NCBI RefSeq assembly: GCF_900107235.1 | Contig: NZ_FNPF01000017.1 | Location: forward strand, 1-64,000 | Origin: Citreimonas salinaria | GTDB taxonomy: Bacteria; Pseudomonadota; Alphaproteobacteria; Rhodobacterales; Rhodobacteraceae | Direction of reading: 5' to 3' | Length of the DNA: 64,000 bases | Notes under the pieces: generated by a model | The model's database searches: none | Told to the model about the DNA's origin: nothing | What the model saw: only the letters and a program-made list of their open reading frames with translations | Shown: positions 1-64,000 of the stretch, one piece after another | How the letters are laid out: each line of letters opens with the position of its first letter | How positions within the stretch are numbered: position 1 is the stretch's first letter | Program-made: the position numbers and the translations under genes

Positions 1-348
1 CAGCGGCCCGTCGGCGCGGCGATAGGGGACCTGAACGGCCAAGGTCTTCTGCCTCCGGCACAGGGTGGAGAAGTCCGGAACGGGCCAATCCAGCCCCGCC
101 AGTTTCAGCAGGCTCGCCACCATCCCGGCGGTCTGGCGAAGCGGCAGCTTGAACAGGATCTTGATAGACAGGCAGAGTTGTATGGCCGCATCGGAAAACA
201 CTGGCGGGCGTCCCGGCCGACCGTCATGCGGCGCGCGCCACGTCATGTCCTTATCGACCCAGATCAACAGCGATCCCCGCTTCCGCAGTGATGCGTTGTA
301 GCTGGACCAGTTCGTGGTGCGATAGCGGGCGGGAGGAGGCTTGCTCAT
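1..348 (-). CDS. IS5-family transposase, N-terminal 116 residues (partial)
   Basis: Reading leftward from the ATG at 348, the frame is open to the window edge. It encodes MSKPPPARYRTTNWSSYNAS and continues with a DUF4096-like N-terminal domain (WVDKDMTW, GRPGRPPVFSDAAIQ) and the family segment ending DFSTLCRRQKTLAV. This is the DNA-binding N-terminus of IS5/IS427-type DDE transposases common in Rhodobacterales. The catalytic DDE domain is outside the window. It would act on the ends of its own IS. Whether the full gene is intact cannot be judged here. Confidence 0.88.
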   Translation of the reverse strand, partial: MSKPPPARYRTTNWSSYNASLRKRGSLLIWVDKDMTWRAPHDGRPGRPPVFSDAAIQLCLSIKILFKLPLRQTAGMVASLLKLAGLDWPVPDFSTLCRRQKTLAVQVPYRRADGPL

Positions 349-413
349 GCACCGCGTCTAACGCCATGGATTCGAAAAGTGAATCCTTCGCCGTCTGACT
401 TGTGCAACAACGC
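1..413 (-). mobile_element. IS5-family insertion sequence, partial (window edge)
   Basis: The left edge carries the 5' part of a transposase gene followed by about 65 bp of non-coding DNA ending in TTGTGCAACAACGCC near 413. Reversed, this starts GGCGTTGTTGCACAAG, which resembles the terminal repeat of IS427-type IS5 elements. Right of this point the sequence becomes in-frame serine recombinase coding DNA, so the IS end is placed near 413 by inference. The other end and any target duplication are outside the window. Confidence 0.7.
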
Positions 414-1583
414 CGTCTCACGGGGGTAATCTTCTTCAAGGATCTGAGGGATAAGGTCCATCGCGGCATGGTCGGCAACATCCGTGAGGGCCTCAGTGCT
501 GGCGGGAAGGCGTATGGCTACTCTCCGGTTTTCGGAAAGCCCGGCGAACTGCAGGTCGAAGAGCATGAAGCCGAGGTGATCCGGCGGATTTTCCATGAAT
601 ACGCCGACGGGGCTTCCCCGCGTCAGATCGCTCATGATCTCAATGCAGAGGGGATCTTGCCTCCGAGGGGCGGGAAGTGGAACGCCTCGACGCTGATCGG
701 CAGCGCCGATCGGGGCTACGGCATCCTCCGCAATGCCATCTACTCCGGAATCCTGGTGTGGGACCGCGTGAAGATGGTTAATGTGCCGGGATTAAAGAAG
801 CGGATCAGCCGCGTGAAACCGCGCGAGGAGTGGAAATACGCTGAGGTGCCGCATCTGCGGATCGTCGATGAGGTGCTCTGGGACGCTGTCCAAGAGCGGC
901 TCTCGCAGCAGTCTCAGGCGAAATCGGCCGGTAAGTCGATGCGCACACCCGCCCGGCCATTTTCGGGCCTTCTGAAGTGCGGCTGTTGCGGCGGTGGTAT
1001 GGCGATCCATGACCGAAAGGGAAGTGCGATCCGGCTCGCGTGCTCGACCTCCCGCGAGAGCGGGTCTTGCGACAACACCGGGAAGTTTCGCCTGGATCAG
1101 ATCGAGGGTGAGATCTTCTCGACCCTTCACGACCATCTCCTGCATCCGGCTTACATCGAGGAGTATATCTCCGCATACGATCAGGAGCGCAGGGCATTGG
1201 CCGACGCGGGCAGGGCTGATCAGGGTAAGCTCGAGCGGGACGTCGCAGAGGCACGCAATCGGTTCGAGCGCCGTCTGAATCTCTACGAACGCGGTGTCCT
1301 CGATGGCGATGACGGCGAGGCGAAACTCCTGGACGCGAAGAAAAGTCTTCGTGCCGCGGAAGCCAAACTTGCGGCCTTGGACGCAGCTGATGAGGGTATC
1401 GTCTTCGATCCGGCCACGCCAGCGCGCTACGCGTCCGCCCTTCGCGACCTCGTGGCTTCGCTCACCTCACCTGATGGCAAGCCCGACAACAAGGCACGGG
1501 ATGCGGTGAGAGGGCTCGTCTCGGAGATTATCGTCTCTCGTCCCGAGACGACGGTATCCCAGTCGAGGTTAGGGGGCGCTTGA
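414..1583 (+). pseudogene. Serine recombinase C-terminal part, interrupted by IS
   Basis: The frame encodes the recombinase domain of large serine recombinases (KDLRDKVHRGMVGNIREG, GGKAYGYSPV), a zinc-ribbon segment with CGCCGG and later Cys residues, then a coiled coil of about 80 residues. The N-terminal resolvase catalytic domain with its active Ser is absent; the frame runs directly into the end of the IS5-family element. A GTG within the IS end at 402 would give a chimeric protein but is probably not a natural start. The family cuts and rejoins att sites of phages and islands. This copy is likely dead unless the 5' half survives left of the IS. It ends only 40 bp before the tRNA-derived repeat at 1624, so it belongs to a neighbouring, probably older, island. 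Confidence 0.8.
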
Positions 1584-1623
1584 GAGCCCTCATCTCGAAC
1601 TCGATTTTCGAGTGGGGGGTGCG

Positions 1624-1639
1624 ATGGTAGCGGAGGAGG
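1624..1639. repeat. att core, left copy (16-bp direct repeat)
   Basis: ATGGTAGCGGAGGAGG matches exactly the tRNA-Met 3' end at 24174-24189. It lies 162 bp upstream of the integrase start. Flanking bases differ on both sides (GTGCG before and CTACC after, against ATGTT and GACTT on the right), so the identity block is exactly 16 bp. Confidence 0.88.
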
Positions 1640-1758
1640 CTACCGGCATCTGGTATCGTGCAATCTCGGTCCATCTCACAAGTCACTGTCATAACGATGT
1701 GAATCCGGCGCTTCGTTCTCATGCGGTCTTGCGCAATCTCTTCCAATCTCGTCTCAGA

Positions 1759-1780
1759 TGATGGTAAGAATGATGGAAAG
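1759..1780 (+). repeat. Paired arm-type sites, left end
   Basis: TGATGGTAAG at 1759-1768 and TGATGGAAAG at 1771-1780 form a 12-bp-period pair just upstream of the integrase. A matching pair in the same orientation occurs at 24099-24120 inside the right end. Candidate integrase or excisionase arm-binding sites; this role is inferred from position and repetition. Confidence 0.6.
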
Positions 1781-1800
1781 GATGAAGGGGCGAGGCCTAT

Positions 1801-2964
1801 ATGGGGAAGCTGACAGCGCGGAAGGTTGCGACGCTCAAGGACCCGGGCTTCTACGGTGATGGCGGCTGCTTGTATCTCGCGGTGGGCGAGGGGAACTCGA
1901 AGTCATGGGTTCTGCGGACCGTTGTTCACGGAAAGCGCCGCGATTTTGGCCTCGGTTCGGTGAGCCTCGTATCCTTGGCTGAGGCACGCGACCTTGCGGC
2001 CGAGCTGCGCAAGGTTGCGCGTAAGGGTGGCGACCCGGCGCTGCACCTGAAGCGTGAGACACTGACCTTCGAGCAAGCGACCCGCCGGGTGCACGAACAA
2101 CTGAGCGAGTCCTTTGACAGCGAAGGGCACGCTGCCCGCTGGATAGCCGGGATGGAGATACACGCGTTCCCGAAACTCGGGGACCGCCCGATAGACACGA
2201 TCCACAGCCCGGATATTCTCGAAGTCCTTTCCGTAATCTGGGTGGGTAAGCACGATACTGCCAGGCGCATAAAACAACGTATGAGCAACGTTTTCAGTTG
2301 GGCAATACAAGCCAAACATTACCCGCACCCCAACCCGGTTGCCGAGATTGAGACCGGGCTTCCGAGGATCAAGCACCAGGCTGAACACATGGAGGCTATC
2401 GACTGGCGAGAGGTCCAGGAATTTATGGTCAAACTGAAGCGCAGGGAAGGTAACGCGGCTCGCTGCTTGGAATTCATTCTGCACACGCTGGCGAGATCCA
2501 GAGAGGCACGTGAAGCGTGCTGGGACGAGATCAATGGCCAACTCTGGTTGGTGCCTCCGTCTCGGATGAAGCGTCGCATCGGGCACCGGGTTCCCTTGTC
2601 GTCCGGCGCTCTGGACGTGCTTGAGCGAATGAACGGGTTCGGGAGAGAACTGATCTTCCCTAGCGCGCATTCCAGGCGGGCAGGTGAACAACCCCTGTCT
2701 GATACAGTGTTCAAGGCGCTGATGAAGCGGATGGGGTACCCCGACCTCACTACGCACGGCTTTCGCAGCACCTTCCGCGACTGGTGTTCGGAGTACGCGA
2801 GGGTCGAGCGCGAGGTCGCTGAAGCAGCACTGGCCCACGCATACGGGGACAAGACAGAGCGCGCCTATGCGCGTTCGGATCTCTTCGAGCGGCGCGTCGA
2901 GATCATGGAGTTGTGGTCGTCCTTCCTCTCGGGCCAGGATGCCAAGGTGGTGAAGCTTGCCTAG
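1801..2964 (+). CDS. int: Tyrosine-type site-specific integrase (P4 family)
   Basis: A 387-aa protein of the usual length for P4/DUF4102-type integrases. Residues 1-85 are the arm-binding DUF4102-like domain (LTARKVATL, GCLYLAV, FGLGSVSLVSLAEARD). The core-binding region follows at about 88-185, and the catalytic domain at about 200-370 has the first Arg near 232-234, H319-x-x-R322 in THGFRSTFRDW, His346 and the nucleophile Tyr356 in ERAYARSD. It should catalyse integration into, and with an AlpA-type partner excision from, the tRNA-Met 3' end. It starts 162 bp inside the left att core, and the AlpA-like gene follows. The catalytic set looks complete, so the element may still be mobile. Confidence 0.93.
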   Translation: MGKLTARKVATLKDPGFYGDGGCLYLAVGEGNSKSWVLRTVVHGKRRDFGLGSVSLVSLAEARDLAAELRKVARKGGDPALHLKRETLTFEQATRRVHEQLSESFDSEGHAARWIAGMEIHAFPKLGDRPIDTIHSPDILEVLSVIWVGKHDTARRIKQRMSNVFSWAIQAKHYPHPNPVAEIETGLPRIKHQAEHMEAIDWREVQEFMVKLKRREGNAARCLEFILHTLARSREAREACWDEINGQLWLVPPSRMKRRIGHRVPLSSGALDVLERMNGFGRELIFPSAHSRRAGEQPLSDTVFKALMKRMGYPDLTTHGFRSTFRDWCSEYARVEREVAEAALAHAYGDKTERAYARSDLFERRVEIMELWSSFLSGQDAKVVKLA

Positions 2965-3034
2965 TCCGCGGTCCTTAAACTTCGGCGAAACCGCGGCGGT
3001 TTATTCCTCCCATCAGTCATTGGAAGGAATAAGG

Positions 3035-3235
3035 ATGATTGATCGAATACTGCGCCGACCGGAAGTCGAGGAAGCTGTCGGACTTAGCCGGGCCACCTTG
3101 TACAGAATGATCGAGCGCGGGGATTTTCCGCGGCCAACCAAGCTCGGCGAGCGAGCCGTCGGATGGCGGGAAAGTGCCGTTGAAGTGTGGCTGCATCGAA
3201 GATCCTTGGAAACGAACGCGAGTGAAGGCAAATGA
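3035..3235 (+). CDS. AlpA-like MerR-type HTH regulator / excisionase candidate
   Basis: A 66-aa protein (MIDRILRRPEVEEAVGLSRA...) with the AlpA/Vis winged-HTH pattern: LRRPEVEEAVGLSRATLYR, then IERGDFPRPTKLGERAVGW and a C-terminal helix. The ATG at 3035 is chosen because a GGAAGGAATAAGG Shine-Dalgarno region directly precedes it; the longer frame opening at 2957 lacks this. It lies directly after int, where P4-like elements encode the regulator that turns on integrase or acts as directionality factor. It overlaps the next gene by ATGA, so the two are translationally coupled. Confidence 0.85.
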   Translation: MIDRILRRPEVEEAVGLSRATLYRMIERGDFPRPTKLGERAVGWRESAVEVWLHRRSLETNASEGK

Positions 3236-3921
3236 AGCCGATAGATCCCGCCAGTGCCATAGATGCTGCGAAGTCATTTTTCGGACCCATTGAGGGCGAG
3301 CCGCGAGTTCCCGCCACCGCCGTGCTTCTCAGGGAAGTCATCCACGCCCTAGAGATAATGTGGGGGTACAGCGATCAAGAGCTGCAGTATGGGCACGACC
3401 CTAGAGGCGCATATGCAGTGCTCCATGCTCTAAAAAACGCCGACCTTGTCGCACGCGTTTACGACCCTGGACATCCAGTGGCCGAATTCCCGGTAATCCC
3501 GACTCCGTCGTGGCCGCATCCTCCTGACGAAGCTCCGCGCTCTTTCATGGAGCCCGATGACGCCGACGCAGTGAGCCCTGTATCTAGCTATTGGATATCG
3601 ACCATCGAATATGACCAGGACTGCCGCGGCTACGTCGGACACCTCCCCGTTGTGCCGAGAGAGGAAGCGGAGGCATGGCTGAAGCGCGCTGGCGCATCAC
3701 GGAATTACCCCGCCATTCCAAGGCGGCTAACTCATGCAGACACCGAAGCGGTGTTCCTAGAGTACGTTGCTGAGTTCAATAACGCCACGCCACCCACTCA
3801 GGCGGAGCGTAAAGTTTGGCGTCAGCGGCACGGAATAGGGCGGGATCGTCTAAGTGAGCTGGTGAAAGACTTGGCTCCGGAGGAATGGAGTCGGCCCGGA
3901 CGGCGCAAAACCAAGATTTAA
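3232..3921 (+). CDS. Hypothetical protein, coupled to AlpA-like gene
   Basis: A 229-aa protein with no domain I recognise. The N-terminal half (about 20-75) is helical and contains the segment ALEIMWGYSDQELQYG. The middle is Pro-rich (PVIPTPSWPHPPDEAP). The C-terminal part (about 185-229) is basic and helix-turn-helix-like (QAERKVWRQRHGIGRDRLSE), followed by an RPGRRK tail. Its start overlaps the AlpA-like gene stop by ATGA, so it is co-translated with the regulator. A DNA-binding or regulatory role is possible from the basic tail and position; nothing stronger can be said. Confidence 0.6.
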   Translation: MKPIDPASAIDAAKSFFGPIEGEPRVPATAVLLREVIHALEIMWGYSDQELQYGHDPRGAYAVLHALKNADLVARVYDPGHPVAEFPVIPTPSWPHPPDEAPRSFMEPDDADAVSPVSSYWISTIEYDQDCRGYVGHLPVVPREEAEAWLKRAGASRNYPAIPRRLTHADTEAVFLEYVAEFNNATPPTQAERKVWRQRHGIGRDRLSELVKDLAPEEWSRPGRRKTKI

Positions 3922-3945
3922 TCGCGCGAAAAACTGACACCGAGC

Positions 3946-3980
3946 GATTTCGGCGTGATTTTCGGCGCGATTTCAGTCGG
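3946..3980 (+). repeat. Three near-tandem GATTT(T)CGGCG units
   Basis: GATTTCGGCGT (3946), GATTTTCGGCGC (3957) and GATTTCAGTCGG (3969) follow each other at 11-12 bp spacing in the leader of the second AlpA-like gene. They lie after the stop of the previous gene at 3921, about 35-70 bp before the ATG at 4014. A regulator-binding array is inferred. Confidence 0.4.
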
Positions 3981-4013
3981 TCAGGATGGGACCATCCAAG
4001 AGAGGATGAGCCC

Positions 4014-4265
4014 ATGACCAAGAATTTCGCAGGAAACCACGCTACAGCGCCGCTGGCGACTGCCGCCCCTCATCACGCCACAGACCATCTCTACTCCGAC
4101 CGAGACGCCGCCGAACTTCTCGGTTGTGGTCGCTCCACGCTCTGGCGCTGGGCCGCCGAGGGCATCATTCCGAAACCCCTGAAAATTGGCGGCATGAGCC
4201 GCTGGAAGCTCTCGGATTTGCAGGCGGTCATCGCCAAGGCCGAAGCACAGAGGGAAGCCGCATAA
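4014..4265 (+). CDS. Second AlpA/MerR-type HTH DNA-binding protein
   Basis: An 83-aa protein. After a 25-residue flexible leader comes YSDRDAAELLGCGRSTLWR, then AAEGIIPKPLKIGGMSRWK and LSDLQAVI, the typical AlpA/excisionase-like winged HTH with the recognition helix around CGRSTLWR. The ATG at 4014 is preceded by an AGAGGATGAG ribosome site; the same frame is open upstream to 3885 but that stretch overlaps the previous gene and carries the repeat units. Having two AlpA-type proteins in one element suggests one acts as directionality factor and one as operon regulator. Which is which is unknown. Confidence 0.78.
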   Translation: MTKNFAGNHATAPLATAAPHHATDHLYSDRDAAELLGCGRSTLWRWAAEGIIPKPLKIGGMSRWKLSDLQAVIAKAEAQREAA

Positions 4266-4270
4266 GAAAA

Positions 4271-4312
4271 CCCCCACAAACCCGACCGGGTTCGCAGGGG
4301 CGTTGTTCTTTC
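4271..4312 (+). terminator. Possible hairpin after second AlpA-like gene
   Basis: CCCC at 4271-4275 can pair with GGGG at 4297-4300, with an inner AACCC-GACC-GGGTT stem at 4279-4292, followed by a modest T-rich tract (GTTGTTCTTTC). It could separate the regulator gene from the replication-like operon. The stem is imperfect. Confidence 0.35.
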
Positions 4313-4371
4313 AGCGGCAATTGAGAGCATAGCGAAGCGGCTCGGTCCTTTCAACTCGAAAGGCCAACACC

Positions 4372-4728
4372 TTGAAGACCACAGACAAGAAACCGCCCGA
4401 AAACGCGCGCCGGATCTGGCGCGTCGCAGACCTCCCTCAACGTCGTGGGGAAGCATGGTACGGCATCGCGAACTACGATCAACCAGAGACGGCACACCTA
4501 CTGGCGAAGCGGAAGCGCCAGGTTCTGGACCTTCTAATGCAAGGACCGGTCTACTGCGCATCCCCGGTGCGGATCAGCGACATCGTCTTCGTCTTGAAGC
4601 GCGAGAACGGGCTGGAGGTCGACACGGAATTCTATCCGGGCGACCCTGAAACCGGGGCCGGCCAATACGGCGTCTACTTCCTGAAATCGCGCGTACGCCG
4701 CCTGATCCGTCAGGAGGTCGCAGCATGA
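4372..4728 (+). CDS. Hypothetical small protein, winged-helix-like, first gene of replication-like operon
   Basis: A 118-aa protein. The stretch LAKRKRQVLDLLMQGPVYC, then ISDIVFVLKRENGLEVDTEF and GVYFLKSRVRRLIRQ, has the pattern of a small winged-helix DNA-binding fold with a long wing. It is the first of five genes chained by ATGA or TGATG overlaps (4372, 4725, 4838, 5038, 6000), so it is co-expressed with a PC4-like protein, a Spo11/Topo VI A-like protein and a putative initiator. I do not recognise a named family. A DNA-binding role in replication or its control is inferred from fold pattern and context. Confidence 0.65.
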   Translation: MKTTDKKPPENARRIWRVADLPQRRGEAWYGIANYDQPETAHLLAKRKRQVLDLLMQGPVYCASPVRISDIVFVLKRENGLEVDTEFYPGDPETGAGQYGVYFLKSRVRRLIRQEVAA

Positions 4729-4841
4729 GAATTCAGGAAAATCGGCTCGACAATCAGACCCGACGCATCCGGTGGCAAACCGGACTTCCTGAAAATACCG
4801 CGCGGCTTATCGCCGGCTTGGCGTACGGGAGCGGCCGATGA
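4725..4841 (+). CDS. 38-residue basic peptide, coupled on both sides
   Basis: ATG at 4725 overlaps the previous stop (ATGA), and its own TGA at 4839 overlaps the next start in the same way. The 38-residue product is MRIQENRLDNQTRRIRWQTG followed by an 18-residue hydrophobic/basic tail ending LAYGSGR. It is basic (RRIRW). The perfect overlap at both ends is the main evidence that it is translated. Function unknown; it could simply maintain coupling. Confidence 0.55.
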   Translation: MRIQENRLDNQTRRIRWQTGLPENTARLIAGLAYGSGR

Positions 4842-5041
4842 CGCACGTCGCGACCATCCGGAAGAACCAGCGCGAGGAAGTCCGCGTGTCCGTGGACGAG
4901 TTCAAGGGGCGGAAGCTGCTGAACGTGCGCGTCTGGTTCGAGGCTGAGGCCGGGGAGTATCGCCCCGGCAAGCAGGGCATTGCCCTTCGCCTGGACCTAG
5001 TCCCCGAACTCGTCGCCGCTATCCAAGAGGTGGGGCAATGA
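4838..5041 (+). CDS. PC4/p15-type ssDNA-binding protein
   Basis: A 67-aa protein that is almost only the PC4 (transcriptional coactivator p15) domain: IRKNQREEVRVSVDEFKGRK, then LLNVRVWFEAEAGEYRPGKQGIAL and a C-terminal amphipathic helix (LVPELVAAIQEV). PC4-like proteins in bacteria and phages bind single-stranded or melted DNA as dimers through a curved beta sheet and dimerising helix. It lies between the 38-residue peptide and the Spo11/Topo VI A-like gene with ATGA overlaps. The natural inference is a ssDNA-binding accessory to element replication or recombination. Confidence 0.8.
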   Translation: MTHVATIRKNQREEVRVSVDEFKGRKLLNVRVWFEAEAGEYRPGKQGIALRLDLVPELVAAIQEVGQ

Positions 5042-6000
5042 GCGAAGTTACAGCCAGCCGTAAAATCCCGATCAGCGGAAATGAGGCTGGCCGTAAAACC
5101 GGCCGGAACCGCGGGTATATCCCGTCCTACGCTCCGCAGGCTAAGACCCGTGAGCTGCTGGATCAGGCGCAGGCGGTCCTTGCCGAGTACCGGGAATACT
5201 GGCCCCTGACCTGTCGGCAAATCTTCTACCGGATGGTCGGTGCGCACGGCTATGACAAGACGGAGGCCGCCTACGGGCGGCTCTGTCACCACCTCGCCAA
5301 TGCGCGCCGCGGCAAGCTGATCCCATTCGACGCGATCCGCGATGATGGCGTTACGACGTTCAGCGTGGGGCACTTCGATGACCGCGACGCGTTCCTGCGC
5401 CATGTCCGCCGCCTCGGTGAAGGCTACAAGCGCAACAGGCTGACGGCGCAGGGCGTCCACATCGAGGTCTGGTGCGAGGCGGCCGGGATGCTGCCCCAGC
5501 TGCACCGGGTGGCCGAATGGTACTCCGTGCCCGTGTATTCGTCCGGAGGCTTCGACAGCCTGACCGCGAAGAAGCGGCTGGCGGATCGCATCTGCCAGAT
5601 GGAGAAGGAAGCTGTCATCCTGCACCTCGGGGACTATGACCCCAGCGGGGTTTCCATTTTCGACAGCGTGGCGGCGGACGTGACAGCGTTCGTCATGGCG
5701 GACCGACCCCACGGGCTGGTCAGTGCCGAGTTCGATCGCGTGGCGCTGACCCGTGAACAGGTGCAGGCCCATAACCTTCCCACGGCCCCCGCGAAAGCGA
5801 CTGACAGCCGCTCCAAGGCCTGGACGGGCGGCACGTGCCAGCTGGAGGCCCTGCCGCCCAACGTGATCGCGGACATCCTGAAAGAGGCTATCGACCGCCG
5901 GATCGACTGGACGCAGTTCGTTGATGATCTCGATGCCGAGAAGCATGACCGCCTGATGATCTCGGGACTGTTGCCGGCGCCTGATGGGAGGGCCGGCTGA
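5038..6000 (+). CDS. Stand-alone Topo VI A/Spo11-like protein (catalytic Tyr plus TOPRIM)
   Basis: A 320-aa protein. Around residues 55-70, PLTCRQIFYRMVG matches the winged-helix (5Y-CAP) catalytic motif of Topo VI A/Spo11, with candidate nucleophile Tyr64. The C-terminal half has a TOPRIM pattern: Glu147 in VWCEAAGML, then D199-Y-D201 in LHLGDYDPSGVSIF, preceded by VPVYSSGGFDSLTAKKRLA. Topo VI A normally works with the GHKL ATPase subunit B, and no such gene is in this element. It could be a topoisomerase-like transesterase, a nicking or cleaving enzyme at the nearby iterons, or a recombination initiator. It overlaps the PC4-like gene by ATGA and the initiator-like gene by TGATG. Confidence 0.75.
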   Translation: MSEVTASRKIPISGNEAGRKTGRNRGYIPSYAPQAKTRELLDQAQAVLAEYREYWPLTCRQIFYRMVGAHGYDKTEAAYGRLCHHLANARRGKLIPFDAIRDDGVTTFSVGHFDDRDAFLRHVRRLGEGYKRNRLTAQGVHIEVWCEAAGMLPQLHRVAEWYSVPVYSSGGFDSLTAKKRLADRICQMEKEAVILHLGDYDPSGVSIFDSVAADVTAFVMADRPHGLVSAEFDRVALTREQVQAHNLPTAPAKATDSRSKAWTGGTCQLEALPPNVIADILKEAIDRRIDWTQFVDDLDAEKHDRLMISGLLPAPDGRAG

Positions 6001-6503
6001 TGGGACGTGACAAGCGCAATGAGCAGCGGCAAGAGCATTTCACGACGCTGACCCGCCCCCTGATGGAGACGGACGCATGGCGGGCGCTCTCGCCCGTCGC
6101 GCAGGCCCTCTATCCGTGGATCAAACTCGAATGGCGCGGCCCGAAGGCGAACAACAACGGGAAGATTAGCCTCAGCGTCAGGCAGGCCAAGGGCCGCATG
6201 GGCATCGGTATCAACACGGCTGCCCGCGCATTCCATGAACTCCAGGCCAAAGGCTTCCTCGTCGTCCGCGAACATGCGTGCCTTGGCATCGGCGGCGAGG
6301 CACGGTCACCGGCGTACGAGATCACCGAGATCCCGCTTCCGCATTCCGACACGAACGTAGGGCGGCGTCTCTACAACGAGTGGCGACCAGGGCGCGATTT
6401 CCCGGTTCTCAAGGCCGCAGCCCACAACCCGAACGGCAGCCGCAAAATTCAGAACCCTGTCATCAAATTGGTGACGTGCCGTCACCAAAACGGTGACGTC
6501 TGA
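6000..6503 (+). CDS. Winged-helix replication-initiator-like protein with iterons in its 3' end
   Basis: A 167-aa basic protein. Residues about 20-100 resemble plasmid/phage initiator-like winged helices (LMETDAWRALSPVAQALYPW, then GKISLSVRQAKGRMGIGI and TAARAFHELQAKGFLVV). Residues about 140-167 (NPVIKLVTCRHQNGDV) are encoded by the first iteron palindromes, so the coding end and the DNA repeats overlap. The gene begins at the last base of the Topo VI A-like stop codon. Such a protein may bind the iterons to start replication and repress its own operon. No primase, helicase or polymerase domain was seen. Confidence 0.68.
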   Translation: MGRDKRNEQRQEHFTTLTRPLMETDAWRALSPVAQALYPWIKLEWRGPKANNNGKISLSVRQAKGRMGIGINTAARAFHELQAKGFLVVREHACLGIGGEARSPAYEITEIPLPHSDTNVGRRLYNEWRPGRDFPVLKAAAHNPNGSRKIQNPVIKLVTCRHQNGDV

Positions 6504-6596
6504 CATGGTTGCCGTCACCAAATCAGTGACGGGGCGTCACCAAATCGGTGACGAACAGGCCCGTTTCAGCACGCTCCACGTCACCATTTCAGTGAC
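6459..6596. repeat. Five 17-bp palindromic iterons, helically phased; candidate origin
   Basis: Units with consensus GTCACCAAATCGGTGAC start at 6459 (GTCATCAAATTGGTGAC), 6481, 6514, 6536 and 6580. Each is an inverted repeat (GTCACC/GGTGAC or GTCACC/AGTGAC) around a 5-base centre. Start-to-start distances are 22, 33, 22 and 44 bp, all multiples of 11, so the sites face one side of the helix. The first two lie inside the 3' end of the initiator-like gene and the rest just after its stop. The array fits an iteron origin or an autoregulatory operator cluster. Confidence 0.75.
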
Positions 6597-6683
6597 ATCC
6601 TTACTTACCATACCCACAGGCGCTTGCGCTTACAGGCGACAGGCAGCGACGGCGCATCGTGGGCAACTACACGAGGTGCAAGC

Positions 6684-6908
6684 GTGACCCGCCAGAACCA
6701 ACCCCATACCTCCCGGCGCTTCGACCCCAGCGAACCCGGCGACCGTAACAACGGGCCGGAAACGGACGCCAGCGCCGCACCCCAGATCCACCACGACACG
6801 GACGACGGTCCTAGCGAAGGCGAGAGCCTTCTCGGCTGGGTGTTCCGCAGAGTCCTGGAGCAGGACCAAGCCATGCAGGAAAAGGAGCAGGCCAAATGGC
6901 TCAACTAG
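6684..6908 (+). CDS. Small acidic hypothetical protein
   Basis: About 74 residues from a GTG at 6684 preceded by ACGAGG; the frame is also open from an ATG at 6624. The product is polar and disordered at the start (TRQNQPHTSRRFDPSEPGDR) and ends in a helix (LLGWVFRRVLEQDQAMQEKE). It overlaps the following ejection-like gene by 13 bp, a typical phage arrangement. No family recognised. It could be a small virion or chaperone-like partner of the next two proteins, by position only. Confidence 0.5.
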   Translation: MTRQNQPHTSRRFDPSEPGDRNNGPETDASAAPQIHHDTDDGPSEGESLLGWVFRRVLEQDQAMQEKEQAKWLN

Positions 6909-8311
6909 ACAGCCGCATCCCGATGATGGGGACGCAGCCCAACGTGGTCAACGCGTTGGCAGGCGGTGCGCAAGCCGCAAGCGCCGTCAACATGGTTCGC
7001 CGCCAGAACGCGCTGACAGACCTCTACGAGCAGCAGGGGCCGGGCATCATGTCGGGCGATCCGAACGCCCTCAACGCACTGGCGCAGCTTTCGCCGCAGG
7101 ACGCGCTCGGCATCCAGAACAGCCAGCAGATAATGGATGTACGCGGGCAAGAGAACGCGCGCGCCGACGAACAACTGCAGTTGGCGCGCGAGCAGGCGCG
7201 GCGGCAGGCTGAGGCGCAGGCGGCGCAACTGAGCGCGGCCGAACGCGCCTCGGAACTGGAAGCCCTGCAACGAGGGCTCGCCGGGGCGGCCGCCATCAAC
7301 GACCCACAGCAGTGGGACAGCTACATGCAGTCTCTCGGGCTGGAACAGATGGTCGGCCAGTTCGATAACCGGGAAATCGCCTTCGCGAGCGCCCTGGGCA
7401 TCAAGGATGCGCTGGAGCGGGCGGCGGGGCCGGAAGCCAATTACCAGATCATCGACGGTCAGTACGTGGACACGAACAACCCGCAGGCGGGCGCGCGGGA
7501 TGTGCCCAACCTGCGGCGCGAGGGCGATGCTTCTGAGGCCGAGCAGGAAATCGCCCGCCTCTTGGAGATTCCCGGCGTCAGTCGCGAGACCGCGATCAAG
7601 ATCAAAGAAGGCGTCTACAGGGTCTACACGGACCCGGTTGACCGTACGACCTACATCATCGACCTCGCGACACAGCAGCCCGTGCAGATCATCGGGGCAG
7701 ATGGTTCGCCGACCGGTGGCTCTCAGCCGGCAGCGCCGACCGGGCAAATGCAGCCAGGACAGCAGCCGGCCGCGCAGCCGCAAAACGGGTTGTCTTTCGG
7801 GCAGGACATTCCGACAGGCGGCGAAAGCGCGTTCGGCCTCACGGGCCTCGGGACCAACATCGCAAACACCGTCTCGGACGCCGTGGGCATGGGCGAAGTC
7901 TTTCCGAACGCAGCAGAGCAGCAGCGGTTCTTCCGGCTCATGGAAGAGGACCTGCTTGTGGATCTGTCACAGGCCTACGGTCGCCAGCCGGCTCAGCAGC
8001 TCATGGAACGCATCCGGGCACTCCTGCCGCAAGCCGGTACGCTTGAGGGCGCCGACCGTGCGCGTGGTGAACTGGCCCAGCTGCGGCGCCGGTTCAGCCG
8101 TGATCTGGAGCAGGCTGAATCCACGCTCCGCGCGCCAGGGCGGCGCATGAAGCCAGAAGACCGGGACGCGCTGCGCAATCAGGTTGGCGGTCTGCAATCT
8201 ACCCTTGGTACGATTGACGAGGCGCTGACCCGTCTCGGGGCGGCCCCGGATCAACAAGGCTCGACCGGGGGCACAACATCCAGCGGCGTGCAGTGGAGTG
8301 TCGAGCAATGA
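6896..8311 (+). CDS. Phage virion/ejection-like protein (471 aa)
   Basis: A Gln/Ala-rich protein. The N-terminus (MAQLDSRIPMMGTQPNVVNA) with repeated QNALTDLY, GDPNALNALAQLSP and DALGIQNSQQ segments is of a type I associate with Rhodobacterales phage and prophage structural genes. A coiled coil rich in Gln/Arg/Ala spans about 85-130. A Pro/Gln-rich linker lies near 275-300, and another helical region near 340-440. The gene overlaps the next one by ATGA. I read it as an internal virion or DNA-ejection component by composition, size and pairing; no catalytic motif is visible. It has no portal, capsid or tail neighbours, unlike its relatives in full phages. Confidence 0.6.
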   Translation: MAQLDSRIPMMGTQPNVVNALAGGAQAASAVNMVRRQNALTDLYEQQGPGIMSGDPNALNALAQLSPQDALGIQNSQQIMDVRGQENARADEQLQLAREQARRQAEAQAAQLSAAERASELEALQRGLAGAAAINDPQQWDSYMQSLGLEQMVGQFDNREIAFASALGIKDALERAAGPEANYQIIDGQYVDTNNPQAGARDVPNLRREGDASEAEQEIARLLEIPGVSRETAIKIKEGVYRVYTDPVDRTTYIIDLATQQPVQIIGADGSPTGGSQPAAPTGQMQPGQQPAAQPQNGLSFGQDIPTGGESAFGLTGLGTNIANTVSDAVGMGEVFPNAAEQQRFFRLMEEDLLVDLSQAYGRQPAQQLMERIRALLPQAGTLEGADRARGELAQLRRRFSRDLEQAESTLRAPGRRMKPEDRDALRNQVGGLQSTLGTIDEALTRLGAAPDQQGSTGGTTSSGVQWSVEQ

Positions 8312-10890
8312 CCGAGCAAATCACCCTGAACATCGAAGGCCAGCGCGTGAAGGTCGGCAGCGACTTTCTCAGCCTTTCCCCGCAAGACCAGGAAGCGACG
8401 GTAGAGGAAATCGCCCGCTCCCTGGACGTGAAGCCGACGCAGGGCGGCGAAGGCTTCATGCCGAACTTGAACCGAGGCATCGCGAACACGGTCGACTTCC
8501 TGAATCCGTTCGACCAGCCGCACGCGCTCAACCCGTTCCCGAACGGTGCCAGCGCACGCGGCGGAATGGAGCGGCTCGGGATTGACGTAGCCGAGGGTGA
8601 ACCCCAGACCGTCATGGAAGGCTTTGCGCGTGGCTCCGGTGAGGCGGCCGCGGCTCTGGTCCCCGTGGCAAAGGGGCTGCAAGCGCTGCGAGGCGTCGGT
8701 GGCGCCGTCGGCCAGTTCGCGGACGACGCCTATCGCTCCCTTCTCAGCGTCACCGGATCGGGCGCGGAAGTCGTGGCGGGCGGTGTGTCGGGCGCGGCTC
8801 AGGAGAAGGCCGAACAGGAAGGCGCCCCGGAGTGGCTGCAAACGACTGCGGCGGTCATGGCACCCATGGGCATCCCGGCGGCTGGAGCGGTCGCACGCGG
8901 CGCTCTAGGGGTGGCGGGCAACATGCCTGTCGGCAGCGCCATCAAGCACACGGGACGCGGCATCGCTGCTGCGGCGGCGCCCTACACCAAGACCGGGGCA
9001 AGGGAAGTTGCGCGGCGCCGTCTCGTGGACCTTTCCGGCGGCACGGAGCGCGCAGCCGAGCTGGGGGAGCGGATCACGCCGGACAACCCCCTGAGCCTGA
9101 CCCCGGCACAGCAGACCGGCGACGAACGGATGATCGGCATCGAGCAACTGGCGGCCAGCCAGGACGGCGCCTTGCGTGAGCGTCTGGACCTGCGCGCAGA
9201 CCAGAGCCGCCGCACCGCGGTCGACCAGATCCAGCAGCCCGGCGACATCCAGGATACGCGGGCCTTCTTCGAGACGCGCCGCCGCGAGTTTGCGAACGAC
9301 CTGCAGGCGCGGGCAGACGACATCATCGCCACCACCACGAGACGGGTGGAGGGCCTCGGGCCGCAGCGCACGGAAAGCGAGAACTCGCTGCAGGTAGCAA
9401 ACCAACTTAACCGGGCGCTGGAAGACGCCACCATGCGCGAGAGGGAGTTGTGGGATGCGGTCCCGCGCGGTGCGCAGGTGCCTGTCCAGACGGCCCGCCA
9501 GACAGCGCAGCGCCTCATTGCCGAGACCCCCCGTGCACAGAGGAACGACGTTCCGCGCGTGCTGTCAGACCTTCTGGGCGAGGGCGGTGAGTTCGGAGAC
9601 GTGGAAACCGTGGCCGAGATGCATGGCCTCTATTCCGAACTGCGCCGGGTGGCTCGGTCGGCCATGTCTGGCAACGACCAGAACAAGAACCGGGCGCGCA
9701 TCGCAAACCAGGCCGCCAACGCGATCCTGCGCGACCTGGGCGCCATCGACGGCACGACGGATATTGGTCGGCAGATCAACGAGGCGCGCGCCTTCTCGTC
9801 GGCCCTGCACGAGACCTTCGACCGCGGCGCAGTCGGCCGGCTGATGAAGCGCACCATCGACGGCGACACGTCGATCGACCCGGAGCTGGCACTGAAGCGC
9901 ACGGTCGGGCGCGGAGGAGCAGAAGGCATGGTCGGATCGCGGCAAATCGAGGAAGGCATCGACTTCAACCGCCCCGATCAGGACGTGCTGCCGCAGGAAA
10001 GCGAGTTCGTCGGCGACTACATCCGCGACCGATTCCAGCAGGCCGCCATCACGCCAACGGGCGAGTTCAGCAACCGGGCGGCCGCCAAGTTCCTGCGCGA
10101 CAATCGCGAACTTCTGGACAGATACCCCGGATTGAAGGACGATGTGTCCGCAGCGGTGAAAGCAAGGGACGATGCGGATGCATTCGCGCAACGTGTCACG
10201 GCCCGCATTCAGAGGCTCGAGAACGCCCGGCTCTCTGCCGGCGCGGCCCTGCTGAATGGTTCGCCGGATCAGGCACTCCGGGCGTTCACCGAGGCGCGGA
10301 ACCCGGTCAGGGCCGCGCGGAGTATCGTCAACGAAGCGCGTAAAGACCCCTCTGGGCAGGCTCTTTCTGGTCTTAAAAGCGTTCTTTCTCGTGAACTGAT
10401 CGACGGGAGCGCCACGACCGGCGAGGGCGTTCTGAAAGCGCTGGAGAATCCGAAGCTGAAGGCCGCGCTTCGCCAGGTCTTCACCGAGCCGGCACTGTCC
10501 CGCCTGCGCAGGATCGGCCACCAGCTTGCGAAGCTGGACAACGCCCGGAAGCCCGTACCGTCCGTGGGCAGCAGCCTTTCCGGGGCATCGACAAACCAGA
10601 TGATCGAGACCGTCGCGAGGATCAAGGCGGCGCAGCTTGGCGGCAATCTGTCCAGCGGCGGGAACATGGGCGGCAGCCTGCAGAGCGCGAACATTCTGTC
10701 GAGCCGGGTTCGTGACGTCCTGGGGCGGCTGACCGCGGACAGGGCGTCGCAGATGCTGGCCGATGCGGTCGAGGACCCGGAACTGTTCAAAGCGCTCCTG
10801 ACCAACCCGTCCATGAAGCTGACGCCGCAGAAGGCCAACCGCCTGTTGCCCTACCTGATTGGCGGCGGCGTTGCGGCGGGCGTGGAGTGA
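8308..10890 (+). CDS. Large phage ejection/internal-virion-like protein (860 aa)
   Basis: ATG at 8308 overlaps the preceding stop by ATGA. Residues about 110-220 hold Gly/Ala-rich hydrophobic stretches (VAKGLQALRGVGGAVGQF, and MAPMGIPAAGAVARGALGVA), typical of membrane-active internal virion proteins. The remainder is long-helical, with many Arg/Glu/Gln heptads up to a hydrophobic Gly/Ala end (LIGGGVAAGVE). There is no lysozyme, transglycosylase or protease motif. Size, hydrophobic N-terminal third, helical body and pairing with a Gln-rich partner suggest a podovirus-like DNA-ejection protein, which is remarkable in an element lacking capsid genes. The function is inferred. Confidence 0.58.
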   Translation: MTEQITLNIEGQRVKVGSDFLSLSPQDQEATVEEIARSLDVKPTQGGEGFMPNLNRGIANTVDFLNPFDQPHALNPFPNGASARGGMERLGIDVAEGEPQTVMEGFARGSGEAAAALVPVAKGLQALRGVGGAVGQFADDAYRSLLSVTGSGAEVVAGGVSGAAQEKAEQEGAPEWLQTTAAVMAPMGIPAAGAVARGALGVAGNMPVGSAIKHTGRGIAAAAAPYTKTGAREVARRRLVDLSGGTERAAELGERITPDNPLSLTPAQQTGDERMIGIEQLAASQDGALRERLDLRADQSRRTAVDQIQQPGDIQDTRAFFETRRREFANDLQARADDIIATTTRRVEGLGPQRTESENSLQVANQLNRALEDATMRERELWDAVPRGAQVPVQTARQTAQRLIAETPRAQRNDVPRVLSDLLGEGGEFGDVETVAEMHGLYSELRRVARSAMSGNDQNKNRARIANQAANAILRDLGAIDGTTDIGRQINEARAFSSALHETFDRGAVGRLMKRTIDGDTSIDPELALKRTVGRGGAEGMVGSRQIEEGIDFNRPDQDVLPQESEFVGDYIRDRFQQAAITPTGEFSNRAAAKFLRDNRELLDRYPGLKDDVSAAVKARDDADAFAQRVTARIQRLENARLSAGAALLNGSPDQALRAFTEARNPVRAARSIVNEARKDPSGQALSGLKSVLSRELIDGSATTGEGVLKALENPKLKAALRQVFTEPALSRLRRIGHQLAKLDNARKPVPSVGSSLSGASTNQMIETVARIKAAQLGGNLSSGGNMGGSLQSANILSSRVRDVLGRLTADRASQMLADAVEDPELFKALLTNPSMKLTPQKANRLLPYLIGGGVAAGVE

Positions 10891-10894
10891 ACAC

Positions 10895-11326
10895 ATGAGC
10901 GGCGACGAGACCACACCCGAGGGCCGTAACGCGGACGGCACCTTCGCCCCTGGCAATCCGGGGCGCCCACGAGGGGCGCGCCACCAGGTCACGCGGGCCA
11001 TCGAGGAGCTTCTGGAGGGCGAGGCAGAGGCGCTGACCCGGAAGGCCGTAGAGGTTGCGCTGGAAGGCGACACAACGGCTCTGCGCCTGTGCCTGGAGCG
11101 CGTGGCGCCCGCCCGCAAGGACTCGCCGGTGCAATTCGACCTCCCGCCCATGAAGACGGCGCAGGACGCTGCAGAGGCCGCTCAGGCGGTCCTGCGGGCC
11201 GTTTCGGATGGCGAGCTGACCCCGATGGAGGCGGCGAGCGTGATGGGACTGGTGGAGACGTACCGCCGGACGCTGGAAACCAGCGAACTGGATGCACGGA
11301 TCACCGCACTGGAGGGCAGGACATGA
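10895..11326 (+). CDS. DUF5681-type protein
   Basis: A 143-aa protein beginning MSGDETTPEGRNADGTFAPG followed by NPGRPRGARHQVTRA, the signature of DUF5681 proteins found in phages and mobile elements, often near packaging genes. The body is helical and acidic (EELLEGEAEALTRKAVEVAL, MKTAQDAAEAAQAVLRAV). A terminase-small-subunit-like role has been suggested for some similarly placed proteins, but I see no proof here. It begins 4 bp after the ejection-like gene and overlaps the next gene by ATGA. Confidence 0.72.
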   Translation: MSGDETTPEGRNADGTFAPGNPGRPRGARHQVTRAIEELLEGEAEALTRKAVEVALEGDTTALRLCLERVAPARKDSPVQFDLPPMKTAQDAAEAAQAVLRAVSDGELTPMEAASVMGLVETYRRTLETSELDARITALEGRT

Positions 11327-11559
11327 GTATGTTGAGCAAGCGGCTGGAGAAGCTGGAACTGAGAAATCTGGGCGGCCTCGTCATTTTCCTCGCGGACGAG
11401 TTCACCGCGGAAGGGGTCGAGCCGATCATCCGCCACGCTTGCCTGGACGGCACGATGGTCGAGCGGGGACCGGATGAGCCTCAGGCCGAGTTCATGAAGC
11501 GCGTGAACCCACGCAATCGGCCCGCGGCGACGCTGGAAGCCGATTGCGAGATGCTTTGA
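11323..11559 (+). CDS. Small protein with N-terminal RLEKLE helix (copy 1 of 4)
   Basis: A 78-aa protein starting at the ATGA overlap at 11323 (MSMLSKRLEKLEL). The rest contains a beta-like segment (GGLVIFLADEFTAEG) and a charged tail. It is the first of four consecutive small genes whose N-termini share the basic/Leu/Glu pattern R-x-LEKLE. Small proteins of this kind occur in phage structural clusters. Function unknown. Confidence 0.6.
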   Translation: MSMLSKRLEKLELRNLGGLVIFLADEFTAEGVEPIIRHACLDGTMVERGPDEPQAEFMKRVNPRNRPAATLEADCEML

Positions 11560-11587
11560 TCGCGAAACAGCAAGAAGGAACGCCCCA

Positions 11588-11785
11588 ATGACCATGAGAC
11601 GACGCCTAGAGAAGCTGGAGGCTCAGAAGCCGACACCGGCGCCGCGGGACGGCCGCAAGAAGTTGGCCGCGTTCCTCGATGAACTGGCGAGCCGCCTGCA
11701 GCCGACGGAAGAGGACCAACGGGAAGCCTCGGACTGGCTGCAAACCGAGTGGCCCGGACACCTGGAAAGGATCAAAAACCGATGA
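11588..11785 (+). CDS. Small protein with N-terminal RLEKLE helix (copy 2 of 4)
   Basis: A 65-aa protein beginning MTMRRRLEKLEAQKPTPAP, followed by a Lys/Leu-rich helix (KLAAFLDELASRLQPTEED) and an acidic-basic tail. AAGAAGGAA precedes the start at good spacing. It overlaps the next gene by ATGA. It shares the N-terminal motif with its three neighbours but not the downstream sequence. Confidence 0.6.
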   Translation: MTMRRRLEKLEAQKPTPAPRDGRKKLAAFLDELASRLQPTEEDQREASDWLQTEWPGHLERIKNR

Positions 11786-12036
11786 CTGCACTCAGCACAC
11801 GTGTCCGTCGCCTCGAAAGCAGGCGGCCGGAAGGAGACGACCCTGTCGAGATCCTGCTCGTCAACTTTTGCGAGCGCGCCGAGGACGGCACCTTGGTGAC
11901 GCGCCCCGGATTTGCCCGGTTCGTCGGCTGGGACATCCCGGAGATGCACCCCGAGGAAGGGGAGAGCAAAGAGGCGTTTGGCGCTCGTGCCGATGCGGCG
12001 CTGGCAGAGGCGAAGGCAGGAAGGACAACAACATGA
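11782..12036 (+). CDS. Small protein with N-terminal RLE helix (copy 3 of 4)
   Basis: An 84-aa protein starting MTALSTRVRRLESRRPEGDD, then VEILLVNFCERAEDG and a segment ending ADAALAEAKAGR. The start at 11782 sits on an ATGA overlap with the preceding gene; its own stop overlaps the following start at 12033. It resembles copy 4 in layout (basic RLE helix, beta strand VEILLVNF against VLIAFLPM). Function unknown. Confidence 0.6.
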   Translation: MTALSTRVRRLESRRPEGDDPVEILLVNFCERAEDGTLVTRPGFARFVGWDIPEMHPEEGESKEAFGARADAALAEAKAGRTTT

Positions 12037-12335
12037 GAGTTCAGCAACGACGGCTTAATCGACTGGAAGCGAGGCTCGGCGCCGGCCAGAAGCCGGTGCT
12101 GATCGCCTTCCTGCCCATGTTGATGGACAAGGACGACCAGCGCGTGGAAGTTGCGCGGCTGGCGGATCACGAGGGGATTCAGCCGCCCTTTGAGACCATG
12201 ATCATCGAGACGAGCGACGGCAGCGCCGCGCGAGCCTCGGTTGTCGCCGACTTTGACAGCGTCTTGCGCGAAGTCGCTCAGAACAGCCGCCGTGTGGGTG
12301 AGAGGGAGGAACGTCTAAGGCGTCTTCCAACGTAG
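12033..12335 (+). CDS. Small protein with N-terminal RLE helix (copy 4 of 4)
   Basis: A 100-aa protein beginning MRVQQRRLNRLEARLGAGQK, then PVLIAFLPMLMDKDDQ and a C-terminal helix (DSVLREVAQNSRRVGEREE). Translationally coupled to copy 3 by ATGA. It is the last gene of the plus-strand block that began at 4372; the next two genes are on the opposite strand. Confidence 0.6.
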   Translation: MRVQQRRLNRLEARLGAGQKPVLIAFLPMLMDKDDQRVEVARLADHEGIQPPFETMIIETSDGSAARASVVADFDSVLREVAQNSRRVGEREERLRRLPT

Positions 12336-12345
12336 AAGGTTGGCA

Positions 12346-12627
12346 CTACTCGCCGCTCATCCAAGATTGAAACGCAGCCAGGCTGATAATGAGCACCGAA
12401 AAGGTGGCAAGGACCAAGTAGAGCTTCAGAAGCGGCTTGCTGATCCTGATCACGATCACCTCGTGTTCTTCGGGCTTTCCCACGGGTTGCTCTACGAGAA
12501 CAAACTCGTTGCGTCGTTCGATAAAGGGCACCCGCGACGCTCGCAGCCGCTCAGCTTTCTCGTCTATGTGTAGCCTTGGGTCCAATTTTAAGCTTCCGAC
12601 ACCTCCGCCAAATCTTTGCGCTTTCAA
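12346..12627 (-). CDS. Small protein with C-terminal membrane helix
   Basis: A 93-aa frame on the minus strand starting with TTG at 12627, which overlaps the stop of the upstream secreted-protein gene (TTGA). Residues 1-62 are charged (RLRASRVPFIERRNEFVLVE). The C-terminus has one hydrophobic segment (LYLVLATFSVLIISLAAF), so it is probably tail-anchored in the inner membrane. The TTG start is weak, and support comes from the membrane helix plus coupling. The competing plus-strand frame at 12340-12573 has no features. Confidence 0.5.
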   Translation of the reverse strand: MKAQRFGGGVGSLKLDPRLHIDEKAERLRASRVPFIERRNEFVLVEQPVGKPEEHEVIVIRISKPLLKLYLVLATFSVLIISLAAFQSWMSGE

Positions 12628-12938
12628 TAGCAGGTTCGAAGCGCGCCGGTCCCGATACAGGTAGTTCCAGTACCGGGATTCGAATAGAAGCCGGAATTTT
12701 GATCACCGTAGAAGAAGTTGCCCTGGGAGTCGGTACCGCTGTAGCTCCCGTCGTAATCTTGGCGGAGGTTCCAGTTTGTGCCGCCCTGGATGTTGTTCCC
12801 GTAGGTCGTCACGCCTTGGCCGTCAGAGTAGTTATTGTACATGTTCCCTGACTGGTAGTCGAAGGTCGACCAACTATCCTGCGCGGACCCCGCTGTAGGG
12901 AAAGCCAGAGCGAATACAAAAGCTGAAGTGCGAAGCAT
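12624..12938 (-). CDS. Small secreted Gly/Asn/Tyr-rich protein
   Basis: A 104-aa protein with a clear Sec signal peptide (MLRTSAFVFALAFPTAGSAQ, cleavage after SAQ or GSA). The mature part is low in Lys/Arg and rich in Gly, Asn, Ser, Tyr and Asp (MYNNYSDGQGVTTYGNNIQG). It ends with two Cys residues (CIGTGALRTCY) that could form a disulfide. GGGGTTCATC precedes the start. It resembles small periplasmic or surface Gly/Asn-rich proteins but no family is recognised. It lies in the island opposite to the surrounding operons and is followed by a coupled membrane protein. Confidence 0.68.
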   Translation of the reverse strand: MLRTSAFVFALAFPTAGSAQDSWSTFDYQSGNMYNNYSDGQGVTTYGNNIQGGTNWNLRQDYDGSYSGTDSQGNFFYGDQNSGFYSNPGTGTTCIGTGALRTCY

Positions 12939-13067
12939 GATGAACCCCTTGTCCTGAATGCATTCGACTCTAACGCATCCAGCGCAGATTGTCGCTCATC
13001 TAAGTCCGCATCTTAATGCGCAACGGCCGGCCCGGCTTCGAGCGGGGCAATTTTCCTGACGGCCGGG

Positions 13068-13337
13068 TCATGATGCTCCGTCTCCGGCGTCGGCGCTTCT
13101 ATGGAATGCCACACCCGGCACGGCCGCCACCTCACCACTCTCTAGGAACTGGACTCCTTCGGCCTCGAAGTACCTCCGCAGGTGATCGAACGTAGAGTCG
13201 CGTCCTTCGCCCTTCTCGGCTCGGTTGATCGTGTTTCGATGAAGGCCGGTTTGATCCGCGAGCGCTGGGTTGGACAGGCCGAGCGCAGCCTTCGCCATCC
13301 GAACTTGGTCACCGGTGATGCGCCTATTGGCTGCCAT
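13068..13337 (-). CDS. XRE-type HTH repressor
   Basis: An 89-aa protein from the ATG at 13337 (preceded by AAAGAGGG). It has the XRE fold: ITGDQVRMAKAALGLSNPA, then LADQTGLHRNTINRAEKGEG with the recognition helix around HRNTINRAE, and a C-terminal strand typical of phage-like regulators that pair with AEGVQFLE. It is divergent from the gene at 13431, and the 93-bp intergenic space holds three GTGC/GCAC-type palindromes. It probably represses the operon starting at 13431 and its own gene, like a phage repressor. Confidence 0.82.
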   Translation of the reverse strand: MAANRRITGDQVRMAKAALGLSNPALADQTGLHRNTINRAEKGEGRDSTFDHLRRYFEAEGVQFLESGEVAAVPGVAFHRSADAGDGAS

Positions 13338-13351
13338 TCGCCCTCTTTCTT

Positions 13352-13415
13352 GTGCAATCAGCACTAATATGTATTGACAGCACATGCTGTGAGCCTATTC
13401 TAGTGCTATCAGCAC
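13352..13415 (+). promoter_or_regulatory. Divergent operator/promoter region of XRE repressor
   Basis: TTGACA at 13374-13379 and TATTCT at 13396-13401 (16-bp spacer) form a good sigma-70 promoter for the gene at 13431. Three palindromes overlap it: GTGCAATCAGCAC (13352-13364), ACAGCACATGCTGT (13377-13390, between -35 and -10) and GTGCTATCAGCAC (13403-13415, just after -10). Sites 1 and 3 are near-identical, spaced 51 bp start to start. AAGGAGG at 13416-13422 is the ribosome site of the downstream gene. Confidence 0.7.
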
Positions 13416-13430
13416 AAGGAGGCAATCCAG

Positions 13431-14054
13431 ATGATGCACGCCAGCTTCCCCTCGACCACATCCGCAACCGCCCTCGTCGACCGTCGCGCCGTTATGCTGG
13501 AAGCTTGGCGCTACACCCACGCGCTCGGCTCCGCAATTCTGCGTTTGCACGGCGTCCGTGAGGCCTTCCGCCTTGAACTCATCCGCGCTTGGGCGACCAT
13601 GAAGCGCCGTGCAACTCTCATGGCCCGCGGCGCCTACAACCTGCGCGCCGAGGCCGACGCAATCGACGCAAAGCGCTGGCTCTCCGCGGCCGAGACGGAA
13701 CAGGTCCGCGAACTCCGCACCATGGCCGCTGAGGCCGAGCGGATCGAAGCCGCAGAACAGGAAGCCGCCGCGCTGGTCGCGAAGGCCTCGCTTATCGCAT
13801 CCGCGGAGCGCGCGGTCGTCACCTTCACGAAGGCGAACGGCGACAAGCGCCTGATGCACGTCGAGCCCGGCGAACTGGCGCGCCGTGTCAGCGGCAAACC
13901 CTCGCCGGCTGCGCGTACCCGGAAGGCGCGCCACCCGCACCTCATGCCCGTCTGGGACGCCGAAAAGGCCGCGCTCAGATCCATCAACCTCGCGACCGTC
14001 AACCGGGTCACAATCGACGGCAGCGACCACGTCTTCAGCGCCGCGAGCGCATGA
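13431..14054 (+). CDS. Helical protein with C-terminal WYL_2/DUF2693-like domain
   Basis: A 207-aa protein. Residues about 20-125 are Ala/Glu/Arg-rich helix (EADAIDAKRWLSAAETEQVR). Residues about 127-202 (VVTFTKANGDKRLMHVE, HPHLMPVWDAEKAALRSINL, VNRVTIDG) resemble the WYL_2 (former DUF2693) Sm-like small barrel seen in phage proteins that carry a gene-expression or single-strand-binding barrel. It is the first gene after the repressor-controlled promoter with a strong AAGGAGG site. Function unknown. The next gene can start at 14051 (ATGA overlap) or 14081. Confidence 0.6.
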   Translation: MMHASFPSTTSATALVDRRAVMLEAWRYTHALGSAILRLHGVREAFRLELIRAWATMKRRATLMARGAYNLRAEADAIDAKRWLSAAETEQVRELRTMAAEAERIEAAEQEAAALVAKASLIASAERAVVTFTKANGDKRLMHVEPGELARRVSGKPSPAARTRKARHPHLMPVWDAEKAALRSINLATVNRVTIDGSDHVFSAASA

Positions 14055-14080
14055 AGCCCAATCCTGAAGAGGAGGACACC

Positions 14081-14398
14081 ATGACCATCCATGAAACGCC
14101 GAAGCACGGGGACGATCCCGCCGTACACGATGAGGCGCAGCCGGCGGCATTTGCGAAATGCGAGGCTGACCTGCGCTCCCGCATCTATGCCCTGTCCGCA
14201 GACATGACGATGCTGGTGGGCATGATCGAAGGGGCGGCTGTTCTCTACGATGCGGTTGACGCCGACCTGTCCAACAACCTGGTAGCCCGCCGCGCAGCAA
14301 ACGCGATGGTGCCTATGCTGGACAACATCATCGCTGAGGCAAGCCGAATCGGTGGCGCCCTGGATGAAATCGAGATGAAGGGGTTCCGCTATGAATGA
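14081..14398 (+). CDS. Hypothetical helical protein of repressor-controlled operon
   Basis: A 105-aa protein. The start at 14081 is preceded by GAAGAGGAGG, a strong ribosome site; an in-frame ATG at 14051 also exists and overlaps the upstream stop. The product is helical and acidic with a hydrophobic stretch (MTMLVGMIEGAAVLYDAV) and no Cys pairs or catalytic motif. It overlaps the next gene by 8 bp. Unknown function; probably expressed when the XRE repressor is relieved. Confidence 0.58.
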   Translation: MTIHETPKHGDDPAVHDEAQPAAFAKCEADLRSRIYALSADMTMLVGMIEGAAVLYDAVDADLSNNLVARRAANAMVPMLDNIIAEASRIGGALDEIEMKGFRYE

Positions 14399-14597
14399 GA
14401 AGATGAACGATCCCAGCCATCGCGCCTACCAAGTCCTCGCGTTGCTTCGCTGCGCCATGCTCGCAGAAGAGAACGAGACCTCAGGCTTGGACTGGAAGGC
14501 GACCGCCACGGTGCTGGGCCTCGCGGAGGAACTCATGGCCTCCGTGATCGACGGCATCGAACTGCACGAGAAAGCGAAACGGAAGGATGCGGCATGA
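14391..14597 (+). CDS. Hypothetical 68-residue protein
   Basis: Starts inside the end of the previous gene (ATGAATGAG) and ends with an ATGA overlap to the next. The sequence is fully helical (AYQVLALLRCAMLAEENE, then ATATVLGLAEELMASVIDG). Size and coupling are typical of early phage genes. No family recognised. Confidence 0.55.
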   Translation: MNEKMNDPSHRAYQVLALLRCAMLAEENETSGLDWKATATVLGLAEELMASVIDGIELHEKAKRKDAA

Positions 14598-14833
14598 AAG
14601 CAGACAATCTTGCGCGCGAAGCGGAGTTGCTTCTGGCCTTTCGCAGACTCGATGAGGTTGAAAAGGTCATCCTCATGGCGAGCATGGATGCTCTCAAAGA
14701 CGACACCCTGAGCATCGACATCTGGCGCGCGCACGTTGGAAGCCTCTTCGCCAAGCATCGTCGCGGCGAGGACATCACGGTGGCCGAACTGGCCGAGATG
14801 GCGAAGCGGGCTACACCCGCAGAGCCTGACTGA
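14594..14833 (+). CDS. Hypothetical 79-residue protein
   Basis: ATGA-coupled to the previous gene. A helical acidic protein (AELLLAFRRLDEVEKVILMA; later DITVAELAEMAKRA). The pattern LDEVEKVILMASMDAL resembles small regulators of phage early operons, but I can assign no family. The stop at 14833 lies just before the next start at 14838. Confidence 0.55.
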   Translation: MKADNLAREAELLLAFRRLDEVEKVILMASMDALKDDTLSIDIWRAHVGSLFAKHRRGEDITVAELAEMAKRATPAEPD

Positions 14834-14837
14834 TGCG

Positions 14838-15344
14838 ATGCGCGACTATGCCACCAACCGGCGATGGTCTGACCAATACCTTCCCCGGGTAAAGCAGATC
14901 ATCGCCGAGCATCTGTTGACCGAGGCGCCCGATCCGCTGGACTGGCACGAAGCCACGGACTTGGTGACCATGGACGTGAACCTCCGCCATGTCGCCGTCA
15001 GGGTTCGCCGCCCAGGTTATGCCCAGCGGTATCCATTCGACTTCACGGTGCGCTCCTCGCTGCCCTCCGGCGCCGAAACCGAACTAAGCAAGATAGTGAA
15101 CGGGCACGGCGACTGGATGTTTTATGGGCACGCCAGCGCTTCGGGTGACGGCATCGACGCATGGTGGTTGATCGACTTGAGGGCGTTCCGTGCCGCCCTG
15201 ATCCGCCGAGGCATGGCCGGGAATGGCATCCGGTGCGGGAACAGGCGCAATGCGGACGGCACGTGCTTCACATGGTTTGATGTGCGGTCCTTCCCGCAGT
15301 ACCCGCCGCTTGTGGTCAGTGCCAGCCGGCCGCTGCTCATCTAG
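14838..15344 (+). CDS. Conserved-type phage/island hypothetical protein
   Basis: A 168-aa protein of a type I recall from alphaproteobacterial prophages, without assigned function. Pattern: YLPRVKQIIAEHLL, ATDLVTMDVNLRHVAVRVRR, YPFDFTVRSSLPSGAETELS, GDWMFYGHA, WWLIDLRAFRAAL, CGNRRNADGT and DVRS. The alternating strands with conserved D, E and K/R residues could hide a PD-(D/E)XK-like nuclease fold; this is speculative. A decayed second copy of its C-terminal part lies at 20388-20545. It is the last gene of the repressor-controlled operon. Confidence 0.6.
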   Translation: MRDYATNRRWSDQYLPRVKQIIAEHLLTEAPDPLDWHEATDLVTMDVNLRHVAVRVRRPGYAQRYPFDFTVRSSLPSGAETELSKIVNGHGDWMFYGHASASGDGIDAWWLIDLRAFRAALIRRGMAGNGIRCGNRRNADGTCFTWFDVRSFPQYPPLVVSASRPLLI

Positions 15345-15351
15345 GGGACGA

Positions 15352-15696
15352 TCAGCGGCACCAGTTTGCGTTCTTCGACGCCTTGGCCAACCCGCGCTCC
15401 ATCAGCCCTTCACGGATGTCGCGGCCGTCGCTGCCGTAGAGGACTGCTAAATCCCGCCCGTAGCCGCCCGCGCCACGCCCGATGATGCAGAGTTGCCCCG
15501 GCATCATGGATCGAACGTAGCCGGTTGCTTGTGCACCCAGCTTCGCCTCCGACCGGCACTGCGGTTTCCACGTCTCCGGCGTGTCGAATGGCGCGTTCCC
15601 TTCGCCGGTCAGGCGGGCGTTGCTGCCGGACAGGCGGACGGTATCTCCATCGATGATCATGGCGGCGGTCACGGCAAGGACAGCGAGGCAGGACAT
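15352..15696 (-). CDS. Staphylococcal-nuclease-like secreted nuclease
   Basis: A 114-aa protein. After a short hydrophobic N-terminus (MSCLAVLAVTAA) comes the SNase core: MIIDGDTVRL with Asp16/Asp18, ARL with Arg28, DTPET with Asp38-Thr39-Glu41, and GYGRDLAVLY with Arg81, matching the SNase D21/R35/D40-T41-E43/R87 set. The catalytic residues all seem present, so it may be an active Ca-dependent nuclease exported to the periplasm. It is shorter than typical SNase proteins. It faces the operon ending at 15344. An Excalibur-domain protein, a domain often fused to SNase, is encoded separately at 18396. Confidence 0.78.
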   Translation of the reverse strand: MSCLAVLAVTAAMIIDGDTVRLSGSNARLTGEGNAPFDTPETWKPQCRSEAKLGAQATGYVRSMMPGQLCIIGRGAGGYGRDLAVLYGSDGRDIREGLMERGLAKASKNANWCR

Positions 15697-15856
15697 ATAC
15701 GTAGCTCCGAGCTTTTAATGGACGTGGGTAGACCCTACCTCCTAGCATTTCGTGTACGGCGCCGATCAGTTACCCGACCCGGCTGATGCTGAGGCGTTCA
15801 TAGACCATTAACCATGCCGCGTGCACCTTCTGACCGGTTCAGAAGGATATCGATCA

Positions 15857-16801
15857 ATGTTGCGCTTGCCAGGGTGGATCGCGCGGCAACTGGAGGCCCC
15901 GGGGCATGGACGCCGGTCGCTGCCGAAAGGCGCCGCGGGACGAAGGCGCCGAAGCGGGTACGGGTTTGCGGAAGATCCCGTTCAGGGGCTGAAGGAGCTG
16001 GAGGCGCGACTTCCCCCGCCCGGCGTAGAAACGCAGCCGGCCTATCCGCCGACCTATGTGCATCGGGATCGACTTGATCCGCGGAACGCTGCCGGCGGCG
16101 GGCTGATCACCGACGACCAAGGGAACAAGAGGCCACACTACCACGGGCACAGGGAGCGCCTGCGCCAGCGGTTCCTGAAGGGCGGTCACGAGCCGATGCC
16201 CGAGTACGAGATCCTGGAACTCGTACTGTTCAACGCGATCCCGCGCATCGATGTGAAGCCGCTGGCAAAGCGCCTGCTCGCAGAGTTCGGCGACCTGAGC
16301 GGCGTCGTGGCCGCTCCGGAGCATCGCATCCTCCAGGTCGCCGGCGCCACCCAGAAGGTGTTCATCCAGCTCCAGCTTGCCCAGGCAATGGCCGTACGAA
16401 TGAGCAAGGCGAGAACGCTGCAGAGGGACGTGCTGTCATCATGGGCCGCGCTCCTCGAATACTGCCGCACCGCGATGGCGCACAGGGACACGGAGCAGTT
16501 CCGCGTGCTTTACCTCGATCGCAAGAACACGCTGATCGCCGACGAGGCGCAGGCCGAGGGGACCATCGACCATGTGCCCGTCTACCCGCGGGAAATCGCC
16601 AAGCGATGCCTCGTCCTGAACGCCTCCGCCATCATCCTAGTTCACAACCACCCGTCCGGGGACACCACCCCAAGCGCTCAAGACGTCCGTATGACGGACG
16701 AGGTCATCGCCGCGCTTTCTACGCTTTCGGTGACCGTCCATGATCATGTCATTGTCGGCAAGGAGGCGGAATACTCGTTCCGCAGGAACGGGGTGCTATA
16801 G
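15857..16801 (+). CDS. radC: RadC-family JAB/MPN-domain protein
   Basis: A 314-aa protein from the ATG at 15857 (AGAAGGAT upstream; the frame is open from 15821). The middle has HGHRERLRQRFLKGG and the UPF0758 N-terminal helical domain (YEILELVLFNAIPRIDVKPL). The C-terminus has the JAMM metal site: HNHPSG at 263-268 and Asp276 in TPSAQDVRMT. RadC-like proteins are frequent on phage and conjugative elements; their biochemical role is not established. The extra basic N-terminal 90 residues are unlike chromosomal RadC. Probably cargo acting on recombination or anti-restriction. Confidence 0.88.
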   Translation: MLRLPGWIARQLEAPGHGRRSLPKGAAGRRRRSGYGFAEDPVQGLKELEARLPPPGVETQPAYPPTYVHRDRLDPRNAAGGGLITDDQGNKRPHYHGHRERLRQRFLKGGHEPMPEYEILELVLFNAIPRIDVKPLAKRLLAEFGDLSGVVAAPEHRILQVAGATQKVFIQLQLAQAMAVRMSKARTLQRDVLSSWAALLEYCRTAMAHRDTEQFRVLYLDRKNTLIADEAQAEGTIDHVPVYPREIAKRCLVLNASAIILVHNHPSGDTTPSAQDVRMTDEVIAALSTLSVTVHDHVIVGKEAEYSFRRNGVL

Positions 16802-17051
16802 CTCCAAACCTCAGAGATTAATTCCGCTCGTCTCAACTCCACTTCTAAGACATTGGCTGTTAAGCTGTTCGCTAAGGCAGAACGATGGTAAGCAGGGGGG
16901 GCGGCCACCAGTCCAGAACCGCAAAATGTAGGCGGTCGACCGGTCTGGACGGGCGCTCAACCCGGCGTGACGAAAGGACTTGCTGTCCTAAAAAACTCCC
17001 CAAAATATTTTCGAAAATATTGCCATCTTAGAAGAGGACGGCACGCAAAAA

Positions 17052-18353
17052 ATGAAATCTGATAAGAGGCAGGTTGCGCACCTCAGCGATATGAGTCGCT
17101 CGAAGATTGATGAGCACGTTGCTGCAGTTCAATTGGCATTCGACGAGGACTGGCTCATTAATCATGGAGACAACATCGTTAGAAATCTATGGCATAGGAC
17201 GGATGCAGGTGCGACAAATGAAATTATCAATCTAGGATACGCGCTGATCGAGGCGGACAAGAAGAAAGCCGGTCTTGCTTCAAGCTTCGCGAGGAGGATC
17301 AAGAAGCAAGAGATCAATAACCAGAGAGGCCTCCTGTTCGAACTGTTCGTGATCGGGTGCATGTTCGCGCGTCGTGGCCGCGTTGAGCCAACGCCAGCGA
17401 ACGAGCCTGGCTACGACTTACGGATCTCCTTCCAGGACGGCGGTGAACTTCTTCTATCACTCAAAAGCTGGGGAACTTCGACGCATGAACGAACCTTTCG
17501 AAAAAAGGCAGCGCGCCTAGATCAATTTGTTCAGAAGATTGCGCATGAAACAGCGTGCCACTCAGTAAATGTTCGAGCTGCCGCAGCCAGCTATCCGGAA
17601 GAAAAGGCATGGTCTTCACTTCGCTCGGCTTGTCAGGAGGCGCTTAGAGGTCAGCCGACTGAACGTTCGTCACGCTATGTCGGAGATGAATGGATGCTGG
17701 TCATTGGGCCGGTATGGTCGCCCAACGGCCCAATTTGTCGAAACAGATTGTCGCACGAAGTGTTCGTTCTTAGCCCTTACCACAAAAACGAGATTCCAAA
17801 TTTTCGCGATAAGCTTAAGGGTGCGATTAACAATGCTGAGAGATATGTCAAAGAATCTCCTAATCGAGCGCACGGCATTATCGCGCGTGTGCCAACGAAC
17901 CTCTCATGGTCGGACGCTAACGCAGTCGTCAAAAATCATTTCGATGACAATCCAAATGGACCAATCGGGATCGTATTTCTGATACAGACGGCCGTGATCA
18001 CCGACGAGTCTGGCCGCTCGATGCAGCAGTTCTTTGTCCAAACGCACGTCTCGAAGGGGCACAAGTCTTGGAGTTCACCAGAGCGGGATTTCGGACTGCG
18101 CTTGCTTCTTGGGGTGGTCAGCGACAAGGCCTCTAAGAACGTAATTGCGAGTGACGATGGACAAAATATTGATTTAGAAGATTTCTACCATTACCATTCA
18201 GGGGATCTCTTCGTGCGGTTCGACGGAAACGAGGGCACGCTTGCGCGCCTCGCTCCCGGATTGCGGCAACACGCTGTAATGCGTATCGGTGCAAATGAAG
18301 TCGTCTTTTCGGGGATATTTCCGCAGAACGACGACCTTATCATGTTCGACTAA
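17052..18353 (+). CDS. Unknown 433-aa cargo protein, possible PD-(D/E)XK-like nuclease
   Basis: Visibly AT-richer than its neighbours and flanked by gene-poor DNA (250 bp before, 42 bp after). Residues about 88-140 read QRGLLFELFVIGCMFARRGR, PGYDLRISF and ELLLSLKSWG. Glu97, Asp122 and Lys138 are arranged as in restriction-like folds, but the usual acidic residue before Lys is Ser136. The rest (170-433) is an alternating strand/helix region without known motif. Its place between radC and secreted proteins in an island is typical of defence cargo. Function is unknown; a nuclease or defence role is inferred. AGAGGAC precedes the ATG. Confidence 0.6.
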   Translation: MKSDKRQVAHLSDMSRSKIDEHVAAVQLAFDEDWLINHGDNIVRNLWHRTDAGATNEIINLGYALIEADKKKAGLASSFARRIKKQEINNQRGLLFELFVIGCMFARRGRVEPTPANEPGYDLRISFQDGGELLLSLKSWGTSTHERTFRKKAARLDQFVQKIAHETACHSVNVRAAAASYPEEKAWSSLRSACQEALRGQPTERSSRYVGDEWMLVIGPVWSPNGPICRNRLSHEVFVLSPYHKNEIPNFRDKLKGAINNAERYVKESPNRAHGIIARVPTNLSWSDANAVVKNHFDDNPNGPIGIVFLIQTAVITDESGRSMQQFFVQTHVSKGHKSWSSPERDFGLRLLLGVVSDKASKNVIASDDGQNIDLEDFYHYHSGDLFVRFDGNEGTLARLAPGLRQHAVMRIGANEVVFSGIFPQNDDLIMFD

Positions 18354-18395
18354 ATTACCTGCTCTTCCTTCCACCGCAGACAGTCAATCGATGAT

Positions 18396-18665
18396 CTAGC
18401 AGAGGTTCTCGCAGGGAATACCGTCGTTATCCCGGTCCAACCGCCCACCCCACGAGCAGTTGCGCATCAGCCAGTAAGCTTCGTCGCAGCTGCCCACTGT
18501 CCTCGAACAGGTCTTGCGCGGCGAGCATGAGTACGACTGGGCCAACTGGAGGAGGCGCTCGGTAGGAGATTTCCAATCCTCACGCGCCTCTTGCCCGAAC
18601 TGTGAAGCGGCTGACGCTGCAGACGCACTTGCAGCGACTACGCAGGCGATAAAGATCCATTTCAT
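18396..18665 (-). CDS. Secreted Excalibur-domain protein
   Basis: An 89-aa protein; ATG at 18665 has GGAGGAG upstream. A signal peptide ([20 protein letters not shown]) is followed by a spacer and the Excalibur motif: CSRTVGSCDEAYWLMRNC, then LDRDNDGIPCENLC, with the DxDxDGxxCE calcium-binding loop and paired Cys residues. Excalibur domains bind Ca and are commonly attached to SNase-type nucleases or found on surface proteins. An SNase homologue lies 2.7 kb away on the same strand, so both may work in the periplasm. Confidence 0.85.
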   Translation of the reverse strand: MKWIFIACVVAASASAASAASQFGQEAREDWKSPTERLLQLAQSYSCSPRKTCSRTVGSCDEAYWLMRNCSWGGRLDRDNDGIPCENLC

Positions 18666-18749
18666 GAAATTGCTCCTCCAGGACAAGCCGATGCCAATAT
18701 TCTCCTGAGGCGGCGGCTGTGCGCCCTCCCAGGCTCGGGGTGCGGTAGA

Positions 18750-19622
18750 TTACCTGCGTGAGATGCCGCCGCTCACTTCGATACCTTCGATGGTGGCCAA
18801 AACGGTGGCGAGCCGCTTTTCATCCGGCGGGTGCGTTCCCCAGAAGCTCAGCCTACCGTTGGCGGTGCGCTTCCCTTCGGGACGTGCGAAGAAGCGAGCG
18901 CCCTTCACGGGGTCGTACCCGGCGGCCTTGGTGATCGCGGTCCCGATCACGTCGCTTTCGAGCTCGTACGTCTGGGAATAGGCCATCTGACCAACGCCCG
19001 CCCCTAGCTCGATGCTGTTCTGCATGTCCCGCTGATCGTTGCCAGTGTAGCGGTACGGGTTGGCAGCAGTGGCCGAAGCCTGTCCGTAAGCCGTCAACGC
19101 ACCCAGGATGAGGGCGCCGGCTACGGCCTGCTGCTGCTGCTTGTGACTGTGCTGGCCGATGTGGTGGCCCATCTCGTGACCGAGAACGAAGGCAAGCTCG
19201 TCCGGATTTCGCGCGTCCGCGATCATCGGGATGGTGAAGCCGACGACGGGTTTCCCAGCGTCGTTGTAGGTCTGATATGCATTGCGGCCCTCCATCGAAG
19301 TGTCGACCACAATCTGGATATCGCAGTCGAAGTTCTCCCGATCCGCGGTTTCCTGCTTACAGAACCGCTCCGCGACGGGCTCCACTCGGCTCACGACCTG
19401 CCGAAACTGAGCAACGGCCTGCTGGTCCGAAAGTCGACGGCCGGCCACTGCAGTCGTCGGGTTCTGCTCTTCGGCAAACATGGAAGCCGCCACGCTGACG
19501 TGTTCCTCAGATGCATCCGGCACGGCGTAGGTTGTGCTGCAGGCGGAAACGGAAAGCACGGCTAGGGCGCCAAGCGCTCGGCGGGCGAATACGCGGAACC
19601 TGGAACTGATCAATGGAATCAC
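18750..19622 (-). CDS. M48-family metallopeptidase lipoprotein
   Basis: A 290-aa protein with an N-terminal signal ending in lipobox VSAC (Cys28), so probably a lipoprotein. The zinc site is H149-E150-M-G-H153 in VLGHEMGHHIGQH, with third ligand Glu222 in YELESDVIGT, as in M48/LoiP/YggG peptidases. The C-terminal FWGTHPPDEKRL motif is also typical of the family (S.THP). It would degrade or mature envelope proteins. It is unusual as island cargo; homologues are normally chromosomal. Confidence 0.9.
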   Translation of the reverse strand: MIPLISSRFRVFARRALGALAVLSVSACSTTYAVPDASEEHVSVAASMFAEEQNPTTAVAGRRLSDQQAVAQFRQVVSRVEPVAERFCKQETADRENFDCDIQIVVDTSMEGRNAYQTYNDAGKPVVGFTIPMIADARNPDELAFVLGHEMGHHIGQHSHKQQQQAVAGALILGALTAYGQASATAANPYRYTGNDQRDMQNSIELGAGVGQMAYSQTYELESDVIGTAITKAAGYDPVKGARFFARPEGKRTANGRLSFWGTHPPDEKRLATVLATIEGIEVSGGISRR

Positions 19623-19729
19623 CCTTTACCTGTGGTGCGCCGATAACGCGAACGTGAAGAAGCTGGCAAATTGCCCCGCTCCTGTAAAGGAATACGTCCA
19701 GAGGATTGTCTGGGAGGGAGTAGGCGAGG

Positions 19730-20359
19730 ATGTGCAACCTCTACTCATTGTCGAAAGGACAAGCCGCGATCCGGCAGCTCTTCGACGGCATCACGGATCG
19801 CGCCGGCAATCTGCCCGAGCTGACCGAACTCTACCCGGACTACAGCGCTCCCATCGTGCGGCACGGTGCAGACGGGCTGGAACTGGCGCAGGCAAGGTGG
19901 GGGATGCCCTCGCCGCAGTTCGCATTGAAAGGCAAGAAGGTCGACCGCGGCGTGACGAACATACGCAACACCGCGTCGCCGCACTGGCGCAGGTGGCTTG
20001 CCGCGCAGCACCGTTGCCTTGTGCCCTTCACGGCCTTCTCGGAGCCCAGCCGCAACGCGGAAGGCAAGTACGAGCCCGTGTGGTTCGCGCTTAATGAAGA
20101 CCAGCCCATTGCGTTCTTCGCCGGGATCACAATTTCCGGTTGGACGTCAGTCAGGAAGATCAAGGAGGGCGAGGTGACAGCGGATCTCTACGGGTTTCTG
20201 ACGACCGAGCCCAACGCGGAAGTCGGCGCGGTGCACCCGAAGGCCATGCCTGTCATCCTGACGAACCAGGAAGAGCGTGACGTTTGGCTGAGGGCGCCTT
20301 GGGGAGAGGCGAAGGCACTGCAGCAGCCGTTGCCTGACGGCGCGCTGGTTGTCGCGTAG
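19730..20359 (+). CDS. SRAP-domain protein (YedK/HMCES family)
   Basis: A 209-aa SOS response-associated peptidase family protein. The catalytic Cys2 follows the initiator Met (MCNLYSL). Other family residues are Asn77 in [10 protein letters not shown], Glu105 in FTAFSEPS and His169 in [12 protein letters not shown]. The family cross-links to abasic sites in ssDNA through Cys2 and shields them. Mobile elements often carry extra copies. GGAGGGAG precedes the start at 19730. The island copy may protect ssDNA during element replication, together with the PC4-like protein; that link is inference. Confidence 0.9.
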
Positions 20360-20387
20360 CTTCTAATGCAGCGCGTCAGGCTATCCA

Positions 20388-20545
20388 ACTTTCGCGCGGT
20401 GATGACCCTTCGAGGTATGGCGAGAAGCACCTCCGATGCGGGAACAGGCGCAACTCGGACGGCACCTGATTCACCCCGTTCGACGTCCGCTCGCTCCCTG
20501 CGCATCCGCCCGTTGTCATCGCTGCATCAGTTCAAGAATCGTCGT
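20388..20545 (+). pseudogene. Decayed C-terminal fragment related to gene at 14838
   Basis: Frame 1 reads FRAVMTLRGMARS; after a frameshift near 20435 a second frame reads CGNRRNSDGT, then TGA at 20467-20469, then FTPFDVRSLPAHPPVVIAAS. The intact gene at 14838 reads FRAALIRRGMAGNGIRCGNR, RNADGTCFTWFDVRSFPQYP and PLVVSAS at its end. The match across one frameshift and one nonsense codon shows a remnant of a second copy of this family. Its 5' part is missing or replaced by the SRAP gene. Confidence 0.78.
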
Positions 20546-20551
20546 CTGTAA

Positions 20552-21427
20552 GTGATTGAATGTCTTTCGACAGAAGCCGTAACGTCCCAGAAGCTTTTCG
20601 GGTCAGTGGGGGCGTCACAGTTGGAGTGCGAGGCGGTTTCCTTCGTCAGGAGAGCTGAGAGCGGCCGATCCAGACCCCCTCTAGTAATGGCTGAAATCCC
20701 GGAAGGGGGCACCATCGATGTCTGGATCAAAGCCCCGAAACTGCATGCAACAATCTCCGATGCCGCTCCTGCCCGGGAGTGGATGGCGGCCAGGGTTGCT
20801 GAAGCCCTCGGTCTGCCATGCCCGCCGCCTGTCAAGGTGCGCATCACTCATGAATTCGTGGGTAGCATCCAGGATGCTGAACTCGTAAACGCTTTCAACT
20901 CAGGCGGAGAGGTGGTTTTCGGCGCTCTGCACCTAGGCGCCGGCTGGCGCCGCTGGAGCGAGGCCGCTGGTATGCCTCAAAGGATGCACCAACTTCATGG
21001 GGAAGCCTACCTTTTCGATACGATCATCCAGAACTGGGACAGGCGGATCGCTAATCCTAACATGTTGAAGAAGGGCGACGAGTTCAGACTGATTGACCAT
21101 GAGGAGGCGTTTGTGTCGGCCACGGGGGCCGACGAAGACCGCGACGTAGTGCGCAAGCCATGGGAGGCGTTCGGTATTGACAACTTCATTGCCGGCGACA
21201 TGCAGCATCCGTTCTGGCGACGGCTGAAACCGAGCAATCATGTTGACTTTGGACGAGCGGCCGACGCTTGGAAAAGTCTACCTGACGACACATTTTCCCT
21301 GTATGCGGCCGAAGCATCCGGTGACTGGGGCCGGGCAACTTGTGATAGTATCGCGGCGTACCTGGATGACGCTCGCCGGAACATCGAAGCAGTGGTAGAC
21401 GCTATCCAACGGGCACGAGAGCAGTGA
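20552..21427 (+). CDS. HipA-like kinase (HipA_2 type)
   Basis: A 291-aa protein from a GTG start. The pattern fits the short HipA-like kinase family: VWIKAPK with candidate ATP-binding Lys60, HGEAYLFDTIIQNWDRRIAN with catalytic Asp163, NPNMLKK, and LIDHEEAF with metal-binding Asp182. There is no HipB-like partner; instead the stop overlaps a DUF3037 gene by ATGA, a recurrent pairing. HipA proteins phosphorylate translation targets such as GltX; targets of this subtype are not known. A toxin or defence role on a mobile element is plausible. Confidence 0.8.
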   Translation: MIECLSTEAVTSQKLFGSVGASQLECEAVSFVRRAESGRSRPPLVMAEIPEGGTIDVWIKAPKLHATISDAAPAREWMAARVAEALGLPCPPPVKVRITHEFVGSIQDAELVNAFNSGGEVVFGALHLGAGWRRWSEAAGMPQRMHQLHGEAYLFDTIIQNWDRRIANPNMLKKGDEFRLIDHEEAFVSATGADEDRDVVRKPWEAFGIDNFIAGDMQHPFWRRLKPSNHVDFGRAADAWKSLPDDTFSLYAAEASGDWGRATCDSIAAYLDDARRNIEAVVDAIQRAREQ

Positions 21428-22236
21428 ACAAGCACGCTTACACATACTCGGTTCTACAGTACCGCCATGACGTCTGGTCTGGCGAATGTATGAATGTGGG
21501 CGTTCTCGTGTACTGCCCAGACTTGGGTTACCTGAAGCTGCAGACACGCACAGGCGGATCGCGACTGAGTAATGCGTTCCCCGGAATCAATCGAAAAGCC
21601 CTTCTCCACGACATGCGTGAACTTGAGCGCTGGTTCGATAGGAAGTGCAGTGAGCGCGGGTCGGAGTGGATGTGGCGCTCGGCGCACGACGTCGGCCTGC
21701 GACTTCTCGGGGATGACGACAGTAGCTTCCGCTGGCACCTGAATGGGACTGGAGTGACAAACGATCCCGCCTCTACCCAAGATCAGCTGTTTCATCGTTT
21801 TGTGACTCAACACGATCCCGAGCCTGGGCGGGTCCCTCGCACTGACGAACAAGTCTTTGAAGTTGTGAGGAGCAAGCTGAAAACGTCCGAGATCCTGTCT
21901 CGAATGGAACCGCACACGGTTCGAAGCAACTATTCCGAGTTCACCTTCGAGCATTCCTTTAGGAATGGGCGGTGGCATTGCATTCAAGCAATTTCTTTAG
22001 ACTCGGCGGACGCCGAGCAGATGCAAAGGAAAGCTGAGCGTTGGGCTGGCGTTCTTGTCGGCATATCCGAGGCTCCGGAGCCCTTCACGGTTTACATGGT
22101 TACAGGGCGGCCTACGAAGGCCGACCTAACCAAACAATATGAACGTATGATGGAGTTACTGCGGCACGCTCCAACGAAGCCCCTGGTCCTCGATGAGGAA
22201 GAAGCGGATGAAATTGGCAGGCGCATAATCGGCTAA
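21424..22236 (+). CDS. DUF3037-domain protein, partner of HipA-like kinase
   Basis: A 270-aa protein. The N-terminus (YTYSVLQYRHDVWSGECMNV, then GVLVYCPDLGYL) is the DUF3037 signature, and RLSNAFPGINRKALLHDMR continues it. The C-terminal part has no recognised motif. Its start overlaps the HipA-like gene stop by ATGA, so the two are made together. DUF3037 proteins commonly accompany HipA_2 kinases, suggesting a two-gene system (kinase plus modulator). Which is toxic and which protective is unknown. Confidence 0.82.
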   Translation: MNKHAYTYSVLQYRHDVWSGECMNVGVLVYCPDLGYLKLQTRTGGSRLSNAFPGINRKALLHDMRELERWFDRKCSERGSEWMWRSAHDVGLRLLGDDDSSFRWHLNGTGVTNDPASTQDQLFHRFVTQHDPEPGRVPRTDEQVFEVVRSKLKTSEILSRMEPHTVRSNYSEFTFEHSFRNGRWHCIQAISLDSADAEQMQRKAERWAGVLVGISEAPEPFTVYMVTGRPTKADLTKQYERMMELLRHAPTKPLVLDEEEADEIGRRIIG

Positions 22237-22273
22237 GCGGACCAAGAAGGTTGCGCCGCCATCTCGAACCGCG

Positions 22274-22597
22274 TTAGATGGCAAACTCCTCCAGCGATTG
22301 CCCCGCTTCCAGCCGCTCTTTAATCCAGCGCGGCTGACGTCCACGCCCCGACCAGGTTAGCTCAGGGTTTTCGGGGTGGCGGTACTTCGCGGGTCGGGCA
22401 GCTCGCGTCCCGGACTTGGACCGCGCGCTCCCGACAATATCGGCCAGCGATATGCCATACTCTGCGGCTGCTTTCTCTGCGGCCGCCCGCGCTTCGTAGC
22501 GGCGCCGCTTCTCATAGCTGACGATGGCCCGGTCGATGTCCTTTCGAAGCTGCTTGAGGTCCTGGATGTCCATCTGGTCGAGTTCGTTTTTCTGCAT
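22274..22597 (-). CDS. H-NS-family (HvrA-like) nucleoid protein
   Basis: A 107-aa protein. An N-terminal coiled coil (LDQMDIQDLKQLRKDIDRAI to about 48) mediates oligomerisation. A linker is followed by the H-NS DNA-binding motif: KYRHPENPELTWSGRGRQPR, then WIKERLEAGQSLEEF. Proteins of this class bind AT-rich DNA in the minor groove and silence foreign genes. An island-borne copy may silence the AT-richer cargo of the element or interfere with the host H-NS. Confidence 0.92.
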   Translation of the reverse strand: MQKNELDQMDIQDLKQLRKDIDRAIVSYEKRRRYEARAAAEKAAAEYGISLADIVGSARSKSGTRAARPAKYRHPENPELTWSGRGRQPRWIKERLEAGQSLEEFAI

Positions 22598-22798
22598 TCA
22601 GCCCTCACGATTGCTGAAACCAATTCGCCTGCGGTAAGTGCCTCAGGTTCTTCGAATTGTAAATCGCCCGCCTAGCGGCTCACACCGGAAGCTATCCCGG
22701 GCTTCCTCAGCCGGTAGTGGGTTTCAGTTTTCTCGCACCTGCATGTTTCTTGCGACGCCACAGCCACCTCCCTCCCCGACACCAATGGGGAAAGATAA

Positions 22799-24076
22799 AT
22801 GGCACCTAAGGCAGCTATCCGGATGGCGAACCTGACACACGGCAACGGCAAGCGCAGCCTCGCCGGCACGCAGCGCCACGCCAAGCGGCAGGACGAGGTT
22901 TCCCGGAAACGCAGCATCGGCGATCCGCTGCAGAACTACGCGTGGTCAAAGGCCGGCCTCGGCATGGCAAACGGCGGCTGCGACATCATCCGAGCCCACC
23001 AGATCCACCTGGAACAGACCGGGGCCGGGCAGCGGGCAAACAGCGCGCCCGCGATGCACCTGCTTGCGGTGGTTTCGCCGGCCTGGCTTCTGGAGACCGG
23101 CGACCCTCGCGAAACGAGCAACCCGCGCGTCAAGGATCTCATTCTCGAGGCCCAACTCTGGGCGGAAGACTGGTGCGGTCCGGGCTCTGTTTTTCACGTC
23201 CGGTACGACACCGACGAGCGCGGCGCAGGAGTCGTCGACATCCTCGTCGCCCCTGTCAGGATGCAGCGGCACAAGACCGGAGCCGAGAGACCGACCATAT
23301 CCGGCCGGAAGGCCCGCGAGGAACTCCTTGCGCAGGAGCGGGCTTTCGACCCGGCCGCCACCACAGCCACCGCTGCCATGCAATCCAGCTGGGCGCGCTG
23401 GTGCCAAGCGCACCTGGACCCGCGCATCGAACGCGGAACCCCGAAGCGGCTGACGCGACGCGAGCATGTCCATGCAGAGGTCTACGGGCAAATCCGGGAC
23501 GAGGTCCGCGAGGAGCTCCGGGCGAGCCTCCGCGCGGAAGTGCGAGAAGAGCTTGCGCGATCCGAGGTAGAGGCCGCCCACAAGCTGGCACAGGCAGCAA
23601 TCGAACGACTGAACGAGGAGGTCGCGCGGCACAAGGCTAAGGTCGCCTCCGCACGCAGCCGGTTCTACAGGGCGAGAGCCACCAGTCAGGCCAGGCTCAG
23701 GATGTTCTCAAGGCAGCTGAAGAAGCTTGAGGAAGGGCGTGCGAGCATGGAAGCGGAACAGGCTGCCCTCCGCCGGGCGCGGGAGGGCAGCGACCCGCAC
23801 CTCGATCATCTTCGGAGCCTCATAAAGGCCTTCGAAGCAGCTTCACCCGCAGACCGAGCCCACGGGACGCGGCAGGCTATCGCTGGATCTCTCGCGATCC
23901 ATAAAGACCTTGAGCGCCTCGTGTTGGGAAAGAAGCACCCGACCTTTGATGCGCTCATGGACGCGCTGGAGGCGGCATGGAGAGAGAACCCGGGGAACCC
24001 CAACCTACATCCAGGCGGGAGGGCGGCATCTTCTCTTTCACGGGGCGCGCCGCACACAAGGCCCGGTTACCCCTGA
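22799..24076 (+). CDS. Diverged Mob/Pre (MobV-like) relaxase homologue
   Basis: A 425-aa protein with the layout of plasmid Pre/Mob proteins: basic N-terminus (MANLTHGNGKRSLAGTQRHA), a VVSPAWLLETGD segment like the family SPEWF motif, WAEDWCGPGSVFHVRYDTDE in the region of the catalytic HxDExxPHxH motif, then a coiled-coil C-terminal half (about 215-330). The motif reads YDTDERGAGVVDI at 136-148: the acidic residues remain but the metal-binding His residues are gone. So it may bind DNA or oriT without normal nicking, or belong to a separate lineage. It is the last gene before the right end. Confidence 0.6.
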   Translation: MAPKAAIRMANLTHGNGKRSLAGTQRHAKRQDEVSRKRSIGDPLQNYAWSKAGLGMANGGCDIIRAHQIHLEQTGAGQRANSAPAMHLLAVVSPAWLLETGDPRETSNPRVKDLILEAQLWAEDWCGPGSVFHVRYDTDERGAGVVDILVAPVRMQRHKTGAERPTISGRKAREELLAQERAFDPAATTATAAMQSSWARWCQAHLDPRIERGTPKRLTRREHVHAEVYGQIRDEVREELRASLRAEVREELARSEVEAAHKLAQAAIERLNEEVARHKAKVASARSRFYRARATSQARLRMFSRQLKKLEEGRASMEAEQAALRRAREGSDPHLDHLRSLIKAFEAASPADRAHGTRQAIAGSLAIHKDLERLVLGKKHPTFDALMDALEAAWRENPGNPNLHPGGRAASSLSRGAPHTRPGYP

Positions 24077-24098
24077 TGAGGACATTCCTGGCGCAGCA

Positions 24099-24120
24099 TG
24101 ATGGTAGGCGTGATGGTAAG
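24099..24120 (+). repeat. Paired arm-type sites, right end
   Basis: TGATGGTAGG (24099-24108) and TGATGGTAAG (24111-24120) at 12-bp period match the pair at 1759-1780, same orientation. They lie 54 bp inside the right att core and are good candidates for integrase or excisionase arm sites. Confidence 0.6.
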
Positions 24121-24173
24121 GAGTCGGACTCGATCCGAATTTCCCTTCAATCACAATGCCCTATGATGATGTT

Positions 24174-24189
24174 ATGGTAGCGGAGGAGG
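24174..24189. repeat. att core, right copy, within tRNA-Met 3' end
   Basis: ATGGTAGCGGAGGAGG; reversed it is CCTCCTCCGCTACCAT, covering part of the T arm, the acceptor 3' strand and the encoded CCA of tRNA-Met. Identical to 1624-1639. The complete tRNA is on this side, so the element lies downstream of it. Confidence 0.88.
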
Positions 24190-24251
24190 GACTTGAACCC
24201 CCGACACGCGGATTATGATTCCGCTGCTCTAACCAACTGAGCTACTCCGCC
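24175..24251 (-). tRNA. tRNA-Met (CAT), elongator type
   Basis: The minus strand reads GGCGGAGTAGCTCAGTTGG at the 5' end, the anticodon stem GCGGA-ATCATAA-TCCGC with anticodon CAT, a T arm containing GTTCAAGTC, and acceptor CTCCGCT followed by A and CCA. Length 77 nt with CCA encoded. The G1-T72 pair and arm sequences fit elongator tRNA-Met, not initiator; a lysidine-type tRNA-Ile2 cannot be fully excluded. It is the integration target of the adjacent element. Confidence 0.93.
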
Positions 24252-24323
24252 AGCGCGTGGCGGCTGATTACGGGCGGGGCCGGATCGCGTCAAGCGGAAA
24301 ATCCGGCCGGCGCGCCGCGGCCG

Positions 24324-25634
24324 TCAGGCCATGAAGTCGTCGGCAACGAACATGTTCGACCAGGCCCGTTCGACAAGGTCGGGGCTCATTCGGTAGGGCA
24401 GGCCCTCGAAGTCGCAGATCGAGATCATCTGGTCGATCAGGAAGACCGGCTGATAGTTCGCAAAGATATTGCCAATCGTCGGGTATTTTTGCCTGAGCAG
24501 GTGCACCAGGCTCGCCTCGTCCAGCTGCAGGCCCTTCTTTCGCGCCACAAGTGCGAAGATCTTCAGGAAATCATCCTGGTTCGGGCCCTCGACCTTGATC
24601 TTGTAGAAAATCCGCCGCAGTGCCGCCTGGTCGAAGATCTCGTTGGGATGGAAGTTGGTCGAGAAGATCACCAGCGTGTCGAACGGAACTTCGAACTTCT
24701 CGCCGGATTGCAGAGCGAGGATGTCCCGCCCCTCCTCAAGTGGGACGATCCAGCGGTTCACCAGCTTCTGAGGCGGTTCCTGCTGACGCCCGAGGTCGTC
24801 GACGATGAACACGCCACCGGTCGCCTTGAGCTGTAGCGGCGCCTGGTACGTCCGTGCCGTCGGATTGTGGACGAGGTCCAGCATCGACAGGTTCAACTCG
24901 CCCCCGGTGACCACGGTGGGACGGCGGCACATAACGTAGCGGCGGTCGAAGCGATCGGTCCGCCGAAGTGCCGACACAGGTTGCACGTCGTCCTCCATCG
25001 CGGCGTGCACGATGGGGTCATAGACGGTGATGATCTGGCCAGAATACTCGATCGCGCGGGGAACGTAGATTCGGTCGCCCAATGCCTCGCGGATGCCGTT
25101 GGAGATCGAGCTCTTGCCGTTGCCGGGCGGGCCGTACATCAGGATCGACCGGCCGGAACTGACAGCGGGGCCGAGTTGCGAGATCAGGTCCTGCGGCAGG
25201 ATCAGGTCTCCCATTGCCGCGCTCAGCTGGGCACGTGTCACCTGCACGTTGCGGATGGATTGCCGCTCGACCTGTTCGCGATAGACGCCTAGCGGCACCG
25301 GCATCGGCCCGAAATATTCCGACTGTGCCAGCGCATCGAGCGCGCGGGCCTTCCCGCTTTCGGTCAACTGGTAGGGCATTTCGGCGCTGACGGTGCCGCC
25401 CGGTCCCAGAGTGCCCATCGCCTCGACCAGTCCTTGGCCGCGGGCCATGTCCACAAGTTCCTGCGTGATCGGGACCGGCAGGCAGATCGTACGCGCCAAA
25501 GCGGTCACAACGTTGGTGTTTCGGCGAAACAGCGTCTTGAGCAACGTGTCGCGCATCAGGACGGGCGACAGGCCGACATCGGCGACGGATTTCGGGGCAG
25601 GAGGCGCCATGACGGCGCTGGGTTGCATGGTCAT
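24324..25634 (-). CDS. AAA+ ATPase, distal gene of Tad locus
   Basis: About 436 aa from the ATG at 25634 (GGCGGAG upstream; an ATG at 25655 is also in frame). Walker A is GPPGNGKSS, Walker B is GVFIVDDLGRQ, and sensor-1 lies in LVIFSTNFHP. The N-terminal 140 residues have a helical winged segment (LVDMARGQGLVEAM, YQLTESGKARALDALA). The family is often encoded beside Tad/Flp genes in alphaproteobacteria, but its exact role is not established. It is the last gene of the minus-strand Tad locus and separates it from tRNA-Met. Confidence 0.82.
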   Translation of the reverse strand: MTMQPSAVMAPPAPKSVADVGLSPVLMRDTLLKTLFRRNTNVVTALARTICLPVPITQELVDMARGQGLVEAMGTLGPGGTVSAEMPYQLTESGKARALDALAQSEYFGPMPVPLGVYREQVERQSIRNVQVTRAQLSAAMGDLILPQDLISQLGPAVSSGRSILMYGPPGNGKSSISNGIREALGDRIYVPRAIEYSGQIITVYDPIVHAAMEDDVQPVSALRRTDRFDRRYVMCRRPTVVTGGELNLSMLDLVHNPTARTYQAPLQLKATGGVFIVDDLGRQQEPPQKLVNRWIVPLEEGRDILALQSGEKFEVPFDTLVIFSTNFHPNEIFDQAALRRIFYKIKVEGPNQDDFLKIFALVARKKGLQLDEASLVHLLRQKYPTIGNIFANYQPVFLIDQMISICDFEGLPYRMSPDLVERAWSNMFVADDFMA

Positions 25635-25739
25635 CTCGGGCTCCGCCAGGGGCATCGGTGCTTGACTGGCAGGGCAATGTGGCCAATACGCGGCGCGGCC
25701 GTGACTTTGACTTGCATTTTCAGGCGGAGCATTGGGCGG

Positions 25740-26234
25740 TCAGCGGCCGTAGAGCGCGCCCATGACCAGATACAGGATCAGTGTTCCCCCCAGCGCCAGG
25801 CCCATCGGGAAGCGGGAACCGCTGCGCCAGCTTTCCCAGTCGGGCGCCATGCGATGCAGCGCGGTGTGCTTGACCGCGCGGTGCACGGCAAAACCCGTCA
25901 GCAGGGTCGCGGCGAACAGGGCCAGCAGGAAACGCAGATCCGCGATGTGGACGAAGGGCGCGGCGGCGGCGGCGAACTTGGCGTCGCCCGCACCCAGGGC
26001 GCCCCCTGCGTTCAGCGCGATCCCGGCGATCAGGACGACGGCGAGGTGGACGTAGCGCCAGGCATAGACGTCCAGCGGTATGACGAAGGGCCCCAGCAGC
26101 GCGAAGACCGCGAACAGCGCGATCACCGCGTGGTTGCGGATGCGCATCGTGCTGAGATCGGTGTAGCAGACGTACAGGCAGATCGGCAGCGCCAGCGGCA
26201 GGAACCACGTGGCGACGCTGGCCGAGATCCCCAA
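25740..26234 (-). CDS. cpaA: Prepilin peptidase CpaA/TadV
   Basis: A 164-aa membrane protein with about five hydrophobic segments. The two catalytic Asp residues of type IV prepilin peptidases are in YTDLSTMRIRN and GALGAGDAK (GxGD motif). It should cleave the leader of the Flp pilins encoded at 35756-36213 at the Gly before the hydrophobic helix. It is shorter than PilD because it lacks the methylase domain, as usual for TadV. It follows the TPR gene by 3 bp. Confidence 0.9.
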   Translation of the reverse strand: MGISASVATWFLPLALPICLYVCYTDLSTMRIRNHAVIALFAVFALLGPFVIPLDVYAWRYVHLAVVLIAGIALNAGGALGAGDAKFAAAAAPFVHIADLRFLLALFAATLLTGFAVHRAVKHTALHRMAPDWESWRSGSRFPMGLALGGTLILYLVMGALYGR

Positions 26235-26237
26235 GGC

Positions 26238-27098
26238 CTAGTTCGCCACGCCGGTTTCGAGCGCCGCGAGCGAGCGCGCGGCGGCGTCGAAATGCTGCGG
26301 ATGCGTCTCTATCGCGTCGCGCAGCAGCGATTTTCCGGTCTGCACGTCGCCCCGCTTGATCGCAGCAAGGCCCAGCGTGTGCAGCAGCTGCGCGCGCTCG
26401 GTCTGGGTCATCGGGATGACGGGCAGGGTGTAGTCGCCTTGGGCGCCCCGCGCCATGACCAGGTTGTTCTTGGCGGTGAACAGCGTGCCGTCTTGCCGGA
26501 TCGCGTCGGTGAACAGGCGCGCCGCGGCGGGCGCATCGCCGCGCGTCAGCTTCGAATAGCCCCAGTTGTTCAGCACGGGGGCGGGCGTGTCGGTCAATCC
26601 GGCTGCGATTTCATAGAAGCTGTCGGCCTTGCCCCATTGCTGGTTGCTGTCGGCAACCATCGCCTCGAGCCGGTAGCGCTCGTGCGTCTCGTAGGTGGGC
26701 GGAATGGCGTTCAGGGTGGCCTCGGCGGCATCCCATTCGCCTGCGCGGATCAGCGTTTCGGCGAGGCCGACTCGATCCCCGTGGGTAGCGTCCTCATGCG
26801 CGACGACGGCGTCCCAGGCGGTGCGGGCCTCGGGGATGCGGCGGGCGCGCACCAGTGATTTTGCCAGACCACGGCGGACATCGATGCGTTCGGGGTTATC
26901 CGTCAGGGTGCGCTGAAAATACGCCACCGCCTCGTTCGGATCGCCGGCCGTCAGCATCACCTCGTTCAGGTTGGATTCGTCGACGACGTTGACGCCCCGA
27001 AGGCTGCGTTCGACCAGGTCGGCGTCGGTCGTGCCGCTGCATCCAGCCAACGTGCCGAAGGTCACCGCGAGCGCGGTGGCGATAACGGGATGGCGCAT
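26238..27098 (-). CDS. TPR-repeat lipoprotein of Tad locus
   Basis: About 286 aa; the ATG at 27098 has GAGGGGACG upstream. Lipoprotein signal with lipobox LAGC (MRHPVIATALAVTFGTLAGC). Several TPR-like repeats follow (NEAVAYFQRTLTDNPERIDV; GRDAPEARTAWDAV-type helices; QWGKADSFYEIAAGLTDTPA). Probably a periplasmic or outer-membrane scaffold for pilus assembly, a second TadD-like protein in the locus. It is 29 bp from the TadD gene upstream and 3 bp from cpaA downstream. Confidence 0.82.
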   Translation of the reverse strand: MRHPVIATALAVTFGTLAGCSGTTDADLVERSLRGVNVVDESNLNEVMLTAGDPNEAVAYFQRTLTDNPERIDVRRGLAKSLVRARRIPEARTAWDAVVAHEDATHGDRVGLAETLIRAGEWDAAEATLNAIPPTYETHERYRLEAMVADSNQQWGKADSFYEIAAGLTDTPAPVLNNWGYSKLTRGDAPAAARLFTDAIRQDGTLFTAKNNLVMARGAQGDYTLPVIPMTQTERAQLLHTLGLAAIKRGDVQTGKSLLRDAIETHPQHFDAAARSLAALETGVAN

Positions 27099-27126
27099 GG
27101 GAGCGTCCCCTCGATGCTCTGCCTCG

Positions 27127-27681
27127 TCAAGGTGCGCGCCGGATCCGGTAGGATCCGCTGCCTTCGCGCACCAAGCGGTATTGTTGTTGTGCGCCGTCAG
27201 CATAACCTGGATCTTCCAGTTTTGCGAGAGCCAAGCGCAGATTGTCGCGAATGGCGGTGCTTTGACCGTTGTCCAGCGCGAACGCCTTCCGGAAGACGGC
27301 GGCCGCCTCGGCCGTCTGGCCGCGCTCGATCAGCACCACGCCCAGATTGTTCCAGGCTTCGGGCCATTCGCCGTCTTCGCGCGTGGCGCGGCGCAGAAGG
27401 TCCTCGGCCTGGTTCAGCCGGCCCAGCGCAAGGTTGGCAGACCCCAGCGCCACCAGGACCTCGGCCGTAAGGCCTTTCTGACCGGCGGCACGCGTGAACG
27501 CGTCGAGCGCCAGCTGATATTCGCCGGCCTGCATCAGGCGGTGACCCACGACCAGCCCGTCCTCGGCTTGGGCGGCGGGGTCGATCCCGGGCGCGAATAC
27601 CCCGTCACGCGACAGGCCGCCTGCGGTGCAGGCGGCCAGGAAAAGCAGCGCGGCGATAATGCCGGGCGCGTTCAGGCGCAT
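27127..27681 (-). CDS. tadD: TadD-like TPR lipoprotein
   Basis: A 184-aa protein with lipobox LAAC (Cys18) and TPR motifs (LMQAGEYQLALDAFTRAAGQ; LNQAEDLLRRATREDGEWPE; GQTAEAAAVFRKAFALDN). TadD acts as a pilotin-like or scaffold lipoprotein for the Tad secretin. It lies directly after tadC with a 3-bp gap, in the usual Tad order. Confidence 0.88.
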   Translation of the reverse strand: MRLNAPGIIAALLFLAACTAGGLSRDGVFAPGIDPAAQAEDGLVVGHRLMQAGEYQLALDAFTRAAGQKGLTAEVLVALGSANLALGRLNQAEDLLRRATREDGEWPEAWNNLGVVLIERGQTAEAAAVFRKAFALDNGQSTAIRDNLRLALAKLEDPGYADGAQQQYRLVREGSGSYRIRRAP

Positions 27682-27684
27682 GAT

Positions 27685-28656
27685 CTACTGTCCGATGTTG
27701 CCCATGTTGGCGATGCCGACCGCCGATGGTCCGACCAGGATGATCAGCAGTGGCGGCACCGTCAGCATCATAGTCACCAGAGTCATCTTTGTCGGCAGCT
27801 TGTTGGCCGCTTCTTCGGCCCGCATGACCCTTTTGTCACGCATCTCGCCGGCGTAGACCCGGAGCGCGTCGGCGATCGACGTGCCGAAGGTCGCCGCTTG
27901 GTTCAGCACCGTGACGAAGCTCGAGATGTCCTGCACGCCGCAACGGTCGGACATGTCCGACAGCACCGCGGCCTTGTCCTTGCCGGCCTTCATCTCGTTC
28001 GCGATGATCTGGAATTCGTCGGCCAGCGCGGGGTACGAGGCGCGCATTTCAGCGGCGACGCGAACGATGGACTGGTCCATAGATTGGCCGGCCTCGACGC
28101 AGACCAGCATCATGTCGAGCGCATCGGGAAAGCCGCGCTGGATCTCGTCCTGGCGTTCGGCGACGCGCCGCGTGACCCAGTACTTGGGTGCCATGTAGCC
28201 GACTGCGCCGGGGCCGATGATGTAGATCAGCTTCTGCTTGATCGACGCGTCCGGGCTGTCCACCGCCCCAAAGTAGTAGGCCGTGCCAAGAGCCAGCAGG
28301 CCGAGTCCCAGCACCACCTGCGCGAAGTAGTAAACCTGGACCGAGTCCTTGCTGCGATACCCGGCCTGAAGCAGGCGTGTGCGGATCGCCGACAGCTCCT
28401 TGGCGTCCTGCGGCTCCAGAAACTGCGCGTACTTGTTCAGCTTCTCGTTGCGCCGCTTCTCGCGCAGCACGGCACGCGTCTCCGCCTCCAGCCGCTTGCG
28501 ACCGGTTTCCTTCAGCTTGTCCAGCGGGTCCGGCTTGGCGTTCATCACCATCGGTACGGCCAGAAGCAGCATCAGTGCGGCCAGCCCGGCGACCGCGATC
28601 AGCGGACCGGCGGGGCCGAGCGCGTCCACCAGCATCGTGTTCAGCGTGTCGAGCAT
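27685..28656 (-). CDS. tadC: TadC, inner-membrane platform protein
   Basis: A 323-aa T2SS-F-domain protein. N-terminal membrane segments (LIAVAGLAALMLLLAVPMVM), a cytoplasmic F domain (FPDALDMMLVCVEAGQSMDQ and AADALRVYAGEMR-type motifs), and a C-terminal membrane pair (VTMMLTVPPLLIILVGPSAV). With TadB it forms the platform that the TadA motor acts on. It starts 4 bp after the tadB stop. Confidence 0.93.
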   Translation of the reverse strand: MLDTLNTMLVDALGPAGPLIAVAGLAALMLLLAVPMVMNAKPDPLDKLKETGRKRLEAETRAVLREKRRNEKLNKYAQFLEPQDAKELSAIRTRLLQAGYRSKDSVQVYYFAQVVLGLGLLALGTAYYFGAVDSPDASIKQKLIYIIGPGAVGYMAPKYWVTRRVAERQDEIQRGFPDALDMMLVCVEAGQSMDQSIVRVAAEMRASYPALADEFQIIANEMKAGKDKAAVLSDMSDRCGVQDISSFVTVLNQAATFGTSIADALRVYAGEMRDKRVMRAEEAANKLPTKMTLVTMMLTVPPLLIILVGPSAVGIANMGNIGQ

Positions 28657-28660
28657 GGGA

Positions 28661-29620
28661 TCAGACCTTGATGTTCACCAGCGCGCGCATCACGAAGATG
28701 TTCAGCACCAGCATGATGGCGACGACGAAGCAGGCGGGAATGAAATACGGGTGGTCGAGAACCTCGTCATAGAAGTCGGGCTTCGAGATCTGGATGAAGG
28801 CCAGCGCCCCAAGAGGAAAGCCGGACAGGAACTTGCCTGACCATTGTGCCTCGGCGGTGATGGCCTTGACGCGCCGGAACAGGCGAAAGCGTGCGCGGAT
28901 GACCTTGGCCAGGCCGTCCAGGATCTCGGCGAGGTTGCCGCCGGCTTGCTGCTGGATCGCCACGGCCACCGCCAGGAAGCGCAGGTCCTGGATGTCCAGT
29001 CGCTCGGCCATGTGCTTGAGGGCCTCGCCCATGTCCCGGCCATAGGTCGCCTCGTCGGCGATGACGCCGAACTCGGTGGCCAGCGGGTCCTTGATTTCCT
29101 TCGACACGATGGAGATGGCGCTGCTGAACGGATGGCCGACGCGCAGGCTGCGCACCATCAACTCGACCGCGTCGGGCAGCTGTTCCTCGATCATCGAGAT
29201 GCGCTTCTTGGCCTTGTAGTTGACCCACATGTAGACGCCGCCCACGCCCATCGCCGCCGACATCAGCAGGCGCACCGCGCTGCTTGCCTCGGTGCCGGCG
29301 CTCAGTGCCGCGAACGAGAACAGCGCCAGCGCCGCCATCAGCATCAGAAGCTGCTGCGGCGTGAACGCGATGTTGGCCTTCTGCGCCTTTTCGGCCAGCA
29401 GGGTGTAGAGCGGCAGCCCGCGCGACCCCATGTGCTGGTCCATCTCCTTGCGAAGCTTGGCCAGCACCTCCTCGCGGCCGGTGCCCTTTTCCAGCATCTC
29501 CAGCCGGCGGTTCACCTTGTTGTTCAGGCTGATCGACTTGCCGAAGGCGACGAGGTAGGCGCCCTCGACCAAGGCGAGGACGCCCAGGAAGATCATGCCG
29601 TAGATGATGGCTTCAGACAT
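28661..29620 (-). CDS. tadB: TadB, inner-membrane platform protein
   Basis: A 319-aa T2SS-F-family protein with an N-terminal membrane helix, two central segments (LLMLMAALALFSFAALSAGT; AAMGVGGVYMWVNY), the F domain (QLPDAVELMVRSLRVGHPFS; FLAVAVAIQQQAGGNLAEIL), and C-terminal membrane helices. Paralogue and partner of TadC. It follows tadA with a 12-bp gap. Confidence 0.93.
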   Translation of the reverse strand: MSEAIIYGMIFLGVLALVEGAYLVAFGKSISLNNKVNRRLEMLEKGTGREEVLAKLRKEMDQHMGSRGLPLYTLLAEKAQKANIAFTPQQLLMLMAALALFSFAALSAGTEASSAVRLLMSAAMGVGGVYMWVNYKAKKRISMIEEQLPDAVELMVRSLRVGHPFSSAISIVSKEIKDPLATEFGVIADEATYGRDMGEALKHMAERLDIQDLRFLAVAVAIQQQAGGNLAEILDGLAKVIRARFRLFRRVKAITAEAQWSGKFLSGFPLGALAFIQISKPDFYDEVLDHPYFIPACFVVAIMLVLNIFVMRALVNIKV

Positions 29621-29632
29621 CGTAGAGGGTCC

Positions 29633-31084
29633 TCATTCGCCGCGGAAGGGTTCGTAGATCGACGGTGGCAGGTCGTAGCCCCACATGCGGAAGCGTTCCG
29701 AGAAGGACGAGCGCACGCCCGTCGCCGTGTAGTGGCCCAGGATCTTGTTGTCGGGCGTCAACCCGACGCGCTGGAAGCGAAACATCTCCTGCATCGAGAT
29801 CACGTCGCCTTCCATCCCCGTCACCTCGGTGATCGAGGTCATCCGGCGCGAACCGTCCTGCAGGCGGCTCACCTGCACGATCAGGTTCACGGCCGACGCG
29901 ATCTGGCTGCGCATGGCCTTCAACGGCATCTCGATCCCGGACATGGCGATCATGTTCTCGAGCCGGGCCACGCCGTCGCGCGCGCTGTTGGCGTGGATCG
30001 TGGTCATCGATCCGTCGTGACCGGTGTTCATAGCCTGCAGCATGTCGATGACTTCCTCGCCGCGGGTTTCGCCGACGATGATGCGGTCGGGGCGCATCCG
30101 CAGGGCGTTCTTCAGGCAATCGCGAGGCGTGACGGCGCCCTTGCCTTCGACGTTCGGCGGGCGGCTTTCCATCCGGCCCACGTGGGTCTGCTGCAGTTGA
30201 AGTTCCGCGGTGTCCTCGATTGTCAGGATGCGTTCGCTGTCGTCGATGAACGAGGACAGCGCGTTCAACGTGGTGGTCTTGCCCGAACCGGTACCGCCCG
30301 AAACGATGATGTTGAGCCGCGTGGCCACCGCGGCTTGCAGGTAAACGGCCATCTCTTCGGTGAAGGCGCCGAAACGCACCAGGTCGTCGATGCCCAGCTT
30401 GTCCTTCTTGAACTTCCGGATGGACACCAGGCTCCCATCGATGGCGATGGGCGGGACCATTGCGTTGAAGCGCGAGCCGTCCGACAGGCGCGCGTCGACA
30501 TAAGGATTGGATTCATCGACCCGCCGGCCCACGGCCGACACGATCTTGTCGATGATCCGCATCAGGTGCTTTTCGTCCTTGAAGGTCACGTCGGACAGCG
30601 AAAGCTTGCCATCGCGTTCGACGAAGACCTGACGCGGCCCGTTCACCAGAATGTCGGAGACGGATTCATCCTTCAGCAGCGTCTCGAGCGGCCCGAGCCC
30701 CTTTACCTCGTCGTAGAGGTCGTTGTTCAGCGCGCGGCGTTCGTCGCGGTTGAGGATGATGCCCTTTTCCTGCAGCGCCTCCGAGGCGATCGCGGTGATT
30801 TCCTCGCGCAGCTCGGCCTCGCTGGCTTGGTCGAGCGCGGCCAGGTTGAGATTGTCCAGCAACGCGCGGTGAAGCTCCAGCTTGATATCTCCAAGCCGTT
30901 CCTTGCGCTTCTTCTCCTTGTCCTGCGGGTTCGCCTGGGCGGCCGGCGGTGTGGGCTTTCGCGTGGCCGAGGGCCGCGACGGCGCGACGGCCAACGCCTC
31001 TGCCGACGCGGCGGGGGACGGGGTCGGGGGGTCGGAAACGGGCGCGGCGCCCGTGACCTGTGTCTTGCGGTAGCGCGAGAACAT
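29633..31084 (-). CDS. tadA: TadA/CpaF secretion ATPase
   Basis: 483 aa from the ATG at 31084 ([10 protein letters not shown]); the frame is open farther upstream into cpaE without a better start. The N-terminal 60 residues are Pro/Ala-rich and disordered. Walker A is GGTGSGKT at 263-270. Downstream are the Asp box ([12 protein letters not shown]), Walker B ([15 protein letters not shown]) and His box ([14 protein letters not shown]). A hexameric motor for Flp pilus assembly. Canonical length and motifs. Confidence 0.95.
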
Positions 31085-31098
31085 CGTCAGTCCCCTCC

Positions 31099-32334
31099 TC
31101 AGGCTGCTTCGGCTTCGGTGGCGCCGATGGCGTGCAGATCCTGCGCAAGCTTGGCAATTTCCTTGCGCAGCGGGTTCTTCGGAGCGGCCTGCGCCAGCGG
31201 GGAGCCGTGGTCGCATGCCTGCGCGACAGCGTATCCGCCGTCTGGTAGCCTCAGATCCATCGCGATGCCGAGACTTTCGGCCATGCGCTTGACGCGCGAC
31301 CGGCCTTGCAGGTCGGTGAATTTCGGCGCGCGGTTGAGGACGAAGCGCAGCTTCTCGAAGGGCAGATCCTCGGCCTGCAATGCCCGCTTCAATCGCAGCG
31401 TGTTCTGGGCCGAGCGCATGTCGAGCTGGACGAGCGCGAAGAAGACCTGCGATTCCGTGAGCACGGTCTCGGTCCACTGAACGATGGTCGAGGGCATATC
31501 GACGACGACGAAGTCGAAATGCTCGCGCGCCATGTCCAGAAGTTTCTTCACGTCGTCCGGCGAGAGCATGTCGAGTGGCAGGATGTCCGGCGGCGCGGTC
31601 AGCACCTGGAACGACCCTTCGACGGTTTCGAGTGCCTGGCCGAAGCTTTCGCCGTCCATCGACTGGACGTCCGACAGGACCTCGAGCACCGCCTCTCGGC
31701 GGTCCAGGTCCAGGTAGGTCGCAACCGAACCGAATTGCAGGCCCAGATCCAGAAGGCAGACACGGGGGGGCTTGCCCGCGCTCTCGGTGAGCGAAAGCTC
31801 GTTGGCCAGGTTGACCGCCATGGTGGTCGCGCCGTTGCCGCCGGCCAATCCCTGCACCGCAATTAGCACACCGTCGCCGCCGCCCGACAGCGCGACGCTC
31901 TTGCCGCCGTGCGCCGCGCCGAGGGCAGGTGCCTGGGCCAATCGGTCGACGGCGGCAGCAAGTTCGCCTTCGGGCAGAGGGTAGGGCACGAACTCATCGG
32001 CACCCTGGCGTAGCAACTGGTGCAGCGACGCAGGCGTCACATCCTCGGCGATCAGCACGACCCTGACGCCGCGCGCCCGGGCCTGTGCGATGATGCTGCC
32101 CAGCCGGGCCAGGTCGGCTTCGTCCTGTGCGTCTATGGCAACGGCAACGAACTGAAGCTTGGCCGCCTCGGGTTGATCCAGGAACGCCGGTGCGTCGTCG
32201 AAGCCGAGGTCGCCCCAAGCCTCTCCAAGCAGCGACTCCATGTCCTCGATCAGCAGGTCGAAGGTCTGCACATCTCGGCTGATCGTGCAGGCGACAATCG
32301 GCGCCGCGTCCAGCTGGGAGGGTGTTCCCGTCAT
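31099..32334 (-). CDS. cpaE: CpaE/TadZ pilus-localisation ATPase-like protein
   Basis: 411 aa from the ATG at 32334. The N-terminal receiver-like domain spans about 10-130. The ParA/MinD-like domain has a deviant Walker A (GLAGGNGATTMAVNLANEL, lacking the usual Lys) and DFVVVDMPSTIVQWTE as Walker B region. TadZ directs Tad machinery to a cell position, often the pole. 14 bp upstream of tadA. Confidence 0.9.
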   Translation of the reverse strand: MTGTPSQLDAAPIVACTISRDVQTFDLLIEDMESLLGEAWGDLGFDDAPAFLDQPEAAKLQFVAVAIDAQDEADLARLGSIIAQARARGVRVVLIAEDVTPASLHQLLRQGADEFVPYPLPEGELAAAVDRLAQAPALGAAHGGKSVALSGGGDGVLIAVQGLAGGNGATTMAVNLANELSLTESAGKPPRVCLLDLGLQFGSVATYLDLDRREAVLEVLSDVQSMDGESFGQALETVEGSFQVLTAPPDILPLDMLSPDDVKKLLDMAREHFDFVVVDMPSTIVQWTETVLTESQVFFALVQLDMRSAQNTLRLKRALQAEDLPFEKLRFVLNRAPKFTDLQGRSRVKRMAESLGIAMDLRLPDGGYAVAQACDHGSPLAQAAPKNPLRKEIAKLAQDLHAIGATEAEAA

Positions 32335-32531
32335 TTTGCCTCGCGTTCCTTGCACTCGTGCGGTCCGGGCGGCGGGCGGATATCGGATGTACGAAGACCG
32401 CCACGGGCCGGATCGCGGCGCCGATTCGAGATCAGGCGCCTTGGTCCGTGGGGCCAATGTGGGCGGCAATCCGGGCAGGAATGGGGCTGAATTACCCCGA
32501 TTCTGGGAAAATGTTCACGCTGCGGGGAAAA

Positions 32532-33203
32532 TCACTCTGCGGCCGGCGCGGCGGATGGCGAACCCGTCAGCGTTGTTGGCGGTACAGCGGAGGCAACATA
32601 TCCGCGCCAGATCACCTCGGCGTATTGGCCGTTCAACACCCGGGGGTGATCGGCTACGAACCCCGAAACCTCGGTCACCGTGCGTCGGTTGCGGCGCTCG
32701 CGGCCCTCGGTCACGATCAGTGGCTGCTCCTCGCCGTAGGAGACGAGCGCTTCGAGCCGGGAGGTGCTGATGCCTTGCGCGGCCAGGTAGGCCACGACGG
32801 CCTGCGCCCGCCGCAGGCCCAGCCGGTAATTGTAATCCTCCGAACCGACCAGATCGGTGTGGCCGTAGACGCGGAACGTGACCTCGGGGAACTGGCGGAT
32901 GAACCGCGCCTGCTCTCGCAATGTCTGCCGGGCCTGATCGCTGAGTTGGGCACTGTTGAAGGCGAAGTTCACCACCGTTACGACCTCGTCGGCGAACCGG
33001 CGTGCCATGTCGTAGGTATACCGTTCCGCCCTTGTCATGGCCAGGTGGTTCGCCATCGTCGCGTTACCGAACTGCCCGCCGTCCAGTTGCGCCCCCGCTC
33101 CACGGTTGAACGAACCCTGCTCAGGTCCGCCGGTGCCGCAGGCTGCGACGGCGATCAGGGCGGCAAGCGCGGCAAAGGTGCGGGTCTTGGGCGCGGTGAG
33201 CAT
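32532..33203 (-). CDS. OmpA-family lipoprotein of Tad locus
   Basis: A 223-aa protein with lipobox AAC in ALIAVAACGTGG, a linker, and a C-terminal OmpA domain (VVNFAFNSAQLSDQARQTLR; FRVYGHTDLVGSEDYNYRLG; RRAQAVVAYLAAQGI; ERRNRRTVTE) that binds peptidoglycan. It probably anchors the secretin to the wall, in the position where other Tad loci have CpaD. It lies 3 bp after the secretin gene. The 197 bp between it and cpaE carry no ORF. Confidence 0.88.
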   Translation of the reverse strand: MLTAPKTRTFAALAALIAVAACGTGGPEQGSFNRGAGAQLDGGQFGNATMANHLAMTRAERYTYDMARRFADEVVTVVNFAFNSAQLSDQARQTLREQARFIRQFPEVTFRVYGHTDLVGSEDYNYRLGLRRAQAVVAYLAAQGISTSRLEALVSYGEEQPLIVTEGRERRNRRTVTEVSGFVADHPRVLNGQYAEVIWRGYVASAVPPTTLTGSPSAAPAAE

Positions 33204-33206
33204 CGG

Positions 33207-34610
33207 TCAGTCCATTACATAGCCGTAGGAGCCGCTGAAGTCCTGACGCGCGACCTCTCCGGCAGCGCCACGCGTCGGAGCGGACGAGCCGCCGGACACG
33301 CGGCCATACAGGAACAGGTCCCGTTCGGTCGGCGGGACGACGCGGTCTGTGGGCAGGGCCAGCGCTTCTCCGCGGGTGGGCGTCACCAGGTGCGGCGTGA
33401 CGATGATCACCAGTTCGGACTGCTCGCGCGCATAGTCGGCGCTTCGGAACAGCGCGCCAAGGATGGGGATGTCGCCCAGCCAAGGGACCTGCCCGCTGAC
33501 ATCACGGAAATCGTCCTGCAGCAAGCCCGCGATCGCGAAGCTTTCGCCGTCGCGCATCTCGACCGTGGTCGAGGTTTCGCGCCGACGGAACCCGTCGATG
33601 CGAATGTCGCCGATGTCGATGCCGTTGTTCGTGTCGATCGACGAGACCGCGGCCTTGAGTTCGAGGTTGATCAGGTCGCCGTCGACCACGCGCGGTATAA
33701 AGTTCAGCTCCACGCCGAACGGCTTGAACTCGACCGTCGTCGTATCGTCCGTCTGCGCCACGGGAACGGGATATTCGCCGCCGGCCAGGAACTTGGCTTC
33801 CTGTCCCGACAGGGCCGTCAGGTTCGGCTCGGCCAGAGTGCGCACGACGCCCTTGGATTCCAGCGCCTCGAGCAGGATGCCGACTTCGAGTCCCCCTGCG
33901 TCGAAGCCGAACAGCACGCCGCCCTCTATATCGCCGCCAGAAGGAGTGGGCGTGGCGAGCGATCCGGCGGCATTTCCGGTGCCCAGGTCAAGCGTACCGC
34001 CCAAGGCCGTGCCATTTGCGGCGATCGAGGCGCGGAGGCTCTTGGCGACCGAGCGCTGCATCTCCGCGAACCGGACCTTGAGCATGACCTGCTGAACACC
34101 GCCCACCGACATCAGGTTCGAAACCCGCTCCGGGGCGTAGCGCTGCGCCAGTTCCAGCGCGCGCTCCATCTTCAGCGTCGAGGATACGACGCCCGACAAC
34201 ACGATTCCGTCATTCGCGGTACGGACCTCGATCGTCTCGCCGGGCAGGATCTGTCCCAGGCGCTCCTTGAACTCGGCCACGTCGGCGGCGACGCGAACGT
34301 CGACGTTGGTGATCAGCTGCCCTTGGCCGTCCAGGATCGTCAGCGTCGTCGTGCCGGGGCTTTTGCCCAACACGTAAATGGATCGGTCAGACAGGGACGA
34401 AATGTCTGCGATAGCAGGGTTGGCGATAGAAAGCTCTGCGAAGGGAATGTCGCTCTCGACCACGACGGCTCGGTTCATCGGCACCGACAGCACGCTGTCC
34501 GTGCCGCTGCGGACGATGCGCAATGTGTCGGCCTGCGCCGATGGGGGCGGCAGCGCCACCCCTGCGGTGATCCCCATCAGGGCCGCCGCGATTAACCTGC
34601 CGATTGTCAT
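33207..34610 (-). CDS. cpaC: RcpA/CpaC outer-membrane secretin
   Basis: A 467-aa protein with a signal peptide (ending PSAQA), the N-terminal pilus-assembly domain (VVESDIPFAELSIANPAIAD; SIYVLGKSPGTTTLTILDGQ), a BON/N1-like region, and the secretin domain with C-terminal signature VPWLGDIPILGALFR. It forms the outer-membrane pore for Flp pili. The order cpaB-cpaC-ompA is standard for alphaproteobacterial Tad loci. Confidence 0.94.
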   Translation of the reverse strand: MTIGRLIAAALMGITAGVALPPPSAQADTLRIVRSGTDSVLSVPMNRAVVVESDIPFAELSIANPAIADISSLSDRSIYVLGKSPGTTTLTILDGQGQLITNVDVRVAADVAEFKERLGQILPGETIEVRTANDGIVLSGVVSSTLKMERALELAQRYAPERVSNLMSVGGVQQVMLKVRFAEMQRSVAKSLRASIAANGTALGGTLDLGTGNAAGSLATPTPSGGDIEGGVLFGFDAGGLEVGILLEALESKGVVRTLAEPNLTALSGQEAKFLAGGEYPVPVAQTDDTTTVEFKPFGVELNFIPRVVDGDLINLELKAAVSSIDTNNGIDIGDIRIDGFRRRETSTTVEMRDGESFAIAGLLQDDFRDVSGQVPWLGDIPILGALFRSADYAREQSELVIIVTPHLVTPTRGEALALPTDRVVPPTERDLFLYGRVSGGSSAPTRGAAGEVARQDFSGSYGYVMD

Positions 34611-34770
34611 CTGGCCCGCCTTTCGATCACGCCTCGCGTGCAGGTCTGCGCCCGCTTCGACGAAAACTATGGGCGGGTTGAAGAATTATTACAACGATCA
34701 ACCGTTTCCGCCGCGGGGTCGTTGTGGAGAACCCGCAACACAGAGTCCAATCCCGCGCGCGGCGCGTGGG

Positions 34771-35646
34771 TCAGTTGGTGCACGGGATGGGGGTATCGAT
34801 GACGTCACCGCCGCGGCGCGTCCGGATCGAGCATTGCTGCTCGAGCGGCTGTCGCGGGACCGGGGCCAGTGCGGTCTGGGTCTCCTCGACGATTCCGAGC
34901 AGGTCGCGTTCGTTGAACTCGATCGGGCCGGTTTCGGCCGTAGCGTCGTCGAGGCCGACCAGCGAAAGCGACATCCGGCCCGTCGACTGGGCCTGTGCAA
35001 GCGCGGCAACCTGCAGCGGCGTGGCTGCGACCGTGACGGTGCGCGCGATCGCGACCTCGCGGGTTTCAGTATTGGCCATCTGGTCGATGGCGATCAGGCG
35101 CACGGTGCTTTCGATTAGGCGGGTGACCTCGCCTTCCGGCATGCCGCCGTCGCGCGCCTGCGGTCGGCCGGTCCAGTAGATATCGACTAGGTCGCCGGGG
35201 CGCAGGAAACCGGACACGCCCGATGCCACGTCGACCTTGATGGCGAATGCGCGCTCGCCCGGGTTCAGGCGCGAGACCAGACCGGCGTCGCCGCCCGGCT
35301 CGCTGAGCTTGACCGCCAGCAGCGGTTCGTTCCGCTCGATCGCACGCAATACCACGCGCGGAGGCGCGCCGTCGGCCGCCACGGGGCGAGCCTCGTCGAA
35401 ATGACCTTCGGGCAGGATTGCGGTGGGGTAGTGCACTAGGACAACATCATCGGCGGTCACTGCCTCGCCGTACGCGAGCGGGCGCTTGGCGATGTAGATC
35501 TGGGTGGTGGCGATGCTTTCGTTGGTCTTCTGACGCTCGGCGGCAAGCGCGGCCTCATAGGTGCCGACGTAGTCCATCGCCATCTTCACGGCGAAGCCGG
35601 CCATGGCTAGGCCTGCGATCAGAACGAGTCCGAATACAAGTCGCAT
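34771..35646 (-). CDS. cpaB: RcpC/CpaB pilus assembly protein
   Basis: A 291-aa protein with an N-terminal membrane anchor (LVFGLVLIAGLAMAGFAV), a SAF domain (YIAKRPLAYGEAVTADDVVL) and an RcpC/CpaB domain (LNPGERAFAIKVD, LRPGDLVDIYWTG). It links the secretin to the inner-membrane machinery. It follows the pilin genes and lies 160 bp before cpaC. Confidence 0.9.
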   Translation of the reverse strand: MRLVFGLVLIAGLAMAGFAVKMAMDYVGTYEAALAAERQKTNESIATTQIYIAKRPLAYGEAVTADDVVLVHYPTAILPEGHFDEARPVAADGAPPRVVLRAIERNEPLLAVKLSEPGGDAGLVSRLNPGERAFAIKVDVASGVSGFLRPGDLVDIYWTGRPQARDGGMPEGEVTRLIESTVRLIAIDQMANTETREVAIARTVTVAATPLQVAALAQAQSTGRMSLSLVGLDDATAETGPIEFNERDLLGIVEETQTALAPVPRQPLEQQCSIRTRRGGDVIDTPIPCTN

Positions 35647-35755
35647 GTCTTGCCTCCATCAAGGGCGGTCCGGATCCAGGCAGGATCTGTCGGGTGCGCG
35701 CTCGGTCGGCGCAACTGGTCATCCCGGACGCCGTCGCCCGGAACGTCCCGGAACG

Positions 35756-35941
35756 TCACTGTCCGTAAGTGGGCATGTTCTGCATCGACGTTGCCGAAGC
35801 ATTCACGGCACTCATCGAGCTGGAGCCCATCAGGCTCATCACGGCGATCACGAAGGCCACGAGGGCTGCGCACAGAACGACCCAGTCGACTGTGACTGCG
35901 CCGTCTTCGGCGTGTGCAAATCTGTTGTTCCGCACCGTCAT
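35756..35941 (-). CDS. Flp-type pilin 2
   Basis: A 61-aa prepilin: a short charged leader (MTVRNNRFAHAEDG) with the cleavage Gly, then the hydrophobic helix AVTVDWVVLCAALVAFVIAV and a short polar tail. The GAVTVDWVVL core is the Rhodobacterales Flp variant. A Cys sits within the helix, unlike pilin 1. It is encoded 83 bp after pilin 1 and 109 bp before cpaB; it may be a minor pilin or a second major one. Confidence 0.87.
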   Translation of the reverse strand: MTVRNNRFAHAEDGAVTVDWVVLCAALVAFVIAVMSLMGSSSMSAVNASATSMQNMPTYGQ

Positions 35942-36024
35942 GTCACGCCTTCCTGGAGGGTCGGATGAAAAGGCCAGGCCGGAGGCGAGCTCCGACCTGG
36001 CCGAAATTCCGGCTGGGTCGGAGT

Positions 36025-36213
36025 CTACGCGCCGTCGTTCGGATCGTACGCGTCGACCTCGCCAGCGGCGTTGTTGATCATGTTGGTTGCACTCGTGCCG
36101 ATCGTGTCGAATGCGACGACGGCCAGGGCGACGATTGCTGCGGTCAGCACGACCCAGTCCACGGTGACTGCACCGTTTTCGTCTTTGCGGAAATTCTTGA
36201 TGAAGTTGAACAT
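36025..36213 (-). CDS. Flp-type pilin 1
   Basis: A 62-aa prepilin: leader MFNFIKNFRKDENG, then AVTVDWVVLTAAIVALAVVA and a polar tail ending DAYDPNDGA. The first gene of the Tad locus; CACGGAGAGAC-type purine-rich sequence precedes it. It should be cut by CpaA after Gly14 and form the Flp fibre. Promoter and leader lie in the 348 bp upstream. Confidence 0.9.
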   Translation of the reverse strand: MFNFIKNFRKDENGAVTVDWVVLTAAIVALAVVAFDTIGTSATNMINNAAGEVDAYDPNDGA

Positions 36214-36561
36214 GGTGTCTCTCCGTTGCGTTCGCTCTCTCTGACCGCGCCAGTCCGTCCCGGGCCTCTCTCACCTTGCCCTGTCCTGCTGCGGTATTGG
36301 GTCATATAGACGTTGGTTTGGGGCAAGAGTGTGGCTGGAATTGGCTCAATTCGGTGTTTCTCGGAGGCAGCCGCATTCACGCGACGTGTCCTTTTTCACC
36401 AATCCCCCAAGCTTCGGCCAATTTCTCCGCCGTAAATTTCTCCGCCGTAAAGAAGGGCAGCGGCCTTTCCGCCTGCGTCACATTTCGATTGCGGTTACCT
36501 TCTGGAGAAAGTTCGTGCCCTGTGCGAGCATGCCTGCAAATCCCACGGGGCTCGGAGTGGC
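36214..36561. promoter_or_regulatory. Divergent intergenic region between pilin and transglycosylase genes
   Basis: 348 bp without a convincing ORF. It should hold the Tad operon promoter (minus strand) and the promoter of the transglycosylase gene (plus strand). It is more AT-rich than its surroundings near 36290-36450. A perfect 15-bp tandem duplication at 36421-36450 is the only clear structure. No terminator or RNA gene recognised. Confidence 0.5.
36421..36450. repeat. Perfect 15-bp tandem duplication
   Basis: ATTTCTCCGCCGTAA occurs twice head-to-tail at 36421-36435 and 36436-36450, about 210 bp upstream of pilin 1. It could be a double regulator site or a slippage duplication; the period of 15 is not a full helical turn multiple. 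Confidence 0.6.
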
Positions 36562-37392
36562 ATGATATCGCGATTCACCCTGGCGCTGACATGCGCTCTG
36601 CTGGGCTCGTCACCCAGCACCCAGGCCGAGCAGGCGCCGGGAGATTTTTCCGCGCGGCGAGTCACGCCGCCGGCGCCCGACGTCCGCAAGCGGATCACCG
36701 TCCAGATCGCGCCGCGTGCCGAGCCCGCGATCCCGCCGCGCCCGACGCCGTCAGTACCCGTCACGCGCGCGATCGCGGCGCCGCCCGGTGCTTCGCCGGC
36801 CTCGCAGCATGCCTGGTTCTGGGAAGCCGTGTCGCCCCGGCTGGCTGACAGCGGGCCGGGTCGGCTCGAGCCCGCCTTGGCCGCACTGACCAAGGCCGCG
36901 CCGCGCGGTGGCGGGGTCGCTGCCCCGCGACTCGAGACGCTGCGTGCGATGGCGAAGGAACATGGTGCCCGCGTGATGCGCGCGACGGTCGGCACGCGGG
37001 TCTCGCCGGCGCTGGCTCTCGCCGTGATGGCGGTGGAGTCCGGGGGTCGTGCCGATGCGGTCAGCCGGGCGGGCGCCCAAGGGCTGATGCAGCTGATGCC
37101 CGCGACCGCGGCGCGCTTCGGTGTCTCGGATCCATTCGACGCCGATCAGAACGTGGCGGGAGGCGTGGCCTTCCTGAACTTGCTGGTAAGCATGTTCGAC
37201 GGCGACCCGATCCTGGTGCTCGCCGGCTACAACGCCGGCGAAAACTCGATCGCCGACAACGACGGCGTCCCGCCCTACGCCGAGACGCGCGACTACGTGC
37301 CCAAGGTGCTCGAGGCGTTCCGCACCGCGCGGGCGCTGTGCCTGACCCCGCCCGAGCTGATCTCGGACGGTTGCGTGTTCGTGCGGCCCTAG
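36562..37392 (+). CDS. Lytic transglycosylase (SLT family)
   Basis: A 276-aa protein with an N-terminal signal (MISRFTLALTCALLGSS to about 22), a Pro/Ala-rich linker, and a C-terminal SLT domain: catalytic Glu in MAVESGGRADAVS, then QGLMQLMPATAARFGV and VLAGYNAGENSI. It cleaves peptidoglycan between MurNAc and GlcNAc. Being divergent from the Tad pilins, it may open the wall for the pilus machine. Its stop overlaps the convergent gene at 37389. Confidence 0.9.
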   Translation: MISRFTLALTCALLGSSPSTQAEQAPGDFSARRVTPPAPDVRKRITVQIAPRAEPAIPPRPTPSVPVTRAIAAPPGASPASQHAWFWEAVSPRLADSGPGRLEPALAALTKAAPRGGGVAAPRLETLRAMAKEHGARVMRATVGTRVSPALALAVMAVESGGRADAVSRAGAQGLMQLMPATAARFGVSDPFDADQNVAGGVAFLNLLVSMFDGDPILVLAGYNAGENSIADNDGVPPYAETRDYVPKVLEAFRTARALCLTPPELISDGCVFVRP

Positions 37393-38813
37393 GCGCGGAG
37401 AACCGCGCCGGGATTCATAATCCCCGCGGGGTCCAGCGCGGCCTTGATCGCGCGCATCGCCGCCAGCTTGGTCGGGTCGCCGTATTTCTCCAGGTCCGAC
37501 ACCTTCAACCGGCCGATACCGTGTTCCGCACTGACCGAGCCATCGAATGAATGCACGAGATCGTGGACGCAGGTCTTGATCGCGTCGCGCCTGTCCTCGT
37601 GGTCGGAGCGCGTCTCGCCTGGCATGGGAAAGACGTTGTAGTGCAGATTTCCGTCGCCCAGATGGCCGAAGCAGTTGATGCGGAACCGGCCCAGAGCGGC
37701 AAGCGCCGGCCCCGCCTGCTCGATGAAGTCCGGGATCGCGCCAAGCGGGACAGCTATGTCGTGGCTGGAAATCGCGCCCACTTGGCGGTTGGCCTCCGGG
37801 ATGCGTTCGCGCAGCGCCCAGAACTCGGCCGACTGCGCTTCGGACTGCGCAATGAGCCCGTCATTCGTCAATCCGGCCTCGGTCGCTTCGACGAAAAGTG
37901 TCTCGAGCGCCTCGACCGGGTTCAGTCCGCGCCCCAGCCCCAGCTCGATCAGAACGCACCATTCCGGCGGCTCGCTCCAAGGCTGTCGTACCTCGGGCAG
38001 CGTTTCGCGCAGGAAATCTAAGCCCATTCGGTGCATGATCTCGAAGGCGCTGATGCCTTCGCCCACCTGGTCGCGCGCCAGTGCCAGTAGCGCAAGCGCC
38101 GCCTTGGGGTCGGGAACGATCAGCAGCGCGGTGCCGGTCGAGGCGGGGCGCGCGGACAGCTTCAGCACGGCGGCGGTAATGACGCCCAGCGTTCCCTCGG
38201 CGCCCAGCAGAAGGTGGCGCAGGTCATAGCCAGTGTTGTCCTTGCGCAGGCGCTTCAGCCCGTGCCAGACGCTGCCGTCGGGGAGCACCGCCTGGAGCCC
38301 GAGAACGAGATCGCGGGCGTTACCGTAACGCAGGACGTTCACTCCGCCGGCATTGGTGGACAGCAAGCCTCCGATCCGCGCCGAGCCTTCCGAGGCCAGC
38401 GACAGCGGAAACAGCCGGTCCACGCCGCGCGCCGCCGCCTGAATATCAGCCAGGATAGCGCCGGCTTCGACGATGGCGGTGTTTTCTTCCGGGCGGACCG
38501 CGCGGATCGCCGCCATACGCTCGGTGGACAGCAGCAGGGGCGCCGGACCATCGGACGCGATCTGGCCGCCCACCAAGCCGGTGCCGCCGCCATAGGGAAT
38601 GACCGGCACGCGCGCCTTTGTGCAGGCGCGCAGGATCGTCGCGACCTCGTCCACGGTGCGGGGCCGCGCCGACCACTGCGCCACGCCGCGCCACCGGCCA
38701 CGCGGCTCTTCGAGCTGGCCGGGTCGGGCAGGTTCCAGCGTGCCGTCGGGCAGGCGCGCGCGCAGGCGTTCGGCAAAGGCGTCGTCGGCGGGTAAGAGCG
38801 GATGATGCGTCAT
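37389..38813 (-). CDS. FAD-linked oxidase (GlcD/D-lactate dehydrogenase-like)
   Basis: A 474-aa flavoprotein. The FAD-binding type 4 domain has VIPYGGGTGLVGGQ and LFPLSLASEGSARIGGLLST. The C-terminal FAD-linked oxidase domain ends with CFGHLGDGNLHYNVF and SVSAEHGIGRLK, as in GlcD, LDHD and D-2-hydroxyglutarate dehydrogenases. It would oxidise a D-2-hydroxy acid to the 2-oxo acid. The substrate is not readable from sequence. A single gene, convergent with the transglycosylase. Confidence 0.88.
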   Translation of the reverse strand: MTHHPLLPADDAFAERLRARLPDGTLEPARPGQLEEPRGRWRGVAQWSARPRTVDEVATILRACTKARVPVIPYGGGTGLVGGQIASDGPAPLLLSTERMAAIRAVRPEENTAIVEAGAILADIQAAARGVDRLFPLSLASEGSARIGGLLSTNAGGVNVLRYGNARDLVLGLQAVLPDGSVWHGLKRLRKDNTGYDLRHLLLGAEGTLGVITAAVLKLSARPASTGTALLIVPDPKAALALLALARDQVGEGISAFEIMHRMGLDFLRETLPEVRQPWSEPPEWCVLIELGLGRGLNPVEALETLFVEATEAGLTNDGLIAQSEAQSAEFWALRERIPEANRQVGAISSHDIAVPLGAIPDFIEQAGPALAALGRFRINCFGHLGDGNLHYNVFPMPGETRSDHEDRRDAIKTCVHDLVHSFDGSVSAEHGIGRLKVSDLEKYGDPTKLAAMRAIKAALDPAGIMNPGAVLRA

Positions 38814-38851
38814 GCGCCAGACTTAGCCGCATTACGGGGCGAACCGAAAGG

Positions 38852-39673
38852 TCAGTCGCCGCGCAGCCATTCGGGGCGCAGCACCACCACCGTCGGCCGC
38901 GAAGGCAGGGTCCGCAGCGAGACGTCCATTGACGGCCCGTCGCGTCGCTCCACGGCGAAGGTGTCCGAGACGTCGGCCAGGAACCGGTCGAGCGCACGGT
39001 CCGAGAACCAGTGCATCGGGATCACCACCGAACTGCGCAGGCGGTCGACCACGCGGATCACCGTGTCCAGCGGCAGCGTATAGCCGCCATCGACCGGCAC
39101 CATCAGCACGTCCAGCCGGCCCAGTGCGGCGTATTGCGCATCGGTCGGCTCGTGGTGCAGGTGACCCAGGTGGCCGACGCACAGCCCCGCGACCTCGAAC
39201 ACGAAGATAGAGTTTCCTTCATCCTCGCGCCCGCCGAAGGCCGAGCGGATGTCGGTCGACACGTTGCGCACCAGCATCTCGTCGAGGTCCAGGTAGTGAT
39301 CCACCCCGGCGCCGTGGGTTTCGCCCCAGCCGGGCAGGATATGCGGGATGCGATTGTCGGGAGCGGTCGTCCAGTGCGTGGAATGCGCGTGGTTCATCGT
39401 CACCACGTCCGGCACCATCGCAGTATCGCCAATGAAGCCCGAATAGTCCGTGACCGCGTTCAGCCCGCCGGGCGTGCGGATCAGGAAAGAGGCATGCGTG
39501 ATGTAGTGGATGCGGACCGAGTGCTCCTCGACCGGCGCCGACCAGCTGGAGTGCTGCAGGTATTCCAGCCGCGGCGCGGCATCCGCCACGGCGATGCAAT
39601 GGCTTGGCTGGCGCGTCTGGGCGGCGGCACTGGTGGCCAAGGCGAGGATCAGGGCGAGGGCGAGACGGATCAT
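38852..39673 (-). CDS. Secreted MBL-fold (UlaG-like) metallohydrolase
   Basis: 273 aa from the ATG at 39673; signal peptide MIRLALALILALATSAAAQ. Metallo-beta-lactamase fold: VRIHYITHASFLIRT, the metal motif VVTMNHAHSTHW (HxHxxH, with no Asp at the usual place), VGHLGHLHHEPT, and VIPMHWFSDR near the end. It resembles the UlaG-like/L-ascorbate-6-phosphate lactonase branch. Periplasmic; substrate unknown. Confidence 0.82.
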   Translation of the reverse strand: MIRLALALILALATSAAAQTRQPSHCIAVADAAPRLEYLQHSSWSAPVEEHSVRIHYITHASFLIRTPGGLNAVTDYSGFIGDTAMVPDVVTMNHAHSTHWTTAPDNRIPHILPGWGETHGAGVDHYLDLDEMLVRNVSTDIRSAFGGREDEGNSIFVFEVAGLCVGHLGHLHHEPTDAQYAALGRLDVLMVPVDGGYTLPLDTVIRVVDRLRSSVVIPMHWFSDRALDRFLADVSDTFAVERRDGPSMDVSLRTLPSRPTVVVLRPEWLRGD

Positions 39674-39792
39674 CGGCAGCTCCGTGTTGAGGCTTGACCC
39701 TACGGTAGATCGGAATGGCCTCGCGCCATAATCACGGTTGCGCAAGCGCGCCGCCAAAAGTCTGAGATGCCCGTTTCGCAGGCAGCGGGCGC

Positions 39793-40377
39793 CTATCCGG
39801 TTTCGGTGCGCCCGCGCCGATCCGACCGAAGCGCTGCGTAAAGAACATGCGTCCGCCAGCGCCCGTCGATCTGTAGGTAGCTTTGCGCCACGCCTTCGTA
39901 CTTGAACCCCGACCGCTCAAGCAGCCCGCGCGAGGCGACGTTCTCGGGCAGGCAGGCTGCTTCGAGCCGCGACAGGTCCATGCGGCCGAAGGCGTGGTGG
40001 ACCATCGCGGCAATCGCCTCGGACATGAAACCCATGCGCGCGAACGGCGCGCCGACCCAGTAGCCCAGCGTGCCAGCTTGCGCGGGGCCGCGGCGGATGT
40101 TGTCCAGGGTGATCGCGCCGACGATCTCGTCGGTATCGCGGCGCACCAGGAACAACGGCAGCGCGGTTCCTGCGCCGATCGACCGCGATGCCCAGTAGAC
40201 ACGGTTCGTGAAGGCCCGCCGGGTCAGGTGATCCTCGGCCCAGGCGGGCTCCCACGGGGTCAGGAAATCGCGGCTGTTCTGCCGCAGGCGCGACCACGGA
40301 GTGAAATCGGAATGCACGGGCGGGCGCAGGGTCAGCCGCTCGGTCTCGAGCGTCAGCTTGCGCCGCAGGATCAGCAT
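39793..40377 (-). CDS. GNAT acetyltransferase (RimJ-like)
   Basis: A 194-aa protein. ETERLTLRPP start, ITLDNIRRGPAQAGTLGYWV, GAPFARMGFMSEAIAAMVHH, and LEAACLPENVASRGLLERSG followed by YEGVAQSY are the RimJ/RimL pattern (ribosomal-protein N-acetyltransferase-like). Its start overlaps the stop of the M16 peptidase gene by one base. It could acetylate a ribosomal protein or another amine. Confidence 0.86.
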   Translation of the reverse strand: MLILRRKLTLETERLTLRPPVHSDFTPWSRLRQNSRDFLTPWEPAWAEDHLTRRAFTNRVYWASRSIGAGTALPLFLVRRDTDEIVGAITLDNIRRGPAQAGTLGYWVGAPFARMGFMSEAIAAMVHHAFGRMDLSRLEAACLPENVASRGLLERSGFKYEGVAQSYLQIDGRWRTHVLYAALRSDRRGRTETG

Positions 40378-41639
40378 CAGGCGGCCCGTCGGGCCTTCAG
40401 TGCGTCGAGGTCGGGCGCACCCGTCACCGGCCCGTACAGCGCAAGCGCCGGTTCGGCCTGCACCGCCTGCGCCTGCGCGAAGGCGCGCACGTCGGCGCCG
40501 TCCACGGCCTCAATCTTCGCCACGGTGCGCTCGATGTCCGGCACTTCGCCCCAGATCTGGATCATCCGCGCCATCCGCTCGGCCCGCGACGAGGGGCTTT
40601 CCAGTCCCATCAGCAGGCCGGCCTTCATCTGGGCGCGGGCGCGCTCGATCTCGGCGTCGGTCATGTCGTCGGCGGCGCGCTTCATCTCGTCGATGGTCAG
40701 GCCCATCAGCTCGCCGATCTCGCCGCCCGACGTGCCGGCGTAGATCGTCGTCGTGCCGGTGTCGGAGTACGCGCCGCTTTGCGCGAAGATCGTGTAGCAC
40801 AGGCCCCGCTTCTCGCGGATCTCCTGGAACAGCCGCGAGGACATGCCGCCCCCCAGCGCGATCGTGTAGACCTGCGCGGTGTAGAAGGCGGGATCGCGAT
40901 AGCCGGGCGCCTCGAAAGCCAGCGCCATGTGCGCCTGCTCCAGCGGCTTGTCGTTGCGGATCTCGCCGCCGTGAAACCGCGCCGCGTCCGGGTTGCCCGA
41001 GGGGCGCGGCGTCATGTGGCCGAACAGCGCCTCGGCCTGTTTCACGATCGCGTCGTGATCCACCGCGCCGGCGGCCGAAATGATCAACTGGCCCGGCCCG
41101 TAACGTTCGTCGACGAAGCGGAGCAGGTCGTCGCGCGAGAAGCCGCGCACGCGCTCGGCCTCGCCCAGGATGGTGCGTCCGATCGCCTGGTCGGGGTAGC
41201 ACTGCTCCTGCAGCCAGTCGAAGATGATGTCGTCTGGCGTGTCGGCGGCCTGGCCGATCTCCTGCAGGATCACGCCGCGCTCGGTCTCGATCTCGCGGTT
41301 CTCGAAGACGGGGTTCATCAGGATGTCGCCGATCACGTCCAGCGCCAGTTCCGTGTCCTGCCCCAGTACGCGGGCGTAATAGGCCGTCGTCTCGCGCGAG
41401 GTATAGGCGTTGATGTAGCCGCCCACGTCCTCGATCGCCTCGGCGATGCCAAGCGCGCTGCGCGTCTCGGTGCCCTTGAAGGCCATGTGCTCGAGGAAAT
41501 GTGCGATGCCGTTCTGCTCGGGGCGTTCGTGCCGGCCGCCAGCCGACACCCAGACCCCCAGGGCAGCCGAGGCGAGGTGCGGCATGTGTTCGGTCACGAC
41601 GCGGACGCCGTTGGACAGGGTGGCGAGTTGGACGGTCAC
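40377..41639 (-). CDS. M16-family zinc peptidase (processing-peptidase-like)
   Basis: A 420-aa protein with inverted zinc motif HFLEHMAFKGT (HxxEH) and a downstream Glu in the ETTAYYARVLGQD/ERGVILQEIGQAADTP region. The glycine-rich SGGRHERPEQNG start is typical of alphaproteobacterial M16 peptidases related to the mitochondrial processing peptidase beta subunit. The gene overlaps thrC by 4 bp, a conserved arrangement in the order. Target proteins unknown. Confidence 0.92.
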   Translation of the reverse strand: MTVQLATLSNGVRVVTEHMPHLASAALGVWVSAGGRHERPEQNGIAHFLEHMAFKGTETRSALGIAEAIEDVGGYINAYTSRETTAYYARVLGQDTELALDVIGDILMNPVFENREIETERGVILQEIGQAADTPDDIIFDWLQEQCYPDQAIGRTILGEAERVRGFSRDDLLRFVDERYGPGQLIISAAGAVDHDAIVKQAEALFGHMTPRPSGNPDAARFHGGEIRNDKPLEQAHMALAFEAPGYRDPAFYTAQVYTIALGGGMSSRLFQEIREKRGLCYTIFAQSGAYSDTGTTTIYAGTSGGEIGELMGLTIDEMKRAADDMTDAEIERARAQMKAGLLMGLESPSSRAERMARMIQIWGEVPDIERTVAKIEAVDGADVRAFAQAQAVQAEPALALYGPVTGAPDLDALKARRAA

Positions 41640-43024
41640 GGGGCGATACGCTCCTCGATCAGGGTTTCCAGGGCCTTGAGATCATTGGCGACACGGGTCA
41701 GCCGTTCCGGCCGGTCATACAGGTCCTCCATGCGCTTTGGAAGGGGCGGGCGGATCTGGCTGGCGGCCTCGACCGCGTCGGGGAACTTCGCCGGGTGCGC
41801 GGTGGCCAGCGTGACCATCGGCACGGCGGGGTCGCGCTTGTCCTCTGCTACCTTCACGCCGATCGCCGAGTGCGGGCACAGCAGTTCGCCCATCGTCGCG
41901 TGGGCCTGGCGGATCATCGCGCTGGTCTCTTCCTCGGACACGCGGCCCGAGGCGAAATCCTCGCGCAGTGCCTGAAGCGCGCCCTGGCTGACCGAGAAGC
42001 CGCCGGCCTTCAGCTCGTCCATCAGTTGCGCGACCGCGGCGCCGTCCTGCCCGTAGGCGTAGAACAGCGCGCGCTCGAAGTTGGAGCTGACCTGGATGTC
42101 CATCGACGGGCTGATCGAGGGCACGACCTCGCCCTTCGTGTAGTCGCCCGAGGTCAGGCAGCGGTGCAGGATGTCGTTCTGGTTCGTCGCGACCACCAGA
42201 CGGTCGATGGGCAGGCCCATGCGCTTGGCCACGTAGCCGGCGAAGATGTCGCCGAAATTGCCCGTGGGGACGGTGAAGCTGACCTTGCGGTCGGGCGCAC
42301 CGAGGCTGGCGGCGGCGGTGAAGTAGTACACCACCTGTGCCAGCACCCGCGCCCAGTTGATCGAGTTCACGCCCGCCAGCCGCACCCTGTCGCGGAAGTC
42401 GAAGTCGTTGAACATGTCCTTCAGCCGTGCTTGGGCGTCGTCGAAATGGCCGTCGATGGCCAACGCGTGCACGTTCGCCTCGGCCGGGGTCGTCATTTGG
42501 CGGCGCTGCACCTCGGACACGAGGCCGTGCGGATACAGGATGAAGACGTCCACCGCCTCAAGCCCCCGGAACGCCTCGATTGCGGCCGAGCCGGTGTCGC
42601 CGCTGGTCGCGCCCACGATGGTGACGCGGTTGCCGTTGCGGGTCAGCACATGCTCGAACATCTGGCCGATCAGTTGCATCGCGAAGTCCTTGAAGGCCAG
42701 CGTCGGCCCGTGGAACAGCTCCAGCAGGAAATGGTTCGGCGCCAGCTGCTTCAGTGGCGCACGGGCGTTGTGGCCGAAATCTGCGTAGGCGCGGTCGATC
42801 AGATCGCGGAAGGTTGCGTCGTCGAACGTGTCGCCGACGAAGGGGCGCATCACGCGAAACGCCGTTTCCTCGTAGCTCAGCCCCTGAAGCGCGCGGATGT
42901 CTTCGGGGGACATCTGCGGGATCGCCTCCGGAACATAAAGGCCGCCGTCGCGGGCGAGGCCGGACAGCATCGCCTCCTCAAAACTCAGGGACGGCGCTTG
43001 GCCGCGGGTCGAGATATAGCGCAT
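41636..43024 (-). CDS. thrC: Threonine synthase
   Basis: A 462-aa PLP enzyme: the PLP Lys is in PTLAFKDFAMQLIG, and the phosphate-binding segment is GATSGDTGSAAIEAF. It converts O-phosphohomoserine to threonine. Length fits the group I (yeast-like/ThrC long) form. It follows the SURF1 gene by 4 bp and overlaps the M16 peptidase start. Confidence 0.94.
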   Translation of the reverse strand: MRYISTRGQAPSLSFEEAMLSGLARDGGLYVPEAIPQMSPEDIRALQGLSYEETAFRVMRPFVGDTFDDATFRDLIDRAYADFGHNARAPLKQLAPNHFLLELFHGPTLAFKDFAMQLIGQMFEHVLTRNGNRVTIVGATSGDTGSAAIEAFRGLEAVDVFILYPHGLVSEVQRRQMTTPAEANVHALAIDGHFDDAQARLKDMFNDFDFRDRVRLAGVNSINWARVLAQVVYYFTAAASLGAPDRKVSFTVPTGNFGDIFAGYVAKRMGLPIDRLVVATNQNDILHRCLTSGDYTKGEVVPSISPSMDIQVSSNFERALFYAYGQDGAAVAQLMDELKAGGFSVSQGALQALREDFASGRVSEEETSAMIRQAHATMGELLCPHSAIGVKVAEDKRDPAVPMVTLATAHPAKFPDAVEAASQIRPPLPKRMEDLYDRPERLTRVANDLKALETLIEERIAP

Positions 43025-43028
43025 CGTG

Positions 43029-43703
43029 TCAGTCCTTGCCTTTGGCCTGCGTCCGGATCCAGGCGAGTGTCATCGCGATCCACACCGCGGCGAGCGAGAA
43101 CCACGTGATCGCGTATTGCAGGTGATCGTTGGGGATGCCGGCGCTGTCCACCGGCAGCGGCCGGACACGCGCATCTGCCGGGTCGACGTCGCTCGCGACG
43201 ACCAGCAGCGGTTCCGTCTGCAGCGCCTCGGCCATCGGTCCGATGTCACGCGCGTACCAGGTGTTGTCCTGCGGCGCGTTCTCGGGCGTCGCGCTGTTGC
43301 GGTCGTCGGGCCAGTGCAGGTTGCCCAGCACCGCGGCCGGTCCCGCGCGCAACGGCGTGTCCTTCTCCGCCGCCGGCACGAACCCGCGATCCAGCAGCAC
43401 GCGCCGCCCGTCTTCGGTGGTGAACGGAGAGATGACGCGCCAGCCCGCGCCCTGCCGCTTGACCGAGACGAGGACGTAGAGCGCGCCCTCGCCGATCTCG
43501 CCCTGCAGCGCCACGGGCTGGTAGCGCTGCGTGGCGGGGTCGACGACGCGGGGCAGGGGCTGCGGATCGGCGGCGATCATGCTTTCGATGTCGGCGATGA
43601 TCCCCTCTTTCCACGCCAGCCGCTGGACCTGCCAAAGCCCCAGCGCGACGAGGATCGCGGCGCCGACGAGGCCGATCAGCAGGGGAGCGACGTAGCGGGT
43701 CAA
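43029..43703 (-). CDS. SURF1-family cytochrome oxidase assembly protein
   Basis: 224 aa from a TTG at 43703 preceded by GGAG; the frame extends upstream without a better start. Two membrane helices (LLIGLVGAAILVALGLWQV at the N-terminus, ITWFSLAAVWIAMTLAWI at the C-terminus) flank a periplasmic domain with YQPVALQGEIG and LLDRGFVPA, the SURF1 signature. It assists heme a insertion into cytochrome c oxidase. It sits at the end of the cox cluster. Confidence 0.87.
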   Translation of the reverse strand: MTRYVAPLLIGLVGAAILVALGLWQVQRLAWKEGIIADIESMIAADPQPLPRVVDPATQRYQPVALQGEIGEGALYVLVSVKRQGAGWRVISPFTTEDGRRVLLDRGFVPAAEKDTPLRAGPAAVLGNLHWPDDRNSATPENAPQDNTWYARDIGPMAEALQTEPLLVVASDVDPADARVRPLPVDSAGIPNDHLQYAITWFSLAAVWIAMTLAWIRTQAKGKD

Positions 43704-43821
43704 GGGTGTCTCCAAGGCTCTGCCGGGTTTATCGAAGCGCGGGGCGGGTGCAATCCCCCTCGGCTTCACTCTGGCGCGTTGTGCCCGAGCCGGCCGTGGC
43801 CGCGGGCGTTCGGAACGCGAA

Positions 43822-43844
43822 GCGCCCGCCGGAGGGGCGGGCGC
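43822..43844 (-). terminator. Hairpin downstream of coxIII
   Basis: Perfect inverted repeat GCGCCCGCC (43822-43830) / GGCGGGCGC (43836-43844) with loop GGAGG, 26 bp past the subunit III stop. There is no strong T run, so it may work as a pause or RNA-stability hairpin instead of an intrinsic terminator. Confidence 0.45.
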
Positions 43845-43869
43845 CTGCAGGTCGTGTCGGTTTGGCCGT

Positions 43870-44676
43870 TCAGCCGCCCCAGACGTAGACGGCCGCGAAC
43901 AGGAACAGCCACACGACGTCGACGAAGTGCCAGTACCAGGCCGCCGCCTCGAAGCCCACGTGCTTGTCCGGCGTGAAGTGCCCACGCATCAGGCGCATCA
44001 GGCAGACGAACAGGAAGATCGTCCCGATGATGACGTGCGCCCCGTGGAAGCCGGTCGCCATGAAGAAGTTCGCGCCGTAGATGTTGCCCGAGAAACCAAA
44101 AGCCGCGTGCGAGTACTCGTAGGCCTGAAAGAAGGTGAAGATCACACCCAGTACGATGGCGATGATCAGGCCCCACTTCATGTCCTGGCGGTTGTTCTCG
44201 TGCACAAGGGCATGGTGCGCCCAGGTGGCCGCCGCGCCCGAGCACAGCAGGATCAGCGTGTTGATCAGCGGCAGGTGCCAAGGGTCGAAGGTCTCGATCC
44301 CCGCGGGCGGCCAGACGCCGTCGACCGCCGGGCTCATCCCGGTGGGGTCCATCGGGTAGAGCGCGTGCTTGAAGAAGCTCCAGAACCAGGCGAAGAAGAA
44401 CATCACCTCGGACATGATGAACAGGATGAAGCCGTATTTCAGGCCGATCTGCACCACCGGGGTATGATCGCCGACCTGGCTTTCGGCGATCACGTCCGAC
44501 CACCAGCCGAAGGCGCAGTAGAGCACGCCGACGAACCCGATCAGGAACATCCACGGCGCGTAGCCCTTCATCCAGAGCACGGCGCCGAACAGCATGACGA
44601 ACGTGCCCACGGACGTCAGGAACGGCCAGACTGAGGGGTTCAGGATGTGGTAGTCGTGGTTTTTAGCGTGAGCCAT
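43870..44676 (-). CDS. coxC: Cytochrome c oxidase subunit III
   Basis: A 268-aa polytopic protein with seven hydrophobic segments; motifs [34 protein letters not shown] and [18 protein letters not shown] are characteristic of aa3-oxidase subunit III. It stabilises the catalytic core of the terminal oxidase. The cluster order is coxB, ctaB, small ORF, ctaG, coxC. Confidence 0.95.
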
Positions 44677-44694
44677 CGGGTCCCTCGTTCGCCA

Positions 44695-45276
44695 TCAGTT
44701 CGTTGTTGATCCGGCATCGCCGGTTGCAAGTGCGGCCTGCATGTCCTCGGGCAGGTCGATCTCGTAGAAGGTGTAGGACAGGGTGATGTGTTTCGACCGG
44801 TTCGCGTCCAAGTCGTCCACGATGTCGGGGTCGACGAAGAAGACCACCGGCATCTGCACCCGCTCGCCGGGCTGCAACACCTGTTCCTCGAAGCAGAAGC
44901 AGTCGATCTTGGAGAAGTATCCGCCCGCGCCGAAGGGCGCGACATTGTAGCTGGCCGATCCCGCGACCACGCGGTCGGTGGGATTGTAGGCCTCGTAGAA
45001 GGCCATGCCCTCTTCGCCGATGCGCAGGGTCATCTCCTGCTGGACGGGCTTGAACTCCCACGGCATGCCCTTTTCCAGCGAGGCGTCGAAGCGCACCTTG
45101 ATCGTCTGGTCGAGGATGCGGCCATCGGTCGCCTCGGCCACGCCGGTCGCGCCGCCGTATCCGGTCACACGGCAGAACCAGTCGTAAAGCGGCACCGAGG
45201 CCCAGGCCATGGCGCCCATGAACACGACGACGCCGACCGTCGTCGCCAGTGTCTTCCTCTTCCCGTCAAATGCCAT
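44695..45276 (-). CDS. ctaG: CtaG/Cox11 copper chaperone
   Basis: A 193-aa protein with an N-terminal membrane anchor (TVGVVVFMGAMAWASVPL) and the Cox11 beta domain. The Cu-binding FCFEE motif lies in IDCFCFEEQVLQPGE, and VVFFVDPDI follows. It delivers copper to the CuB site of oxidase subunit I. It overlaps the upstream small gene by 11 bp. Confidence 0.95.
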   Translation of the reverse strand: MAFDGKRKTLATTVGVVVFMGAMAWASVPLYDWFCRVTGYGGATGVAEATDGRILDQTIKVRFDASLEKGMPWEFKPVQQEMTLRIGEEGMAFYEAYNPTDRVVAGSASYNVAPFGAGGYFSKIDCFCFEEQVLQPGERVQMPVVFFVDPDIVDDLDANRSKHITLSYTFYEIDLPEDMQAALATGDAGSTTN

Positions 45277-45436
45277 CCGACGACTCCGTGGCTGGTTGCA
45301 GTTCCAGCCCGCCGCGCGTCACCTTGACCACGGTCAGGCCCAGAACGATCACGATCAGCGCGGCCAGCGACAGGCCGACGCCAATATTGCGGCCCCTGCG
45401 GCGGCGGTGAAGCTCGTGCTGTTTGCTCAGGCTCAT
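45266..45436 (-). CDS. Small single-helix membrane protein in cox cluster
   Basis: A 56-aa protein starting at 45436 (MSLSKQHELHRRRRGRNIGV). One transmembrane helix (VGLSLAALIVIVLGLTVV) follows a strongly basic cytoplasmic end; a short periplasmic tail ends it. It lies 4 bp after ctaB and overlaps ctaG. Small proteins at this position occur in many alphaproteobacterial cox clusters and are presumed assembly factors (CoxF-like); no motif confirms this. Confidence 0.72.
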   Translation of the reverse strand: MSLSKQHELHRRRRGRNIGVGLSLAALIVIVLGLTVVKVTRGGLELQPATESSDGI

Positions 45437-45440
45437 AGGT

Positions 45441-46373
45441 TCACCACGCTCCGAGACGGCCGGCGGCCGCTTCCACAAGGATCGCGCCGAAATGCGCGAA
45501 TAGATACAGCAGCGACAGTTTGAAGAATTTCTTCTCGACGGCGAAGTTGTCACCTTCGGCGGCAACCTCGTCGCGGCGCCAGATCTGCACAGCGCCCCTG
45601 AGGAACAGCGCGTTCAGCACCAGAGCCACCGCGAGGTAGACGGGCCCGCCGATCGCGGTGAACCCGGTGCCCACCGCCAGCGCGGCCAGAAGCGCGGTGT
45701 AGACAAGGATGTGCACGCGGGTGACGCGGCGGCCGTGCGTGACGGTCAGCATGGGCACGGTCGCGTTGTCATAGTCCTGCCGGACGAACAGCGCCAGCGC
45801 CCAGAAATGCGGTGGCGTCCACATGAAGGTCAGCGCGAACATCAGCACCGCCTCGATGCCGATGCTGCCGGTCGCGGCGGCCCAGCCGATCATCGGGGGG
45901 AAGGCGCCGGCGGCCCCGCCGATGACGATGTTCTGCGGCGTCGAGCGCTTGAGCCACATGGTGTAGACCACCACGTAGAAGAAGATCGTGAAGGCCAGCA
46001 GCGCCGCGGCCAGCCAATTGGTCGCCAGCCCCAGGAACACCACGGCGAAGCCCGACAGCGCGAGGCCGAGGCCAAGCGCCTCTTCACGGGCGACGCGCCC
46101 GGCGGGGATCGGGCGTTTCGCGGTGCGGCGCATCAGCGCGTCGATGTCGGAATCGTACCACATGTTCAGCGCGCCCGACGCGCCGCCGCCCACGGCGATG
46201 AACAGCACTGCGCAAAACGCGACGAAAGGATGCACCGCCACCGGCGCGGCCAGCAGGCCCACCAGCGCCGTGAAGACGACGAGCGTCATCACCCGCGGCT
46301 TCAGAAGCGCGTAGTAGTCGCCGAACTGGGCGTCGGTCTCGTAGGTGCGGCTGTCGAAGCTGGTATCGCTCAT
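45441..46373 (-). CDS. ctaB: Protoheme IX farnesyltransferase
   Basis: A 310-aa UbiA-family membrane enzyme. The first Asp motif is NMWYDSDIDALMRRTAKRPI (DxxxD), with the family segment LKPRVMTLVVFTALVGLL before it and NIVIGGAAGAFPPMIGWAAA after. It makes heme O from heme B for the aa3 oxidase. 121 bp separate it from coxB. Confidence 0.95.
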   Translation of the reverse strand: MSDTSFDSRTYETDAQFGDYYALLKPRVMTLVVFTALVGLLAAPVAVHPFVAFCAVLFIAVGGGASGALNMWYDSDIDALMRRTAKRPIPAGRVAREEALGLGLALSGFAVVFLGLATNWLAAALLAFTIFFYVVVYTMWLKRSTPQNIVIGGAAGAFPPMIGWAAATGSIGIEAVLMFALTFMWTPPHFWALALFVRQDYDNATVPMLTVTHGRRVTRVHILVYTALLAALAVGTGFTAIGGPVYLAVALVLNALFLRGAVQIWRRDEVAAEGDNFAVEKKFFKLSLLYLFAHFGAILVEAAAGRLGAW

Positions 46374-46494
46374 GCGGTCCTCTCGTGCGGTGCCTTCGGG
46401 CCTGTCGTGCCGATTTCCGGCAGGGCATGCTCCTTCGGCGTGACGCGCGCGGCTTGCGGCGCCGTTGGCGGGGCGGGCGAACCCGCCCGTGGCC

Positions 46495-47376
46495 TCAGTT
46501 GGTCAGAACCGCGCGGACGTCGGTATAATAGCCTTCTTCCTTCGACGCGGCGAGCCATGCATCGTACTCGGCCGGGGTGACCACCTTGACCGTGATGGGC
46601 ATGTAGGCATGCGCGATGCCGCACAGCTCCGAGCACTGGCCGAAATAGACGCCCTCGTTGCCCTCGTCGACCTCGAACCACAGCTCGGCCAGGCGTCCGG
46701 GGATGCCGTCCTGCTTCACGCCGAAGGCCGGAACGGTCCAGGAATGAATCACGTCGGCACCGGTCACCTGCATCACGATGGTGGCTCCCGACGGGACGAC
46801 GACGGCGGTATCGGTCGCGAGCAGGAACTCGTCCTCGGAATAGCCCGCTTCCTGAAGCTGCTCGACCACGGCGGGGGTGAGACGGTTGTCGCCGCCGGTC
46901 GCCGGAGAGCCGATCATGAAGCTTTCGTAGCTCAGATCCTCGCCCACGTATTCGTAGCCCCAGTACCACTGGTAGCCCGTCACCTTGATGACGACGTCGC
47001 CCTCGGGGATCTCCTGCTGCTTGAAGAGCACCGGAAGCGAGAACGCGCCGATGAACACCAGAACCATGATCGGGCCCAGGGTCCACGCGATCTCAAGCGG
47101 CGAGTTGTGCGTGAAGCGGCTGGGCGTCGGGTTCGAGCGGCGGTTGTAGCGGACGATGGCGAATGCCAGCAGACCCGTGACCAGAAGCGTGATGACCGAG
47201 ATGATGATCACCAGCAGGCCGTCCAGCCATTGCATGTCGCGCGCAAGCTCGGTCGCGGCGGGCTGGAAGTTGAGGCCGCCCTGCACCGGAGTGCCGATGA
47301 TGGGCAGGTCCTGTGCGAAAGCCGGGGCTCCGGCGATGAGCCCTGCAAGGGCGGTCAGCATCGTCTTGGTTCGCAT
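46495..47376 (-). CDS. coxB: Cytochrome c oxidase subunit II
   Basis: A 293-aa protein with a signal peptide ([17 protein letters not shown] region), two membrane helices ([37 protein letters not shown]) and the CuA cupredoxin domain: [17 protein letters not shown] and [16 protein letters not shown], carrying the Cys/Cys/His/Met CuA ligands. It accepts electrons from cytochrome c. First gene of the cox cluster. Confidence 0.96.
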
Positions 47377-47547
47377 GTCTCACCTTGATCGGTTGTTCGT
47401 CGGTGCCCGCATCGGGCGGCCGCACGACGGGCTTGGGGCCGGCCATTGCGTATCCGGCGCTATGAACCATATTCTTCCCAAGGGATAAAGCACGATCCTT
47501 GCGGCAAACCGCCGCTTTTTTCCAACACCTTTTCCGATGAGGCCCGC

Positions 47548-48969
47548 ATGGCTGACGCACCGTTCCGCCCGTTCGAGACACATCTGGACCGCGACCGGTC
47601 CGCCGCGCTGCTGCGCGAGGCGCTGGCGGGGGCCGAGGATGGCGAGTTGTTTCTGGAGCGCCGCCGGTCCGAGGTGCTGGTCTTCGACGACGGCCGCGTC
47701 AAGACCGCAAGCTACGACGCCGCCGAGGGATTCGGCCTTCGCGCCGTGCGCGGAGAGGTGGCGGGATATGCGCATGCGACCGAGATCAGCGAGGCGGCGC
47801 TGAAGCGCGCGGTCGATACCGCGCGGCTGGCCGTGGGCGATGGCGGCGGGGTGATGGCGCCGCCGCCGCCGGGCACCAACCGCACGCTTTACACCGACGC
47901 GGACCCGATCGAAGGCGCTGCCTTCCCGGTGAAGCTCGACACCCTGCGCGAGATCGATGCTTTCGCGCGCGACCTCGATCCGCGTGTCGTGCAGGTGACG
48001 GCGAACGTGGCGGCCTCGCTTCAGGAGGTGTCGATCCTGCGCCCCGAGGGGGGGCTGGTGACCGACGTGCGCCCGATGACCCGCGTCAACGTTTCGGTCA
48101 TCGTCGAGGAGAACGGCCGCCGCGAGGCCGGAACCGCCGGCGGCGGCGGGCGCGTCACGCTCGACGGTCTGCTGGAGCCTGCGGACTGGCAGGCCAAGGC
48201 GCGGGAGGCGTTGCGCATCGCGCTGGTGAACCTGCGCGCCGAGCCCGCGCCGGCGGGTGTCATGGACATCGTGCTGGGCCCCGGCTGGCCCGGCATCCTG
48301 CTGCACGAGGCCATCGGGCACGGCCTCGAGGGCGATTTCAATCGCAAGGGCAGCTCGGCCTTTGCGGGTCTGATGGGTCAGCAGGTCGCCGCCAAGGGTG
48401 TCACCGTTCTGGACGACGGTACGATCCCGGATCGGCGCGGCAGCATCACCATCGATGACGAGGGCACGCCCAGCGGGAAGAACGTGCTGATAGACGACGG
48501 CAAGCTGGTCGGCTACATGCAGGACCGCCAGAACGCGCGCCTGATGGGGGTCGAGCCCACCGGCAACGGCCGGCGCGAAAGCTTTGCCCACATCCCGATG
48601 CCGCGCATGACGAACACCTACATGCTGGGTGGCGATGCCGATCCGGCCGACATCGTCGCTGACCTGAAGGACGGTATCTGGGCCGTCGGCTTCGGCGGCG
48701 GCCAGGTCGACATCACCAACGGCAAGTTCGTGTTCTCCTGCACCGAGGCCTACCGCGTAAAAAACGGTAAGGTCGGCGCGCCGGTAAAGGGCGCGACGCT
48801 GATCGGCGACGGCGCCACCGCGCTGAACCAGATCCGCGCGCTGGGCAGCGACATGGCGCTGGATCCCGGCATGGGCAATTGCGGCAAGTCCGGCCAATGG
48901 GTGCCGGTGGGCGTCGGCCAGCCCACGGTGATGATCGGCGGATTGACGGTGGGCGGCTCGGGCAGCTGA
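47548..48969 (+). CDS. tldD: TldD metalloprotease
   Basis: 473 aa from the ATG at 47548 (MADAPFRPFETHL). The HExxxH zinc motif is HEAIGHGLEGD, and FVFSCTEAYRVKNGKVG near the end is typical. With TldE/PmbA (not in the window) it cleaves unfolded peptides such as modified-peptide precursors and CcdA. Divergent from coxB. Length is canonical. Confidence 0.95.
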   Translation: MADAPFRPFETHLDRDRSAALLREALAGAEDGELFLERRRSEVLVFDDGRVKTASYDAAEGFGLRAVRGEVAGYAHATEISEAALKRAVDTARLAVGDGGGVMAPPPPGTNRTLYTDADPIEGAAFPVKLDTLREIDAFARDLDPRVVQVTANVAASLQEVSILRPEGGLVTDVRPMTRVNVSVIVEENGRREAGTAGGGGRVTLDGLLEPADWQAKAREALRIALVNLRAEPAPAGVMDIVLGPGWPGILLHEAIGHGLEGDFNRKGSSAFAGLMGQQVAAKGVTVLDDGTIPDRRGSITIDDEGTPSGKNVLIDDGKLVGYMQDRQNARLMGVEPTGNGRRESFAHIPMPRMTNTYMLGGDADPADIVADLKDGIWAVGFGGGQVDITNGKFVFSCTEAYRVKNGKVGAPVKGATLIGDGATALNQIRALGSDMALDPGMGNCGKSGQWVPVGVGQPTVMIGGLTVGGSGS

Positions 48970-49098
48970 GCCGCCCGTTGGCTTCTTGCCGATCAATGTG
49001 ACTATGTCGGAGTTGAAGGCGATATTTCCGTAATCGGTTTACCGAGGGTTAACTATCCCGGCGCTATCCAGAACAGGCAAGACGACGGGGCCTCGACG

Positions 49099-50280
49099 AT
49101 GGACGACATTTATTCTTCCACTCACCCCCCACTCCCACCCACCACGGAAGACGACCGTGTGTCCCGGCTCCGTCTCTTGCGCTCGCGCCGCGTCGGCGTG
49201 ACTACCTTCTGGCGCCTCATGGGCGAACACGGCTCCGCCGCCGCCGCGCTCGACGCGCTGCCGCAGGTCGCCCGTGCCGCCGGAATCGAGAATTACCAGC
49301 CCTGCACTGAAGCCGCCGCCCTGGCCGAAATGGCCGAAGCCCGGCGTGCCGGCGCACGGATGCTGTTCCGGGGCGAGCCAGGCTATCCCGCCGATCTCTC
49401 TTCTCTCTCCGACGCGCCTCCTTTCCTGTGGGTGATCGGCGACACGGCCGCGCTGCAGCGCCCGATGGTGGCGCTGGTGGGGGCGCGCAACGCCTCGTCG
49501 CTGGGCACCCGGATGGCGCGGCGACTGTCGGCGGAACTGGGCGAGGCCGGTTTCGTCGTCGTCTCGGGACTGGCGCGCGGAATCGATACGGCGGCGCACG
49601 TGGCCGCGCTCGACACCGGGACGGTGGCCGTGATGGCGGGCGGCATCGACATGATCTATCCGCCCGAGAACGCGCGCCTGGCCGACGACATCGCGGCGAA
49701 GGGCGGCGCGCGGGTCAGCGAGCAGCCGATGGGCGTGCAGCCGCAGGCGCGGCATTTCCCCACCCGCAACCGGATCGTCGCCGGTCTGGCACGCGGCGTC
49801 GTCGTGGTCGAGGCGGCCGCGAAGTCCGGCTCGCTCATCACCGCGCGGCTCGCGCTGGACATCGGGCGCGAGGTGCTCGCCGTGCCCGGCCATCCGCTGG
49901 ATGCGCGGGCGGGCGGCTGCAACATCCTGATCCGCGACGGCGCGCGTCTGGTGCGCGGTGCACAGGACGTGCTCGAGGCGTTGCCGCCGGACGAGGCGCA
50001 GTCCGTGCTGCCGCTGGAGCCGTTGGCCGCCCCCAGGCGGTCCGAGGACGAGCCGCAAGCCGACCCGCAGCCGCCCCGCGACCGCAGCTTGCGCGACACC
50101 GCCCGCCTGCATGACGCGATCCTCGCCCGCCTCGGGCCGTCTCCCATCGCCGAGGATCAGCTGATCCGCGATCTCGGCGCTACCGCCGGGCACGTCGCGC
50201 CGGCGCTGACTGACCTCGAGCTCGACAATCGCGTCCTGCGCCAGCCGGGTGGCCTTCTCAGCCTGCTGCCGCCCGCCTGA
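49099..50280 (+). CDS. dprA: DNA-processing protein DprA
   Basis: A 393-aa protein. The Rossmann-like DprA domain has VALVGARNASSLGTRMARRL, VVSGLARGIDTAAH, GGIDMIYPPEN and FPTRNRIVAGLA. The C-terminal winged helix (DAILARLGPSPIAEDQLIRD) fits the DprA_WH. It loads RecA onto incoming ssDNA during natural transformation. 73 bp before the topA open frame. Confidence 0.94.
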   Translation: MDDIYSSTHPPLPPTTEDDRVSRLRLLRSRRVGVTTFWRLMGEHGSAAAALDALPQVARAAGIENYQPCTEAAALAEMAEARRAGARMLFRGEPGYPADLSSLSDAPPFLWVIGDTAALQRPMVALVGARNASSLGTRMARRLSAELGEAGFVVVSGLARGIDTAAHVAALDTGTVAVMAGGIDMIYPPENARLADDIAAKGGARVSEQPMGVQPQARHFPTRNRIVAGLARGVVVVEAAAKSGSLITARLALDIGREVLAVPGHPLDARAGGCNILIRDGARLVRGAQDVLEALPPDEAQSVLPLEPLAAPRRSEDEPQADPQPPRDRSLRDTARLHDAILARLGPSPIAEDQLIRDLGATAGHVAPALTDLELDNRVLRQPGGLLSLLPPA

Positions 50281-50415
50281 GACGGTCTGTCGGCGCGACG
50301 TCGGGCGGGCCGCCGGGCGGCTTCGGATTGACAAGCCCCCGTCCGACCCCACATGGCTGAACGCCGGAACACGGGCTTTCCGCGCCCGGAAACAAGCCAA
50401 GAGGTCAGTCAGCAG

Positions 50416-53160
50416 ATGCCCGTCGTCGTCGTCGAGTCCCCGGCCAAGGCCAAGACCATCAACAAGTATCTTGGCCCTAACTACACGGTTCTCGCGTCCT
50501 ACGGACATGTCCGCGACCTGCCGCCGAAGAACGGATCCGTCGCGCCGGACGACGATTTCGCCATGACCTGGGAGATCGGGGCCGATTCGCGCAAGCACGT
50601 CGCCGCCATCGCCGAAGCGCTGAAGACTGATGACGCGCTGATCCTCGCGACCGACCCCGACCGCGAGGGCGAGGCGATCAGCTGGCACCTGCGCGAGGCG
50701 CTGACCAAGCGGCGCAGCATCAAGAAGACGACCGACGTCAAGCGCGTGACCTTCAACGCCATCACCAAGACCGCCGTGACCGAGGCGATGAAGAACCCCC
50801 GCGACATCGACGCGCCGCTGGTCGAGGCCTACTTGGCACGCCGCGCGCTGGACTACCTCGTCGGCTTCAACCTGAGCCCCGTGCTGTGGCGCAAGCTGCC
50901 CGGCGCGCGCAGCGCCGGCCGCGTGCAGTCGGTCTGCCTTCGCCTGATCGTCGAGCGCGAGATGGAGATCGAGGCGTTCCGCCCGCGCGAATACTGGCAG
51001 GTGAAGGCGCAGCTTGCGACGCCGCGCGGCCAGACCTTCGAGGCGCGGCTGGTGACGCTGGCCGGCAAGAAGCTGGACAAGTACGACCTGGAGAACGCCA
51101 CCCAGGCCGAGATGGCAGTGCAGGCGGTTTCAAGCCGCGCTCTGCAAGTGGCTTCGGTCGAGGCCAAGCCGGGCAGCCGCAACCCGTCCGCGCCGTTCAT
51201 GACCTCGACCTTGCAGCAAGAGGCCAGCCGCAAGTTCGGCATGGGCGCGCGGCAGACCATGTCGGCTGCGCAGCGGCTCTATGAGGCCGGGCACATCACC
51301 TACATGCGGACTGACGGCATCGACATGGCCCCCGAGGCCGTGATGGCCGCGCGCGACGCGATCAAGGAGCGTTACGGCGACAGCTACGTGCCGAAATCGC
51401 CGCGCATGTACAAGAACAAGGCCAAAAACGCGCAGGAAGCGCACGAATGCATCCGGCCGACGGACATGCGCAAGGACGCCGCCGCACTGCGCCTGACCGA
51501 CGCCGACCAGCGCAAGCTGTACGATCTGATCTGGAAGCGCACGCTGGCCTGCCAGATGGAGGCGGCACGGCTGGAACGCACCACCGTCGAGATCGAGAGC
51601 GACGACCGCCAGGTCGGCCTGCGCGCGACCGGCCAGGTCGTGCTGTTCGACGGTTTCCTGAAGGTTTACGAGGAAGGCCGCGACGAGCCGGTCGAGGACG
51701 ACGACAAGCGCCTGCCGCAGATATCGCAGGGCGACAAGGCGCCCTTCGCCAAGGACGCGCCGCTGGCCGGCGCCTATGCCAAGGCCACCGGCAAGGACGA
51801 CGAGGTGGTCGAGGCCGCCGCGCCCAACGGAATGATGCGCCACGAGGCCGCCGTTCTGGCCGAGAACGGCGCCGTGCTTGCCACGCAAAGCCACACCCAG
51901 CCGCCGCCGCGCTACACCGAGGCGACGCTGGTCAAGCGGATGGAGGAGCTCGGCATCGGGCGTCCGTCGACCTATGCCAGCATCGTCACGACGATCCAGG
52001 AACGCGAATACGTCCGAAAGGACCAGAACCGCCTGATCCCCGAGGACAAGGGCCGGATCGTCACGATCTTCCTGCTGAACTTCTTCAAGCGCTACGTGGA
52101 ATACGACTTCACCGCCGCGCTCGAGGACGAGCTGGACGAGGTCAGCGCCGGCAAGGAAGACTACAAGGAACTGCTGGGCAAGTTCTGGCGCGACTTCTCG
52201 GCAGCCATCGCCGAAACGTCGGACCTGCGCATTGCCGAGGTGCTCGACGTGCTGGACGACGCGCTGGCGCCGCAGCTTTACCCGCCGCGCGAGGACGGCA
52301 CCGATCCGCGCACCTGCCCGCTGTGCGGACAGGGCAGCCTGCATCTCAAGACGTCGCGCTCGGGCGGGTTCGTGGGCTGTTCGCGCTATCCCGAATGCCG
52401 CTACACGCGCCCCATCGGCGGCGACGCGGCCGAGTCCGAGGATCGCGTGCTGGGCGTCGACGAGAACGGCGAGGAGATAAGCCTGCGCACCGGCCGCTTC
52501 GGGCCCTATGTGCAGCGCGGAGAGGTGAGCGAGGAGAACAAGAAGCCCGACCGCGCGAGCCTGCCCAAGGGCTGGCAGGCCGACCAGATGACGCTGGAAA
52601 AGGCGCTGACGCTTCTGTCGCTACCGCGGATCGTCGGCATGCACCCCGAGGGCGGCGAGGTGAAGGCGAACTTCGGCCGCTTCGGGCCCTACATCTTCCA
52701 CCAGGCGCCGGACGAGCCGAAGGGCGTCTATGCAAACCTGAAGGACCCGCAGGACGTCTTCGAGATCGGCATGAACCGCGCGGTGGAGCTTCTGGCCGCC
52801 AAGCGCGCCAATCCCGGCGGACGGGGCAGGGCGGCCGCGAAACCGCTCAAGGAATTGGGCGAACACCCCGAAGGGGGCGGCGCGGTCAGCATCCTCGACG
52901 GTCGTTATGGCCCCTACGTGAAGTGGGAGAAGGTCAACGCCACGATCCCCGACGGCACCGCGCCCGAGGACGTGACCATGGACATTGCCATGGGCCTGCT
53001 GGCCGAGAAGGCCAAGAAGGGCGGCAAGAAGAAGGCCGCGCCGAAGAAGGCGGCGGCGAAGAAACCCGCTGCGAAGAAACCCGCGGCCAAGAAAACGGCG
53101 ACCAAGAAGACCGCGACGAAGAAGTCCGCCGGCTCGACCAAGAGCGACGCGGCCGAGTAG
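50416..53160 (+). CDS. topA: DNA topoisomerase I
   Basis: 914 aa from the ATG at 50416 (MPVVVVESPAKAKTINKYLG); an in-frame ATG at 50353 would add 21 unusual residues. TOPRIM is at the N-terminus (ILATDPDREGEAISWHL), the nucleophile Tyr is in HITYMRTDGIDM, and a four-Cys zinc ribbon follows (TCPLCGQGSLHLKTSRSGGF, then GCSRYPEC). Two TopoI C-repeat domains are followed by a Lys/Ala-rich tail of about 50 residues. Relaxes negative supercoils. Family-typical. Confidence 0.96.
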   Translation: MPVVVVESPAKAKTINKYLGPNYTVLASYGHVRDLPPKNGSVAPDDDFAMTWEIGADSRKHVAAIAEALKTDDALILATDPDREGEAISWHLREALTKRRSIKKTTDVKRVTFNAITKTAVTEAMKNPRDIDAPLVEAYLARRALDYLVGFNLSPVLWRKLPGARSAGRVQSVCLRLIVEREMEIEAFRPREYWQVKAQLATPRGQTFEARLVTLAGKKLDKYDLENATQAEMAVQAVSSRALQVASVEAKPGSRNPSAPFMTSTLQQEASRKFGMGARQTMSAAQRLYEAGHITYMRTDGIDMAPEAVMAARDAIKERYGDSYVPKSPRMYKNKAKNAQEAHECIRPTDMRKDAAALRLTDADQRKLYDLIWKRTLACQMEAARLERTTVEIESDDRQVGLRATGQVVLFDGFLKVYEEGRDEPVEDDDKRLPQISQGDKAPFAKDAPLAGAYAKATGKDDEVVEAAAPNGMMRHEAAVLAENGAVLATQSHTQPPPRYTEATLVKRMEELGIGRPSTYASIVTTIQEREYVRKDQNRLIPEDKGRIVTIFLLNFFKRYVEYDFTAALEDELDEVSAGKEDYKELLGKFWRDFSAAIAETSDLRIAEVLDVLDDALAPQLYPPREDGTDPRTCPLCGQGSLHLKTSRSGGFVGCSRYPECRYTRPIGGDAAESEDRVLGVDENGEEISLRTGRFGPYVQRGEVSEENKKPDRASLPKGWQADQMTLEKALTLLSLPRIVGMHPEGGEVKANFGRFGPYIFHQAPDEPKGVYANLKDPQDVFEIGMNRAVELLAAKRANPGGRGRAAAKPLKELGEHPEGGGAVSILDGRYGPYVKWEKVNATIPDGTAPEDVTMDIAMGLLAEKAKKGGKKKAAPKKAAAKKPAAKKPAAKKTATKKTATKKSAGSTKSDAAE

Positions 53161-53251
53161 ATCGCGCCCCGCCTCTGACCAGGCGGCGCGTTGACTTCGC
53201 GCGCCGCAGGCGCGAAAACACGCGCGATCCAGCCATTCAGGGAGACGATGT

Positions 53252-53974
53252 ATGAAGAAGGTCTATGGCTCGGCCGCCGAGGCGCTCGACGGGCTGCTGC
53301 GCGACGACATGCTGATCGCGGCGGGCGGCTTCGGCCTCTGCGGCATCCCCGAGCTTCTGATCGACGCGCTGGTCGCGTCGGGCGTGAAGAACCTCACGAT
53401 CGCGTCGAACAACGCGGGCGTCGACGGGTTCGGTCTCGGCAAGCTGCTGGAATCCCGCCAGGTGACAAAGATGATGTCGTCCTACGTGGGCGAGAACAAG
53501 GAATTCATGCGCCAGTATCTCGGCGGTGAACTCGAACTGGAATTCAACCCGCAGGGCACCTTGGCCGAGCGGATGCGCGCCGGCGGTGCGGGCATCGCGG
53601 GCTTCTACACCAAGACCGGCTACGGCACCCAGATCGGCGAGGGCAAAGAGGTCAAAGTCTTTCCGACCGGCCCCGATGGCGCCGAAGAACACTACATTCT
53701 CGAGCAGGGAATCTTCGCCGACCTCGCCATCGTCAAGGCGTGGAAGGCCGACACGACCGGCAACGCGATCTTCCGCAAGACCGCGCGCAACTTCAATCCG
53801 CCGGCGGCGATGTGCGGCAAGGTCTGCGTGATGGAGGTCGAGGAGATCGTCGAGCCCGGCACGCTTGACCCGGACCACATTCACCTGCCGGGCATCTACG
53901 TGCATCGGATCGTGCAGGGCGAGCACGAAAAGCGGATCGAACAGCGCACCGTGCGCAATCGGGAGGAAGCATGA
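53252..53974 (+). CDS. scoA: 3-oxoacid (succinyl-CoA) CoA-transferase subunit A
   Basis: A 240-aa protein: [16 protein letters not shown] (CoA-transferase signature), [14 protein letters not shown], and [11 protein letters not shown]. It forms the alpha subunit of SCOT, moving CoA from succinyl-CoA to acetoacetate for ketone body and PHB degradation, which fits the PHB genes 2 kb away. GGGAGACG precedes the start. It overlaps the small ORF at 53971 by ATGA. Confidence 0.95.
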
Positions 53975-54186
53975 TGGCCCTGAAGGCGAGCGATATCGAG
54001 AAACTCCTGCGCGACAGCGGCGCCGGAGAGGTTTTCATCGAAATGGAAGAGCGCGAAGTGGAGATGGACACTGGGCACCACTCGCTCGCCGATCTGGCGG
54101 AGGGCAATGGCTACCGTCTGGGCGACGTCGACACCCGCGAAGGCCGTGTCGGCCGGATCTTCCACCCCAAACCGGAGGGCGCCTGA
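53971..54186 (+). CDS. Small unknown protein between scoA and scoB
   Basis: A 71-aa acidic protein: [60 protein letters not shown] and a short tail. ATGA overlap with scoA and a one-base overlap with scoB argue that it is translated. No family recognised. It could be a regulator or assembly factor of the CoA transferase, by position only. Confidence 0.62.
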
Positions 54187-54812
54187 TGCCTTGGGATCGT
54201 GACCAGATGGCGGCGCGGGCCGCGCAGGAACTCGAAGACGGCATGTACGTCAACCTCGGGATCGGCATCCCGACGCTGGTGGCCAACTACATCCCCGAGG
54301 GGGTCGAGGTCACGCTGCAATCGGAAAACGGCATGCTGGGCATGGGCCCCTTCCCCTACGAGGGCGAGGAAGACCCCGACCTCATTAATGCCGGCAAGCA
54401 GACCATCACCGAGTTGCCGCATACCAGCTTCTTCGACAGCGCCACCAGCTTCGGGATGATCCGCGGCGGCAAGATTGCCATGGCGATCCTGGGCGCGATG
54501 GAAGTGGCCGAGAACGGCGATCTGGCGAACTGGATGATCCCCGGCAAGCTGATCAAGGGCATGGGCGGCGCCATGGACCTGGTGGCCGGCGTGAAGCGGG
54601 TCATCGTGGTGATGGACCACACCAACAAGGCGGGTGAGCCGAAGCTGCTCAAGGCCTGCACCCTGCCGCTGACCGGGACGGGGGTGGTGAACCGGATCGT
54701 GACCAACCTGGGCGTGCTCGACGTGGTCGAGGGCGGGCTTAAAATCGTGGAATGCGCCGACGGCGTGACCGAGGACGAGATCCGCGAAAAGACCGAGGCC
54801 ACGATCGTCTGA
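54186..54812 (+). CDS. scoB: 3-oxoacid (succinyl-CoA) CoA-transferase subunit B
   Basis: A 208-aa protein: [20 protein letters not shown] and the catalytic Glu in [14 protein letters not shown]; later [20 protein letters not shown]. The beta subunit of SCOT. It starts on the last base of the stop of the small ORF (TGATG). A strong terminator follows at 54929. Confidence 0.95.
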
Positions 54813-54928
54813 GACCGGGTGTCCCACGGTGGGACACCAAGGCGCCTAAACGATATCAAGGACTTGCAGGGACGCTTTTACCTTTCCTTCAGGAAGTCGG
54901 GAAAAGCGGCCCTGAGATGAACCATCTA

Positions 54929-54964
54929 AACCCCGGCCTGCCAGACGTGCGGGCCGGGGTTTTT
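54929..54964 (+). terminator. Intrinsic terminator after scoB
   Basis: AACCCCGGCC (54929-54938) pairs with GGCCGGGGTT (54952-54961), followed by TTTT. A strong 10-bp GC stem with a T run, about 117 bp downstream of scoB. Confidence 0.88.
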
Positions 54965-55064
54965 CGTGCCCTCTCGGCCGGGCGCATCGCCGGCATTTCC
55001 GCCGCAGGCGGGGGCCGGCTGATCCTGCGCGCCGGAGGCGCTCGATCCTGCAACCCCGGATACG

Positions 55065-55092
55065 AAAAGGGCGGGTTCCGAAGAACCCGCCC
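55065..55092 (-). terminator. Intrinsic terminator after phaP
   Basis: On the minus strand GGGCGGGTTC (from 55092) pairs with GAACCCGCCC (to 55069) around TTCG, followed by TTTT (AAAA at 55065-55068). It ends the phasin gene at 55141. With the scoB terminator it fills the 328-bp convergent gap 54813-55140, where no gene is seen. Confidence 0.88.
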
Positions 55093-55140
55093 GCAGGATT
55101 GCGCCGTCAGGGAGGGATGGGCGCAAAACCCGTTTTCCGC

Positions 55141-55617
55141 TTACTTTGCCGCGGCGGTCGTCGCCTTCTTGGCGTTCGCGGTCATGTCGTCGGTGGCTTT
55201 CTTCATCGCGGCGGAGGCGTCTTCCGAGAAGTTCTTGCCGGCGGCCATCATCAGCTCTACCGTGTCCATCTGGACCTTCTTCGCGATCTCGGCGAAGGCG
55301 GCCATGTGCTCGGCTGCGGTCTCGGCCTGGGCGGACGCGAACTCGGTCATCGCGCGGGCATAATCCGAGGGCTCGGCCTTCGCCTTGGCGATGTCCGACA
55401 TGCGGTTCAGCGTGTCCTGCGTCCACTTGGCCGAGATCTCGGTCGACTTGCCGGCCGCTTCCAGCGCGACGGTCGACAGCTTCTCGTTCATGGTCGCGGT
55501 GGTCTTGAAGGCATCTTCCATCGCCTTCGTGTCCACCGGGAACGAGCCCATCATGTCCTTCGGGAACGCGCCCATCATGTCTTTCATCATCGTGTTGATG
55601 TCTTGTGCTTTGGCCAT
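55141..55617 (-). CDS. phaP: Phasin (PHB granule-associated protein)
   Basis: A 158-aa protein with the repeated start MMKDMMGAFPKDMMGSFPVD, an amphipathic phasin helix bundle (FKTTATMNEKLSTVALEAAG; EISAKWTQDTLNRMSDIAKA) and an Ala/Lys-rich end. It coats PHB granules and controls their size. It lies 140 bp downstream of phaC on the same strand; the gap holds a large inverted repeat that may be its operator. Confidence 0.88.
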   Translation of the reverse strand: MAKAQDINTMMKDMMGAFPKDMMGSFPVDTKAMEDAFKTTATMNEKLSTVALEAAGKSTEISAKWTQDTLNRMSDIAKAKAEPSDYARAMTEFASAQAETAAEHMAAFAEIAKKVQMDTVELMMAAGKNFSEDASAAMKKATDDMTANAKKATTAAAK

Positions 55618-55690
55618 GATATCGATCCTTTTCCGTCTCGAGTGTCCGGCGGGCCCACCCCGCCTTCCGCTTGGCTGAGAGGAATATGCA

Positions 55691-55733
55691 TGCCGCAGCG
55701 CAGCATTTCAAGGGGAATTGCTGCGCTGCGGCA
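55691..55733. promoter_or_regulatory. 15-bp inverted repeat upstream of phaP, candidate PhaR operator
   Basis: TGCCGCAGCGCAGCA (55691-55705) and TGCTGCGCTGCGGCA (55719-55733) are perfect complements, separated by 13 bp. The repeat is 74 bp upstream of the phaP start. PhaR repressors of Paracoccus/Rhodobacter are reported to bind TGC-rich sites near phaP. No T run follows in either direction, so an intrinsic terminator is unlikely. Confidence 0.65.
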
Positions 55734-55756
55734 AGTTTCCCCTAAGTCACCGAAAC

Positions 55757-57562
55757 TCATTGGTTTTGCTGCGCGGCCTTCAGCTTGACGTAGGTGCCGG
55801 GGGCCGGACAGACCACCGGATAGCGCGAATCGGCGCCCGGTTCGCGGGCCGGAACCTGCTTGCCCGCGCGCTTCTTCAGCCAGGCTTCCCAGCGCGGCCA
55901 CCACGAGCCTTCGTGCCGTTCCGCGCCCTCGAGCCACTCGGCCGGGGACAACGACAGGTCGTCGTTGGTGTAATGGCCGTACTTGTTCTTCGTGGGCGGG
56001 TTCACGATCCCGGCGATGTGGCCGGACTGGCCGACGATGAAGGTCTTCGAGCGCGACTTCATCATCTGCACGCCGCGATAGACGTCCTTCCACGCGGCGA
56101 TGTGGTCACCCTCGGTCGCGACCGAGAGCAGCGGCACGTCCACATCGGCCACGTCCAGCACCTCTCCCATCAGTTCGAACCGGCCCTCGGCGAAGGCGTT
56201 GTCCTGACACAATCCGCGCAGGTACTGCATGAACATCTTGCCCGGCAGGTTCGCGCCGTCGCCGTTCCAGTAGAGCAGGTCGAAGGCGGGCGGGGTTTCC
56301 CCCATCATGTAGGACTTGATCGCAGGCCCGTAGATCAGGTCGTTCGAGCGCAGGTAGGAGAACGTGCGCGCCATGATGAACGACGGCAGCACGCCCTCGG
56401 CGTTGATCTCGGATTCGATGCCTTGCGCGAAGTCTTCCTGCAGGAAGGGGGTGAATTCGCCCTGGTCCGAGAAATCCGTGAGCGCGGTGAAGAAGGTGGC
56501 CGACTTGATCGACTTGTCGCCGCGTTTCTTCAACAGCGACAGGACCAGCGCCAGCGTCGTGCCGGCGATGCAGTAGCCGACCGCGTTGACCTGCCTGGTG
56601 TCGCTGACCTCCTTGGCGATCTCGATGGCCTTGAGGTAGCCGTCCTCGATGTAATCCTCGAGGCCCGTGTCGGCGTAGCCCTTGCCGGGGTTGATCCAGC
56701 TGACCACGAACAGGGTATAGCCCTGGTCGACGATCCAGCGGATCAGGCTGTTGTTGGGCTTCAGGTCGAGGATGTAGAACTTGTTGATCCAGGGCGGGAA
56801 CAGCACGATCGGGGTCTGGTGCACCGTCTCGGTGGTCGGAGCGTACTGGATCACCTCCATCATGCGGTTGCGGAAGATCACCTCTCCCGAAGCCGTGGCG
56901 ATGTTGCGGCCGATCTCGAAGGCGGATTCGTCCGCCAGGCGCACGATCAACTCGCCGTTGTTGGCCTCGATGTCGTTGACGAGGTTTTCCATCCCCTTCA
57001 CCAGGCTTTCGCCGTCGGTCTCGATCGCCTTCATCAGCGCGTCGGGGTTGGTGGCCAGGAAATTCGTCGGCGCGACCATGTCGACGATCTGTTTCGCGAA
57101 ATAGCCGACGCGACGTTTTTCCAGCGGATCGAGATCGTCCATCTGCTCGACCGCGTTGGCGACGGTCTCGGAATTGATCAGGTATTGCTGCTTGATGAAG
57201 TTGAAATACGGGTGTTCGTCCCACAGCGGGTTCGAGAACCGCTTGTCCTTGGGGCCGGGGTCTTCGGGCGCGGCCAGCTTGCCCTGCGCCAGCACCTGCT
57301 GGGCCTCGATGAAGTGGCTCATCGTCTTGCCCCAGTACTGGGCCTGCTGCTCGATGATCTTGGCGGGGTTGTGCATCCAGTCGTGCCAGTACGCCTGCGC
57401 CGCCTTGGCATAGAGCGACGGGTCCGGCCCACTGAGCGCGGTGGGGGTCGGCCTGCGGTTCGCAAGGGCCGCGACGAGGCGCTGGGACAGTTCCTCGACG
57501 CGGGCCATGTTCGCGTCGAGCCGGGCACGGCGGGCGCCCGTGTCGTCGTCGTTCATTGCCAT
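55757..57562 (-). CDS. phaC: Class I poly(3-hydroxyalkanoate) synthase
   Basis: A 601-aa protein: PhaC N-terminal domain (FNFIKQQYLINSETVANAVE) and alpha/beta hydrolase domain with lipase-like box NAVGYCIAGTTL (nucleophile Cys331), the catalytic Asp in LYWNGDGANLPG and His in VGQSGHIAG. It polymerises 3-hydroxybutyryl-CoA. Typical class I length. Divergent from phaZ with a 138-bp gap. Confidence 0.96.
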   Translation of the reverse strand: MAMNDDDTGARRARLDANMARVEELSQRLVAALANRRPTPTALSGPDPSLYAKAAQAYWHDWMHNPAKIIEQQAQYWGKTMSHFIEAQQVLAQGKLAAPEDPGPKDKRFSNPLWDEHPYFNFIKQQYLINSETVANAVEQMDDLDPLEKRRVGYFAKQIVDMVAPTNFLATNPDALMKAIETDGESLVKGMENLVNDIEANNGELIVRLADESAFEIGRNIATASGEVIFRNRMMEVIQYAPTTETVHQTPIVLFPPWINKFYILDLKPNNSLIRWIVDQGYTLFVVSWINPGKGYADTGLEDYIEDGYLKAIEIAKEVSDTRQVNAVGYCIAGTTLALVLSLLKKRGDKSIKSATFFTALTDFSDQGEFTPFLQEDFAQGIESEINAEGVLPSFIMARTFSYLRSNDLIYGPAIKSYMMGETPPAFDLLYWNGDGANLPGKMFMQYLRGLCQDNAFAEGRFELMGEVLDVADVDVPLLSVATEGDHIAAWKDVYRGVQMMKSRSKTFIVGQSGHIAGIVNPPTKNKYGHYTNDDLSLSPAEWLEGAERHEGSWWPRWEAWLKKRAGKQVPAREPGADSRYPVVCPAPGTYVKLKAAQQNQ

Positions 57563-57578
57563 TGCGGATTTCTCCCCC

Positions 57579-57597
57579 TATTTTGCAGGTGCAGAAT
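57579..57597. promoter_or_regulatory. TGCA-type imperfect palindrome in phaC-phaZ intergenic region
   Basis: TATTTTGCAGGTGCAGAAT at 57579-57597 carries facing TTTGCA/TGCAGAA half-sites between the divergent starts of phaC (57562) and phaZ (57701). It could be a second PhaR or other regulator site. Weak evidence, short match. Confidence 0.35.
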
Positions 57598-57700
57598 ATC
57601 GTCGCCGGCTTGGGGGGCAAAGCGACGAATTGGCTCGGGGCCGGGATCGGCCGCTTTACGTTTCCGGACGCCCGTGGCCGGACGAATGAAAGGAACACCC

Positions 57701-58969
57701 ATGCGCTACATGGCGACATACGACCTGATGGAGACCATGCGCAACACGAATCAGTGGCTGGGCGCAACCGCGCGCACGCTGGCCTCGTATCCCGGCATGG
57801 CGATGCTGCCCAACCCGGCGATCCGCTGGTGGGGCGCCTGGGGCGAGGTGACCGAGCGGTCCTTCGAGCGCATGGCGGCCAAGCCCGACTGGGGCATCCA
57901 TACGGTCACCGGCGACGACGGCCGCGACCACCTGGTCAGCGTCGACACCGTGGTCAGCAAGCCGTTCGGCGACCTGCTGCATTTCGACGTGGTCGGCCGC
58001 CCGGAGCAGAAGCGCAAGATCCTGCTGGTGGCGCCCATGTCGGGCCATTACGCGACGCTGCTGCGCTCGACCGTGAAGTCGCTGATCGTGAACTGCGAGG
58101 TCTACGTCACCGACTGGCACAACGCGCGCGACATCCCCGTCAGCTGCGGCAAGTTCGATGTCGAGGACTACACCCTCTACGTCATGGACTTCATGCGGCA
58201 TCTCGGTCCCGAGACCAACGTGGTCGCGGTGTGCCAGCCGGCGCCGCTGGTGCTGGCGGCGACGGCCTACCTGGCCGAGCTGGACCCCGACGCGCAGCCG
58301 CGCACGCTGACGCTGATCGGCGGGCCGATCGACCCGGACGCGACGCCCACCGACGTCACCGATTTCGGCGCGCGCGTGACCATGGGCCAGCTGGAAGAGA
58401 CGATGATCCAGCGCGTGGGCTTCAAGTATCCCGGCGTGGGGCGGATGGTCTATCCGGGCCTGCTGCAGCTGGCGAGCTTCGTGTCGATGAACGCGGATCG
58501 GCACTCGAAGGCGTTCAACGACCAGATCCTGCGCATCGCCCGCGGCCAGGCGAGCGATCACGACGCGCATAACCGCTTCTACGACGAATACCTGTCGGTG
58601 ATGGACATGCCGGCCGAGTTCTACCTGTCGACCGTCGAGCGGATCTTCAAGAACCGCGAGATCGCGAAGAACGAGTTCGTCGTCGCCGGCCACAAGGTCG
58701 ACATGGGCGCGATCACCCGGGTGGCGGTCAAGACCGTCGAGGGCGCGAAGGACGACATCTCGGCGCCTGGGCAATGCGTCGCGGCGCTGGACCTGTGCAC
58801 CGGGCTGCCGGATTCGAAGAAGGCCAGCCACGTCGAGCCGGGGGCGGGCCATTACGGCATCTTCGCCGGCAAGAGCTGGCGCAACAACATCCGGCCGCTC
58901 GTGCTGGGCTTCATCGACCAGAACGCGGCCGACGCGGCGAAGGCGCCGGCGGCGGTCGAGGTCGCCTGA
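57701..58969 (+). CDS. phaZ: Intracellular PHB depolymerase
   Basis: 422 aa from the ATG at 57701 (AAAGGAA upstream). An N-terminal PHB_depo_C-type arrangement, with VVAVCQPAPLVLAATAYLAE as the Cys-containing nucleophile elbow, LIGGPIDPDATPT, HNRFYDEYLSVMDMPAEFYL, and a C-terminal His in VEPGAGHYGIFAGKSWR. It breaks down intracellular PHB granules and is divergent from phaC. Confidence 0.93.
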   Translation: MRYMATYDLMETMRNTNQWLGATARTLASYPGMAMLPNPAIRWWGAWGEVTERSFERMAAKPDWGIHTVTGDDGRDHLVSVDTVVSKPFGDLLHFDVVGRPEQKRKILLVAPMSGHYATLLRSTVKSLIVNCEVYVTDWHNARDIPVSCGKFDVEDYTLYVMDFMRHLGPETNVVAVCQPAPLVLAATAYLAELDPDAQPRTLTLIGGPIDPDATPTDVTDFGARVTMGQLEETMIQRVGFKYPGVGRMVYPGLLQLASFVSMNADRHSKAFNDQILRIARGQASDHDAHNRFYDEYLSVMDMPAEFYLSTVERIFKNREIAKNEFVVAGHKVDMGAITRVAVKTVEGAKDDISAPGQCVAALDLCTGLPDSKKASHVEPGAGHYGIFAGKSWRNNIRPLVLGFIDQNAADAAKAPAAVEVA

Positions 58970-58977
58970 GCGCGAGG

Positions 58978-58997
58978 CGCGGGCCTTCGGGCCCGCG
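58978..58997. terminator. GC hairpin between convergent phaZ and apt
   Basis: CGCGGGCC-TTCG-GGCCCGCG at 58978-58997, a perfect 8-bp stem with a TTCG tetraloop, 9 bp past the phaZ stop. No T run, so probably a stability or weak bidirectional termination hairpin. Confidence 0.45.
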
Positions 58998-59050
58998 TCG
59001 CGGCCCGATGCCGGGCCGTCAGTGCGCGCGACCTGCCGCGGGGGACGGGG

Positions 59051-59584
59051 TTACATCCCCTCGTAGGCGCAGAGCGCGTGCACTTCCATGCCGAGCGCCT
59101 CGAGCCGTCTGCGGCCGCCGAGGTCGGGCAGGTCGATGATGAAGGCGCAGCCGATGATCTGGCCGCCGAGGCGCTCGATCAGCTTGATGCCGGCCTCGGC
59201 GGTGCCGCCGGTCGCCAAAAGGTCGTCGACCACCAGCACGCGTTCGCCCGGCTTGATGGCGTCGTCGTGGATCTCGACGATCGCCTCGCCGTATTCCAGC
59301 TTGTACTCCTGCGAGATCACCGTGCCGGGCAGCTTGCCCTTCTTGCGGATCGGCACGAAGCCGGCCGAGAGCTGGTGCGCCACGGCGCCGCCCAGGATGA
59401 AGCCGCGCGCCTCGAGCCCCACGACCTTGTCGAAGCGCACGCCCGCATAGGGGTGCAGCAGCTGGTCGATCGCCATGCGGAAACCGCGCGGATCGGCGAA
59501 AAGCGTCGTCACGTCCCGGAACAGGATGCCCTCGTGCGGGAAATCGGCGATCGTGCGGATGTAGTCGCGGACGTCTTTCTTCAT
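59051..59584 (-). CDS. apt: Adenine phosphoribosyltransferase
   Basis: A 177-aa protein. The PRPP-binding motif is [14 protein letters not shown], with [20 protein letters not shown] and [20 protein letters not shown] as family motifs. Salvages adenine to AMP. Its neighbour mtnP, 33 bp upstream on the same strand, makes adenine from methylthioadenosine, so the pair forms a functional unit. Confidence 0.96.
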
Positions 59585-59617
59585 GGTCGGTCCCTGTCGT
59601 TCCGGTTCGTGCCGTGC

Positions 59618-60493
59618 TTACCCGCGCAGCACGCGGCCCGCCACCGAATCCAGTCGCGCCACCACGTCGGGGTCGCGTTTTTCCGGCGCGGTGAGGATCG
59701 CGTGATCCAGCGCGCGGTCGCAGCCGCAGGGGCAGGGGGCGCGGTCTGGTCCCAGCCGATCGGGCAGGCCGCGGGCCAGCGCGCGGCCCTTGCCGGCGTT
59801 GCCGGTCAGGGTTGCGATGATGTCGGTGATGTCGACAGCGCCGTGGTCGGGATGCCAGCTGTCGTAGTCGGTGACCATCGCGATGCTGGCGTAGCAAAGC
59901 TCGGCCTCGCGGGCGAGGCGGGCCTCGGGCATGTTGGTCATGCCGATCACGTCCGCCCCCCAGGCGCGGAACATGCGCGATTCCGCGACGCTGGAGAATT
60001 GCGGCCCTTCCATCGCCAGGTACGTGCCGCCGTCATGCACGGTGATGCCGGCCGCCTGCGCCGCATTCAGGCAGGTCCGCGACAGCCGGGCGCAGGTGGG
60101 GTGCGCGATCGAGACATGCGCCACGCAGCCGGTGCCGAAGAACGACCGCTCGCGCGCGTTGGTGCGGTCGATGAACTGGTCGACGACGACGAAGTGGCCC
60201 GGCGCGTATTCCTCGCGGAAGGACCCGCAGGCCGAGACCGACACCACGTCGGTCACGCCGAGGCGTTTCAGCGCGTCGATGTTGGCGCGGTAGGGCACGG
60301 TCGTGGGGCTGTGCACGTGGCCGCGCCCGTGCCGCGGCAGGAAGGCCATCGGCACCCCGCCCAAAGTGCCGGTCAGGATCTCGTCCGAGGGCGCGCCCCA
60401 GGGCGTGTCGATCGCCTGCCAGCGCGCATCTTCCAGTCCGTCGATCTGGTAGAGGCCCGATCCGCCGATCACGCCGATCATGGTTGCGGTCAT
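59618..60493 (-). CDS. mtnP: S-methyl-5'-thioadenosine phosphorylase
   Basis: A 291-aa protein: MIGVIGGSGLYQIDGLEDAR start, FLPRHGRGHVHSPTTVPYRA, and TYLAMEGPQFSSVAESRMFR with the purine nucleoside phosphorylase-like motif. It splits methylthioadenosine to adenine and methylthioribose-1-phosphate. It feeds the apt gene downstream. Confidence 0.94.
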   Translation of the reverse strand: MTATMIGVIGGSGLYQIDGLEDARWQAIDTPWGAPSDEILTGTLGGVPMAFLPRHGRGHVHSPTTVPYRANIDALKRLGVTDVVSVSACGSFREEYAPGHFVVVDQFIDRTNARERSFFGTGCVAHVSIAHPTCARLSRTCLNAAQAAGITVHDGGTYLAMEGPQFSSVAESRMFRAWGADVIGMTNMPEARLAREAELCYASIAMVTDYDSWHPDHGAVDITDIIATLTGNAGKGRALARGLPDRLGPDRAPCPCGCDRALDHAILTAPEKRDPDVVARLDSVAGRVLRG

Positions 60494-60521
60494 GGTTGGT
60501 CCTTTCGGTCGGGCGGCGGGG

Positions 60522-61127
60522 TCACTCGCCGGGGCGCTTGAGCGAGAACTTCTCGCGCACGACGGTGTAGTCGCGGTAGCCCATGCGCGACAGCGGGTTG
60601 AACCGCAGCACGTCGAAGGTGCCGTCGACCACGCAATCGTCGCGCATGTGGACGCCGACCACCTCGCCGAAGACGGCGAAGTTCGCCTCGCCCGGCAGTT
60701 GCACGATCTGCGTCAGTTTGCATTCGAAGTTGGCGGGGGCGTTCGCCACGCGCGGGCAGTCGATGGTCTCGCACTGCGCCTTTTCGATGCCGGCATGGGC
60801 GAATTCGTCGACCTCGCGCGGGTGGGCGCCCGAGGTGGCGTTCATCGCGTCGCGCATCGCGTATTCGACGATGTTGACGCAGAACACGCCGGTGTCGCGG
60901 ATCTGGGCGACGCTGTCCTTGGTGTCGCCGCGGTCCTCCTTGGCGGAGGTCGAGGCGAACATCACCTGCGGCGGCACGTAGGCCACGGCGTTGAAGAACG
61001 AATAGGGCGCGAGGTTGTCCTGCCCGTCCGACCCGCGGGTCGAGATCCAGCCGATGGGGCGCGGCGTCACGATGGCGTTGAACGGGTTGTGCGGCAGGCC
61101 GTGGCCGTCTTCGGGGCGGTAGAACAT
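60522..61127 (-). CDS. Flavin reductase-like FMN-binding protein
   Basis: 201 aa from the ATG at 61127. The flavin reductase domain starts NPFNAIVTPRPIGWIST, with LAPYSFFNAVAYVPPQVMFA and DTGVFCVNIVEYAMRDAMNA. It binds FMN; the substrate is unknown. It lies 28 bp upstream of mtnP on the same strand. Confidence 0.87.
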   Translation of the reverse strand: MFYRPEDGHGLPHNPFNAIVTPRPIGWISTRGSDGQDNLAPYSFFNAVAYVPPQVMFASTSAKEDRGDTKDSVAQIRDTGVFCVNIVEYAMRDAMNATSGAHPREVDEFAHAGIEKAQCETIDCPRVANAPANFECKLTQIVQLPGEANFAVFGEVVGVHMRDDCVVDGTFDVLRFNPLSRMGYRDYTVVREKFSLKRPGE

Positions 61128-61202
61128 GCGGGGTGGTCTCCGGTTTGCGCGTCTGTCGGACCCGTGATACGGCCGCTTGCGCCGGATTGCACGGGGGGTC
61201 GC

Positions 61203-61694
61203 GTGTTTACGCTTGCACAGGAAACGCGCGACGACGGCTGGGAGGTCGAGGCGCTTTACGACACCTGCTTCGCGCCGGGGCGGCAGGCGCTGTCGTCCTA
61301 CCGGCTGCGCGAGGGCGTGGCGCCGATCGCAGCACTGTGCGTGGTGGCGCGCGACGAAAGCGGACACATGGGCGGCGCGATCCGCTACTGGCCGGTCTGC
61401 GTGGGCGGCTCGCGCGCGCTGCTGCTGGGGCCGGTGGCCGTGCATCCCACCGCGCAGGGCGAGGGGCTGGGTGGCGCGCTGATCCGCGACACGCTGGCGC
61501 GCGCCGAGGCGATGGGCGAGGCGCGGGTGATGCTGGTGGGCGACGCGCCCTATTACGCCCGTTTCGGCTTTGCCCTGCTGGCCGGCGTCGAGATGCCGCC
61601 GCCCACCAACCCCGAGCGGGTCCTGGGCGTTGCGCTTCGTCCGGGGGCATGGGACGGCGTGACCGGCGTGGTGGAGGCCGCGCGGAACGGTTGA
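61203..61694 (+). CDS. GNAT-family N-acetyltransferase
   Basis: About 163 aa from a GTG at 61203 (GGGGGG upstream; a GTG at 61164 is also possible). The acetyl-CoA binding motif is VAVHPTAQGEGLGGALIRDT (Q/RxxGxG/A), with VMLVGDAPYYARFGF as the C-terminal motif B-like segment. A YhbS-like branch of GNAT. Substrate unknown. Confidence 0.84.
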   Translation: MFTLAQETRDDGWEVEALYDTCFAPGRQALSSYRLREGVAPIAALCVVARDESGHMGGAIRYWPVCVGGSRALLLGPVAVHPTAQGEGLGGALIRDTLARAEAMGEARVMLVGDAPYYARFGFALLAGVEMPPPTNPERVLGVALRPGAWDGVTGVVEAARNG

Positions 61695-61744
61695 CGCGGC
61701 ACGACGGTTTGTCATCGTGAAGCATACGCCTCGAGGGAGCCGCC

Positions 61745-62524
61745 ATGACCGCAGATGCGACGGGAACAGACTCGACCGGAACAGCCCTGGTCCCCACCGG
61801 TATCGAGCCGCAGCTTGCGGCGCTGGCACGGCGTCACCAGGCGGCGAACAACCTCGGCATGCAGCTGATCAACCTGCTGGGCGGACGGGCCGAATCGCTC
61901 GTCGAACGCCTTCCGAAGGGCGTGCGCGACCGGCTGGAGGACGCGACGGGCCGCGCGCTGGAGAACGCCTTGCAGGCGGCGCAGGCCTCGCGCGGGGTGG
62001 TGCCGGACCAGCGCGGTTGGTTCAACACCGCGCTGACCACCGCGATGGGCGCGGCCGGTGGCGCGGGCGGGCTGCCCACCGCGCTGGCCGAGCTGCCGGT
62101 GACGGTGACGGTGCTGCTGCGCACGATCCAGGGCGTGGCGGCCGAGCACGGCTTCGACCCGGCCGATCCCGAGATCCAGAAGGCGTGCCTGGCGGTCTTC
62201 GCCTCGGCCGGGCCGCTGGCGCGCGACGAGGGCGTGGACATGGGGTTCCTGTCGGCGCGGATCACGCTGAGCGGGGCGACGGTGCACGGCATCGTCGCGC
62301 GCGTGGCGCCGCGGCTGGCCACGGTGCTGGGCCAGAAGCTGGCGGCGCAGACCGTGCCGCTGCTGGGCGCCGCGGCGGGGGCGGCCACGAACTACGCCTT
62401 CACCAGCTACTACCAGGAGATGGCGCATGTCGCCTTCGGCCTGCGGCGGATCGCGCAGGACAGCGGCACGTCCTACCCGGCCGTCGTGGGCGCGTTCGAC
62501 GAGGCGGTGAAGAAAATCGGCTGA
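61745..62524 (+). CDS. EcsC-family protein
   Basis: A 259-aa protein. A helical N-terminus (RHQAANNLGMQLINLLGGRA) is followed by an EcsC-like domain with Gly/Ala-rich hydrophobic stretches (TTAMGAAGGAGGLPTALAEL; LPVTVTVLLRTIQGVAAEHG; LLGAAAGAATNYAFTSYYQE). Related to the B. subtilis EcsC protein, whose biochemical function is unknown; probably membrane-associated. Monocistronic with GAGGGAG upstream. Confidence 0.85.
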   Translation: MTADATGTDSTGTALVPTGIEPQLAALARRHQAANNLGMQLINLLGGRAESLVERLPKGVRDRLEDATGRALENALQAAQASRGVVPDQRGWFNTALTTAMGAAGGAGGLPTALAELPVTVTVLLRTIQGVAAEHGFDPADPEIQKACLAVFASAGPLARDEGVDMGFLSARITLSGATVHGIVARVAPRLATVLGQKLAAQTVPLLGAAAGAATNYAFTSYYQEMAHVAFGLRRIAQDSGTSYPAVVGAFDEAVKKIG

Positions 62525-62844
62525 TCCGCCGCCGGCGTTAACCGTTCGTTGAGGTTAACGGCGCTAGATGCTATCGACCGCGCCGGAACGGGCAAGGTCG
62601 CAAAGGCCCGCAGAAGAACCACGGCCCGCCACGGTCGCAAAAGGCGGCAGGGGCAGGGTCGACAAGGGCCCGCCGCTGCGCGAAACGCGCAACCGGCGCC
62701 AATGGGCAGAACGCGCGTTGGTCACGGCACGAATGGGACACGCACCCGGTCGCAGGAAAAACTCCGCGGCCGGGTGTCTTTTTGCGCGTCTGGTCCGGGC
62801 TGCGCGCAAGACCGGCCGCGGCGCGGCGCGGCTTTCCCTGCGGA
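62525..62844. other. 320-bp intergenic region with orphan terminator; possible small RNA
   Basis: No convincing ORF: the open frames here are Arg/Pro-rich and lack ribosome sites. Two similar stretches, AGGTCGCAAAGGC near 62597 and CGGTCGCAAAAGGC near 62633, lie in the first half. A good intrinsic terminator at 62743-62783 faces plus, about 220 bp past ecsC. A plus-strand small RNA ending there is possible. Confidence 0.4.
62743..62783 (+). terminator. Intrinsic terminator, orphan
   Basis: CACCCGGTCGC (62743-62753) pairs with GCGGCCGGGTG (62766-62776) with one mismatch, followed by TCTTTTT. It may end the ecsC transcript or a small RNA. Confidence 0.7.
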
Positions 62845-64000
62845 TCAGGCGTTGGCGCGCAGGAACTGCATCACCGCCTCGCGCACCGACTGGTCGCCGC
62901 GGTCGCGCGACCGGGCCATCACGTCGCGCAGCTGCCTGAGGTCGGTGCGCATCAGCAGGCTCTTCACCGGCCCGACCGAGGCCGGGCGCATCGACAGCGT
63001 CTCGAACCCGATGGCGGCAAGGCACACCGCCTCGATCGGGCGGCCGGCATCCTCGCCGCAGAAGCTCAGCCGCGTGCCGCTCTCGCGGCAGCGGTCGACG
63101 ATGCCCTGCAGGAAGGTCAGGAAGCTGACGTTGAGCGTGTCGTAGCGCTTGCGCACGCGCTCGTTTTCGCGGTCGGCGGCGAAGAAGAACTGCTTGAGGT
63201 CGTTGCCGCCCACCGACAGGAACTTGACCTCGTCGAACAGCCGCTGCGACGCGAAGGCGAGGCTAGGCGTCTCGAGCATGGCGCCGATCTCGATCGCTTC
63301 GGGCAGGGGGTGGCCCAGCCGGACCTCGCGGTCGATCGCCTTGTCGACCTCGGCGCGCGCGGCGGCGAATTCGTCGTATTGCGCGACGAAGGGAAACATC
63401 AGCGACAGCGGGCGCCCGTTCGCGGCGCGCAGCAGGGCCTGAAGCTGCATCCGCAGCACGCCCGGCTTGTCGAGGCCCACGCGGATCGCCCGCCAGCCCA
63501 GGGCGGGGTTGGGCTCGTCGTTGGGCTTCATGTAGGGCAGCACCTTGTCCGAGCCGATGTCGAGCGTGCGGAACACGACGCGCTTGCCTTGGGCGGCATC
63601 CAGCACGCGCGAATAGAGCGCGGCAAGCTCGGTCCGGCGCGGCATCTGGTTGCGCACGAGGAACTGCAATTCGGTGCGGAACAGGCCCACGCCCTCGGCG
63701 CCGGAGTTCTCCAGCGAGGGCAGGTCGGCCATCAGGCCGGCGTTCATGTGCATCTCGATCCGGGTGCCGCAGGCGGAAACGCAGGGCGTGTCGCGGATCG
63801 AGGCATAGCGCTCCTGTGCCTTGGCCTGCATGGCGATCTTGTCGCGGAACGCGTTGACCACCGTCTCGTCGGGGCGCAGGTGGACGATGCCCTGTTCGCC
63901 GTCGACCATGATCCGGTCGCCGGTCAGGGCCTCGTTGGTGATGCGCTGGGCGTGCACAACCAGCGGGATCGCCAGCGCGCGCGCGACGATCGCGGCGTGG
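62845..64000 (-). CDS. ptsP: PtsP, PEP-protein phosphotransferase (EI-Ntr), 3' part
   Basis: The frame is open from 62845 to the window edge (about 384 codons). The first complete codon at the edge is the phospho-His of the swivelling domain (HAAIVARALAIP). The PEP-utilising barrel follows: GVGLFRTELQFLVRN, VFRTLDIGSDKVLPYM, FLSVGGNDLKQFFFAADREN and the conserved Cys in LSFCGEDAGRP. This is the nitrogen PTS enzyme I, transferring phosphate from PEP to NPr. The N-terminal GAF domain is beyond the window. Confidence 0.95.
   Translation of the reverse strand, partial: HAAIVARALAIPLVVHAQRITNEALTGDRIMVDGEQGIVHLRPDETVVNAFRDKIAMQAKAQERYASIRDTPCVSACGTRIEMHMNAGLMADLPSLENSGAEGVGLFRTELQFLVRNQMPRRTELAALYSRVLDAAQGKRVVFRTLDIGSDKVLPYMKPNDEPNPALGWRAIRVGLDKPGVLRMQLQALLRAANGRPLSLMFPFVAQYDEFAAARAEVDKAIDREVRLGHPLPEAIEIGAMLETPSLAFASQRLFDEVKFLSVGGNDLKQFFFAADRENERVRKRYDTLNVSFLTFLQGIVDRCRESGTRLSFCGEDAGRPIEAVCLAAIGFETLSMRPASVGPVKSLLMRTDLRQLRDVMARSRDRGDQSVREAVMQFLRANA

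Follow-up and report, generated by a model that had tools for sequence, protein, structure and literature searches.

The Topo mini-A type of protein was reportedly described by Takahashi et al. in 2020 (NAR Genom Bioinform lqz021). Mini-A proteins are shortened homologues of Top6A carried by viruses and mobile elements, and their function is given as unknown (PMC8185306, PMC7614492, PMC8084294, PMC11302465); the example drawn in PMC7614492 comes from phage NP1. Spo11 and MksG/JetD are Topo VI-A-like proteins that can act as breakers of DNA (PMC11302465, PMC10123090). For replication origins, the relevant comparison is with the iterons of phage lambda (TCCCTCAAAACGAGGGA and others), which have the form half-site, AAAA, half-site and lie inside gene O (PMC7466680).

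The window analysed here, a stretch of 64,000 nucleotides of Citreimonas salinaria, contains a gene (Table 1) that is, judging by its sequence, a further copy of the known phage and plasmid Topo mini-A (PHROG 6247), the putative DNA-cutting half of topoisomerase VI without the ATP-driven half. The earlier note on this DNA had proposed a type not described, a claim that has to be given up, because the best family match is phrog_6247, 'DNA topoisomerase' (E 3e-38), a plasmid CDS annotated 'Topo Mini-A' (LC711082) matches at E 6e-15 in tblastn, phage NP1 encodes a 300-aa homologue, presumably the very Mini-A drawn in the review, and the reviews cited above already deal with the type. By tblastn, homologues occur in 70 phage records, in 58 plasmid records (mainly Streptomyces), in at least 582 stretches of viral contigs and in 14 of 391 genomes of the same order; within the same family, 10 of 296 genomes carry one. 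Like the LC711082 and NP1 proteins, to which it is homologous, the protein encoded here is a B-less truncated Top6A homologue with the Tyr and the TOPRIM Glu and DxD, found on mobile carriers. It differs in belonging to an alphaproteobacterial integrative-element clade, nearest to the copies on Streptomyces and Rubrobacter plasmids (38-45%) and only 25-31% identical to the phage copies, and in the residue after the TOPRIM Glu, which is K in other Topo mini-A (EKxA) and A here (CEAA). LC711082 (L171) is an 8.8-kb archaeal plasmid with Topo mini-A as its only annotated enzyme, and would make a simple system for testing a role in replication. At two other loci (L005:7995-9221 and L195) the mini-A reading frame is extended by about 95 residues and a portal-like gene comes next, either a junction with phage genes or a fusion.

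Table 1. Coordinates of the features of the mini-A locus and its island
Feature	Position	Strand	Remarks
Candidate left att	1624-1639		ATGGTAGCGGAGGAGG; 16-bp match to 24174-24189
Tyrosine integrase	1801-2964	+	PF22022, PF13356, PF00589
AlpA-type excisionase/regulator	2957-3235	+	PF05930, E 3e-19
PC4-type ssDNA-binding protein	4838-5041	+	PF02229, E 3e-15; 4-nt overlap with the mini-A start; optional
Topo mini-A, stand-alone Topo VI-A/Spo11-like ORF	5038-6000	+	320 aa, ATG start
RQIFY motif, Arg60 and candidate catalytic Tyr64	5215-5229	+	invariant in 77 homologues
Tyr64 codon	5227-5229	+	
TOPRIM Glu147	5476-5478	+	end of first TOPRIM strand (140-146) in the model; invariant
TOPRIM D199-x-D201	5632-5640	+	directly after strand 191-197; invariant; aligns with DGDPYG of Topo VI-A 1d3y
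Asp199 codon	5632-5634	+	
Asp201 codon	5638-5640	+	
orf6000, winged-helix O-like replication initiator candidate	6000-6503	+	PHROG matches of family members
Five near-palindromic 17-mers	6459-6596		at 6459, 6481, 6514, 6536, 6580; spacing 22/33/22/44
Right-hand motif closing the array	6595-6610	+	ACATCCTTACTTACCA; similar in most relatives
Candidate right att	24174-24189		3' end of tRNA-Met (24175-24251, minus strand)

The carrier looks like a mosaic, phage-derived island, and the candidate att sites suggest a length of about 22.5 kb. The earlier description of it as a small mobile element was loose. The tyrosine integrase and the AlpA-type gene adjoin the replication module. RadC and SRAP genes lie within the island, as does a virion gene of podophage type (8293-10890; 32% to Paracoccus phage KLEP18-1). 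This gene belongs to a group that follows the replication module immediately (6896-10890) and resembles podophage genes for internal or structural virion proteins, with no recognisable capsid, portal or tail genes nearby; the group may stem from a satellite or be a prophage remnant. Farther along the same island, a HipA-like kinase and a DUF3037 gene (20552-22233) match the PADLOC candidate defence pair PDC-M66A/B (E 1e-39 and 5e-58). At the contig start, to the left of the candidate att, there is a serine recombinase reading frame without the N-terminal catalytic part (402-1583); it is either what is left of an adjacent element or truncated where the contig ends.

The first claim of the earlier note, that the protein is of the Topo VI-A/Spo11 type, stands alone and has both the Tyr and the TOPRIM part, is well supported: the reading frame and the four named residues are where it had placed them. 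Alignment of 77 homologues, from 85% down to about 22% identical to the query, gives 16 invariant columns, among them Arg60, Tyr64, Glu147, Gly198, Asp199 and Asp201-Pro202-Ser203-Gly204. Conservation of Tyr64 had been set beforehand as a test on which the assignment could fail, and the residue is kept in all 77. An AlphaFold (AF2) model built from this alignment has a mean pLDDT of 90 and is poor only at residues 1-19; Tyr64 sits in one of the helices of a helical domain at the N terminus, and a clear TOPRIM-type series is seen, with Glu147 and the D199-x-D201 each following its strand. In a Foldseek search of the PDB with this model, ranks 1-6 are all Topo VI-A chains (1d3y and M. mazei 9o8p, 9o0g and 9o7o), with probabilities of 0.92-1.00; the E values (0.004-0.015) and low TM scores (0.28-0.35) imply that the whole chain differs from Topo VI-A or superposes poorly on it. 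The sole match in a profile search of the PDB aligns GDxDPSG of mini-A with the corresponding motif of 1d3y (E 0.16). Neither Pfam nor NCBIfam searches gave a significant family, Pfam TP6A_N included, and BFVD, a library of viral structures, yielded nothing informative. The protein thus has in common with Topo VI-A and Spo11 the Tyr, the Arg four residues before it, the TOPRIM Glu and DxD and the top PDB fold matches, and differs from them in its very low sequence identity, in giving no significant match to TP6A_N and in having no B subunit. The fold and profile matches are individually modest, but together with the fully conserved catalytic residues they make the Topo VI-A-type assignment convincing, and we regard the product as confirmed, on sequence and model, to be a putative enzyme of the stand-alone Topo VI-A/Spo11 type.

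Topo VI itself is an A2B2 enzyme, and no Top6B partner with GHKL and transducer domains was found: the transducer family PF09239 has no match in any of 40 replicons (the whole host genome, nine genomes carrying relatives, complete phages and plasmids), while four archaea searched as controls were all positive. HATPase_c is absent from 27 phage, virus and plasmid records, large lytic phages included, with 14 of 14 controls positive; some of the viral contigs in these B-subunit searches may be fragments. TP6A_N likewise has no match in the host genome, and no conserved partner gene adjoins mini-A across the loci compared. These results bear out the earlier remark that no subunit B or ATPase partner is encoded nearby, and a B subunit in every relative, named in advance as grounds for abandoning the assignment, is the opposite of what the 40 replicons show. 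That mini-A teams up with a GHKL ATPase of the host (GyrB or ParE), or with some B-like protein that escapes recognition, and so forms a full type II topoisomerase appears quite improbable: hosts always have GHKL topoisomerase subunits, and unrecognised partners are possible, but no conserved gene accompanies mini-A and even the large lytic phages are without HATPase_c.

The gene neighbourhoods strengthen the apparent link of mini-A to replication. In 22 of 30 alphaproteobacterial mini-A loci a replication gene comes next, directly or after one small gene: an orf6000 homologue (orf6) in 9, another winged-helix initiator-like gene in 2, a Toprim primase in 3, a Prim-Pol in 4 and an AAA_25 helicase of RepA type in 4. 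The start codon of the replication gene usually lies 1-8 nt inside the mini-A stop; in the window, orf6000 starts 1 nt inside it. The other eight loci are without such a gene, some of them ending at a contig edge. Both a close clade of mini-A (about 60-84%) and a distant one (about 28%) occur before orf6000 homologues. Mini-A is an optional gene directly upstream of replication genes that are not homologous to one another. In large lytic phages the link is looser, with SSB, ThyX, primase or unrelated genes as neighbours. The PC4 neighbour, which the earlier note had correctly recognised as an ssDNA-binding protein, was considered as a fixed partner of mini-A and rejected: most mini-A loci lack it, and in L142 and L154 a PC4-like reading frame stands upstream of an orf6000 homologue without mini-A.

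The neighbouring orf6000 had been called initiator-like, in agreement with the PHROG replication initiation, O-like and DnaD-like (loader) families that its family members match. It is far commoner than mini-A: 53 of 395 same-family genomes have a homologue (10 of 296 for mini-A), though the phage collection gives no match. HTH_36 was found in 19 of 23 homologues (best E 1e-6), and the protein seems to consist of a DNA-binding domain only. The AlphaFold model is weak (pLDDT 60) and was for that reason left out of the fold search; the predicted recognition helix spans residues 71-83.

The reported iterons, 6459-6596, are real and phased, all spacings in the window being multiples of 11. When arrays are scored for the spacing 22/33/22/44 with one base of slack, the window score is reached by none of 60 shuffles, and all 18 close orf6000 homologues, the window included, score higher than every one of 60 shuffles and of 40 alternative spacing sets. 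Altogether, 30 distinct homologues have an array of five palindromes spaced 22-23/32-33/22/44. The family was noted at window 6000-6610 and in L001, L003, L006, L007, L113-L122, L142, L143, L146, L166 and L172-L192; the few exceptions among close homologues are L120, which is degenerate, L147, with four sites, and L152 and L188, which are irregular. The array may begin as far as 320 nt ahead of the stop codon of the orf6000 family gene or up to 22 nt beyond it, and is therefore conserved as DNA and not as protein. The half-sites vary (GTCACC, GTCTTC, GTCCCC, GTTCCC, GTCATG and others). The 44-bp gap between sites 4 and 5 (for example window 6553-6579, L001, L114, L118) often contains a motif resembling GGCC..TTTTCGGGC, and the array closes with ACATCCTTATCTACCA; either may be a strand-opening site or the site of a second protein.

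Variation among the arrays points to their reader. Distances between iteron half-sites were compared with distances in 8-residue windows of orf6000, overall protein distance being removed. With 18 arrays the outcome was no more than suggestive (partial r 0.46, the 95% level being 0.47), but with 30 arrays in corrected registers (L120, L147, L152 and L188 left out) it was clear: residues 70-77 (GINTAARA), where the predicted recognition helix begins, rank first, with a partial r of 0.445 that the permutation maximum reaches in 0 of 1000 cases. All 11 arrays whose orf6000 has Lys72 carry C at half-site position 5, and this C occurs in 1 of the 19 without Lys72 (Fisher p 2e-7, kinship ignored). 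Such covariation is strong evidence for orf6000 as the putative reader of the array sites. Together with the PHROG matches to initiator, O-like and DnaD families and the lambda-like form of the iterons, it leads us to infer an O-type replication origin, with replication most likely started by orf6000 bound to the five phased iterons. Both systems have a winged-helix gene of initiator type, putatively reading 17-18-bp half-AAAA-half palindromic iterons with roughly two-turn spacing in or beside that gene; lambda differs in having four iterons (at 20/24/23), and orf6000 differs from O in being a DNA-binding domain only. The array also has no adjoining AT-rich tract such as lambda has, which, with the resemblance of the orf6000 winged helix to Crp/MarR-type regulators, would fit a transcription regulator with the array as its operator. 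We consider that unlikely, although less so than the other alternatives weighed here, in view of the PHROG matches to initiators, O-like proteins and DnaD loaders, the half-AAAA-half form shared with the iterons in gene O, and the primase or helicase that fills the same gene position elsewhere.

The earlier suggestion that mini-A cuts the 6459-6596 iterons, itself initiating replication or resolving the element, is not supported by this comparison. Mini-A does adjoin and overlap orf6000, and lies directly upstream in seven of the 30 array loci (the window, L001, L003, L006, L007, L119 and L189), but 22 of the 30 have the array without mini-A (L166 is outside this tally), the array sequence varies together with the orf6000 recognition helix, and at other loci mini-A stands before a primase or helicase with no orf6000 homologue present; we therefore give iteron cleavage hardly any credence. 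What stands of the proposed replication-initiating or resolving transesterase is a likely role in replication of the element, suggested by the recurrent position before replication genes, while mini-A is unlikely to be the initiator. Since mini-A and array are separable and mini-A precedes varied replication genes, a general helper in replication initiation or early replication is indicated and not an iteron-specific cut.

Our preferred reading, at a probability of roughly 70%, is that mini-A would be a type IIB DNA-cleaving half without ATPase, making breaks that help the excised element to replicate. The Tyr domain and TOPRIM would act as a homodimer, with Tyr64 attacking both strands and a metal held by Glu147, Asp199 and Asp201 of the partner subunit; the double-strand breaks would be ATP-independent and probably reversible, relaxing or unlinking the element, while orf6000 would start replication at the five iterons. 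With no ATPase, tight coupling of directed strand passage is unlikely. The neighbours in large phages, which are not consistently replication genes, speak against this explanation, as do the Foldseek E values and the low TM scores. Absence of the strand-passage ATPase would also suit an irreversible double-strand-break maker, similar to Spo11 or JetD/MksG, that would set off recombination-dependent replication or else cut the DNA of a competitor or of the host; both of these are Topo VI-A-like breakers, and the JetD profile matches mini-A residues 169-215 (E 2e-4). That match covers only 47 residues in the TOPRIM stretch, however, the genes flanking mini-A include no SMC-like partners of the Wadjet JetA/B/C type, and mini-A accompanies replication genes and not defence genes, so that an irreversible breaker seems improbable, if better placed than a borrowed ATPase. 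We favour a reversible enzyme that supports replication, because mini-A is retained in replication operons whose elements have to withstand what it does.

As an enzyme, then, mini-A here belongs to a type already described, and the initiator with its iteron lattice is the fresher finding, one that looks unreported within the literature searched, which was not exhaustive. Tentatively, and with rather less than even confidence, we suggest that mini-A may be a swappable, translationally coupled DNA-breaker plug-in for unrelated initiation machineries (O-like protein with iterons, primase, Prim-Pol, helicase), and that the orf6000 origin may be a five-site lattice of fixed form, in which the recognition code was rewritten time and again with hardly any change in geometry. 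Its repeated occurrence, with overlap, ahead of replication genes of at least four unrelated sorts gives Topo mini-A a testable role. The orf6000/iteron family supplies 30 natural versions of a single protein-DNA code that share a fixed lattice, and would allow origin architecture and specificity to be told apart and tested directly.

Follow-up and report, generated by a model that had tools for sequence, protein, structure and literature searches.

The window, the whole 64-kb stretch of Citreimonas salinaria DNA that was analysed, contains an integrated prophage- or satellite-like element of about 22.5 kb that extends from an integrase gene to a tRNA-Met gene. The candidate attachment sites are copies of an exact 16-bp repeat read on the forward strand, the left one (ATGGTAGCGGAGGAGG) at positions 1624–1639 and the right one at 24174–24189, at the 3′ end of tRNA-Met (24175–24251, reverse strand). 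Immediately to the left of the left candidate, a large ORF resembling serine recombinases (402–1583) probably represents a separate mobile element. The left end of the element encodes a tyrosine integrase (1801–2964, forward strand; Pfam Arm-DNA-bind_3, Phage_int_M, and Phage_integrase) and an AlpA-type regulator (2957–3235, forward strand; PF05930, E=3e-19). A gene with a PHROG 'DNA topoisomerase' match (5038–6000, forward strand; phrog_6247, E=3e-38; no Pfam match) is present in only 14 of the 64 related loci described below and is located directly upstream of the gene for a 167 aa winged-helix (wHTH) protein (6000–6503, forward strand), which is a probable replication initiator as judged from its fold, the PHROG matches of its relatives, and covariation. 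The overall order is integrase, AlpA-type regulator, initiator, an array of palindromic sites, and variable packaging or cargo genes. To the right of the array, two long ORFs (471 and 865 aa; 6896–10890) have neither a Pfam match at gathering level nor a PHROG match, and a similar pair also follows the array in one relative (L035). Also inside the element, a HipA-like kinase and DUF3037 pair (20552–22236) matches the PADLOC candidate defence system PDC-M66 (A and B).

The array consists of five 17-bp palindromes of the GTCACC-N5-GGTGAC type, to which no strand is assigned: site 1 (6459–6475, GTCATCAAATTGGTGAC), site 2 (6481–6497, GTCACCAAAACGGTGAC), site 3 (6514–6530, GTCACCAAATCAGTGAC), site 4 (6536–6552, GTCACCAAATCGGTGAC), and site 5 (6580–6596, GTCACCATTTCAGTGAC). 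The start-to-start distances of 22, 33, 22, and 44 bp given in the earlier note are exact in the window, and the array overlaps the 3′ end of the wHTH gene as had been described, with sites 1 and 2 inside the last codons and sites 3–5 beyond them. An A-rich head (AAAATTCAGAACCCT; 6444–6458, forward strand; consensus aAAAacAAAAcCCt across the 64 loci) abuts site 1, and a tail (ATCCTTACTTACCA; 6597–6610, forward strand), which is conserved among the loci and is a candidate unwinding element, abuts site 5. When up to one arm mismatch is allowed, the 64-kb window contains no palindromes of this type besides these five, and 100 shuffled windows contain a mean of 0.18 and a maximum of 2. A scan of the whole 4.26-Mb genome found the array motif nowhere else. 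The locus thus meets the criterion for an iteron-type origin, namely, several repeated sites adjoining a putative initiator gene.

Within each palindrome, the two half-sites likewise lie 11 bp from each other, which places all ten half-sites on a single 11-bp lattice, at points 0–3, 5–8, and 11–12, with gaps at points 4, 9, and 10. The mean phase of the sites is sharpest at 11.0 bp rather than 10.5 bp; this statistic is partly circular because the finder restricted the distances, and a free test is provided by a search for palindrome pairs without preset distances in 75 distinct loci. Pairs of similar palindromes are present in 62 of these, with distance peaks at 22, 66, 55, 44, 32, 54, 98, 23, 77, and 121 bp; when a deviation of 1 bp is allowed, multiples of 11 account for 318 of the 336 locus-distance counts. 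The multiples of 11 bp noted earlier are exact in the window, but among relatives they hold only to within ±1 bp. The accompanying idea of helical phasing on one face holds only approximately, because a period of 11.0 bp drifts by about half a turn over 121 bp relative to relaxed B-DNA (10.5 bp), and the sites are thus not strictly on one face. By inference, the bound DNA may be underwound, or the complex may wind around the DNA.

The layout is conserved in relatives of the element. A query with the wHTH protein gave 80 matches in public genome and viral contigs, and further ones were found in whole genomes; the plasmid search yielded a single good relative, from Mesorhizobium, and the INPHARED phage records contained no match to the protein. 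A layout search placed five sites after the same winged-helix gene in 64 distinct loci, almost all from Alphaproteobacteria, with distances of 22/23, 32/33, 22 (in 63 of 64), and 44/45 bp and a total span of 120–123 bp; the window scores 111, compared with 74 for the best shuffled sequence. About ten relatives were missed by the distance-restricted finder, and inspection by eye revealed arrays or remnants in most of them; among those missed, only truncated loci (for example, L069) lack an array. Distant homologues outside the family, one of them from another class, also have an array, with other palindromes. In the same genome as one locus, a second, distant wHTH copy (L121/L138; G000:C35:15880-16260) is accompanied by array-like GTCACA...TGTGC repeats and a different tail (CTATACATCTAGCCATAGG).

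The flanks of the array are constant, with AAAA.AAAACCCT immediately before site 1 and ACATCCTTA-n-TACCA immediately after site 5; the tail ATCCTTA-n-TACCA or a close variant is found in 63 of the 64 loci, and the distance between CCTTA and TACCA varies between loci. The spacer between sites 4 and 5 (6553–6579, forward strand) is partly conserved (GaAa.gg.C..tTT), even across loci with different motifs. The stop codon of the wHTH gene lies before the array in nine loci and inside it in most, and in seven loci the gene reads through the entire array, which indicates that the coding sequence does not itself give rise to the layout.

The palindrome itself differs between loci, yet is common to the sites of one locus: arm bases agree at 10.2 of 12 positions within a locus, compared with 7.7 of 12 for the same site between loci. 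The consensus half-sites include GTCACC, GTCCCC, GTCATG, GTCATC, GTTCCC, GTCACG, GTCTCA, GTCCGC, and AAGCCG, as well as GTTCCG, and the pooled site is GTC-NNN-AAAAN-NNN-GAC. The comparison of relatives that had been suggested as a check of the phasing is thus positive, in that the spacing is kept in 64 loci while the motif changes. Unrelated prophage contigs (L010, at 3325–3395 and 5210–5257; L020; L013; L016) carry paired GTCACC-N5-GGTGAC palindromes at a spacing of about 31 bp, in some cases next to a repressor-like gene; the motif is apparently used independently there.

Changes in the motif are accompanied by changes in the wHTH protein. In the AlphaFold2 model of the protein (pLDDT 79.8), residues 71–83 form the recognition helix, the second helix of the helix-turn-helix. 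An unbiased scan of variable wHTH columns against half-site positions gave residue 72 with position 4 (z 15.6), residue 75 with position 3 (z 13.5), and residue 76 with position 6 (z 10.6) as the top covarying pairs, and all three residues are within this helix. All 22 loci with Lys72 have C at half-site position 4, compared with 4 of the 42 loci without Lys72; Gly70 together with Asn72 corresponds to GTCACC in 13 of 14 loci, and Asp72 is found mostly with GTCATG or GTCACG. Residues 70 and 71 belong to the most variable positions of the protein and stand next to nearly invariant neighbours. On a tree for which the helix residues were left out, Lys72 changed at least nine times and the position-4 C at least 13 times, and the nine independent Lys72 contrasts on the best such tree include 7.9 in the same direction and none in the opposite direction (p ~0.008). 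Most of these contrasts sit on weakly supported branches; strongly supported branches alone leave three independent contrasts, all in the expected direction, which are too few for significance. The earlier proposal that coding sequence and iterons evolve together is borne out in that motif and recognition helix change in concert, and this covariation indicates that the neighbouring protein almost certainly reads the array, a conclusion that rests on covariation only, without binding data.

The fold of the protein is closest to those of replication initiators. Foldseek and VIA place the model nearest to RepA_N initiators and the DnaD N-domain: the best structural matches in VIA are the N-domains of RepA_N initiators (4pql, 4pt7, 5kbj, and 4pta; Z 8.7–7.7 over 101–108 residues), and the DnaD N-domain has a Z of 7.4, as do the highest-scoring generic wHTH proteins, only slightly below the RepA_N scores. 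PHROG matches of single relatives are to DnaD-like helicase loader, replication initiation, and O-like families, the last being weak and limited to some relatives. Profile searches detected no RepA_N (PF06970) match at E<=10 in the genome and no Phage_rep_O (PF04492) match at this locus, and no helicase-loading domain is recognizable in the putative initiator.

Among known systems, RepA_N replicons (pSK41, pTZ2162, and PLE RepA) have the N-domain fold nearest to that of the 6000–6503 protein. Their iterons have been described as inverted repeats that meet at a poly-A tract (PMC7145576), a structure that the semi-palindromic GTC-NNN-AAAAN-NNN-GAC site matches, their origin is located within or beside rep, and the DNA-binding domain of RepA of the PLE satellite of Vibrio cholerae covaries with its origin (PMC7145576, PMC8263062). 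The present family differs from them in lacking a Pfam RepA_N match here and, in most members, a C-terminal domain, in its five sites with a fixed 22-33-22-44 layout between a constant head and tail, and in its occurrence mainly in Alphaproteobacteria. The lambda origin, with four iterons in the middle of a gene (PMC7466680), is similar in that a gene with an N-terminal DNA-binding domain carries iterons in its coding region, and in the O-like PHROG matches among relatives, but here neither a Phage_rep_O match nor a long AT-rich tract is found. In phage satellites, the origin is located immediately 3′ of the initiator gene (PMC6092414), and the order int–AlpA–replication gene–origin–packaging or cargo resembles that of PICIs and capsid-forming PICIs; unlike in PICIs, no primase/helicase pri-rep was found here, the iterons do not flank an AT-rich region, and no helper dependence is known. 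No published description of this initiator and origin family was found, and a literature search for such an origin in Rhodobacteraceae likewise gave no result.

The observed features (the sites, their conserved layout, the drift of the motif, its covariation with the recognition helix, the absence of other sites, and the fold similarity) make it probable that the array serves as an iteron-type origin of replication for an integrative prophage or satellite, although replication itself is inferred. Each 17-bp site would be bound by a dimer of the wHTH protein, whose two recognition helices would each read one GTC-NNN half, on either side of the A-tract centre. The fixed layout may set the geometry of a single, presumably cooperatively assembled nucleoprotein complex beside the tail element, where duplex opening would probably occur, and the host replisome would be loaded after excision of the element. 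Support from base composition is limited: AT content rises modestly at the head and tail (57–58%, with 58% for the short tail, compared with 40%). In the core family, a long AT-rich tract is lacking at the arrays, and DnaA boxes near them do not exceed background. Tails are AT-rich in distant relatives. No GC-skew switch is seen at the array.

The earlier note had left open whether the cluster is an origin or an operator. An operator or silencer cluster, at which the wHTH protein would act as a transcription regulator of the downstream cargo or packaging operon or of its own gene, is now an unlikely reading, even though wHTH folds belong mostly to transcription factors, the array is located where early genes give way to downstream modules, TATAAT-like stretches occur in some distant tails, and an unrelated prophage contig (L010) pairs the same palindrome with a repressor-like gene. 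Matches to each locus's own motif outside the arrays number 4 in 853 kb, compared with 5 in shuffles, so that in none of the 64 elements does a site occur above shuffled level upstream of the wHTH gene or elsewhere; a single binding cluster per element is more readily reconciled with a cis-acting origin than with a regulator. Moreover, elements of identical layout have completely different genes downstream of the array, no consistent promoter is found and the CCTTA–TACCA distance is variable, the arrays mostly overlap the 3′ end of the gene, and the best fold matches are initiators. The absence of other sites in any element and the similarity of the fold to initiators thus favour the origin over the operator.

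Two further readings concern packaging and DNA or RNA structure. Terminase genes lie closely downstream of the array in some loci, as portal and capsid genes also do in part of them, and small-terminase site arrays adjoining terS are known, which would suit a packaging-initiation site (cosB- or pac-like) with the wHTH protein as the small terminase subunit. This is highly improbable, because loci such as L005 and L054 have small terminase subunits of their own (PF16677 and PF05119) and yet keep the wHTH gene and array, and because the fetched flank of 32 of the 64 loci shows neither terminase nor portal nor capsid genes; the assignment of the wHTH protein as a small terminase was rejected on account of these separate subunits. 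Palindromes can form hairpins, and some partition sites are palindrome arrays, but a transfer- or partition-like site or a set of structural RNA hairpins is scarcely tenable here: the stem sequence is common to the sites of a locus and tracks the recognition helix of the neighbouring protein, as expected for protein–DNA recognition, an 11-bp period is meaningless for separated RNA hairpins, and the examined genes of the integrated element include no ParA-type partner. An iteron origin remains the preferred interpretation.

More broadly, the evidence is evenly balanced as to whether these loci represent a large, so far unnamed family of initiator and origin pairs carried by prophages and satellites of proteobacteria. 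In such a family, the origin would keep its geometry frozen on an 11-bp lattice, and a readable protein–DNA code (residues 70, 72, 75, and 76 against half-site positions 3–6) would have been rewritten repeatedly. If so, the family would comprise many mutually orthogonal replicons, possibly driven by incompatibility between elements that share a host or by nucleases that target origins, such as those known for PLEs. The loci in any case amount to a natural experiment, since a single probable initiator and origin pair is available in tens of versions with fixed geometry and changing specificity, and the recognition code is directly testable via swaps of residues and half-sites. As probable origins, they would also offer orthogonal replicons for alphaproteobacterial hosts, mark the replication module in otherwise poorly known prophage- or satellite-like elements, and make it possible to predict replication-compatibility groups from sequence alone.
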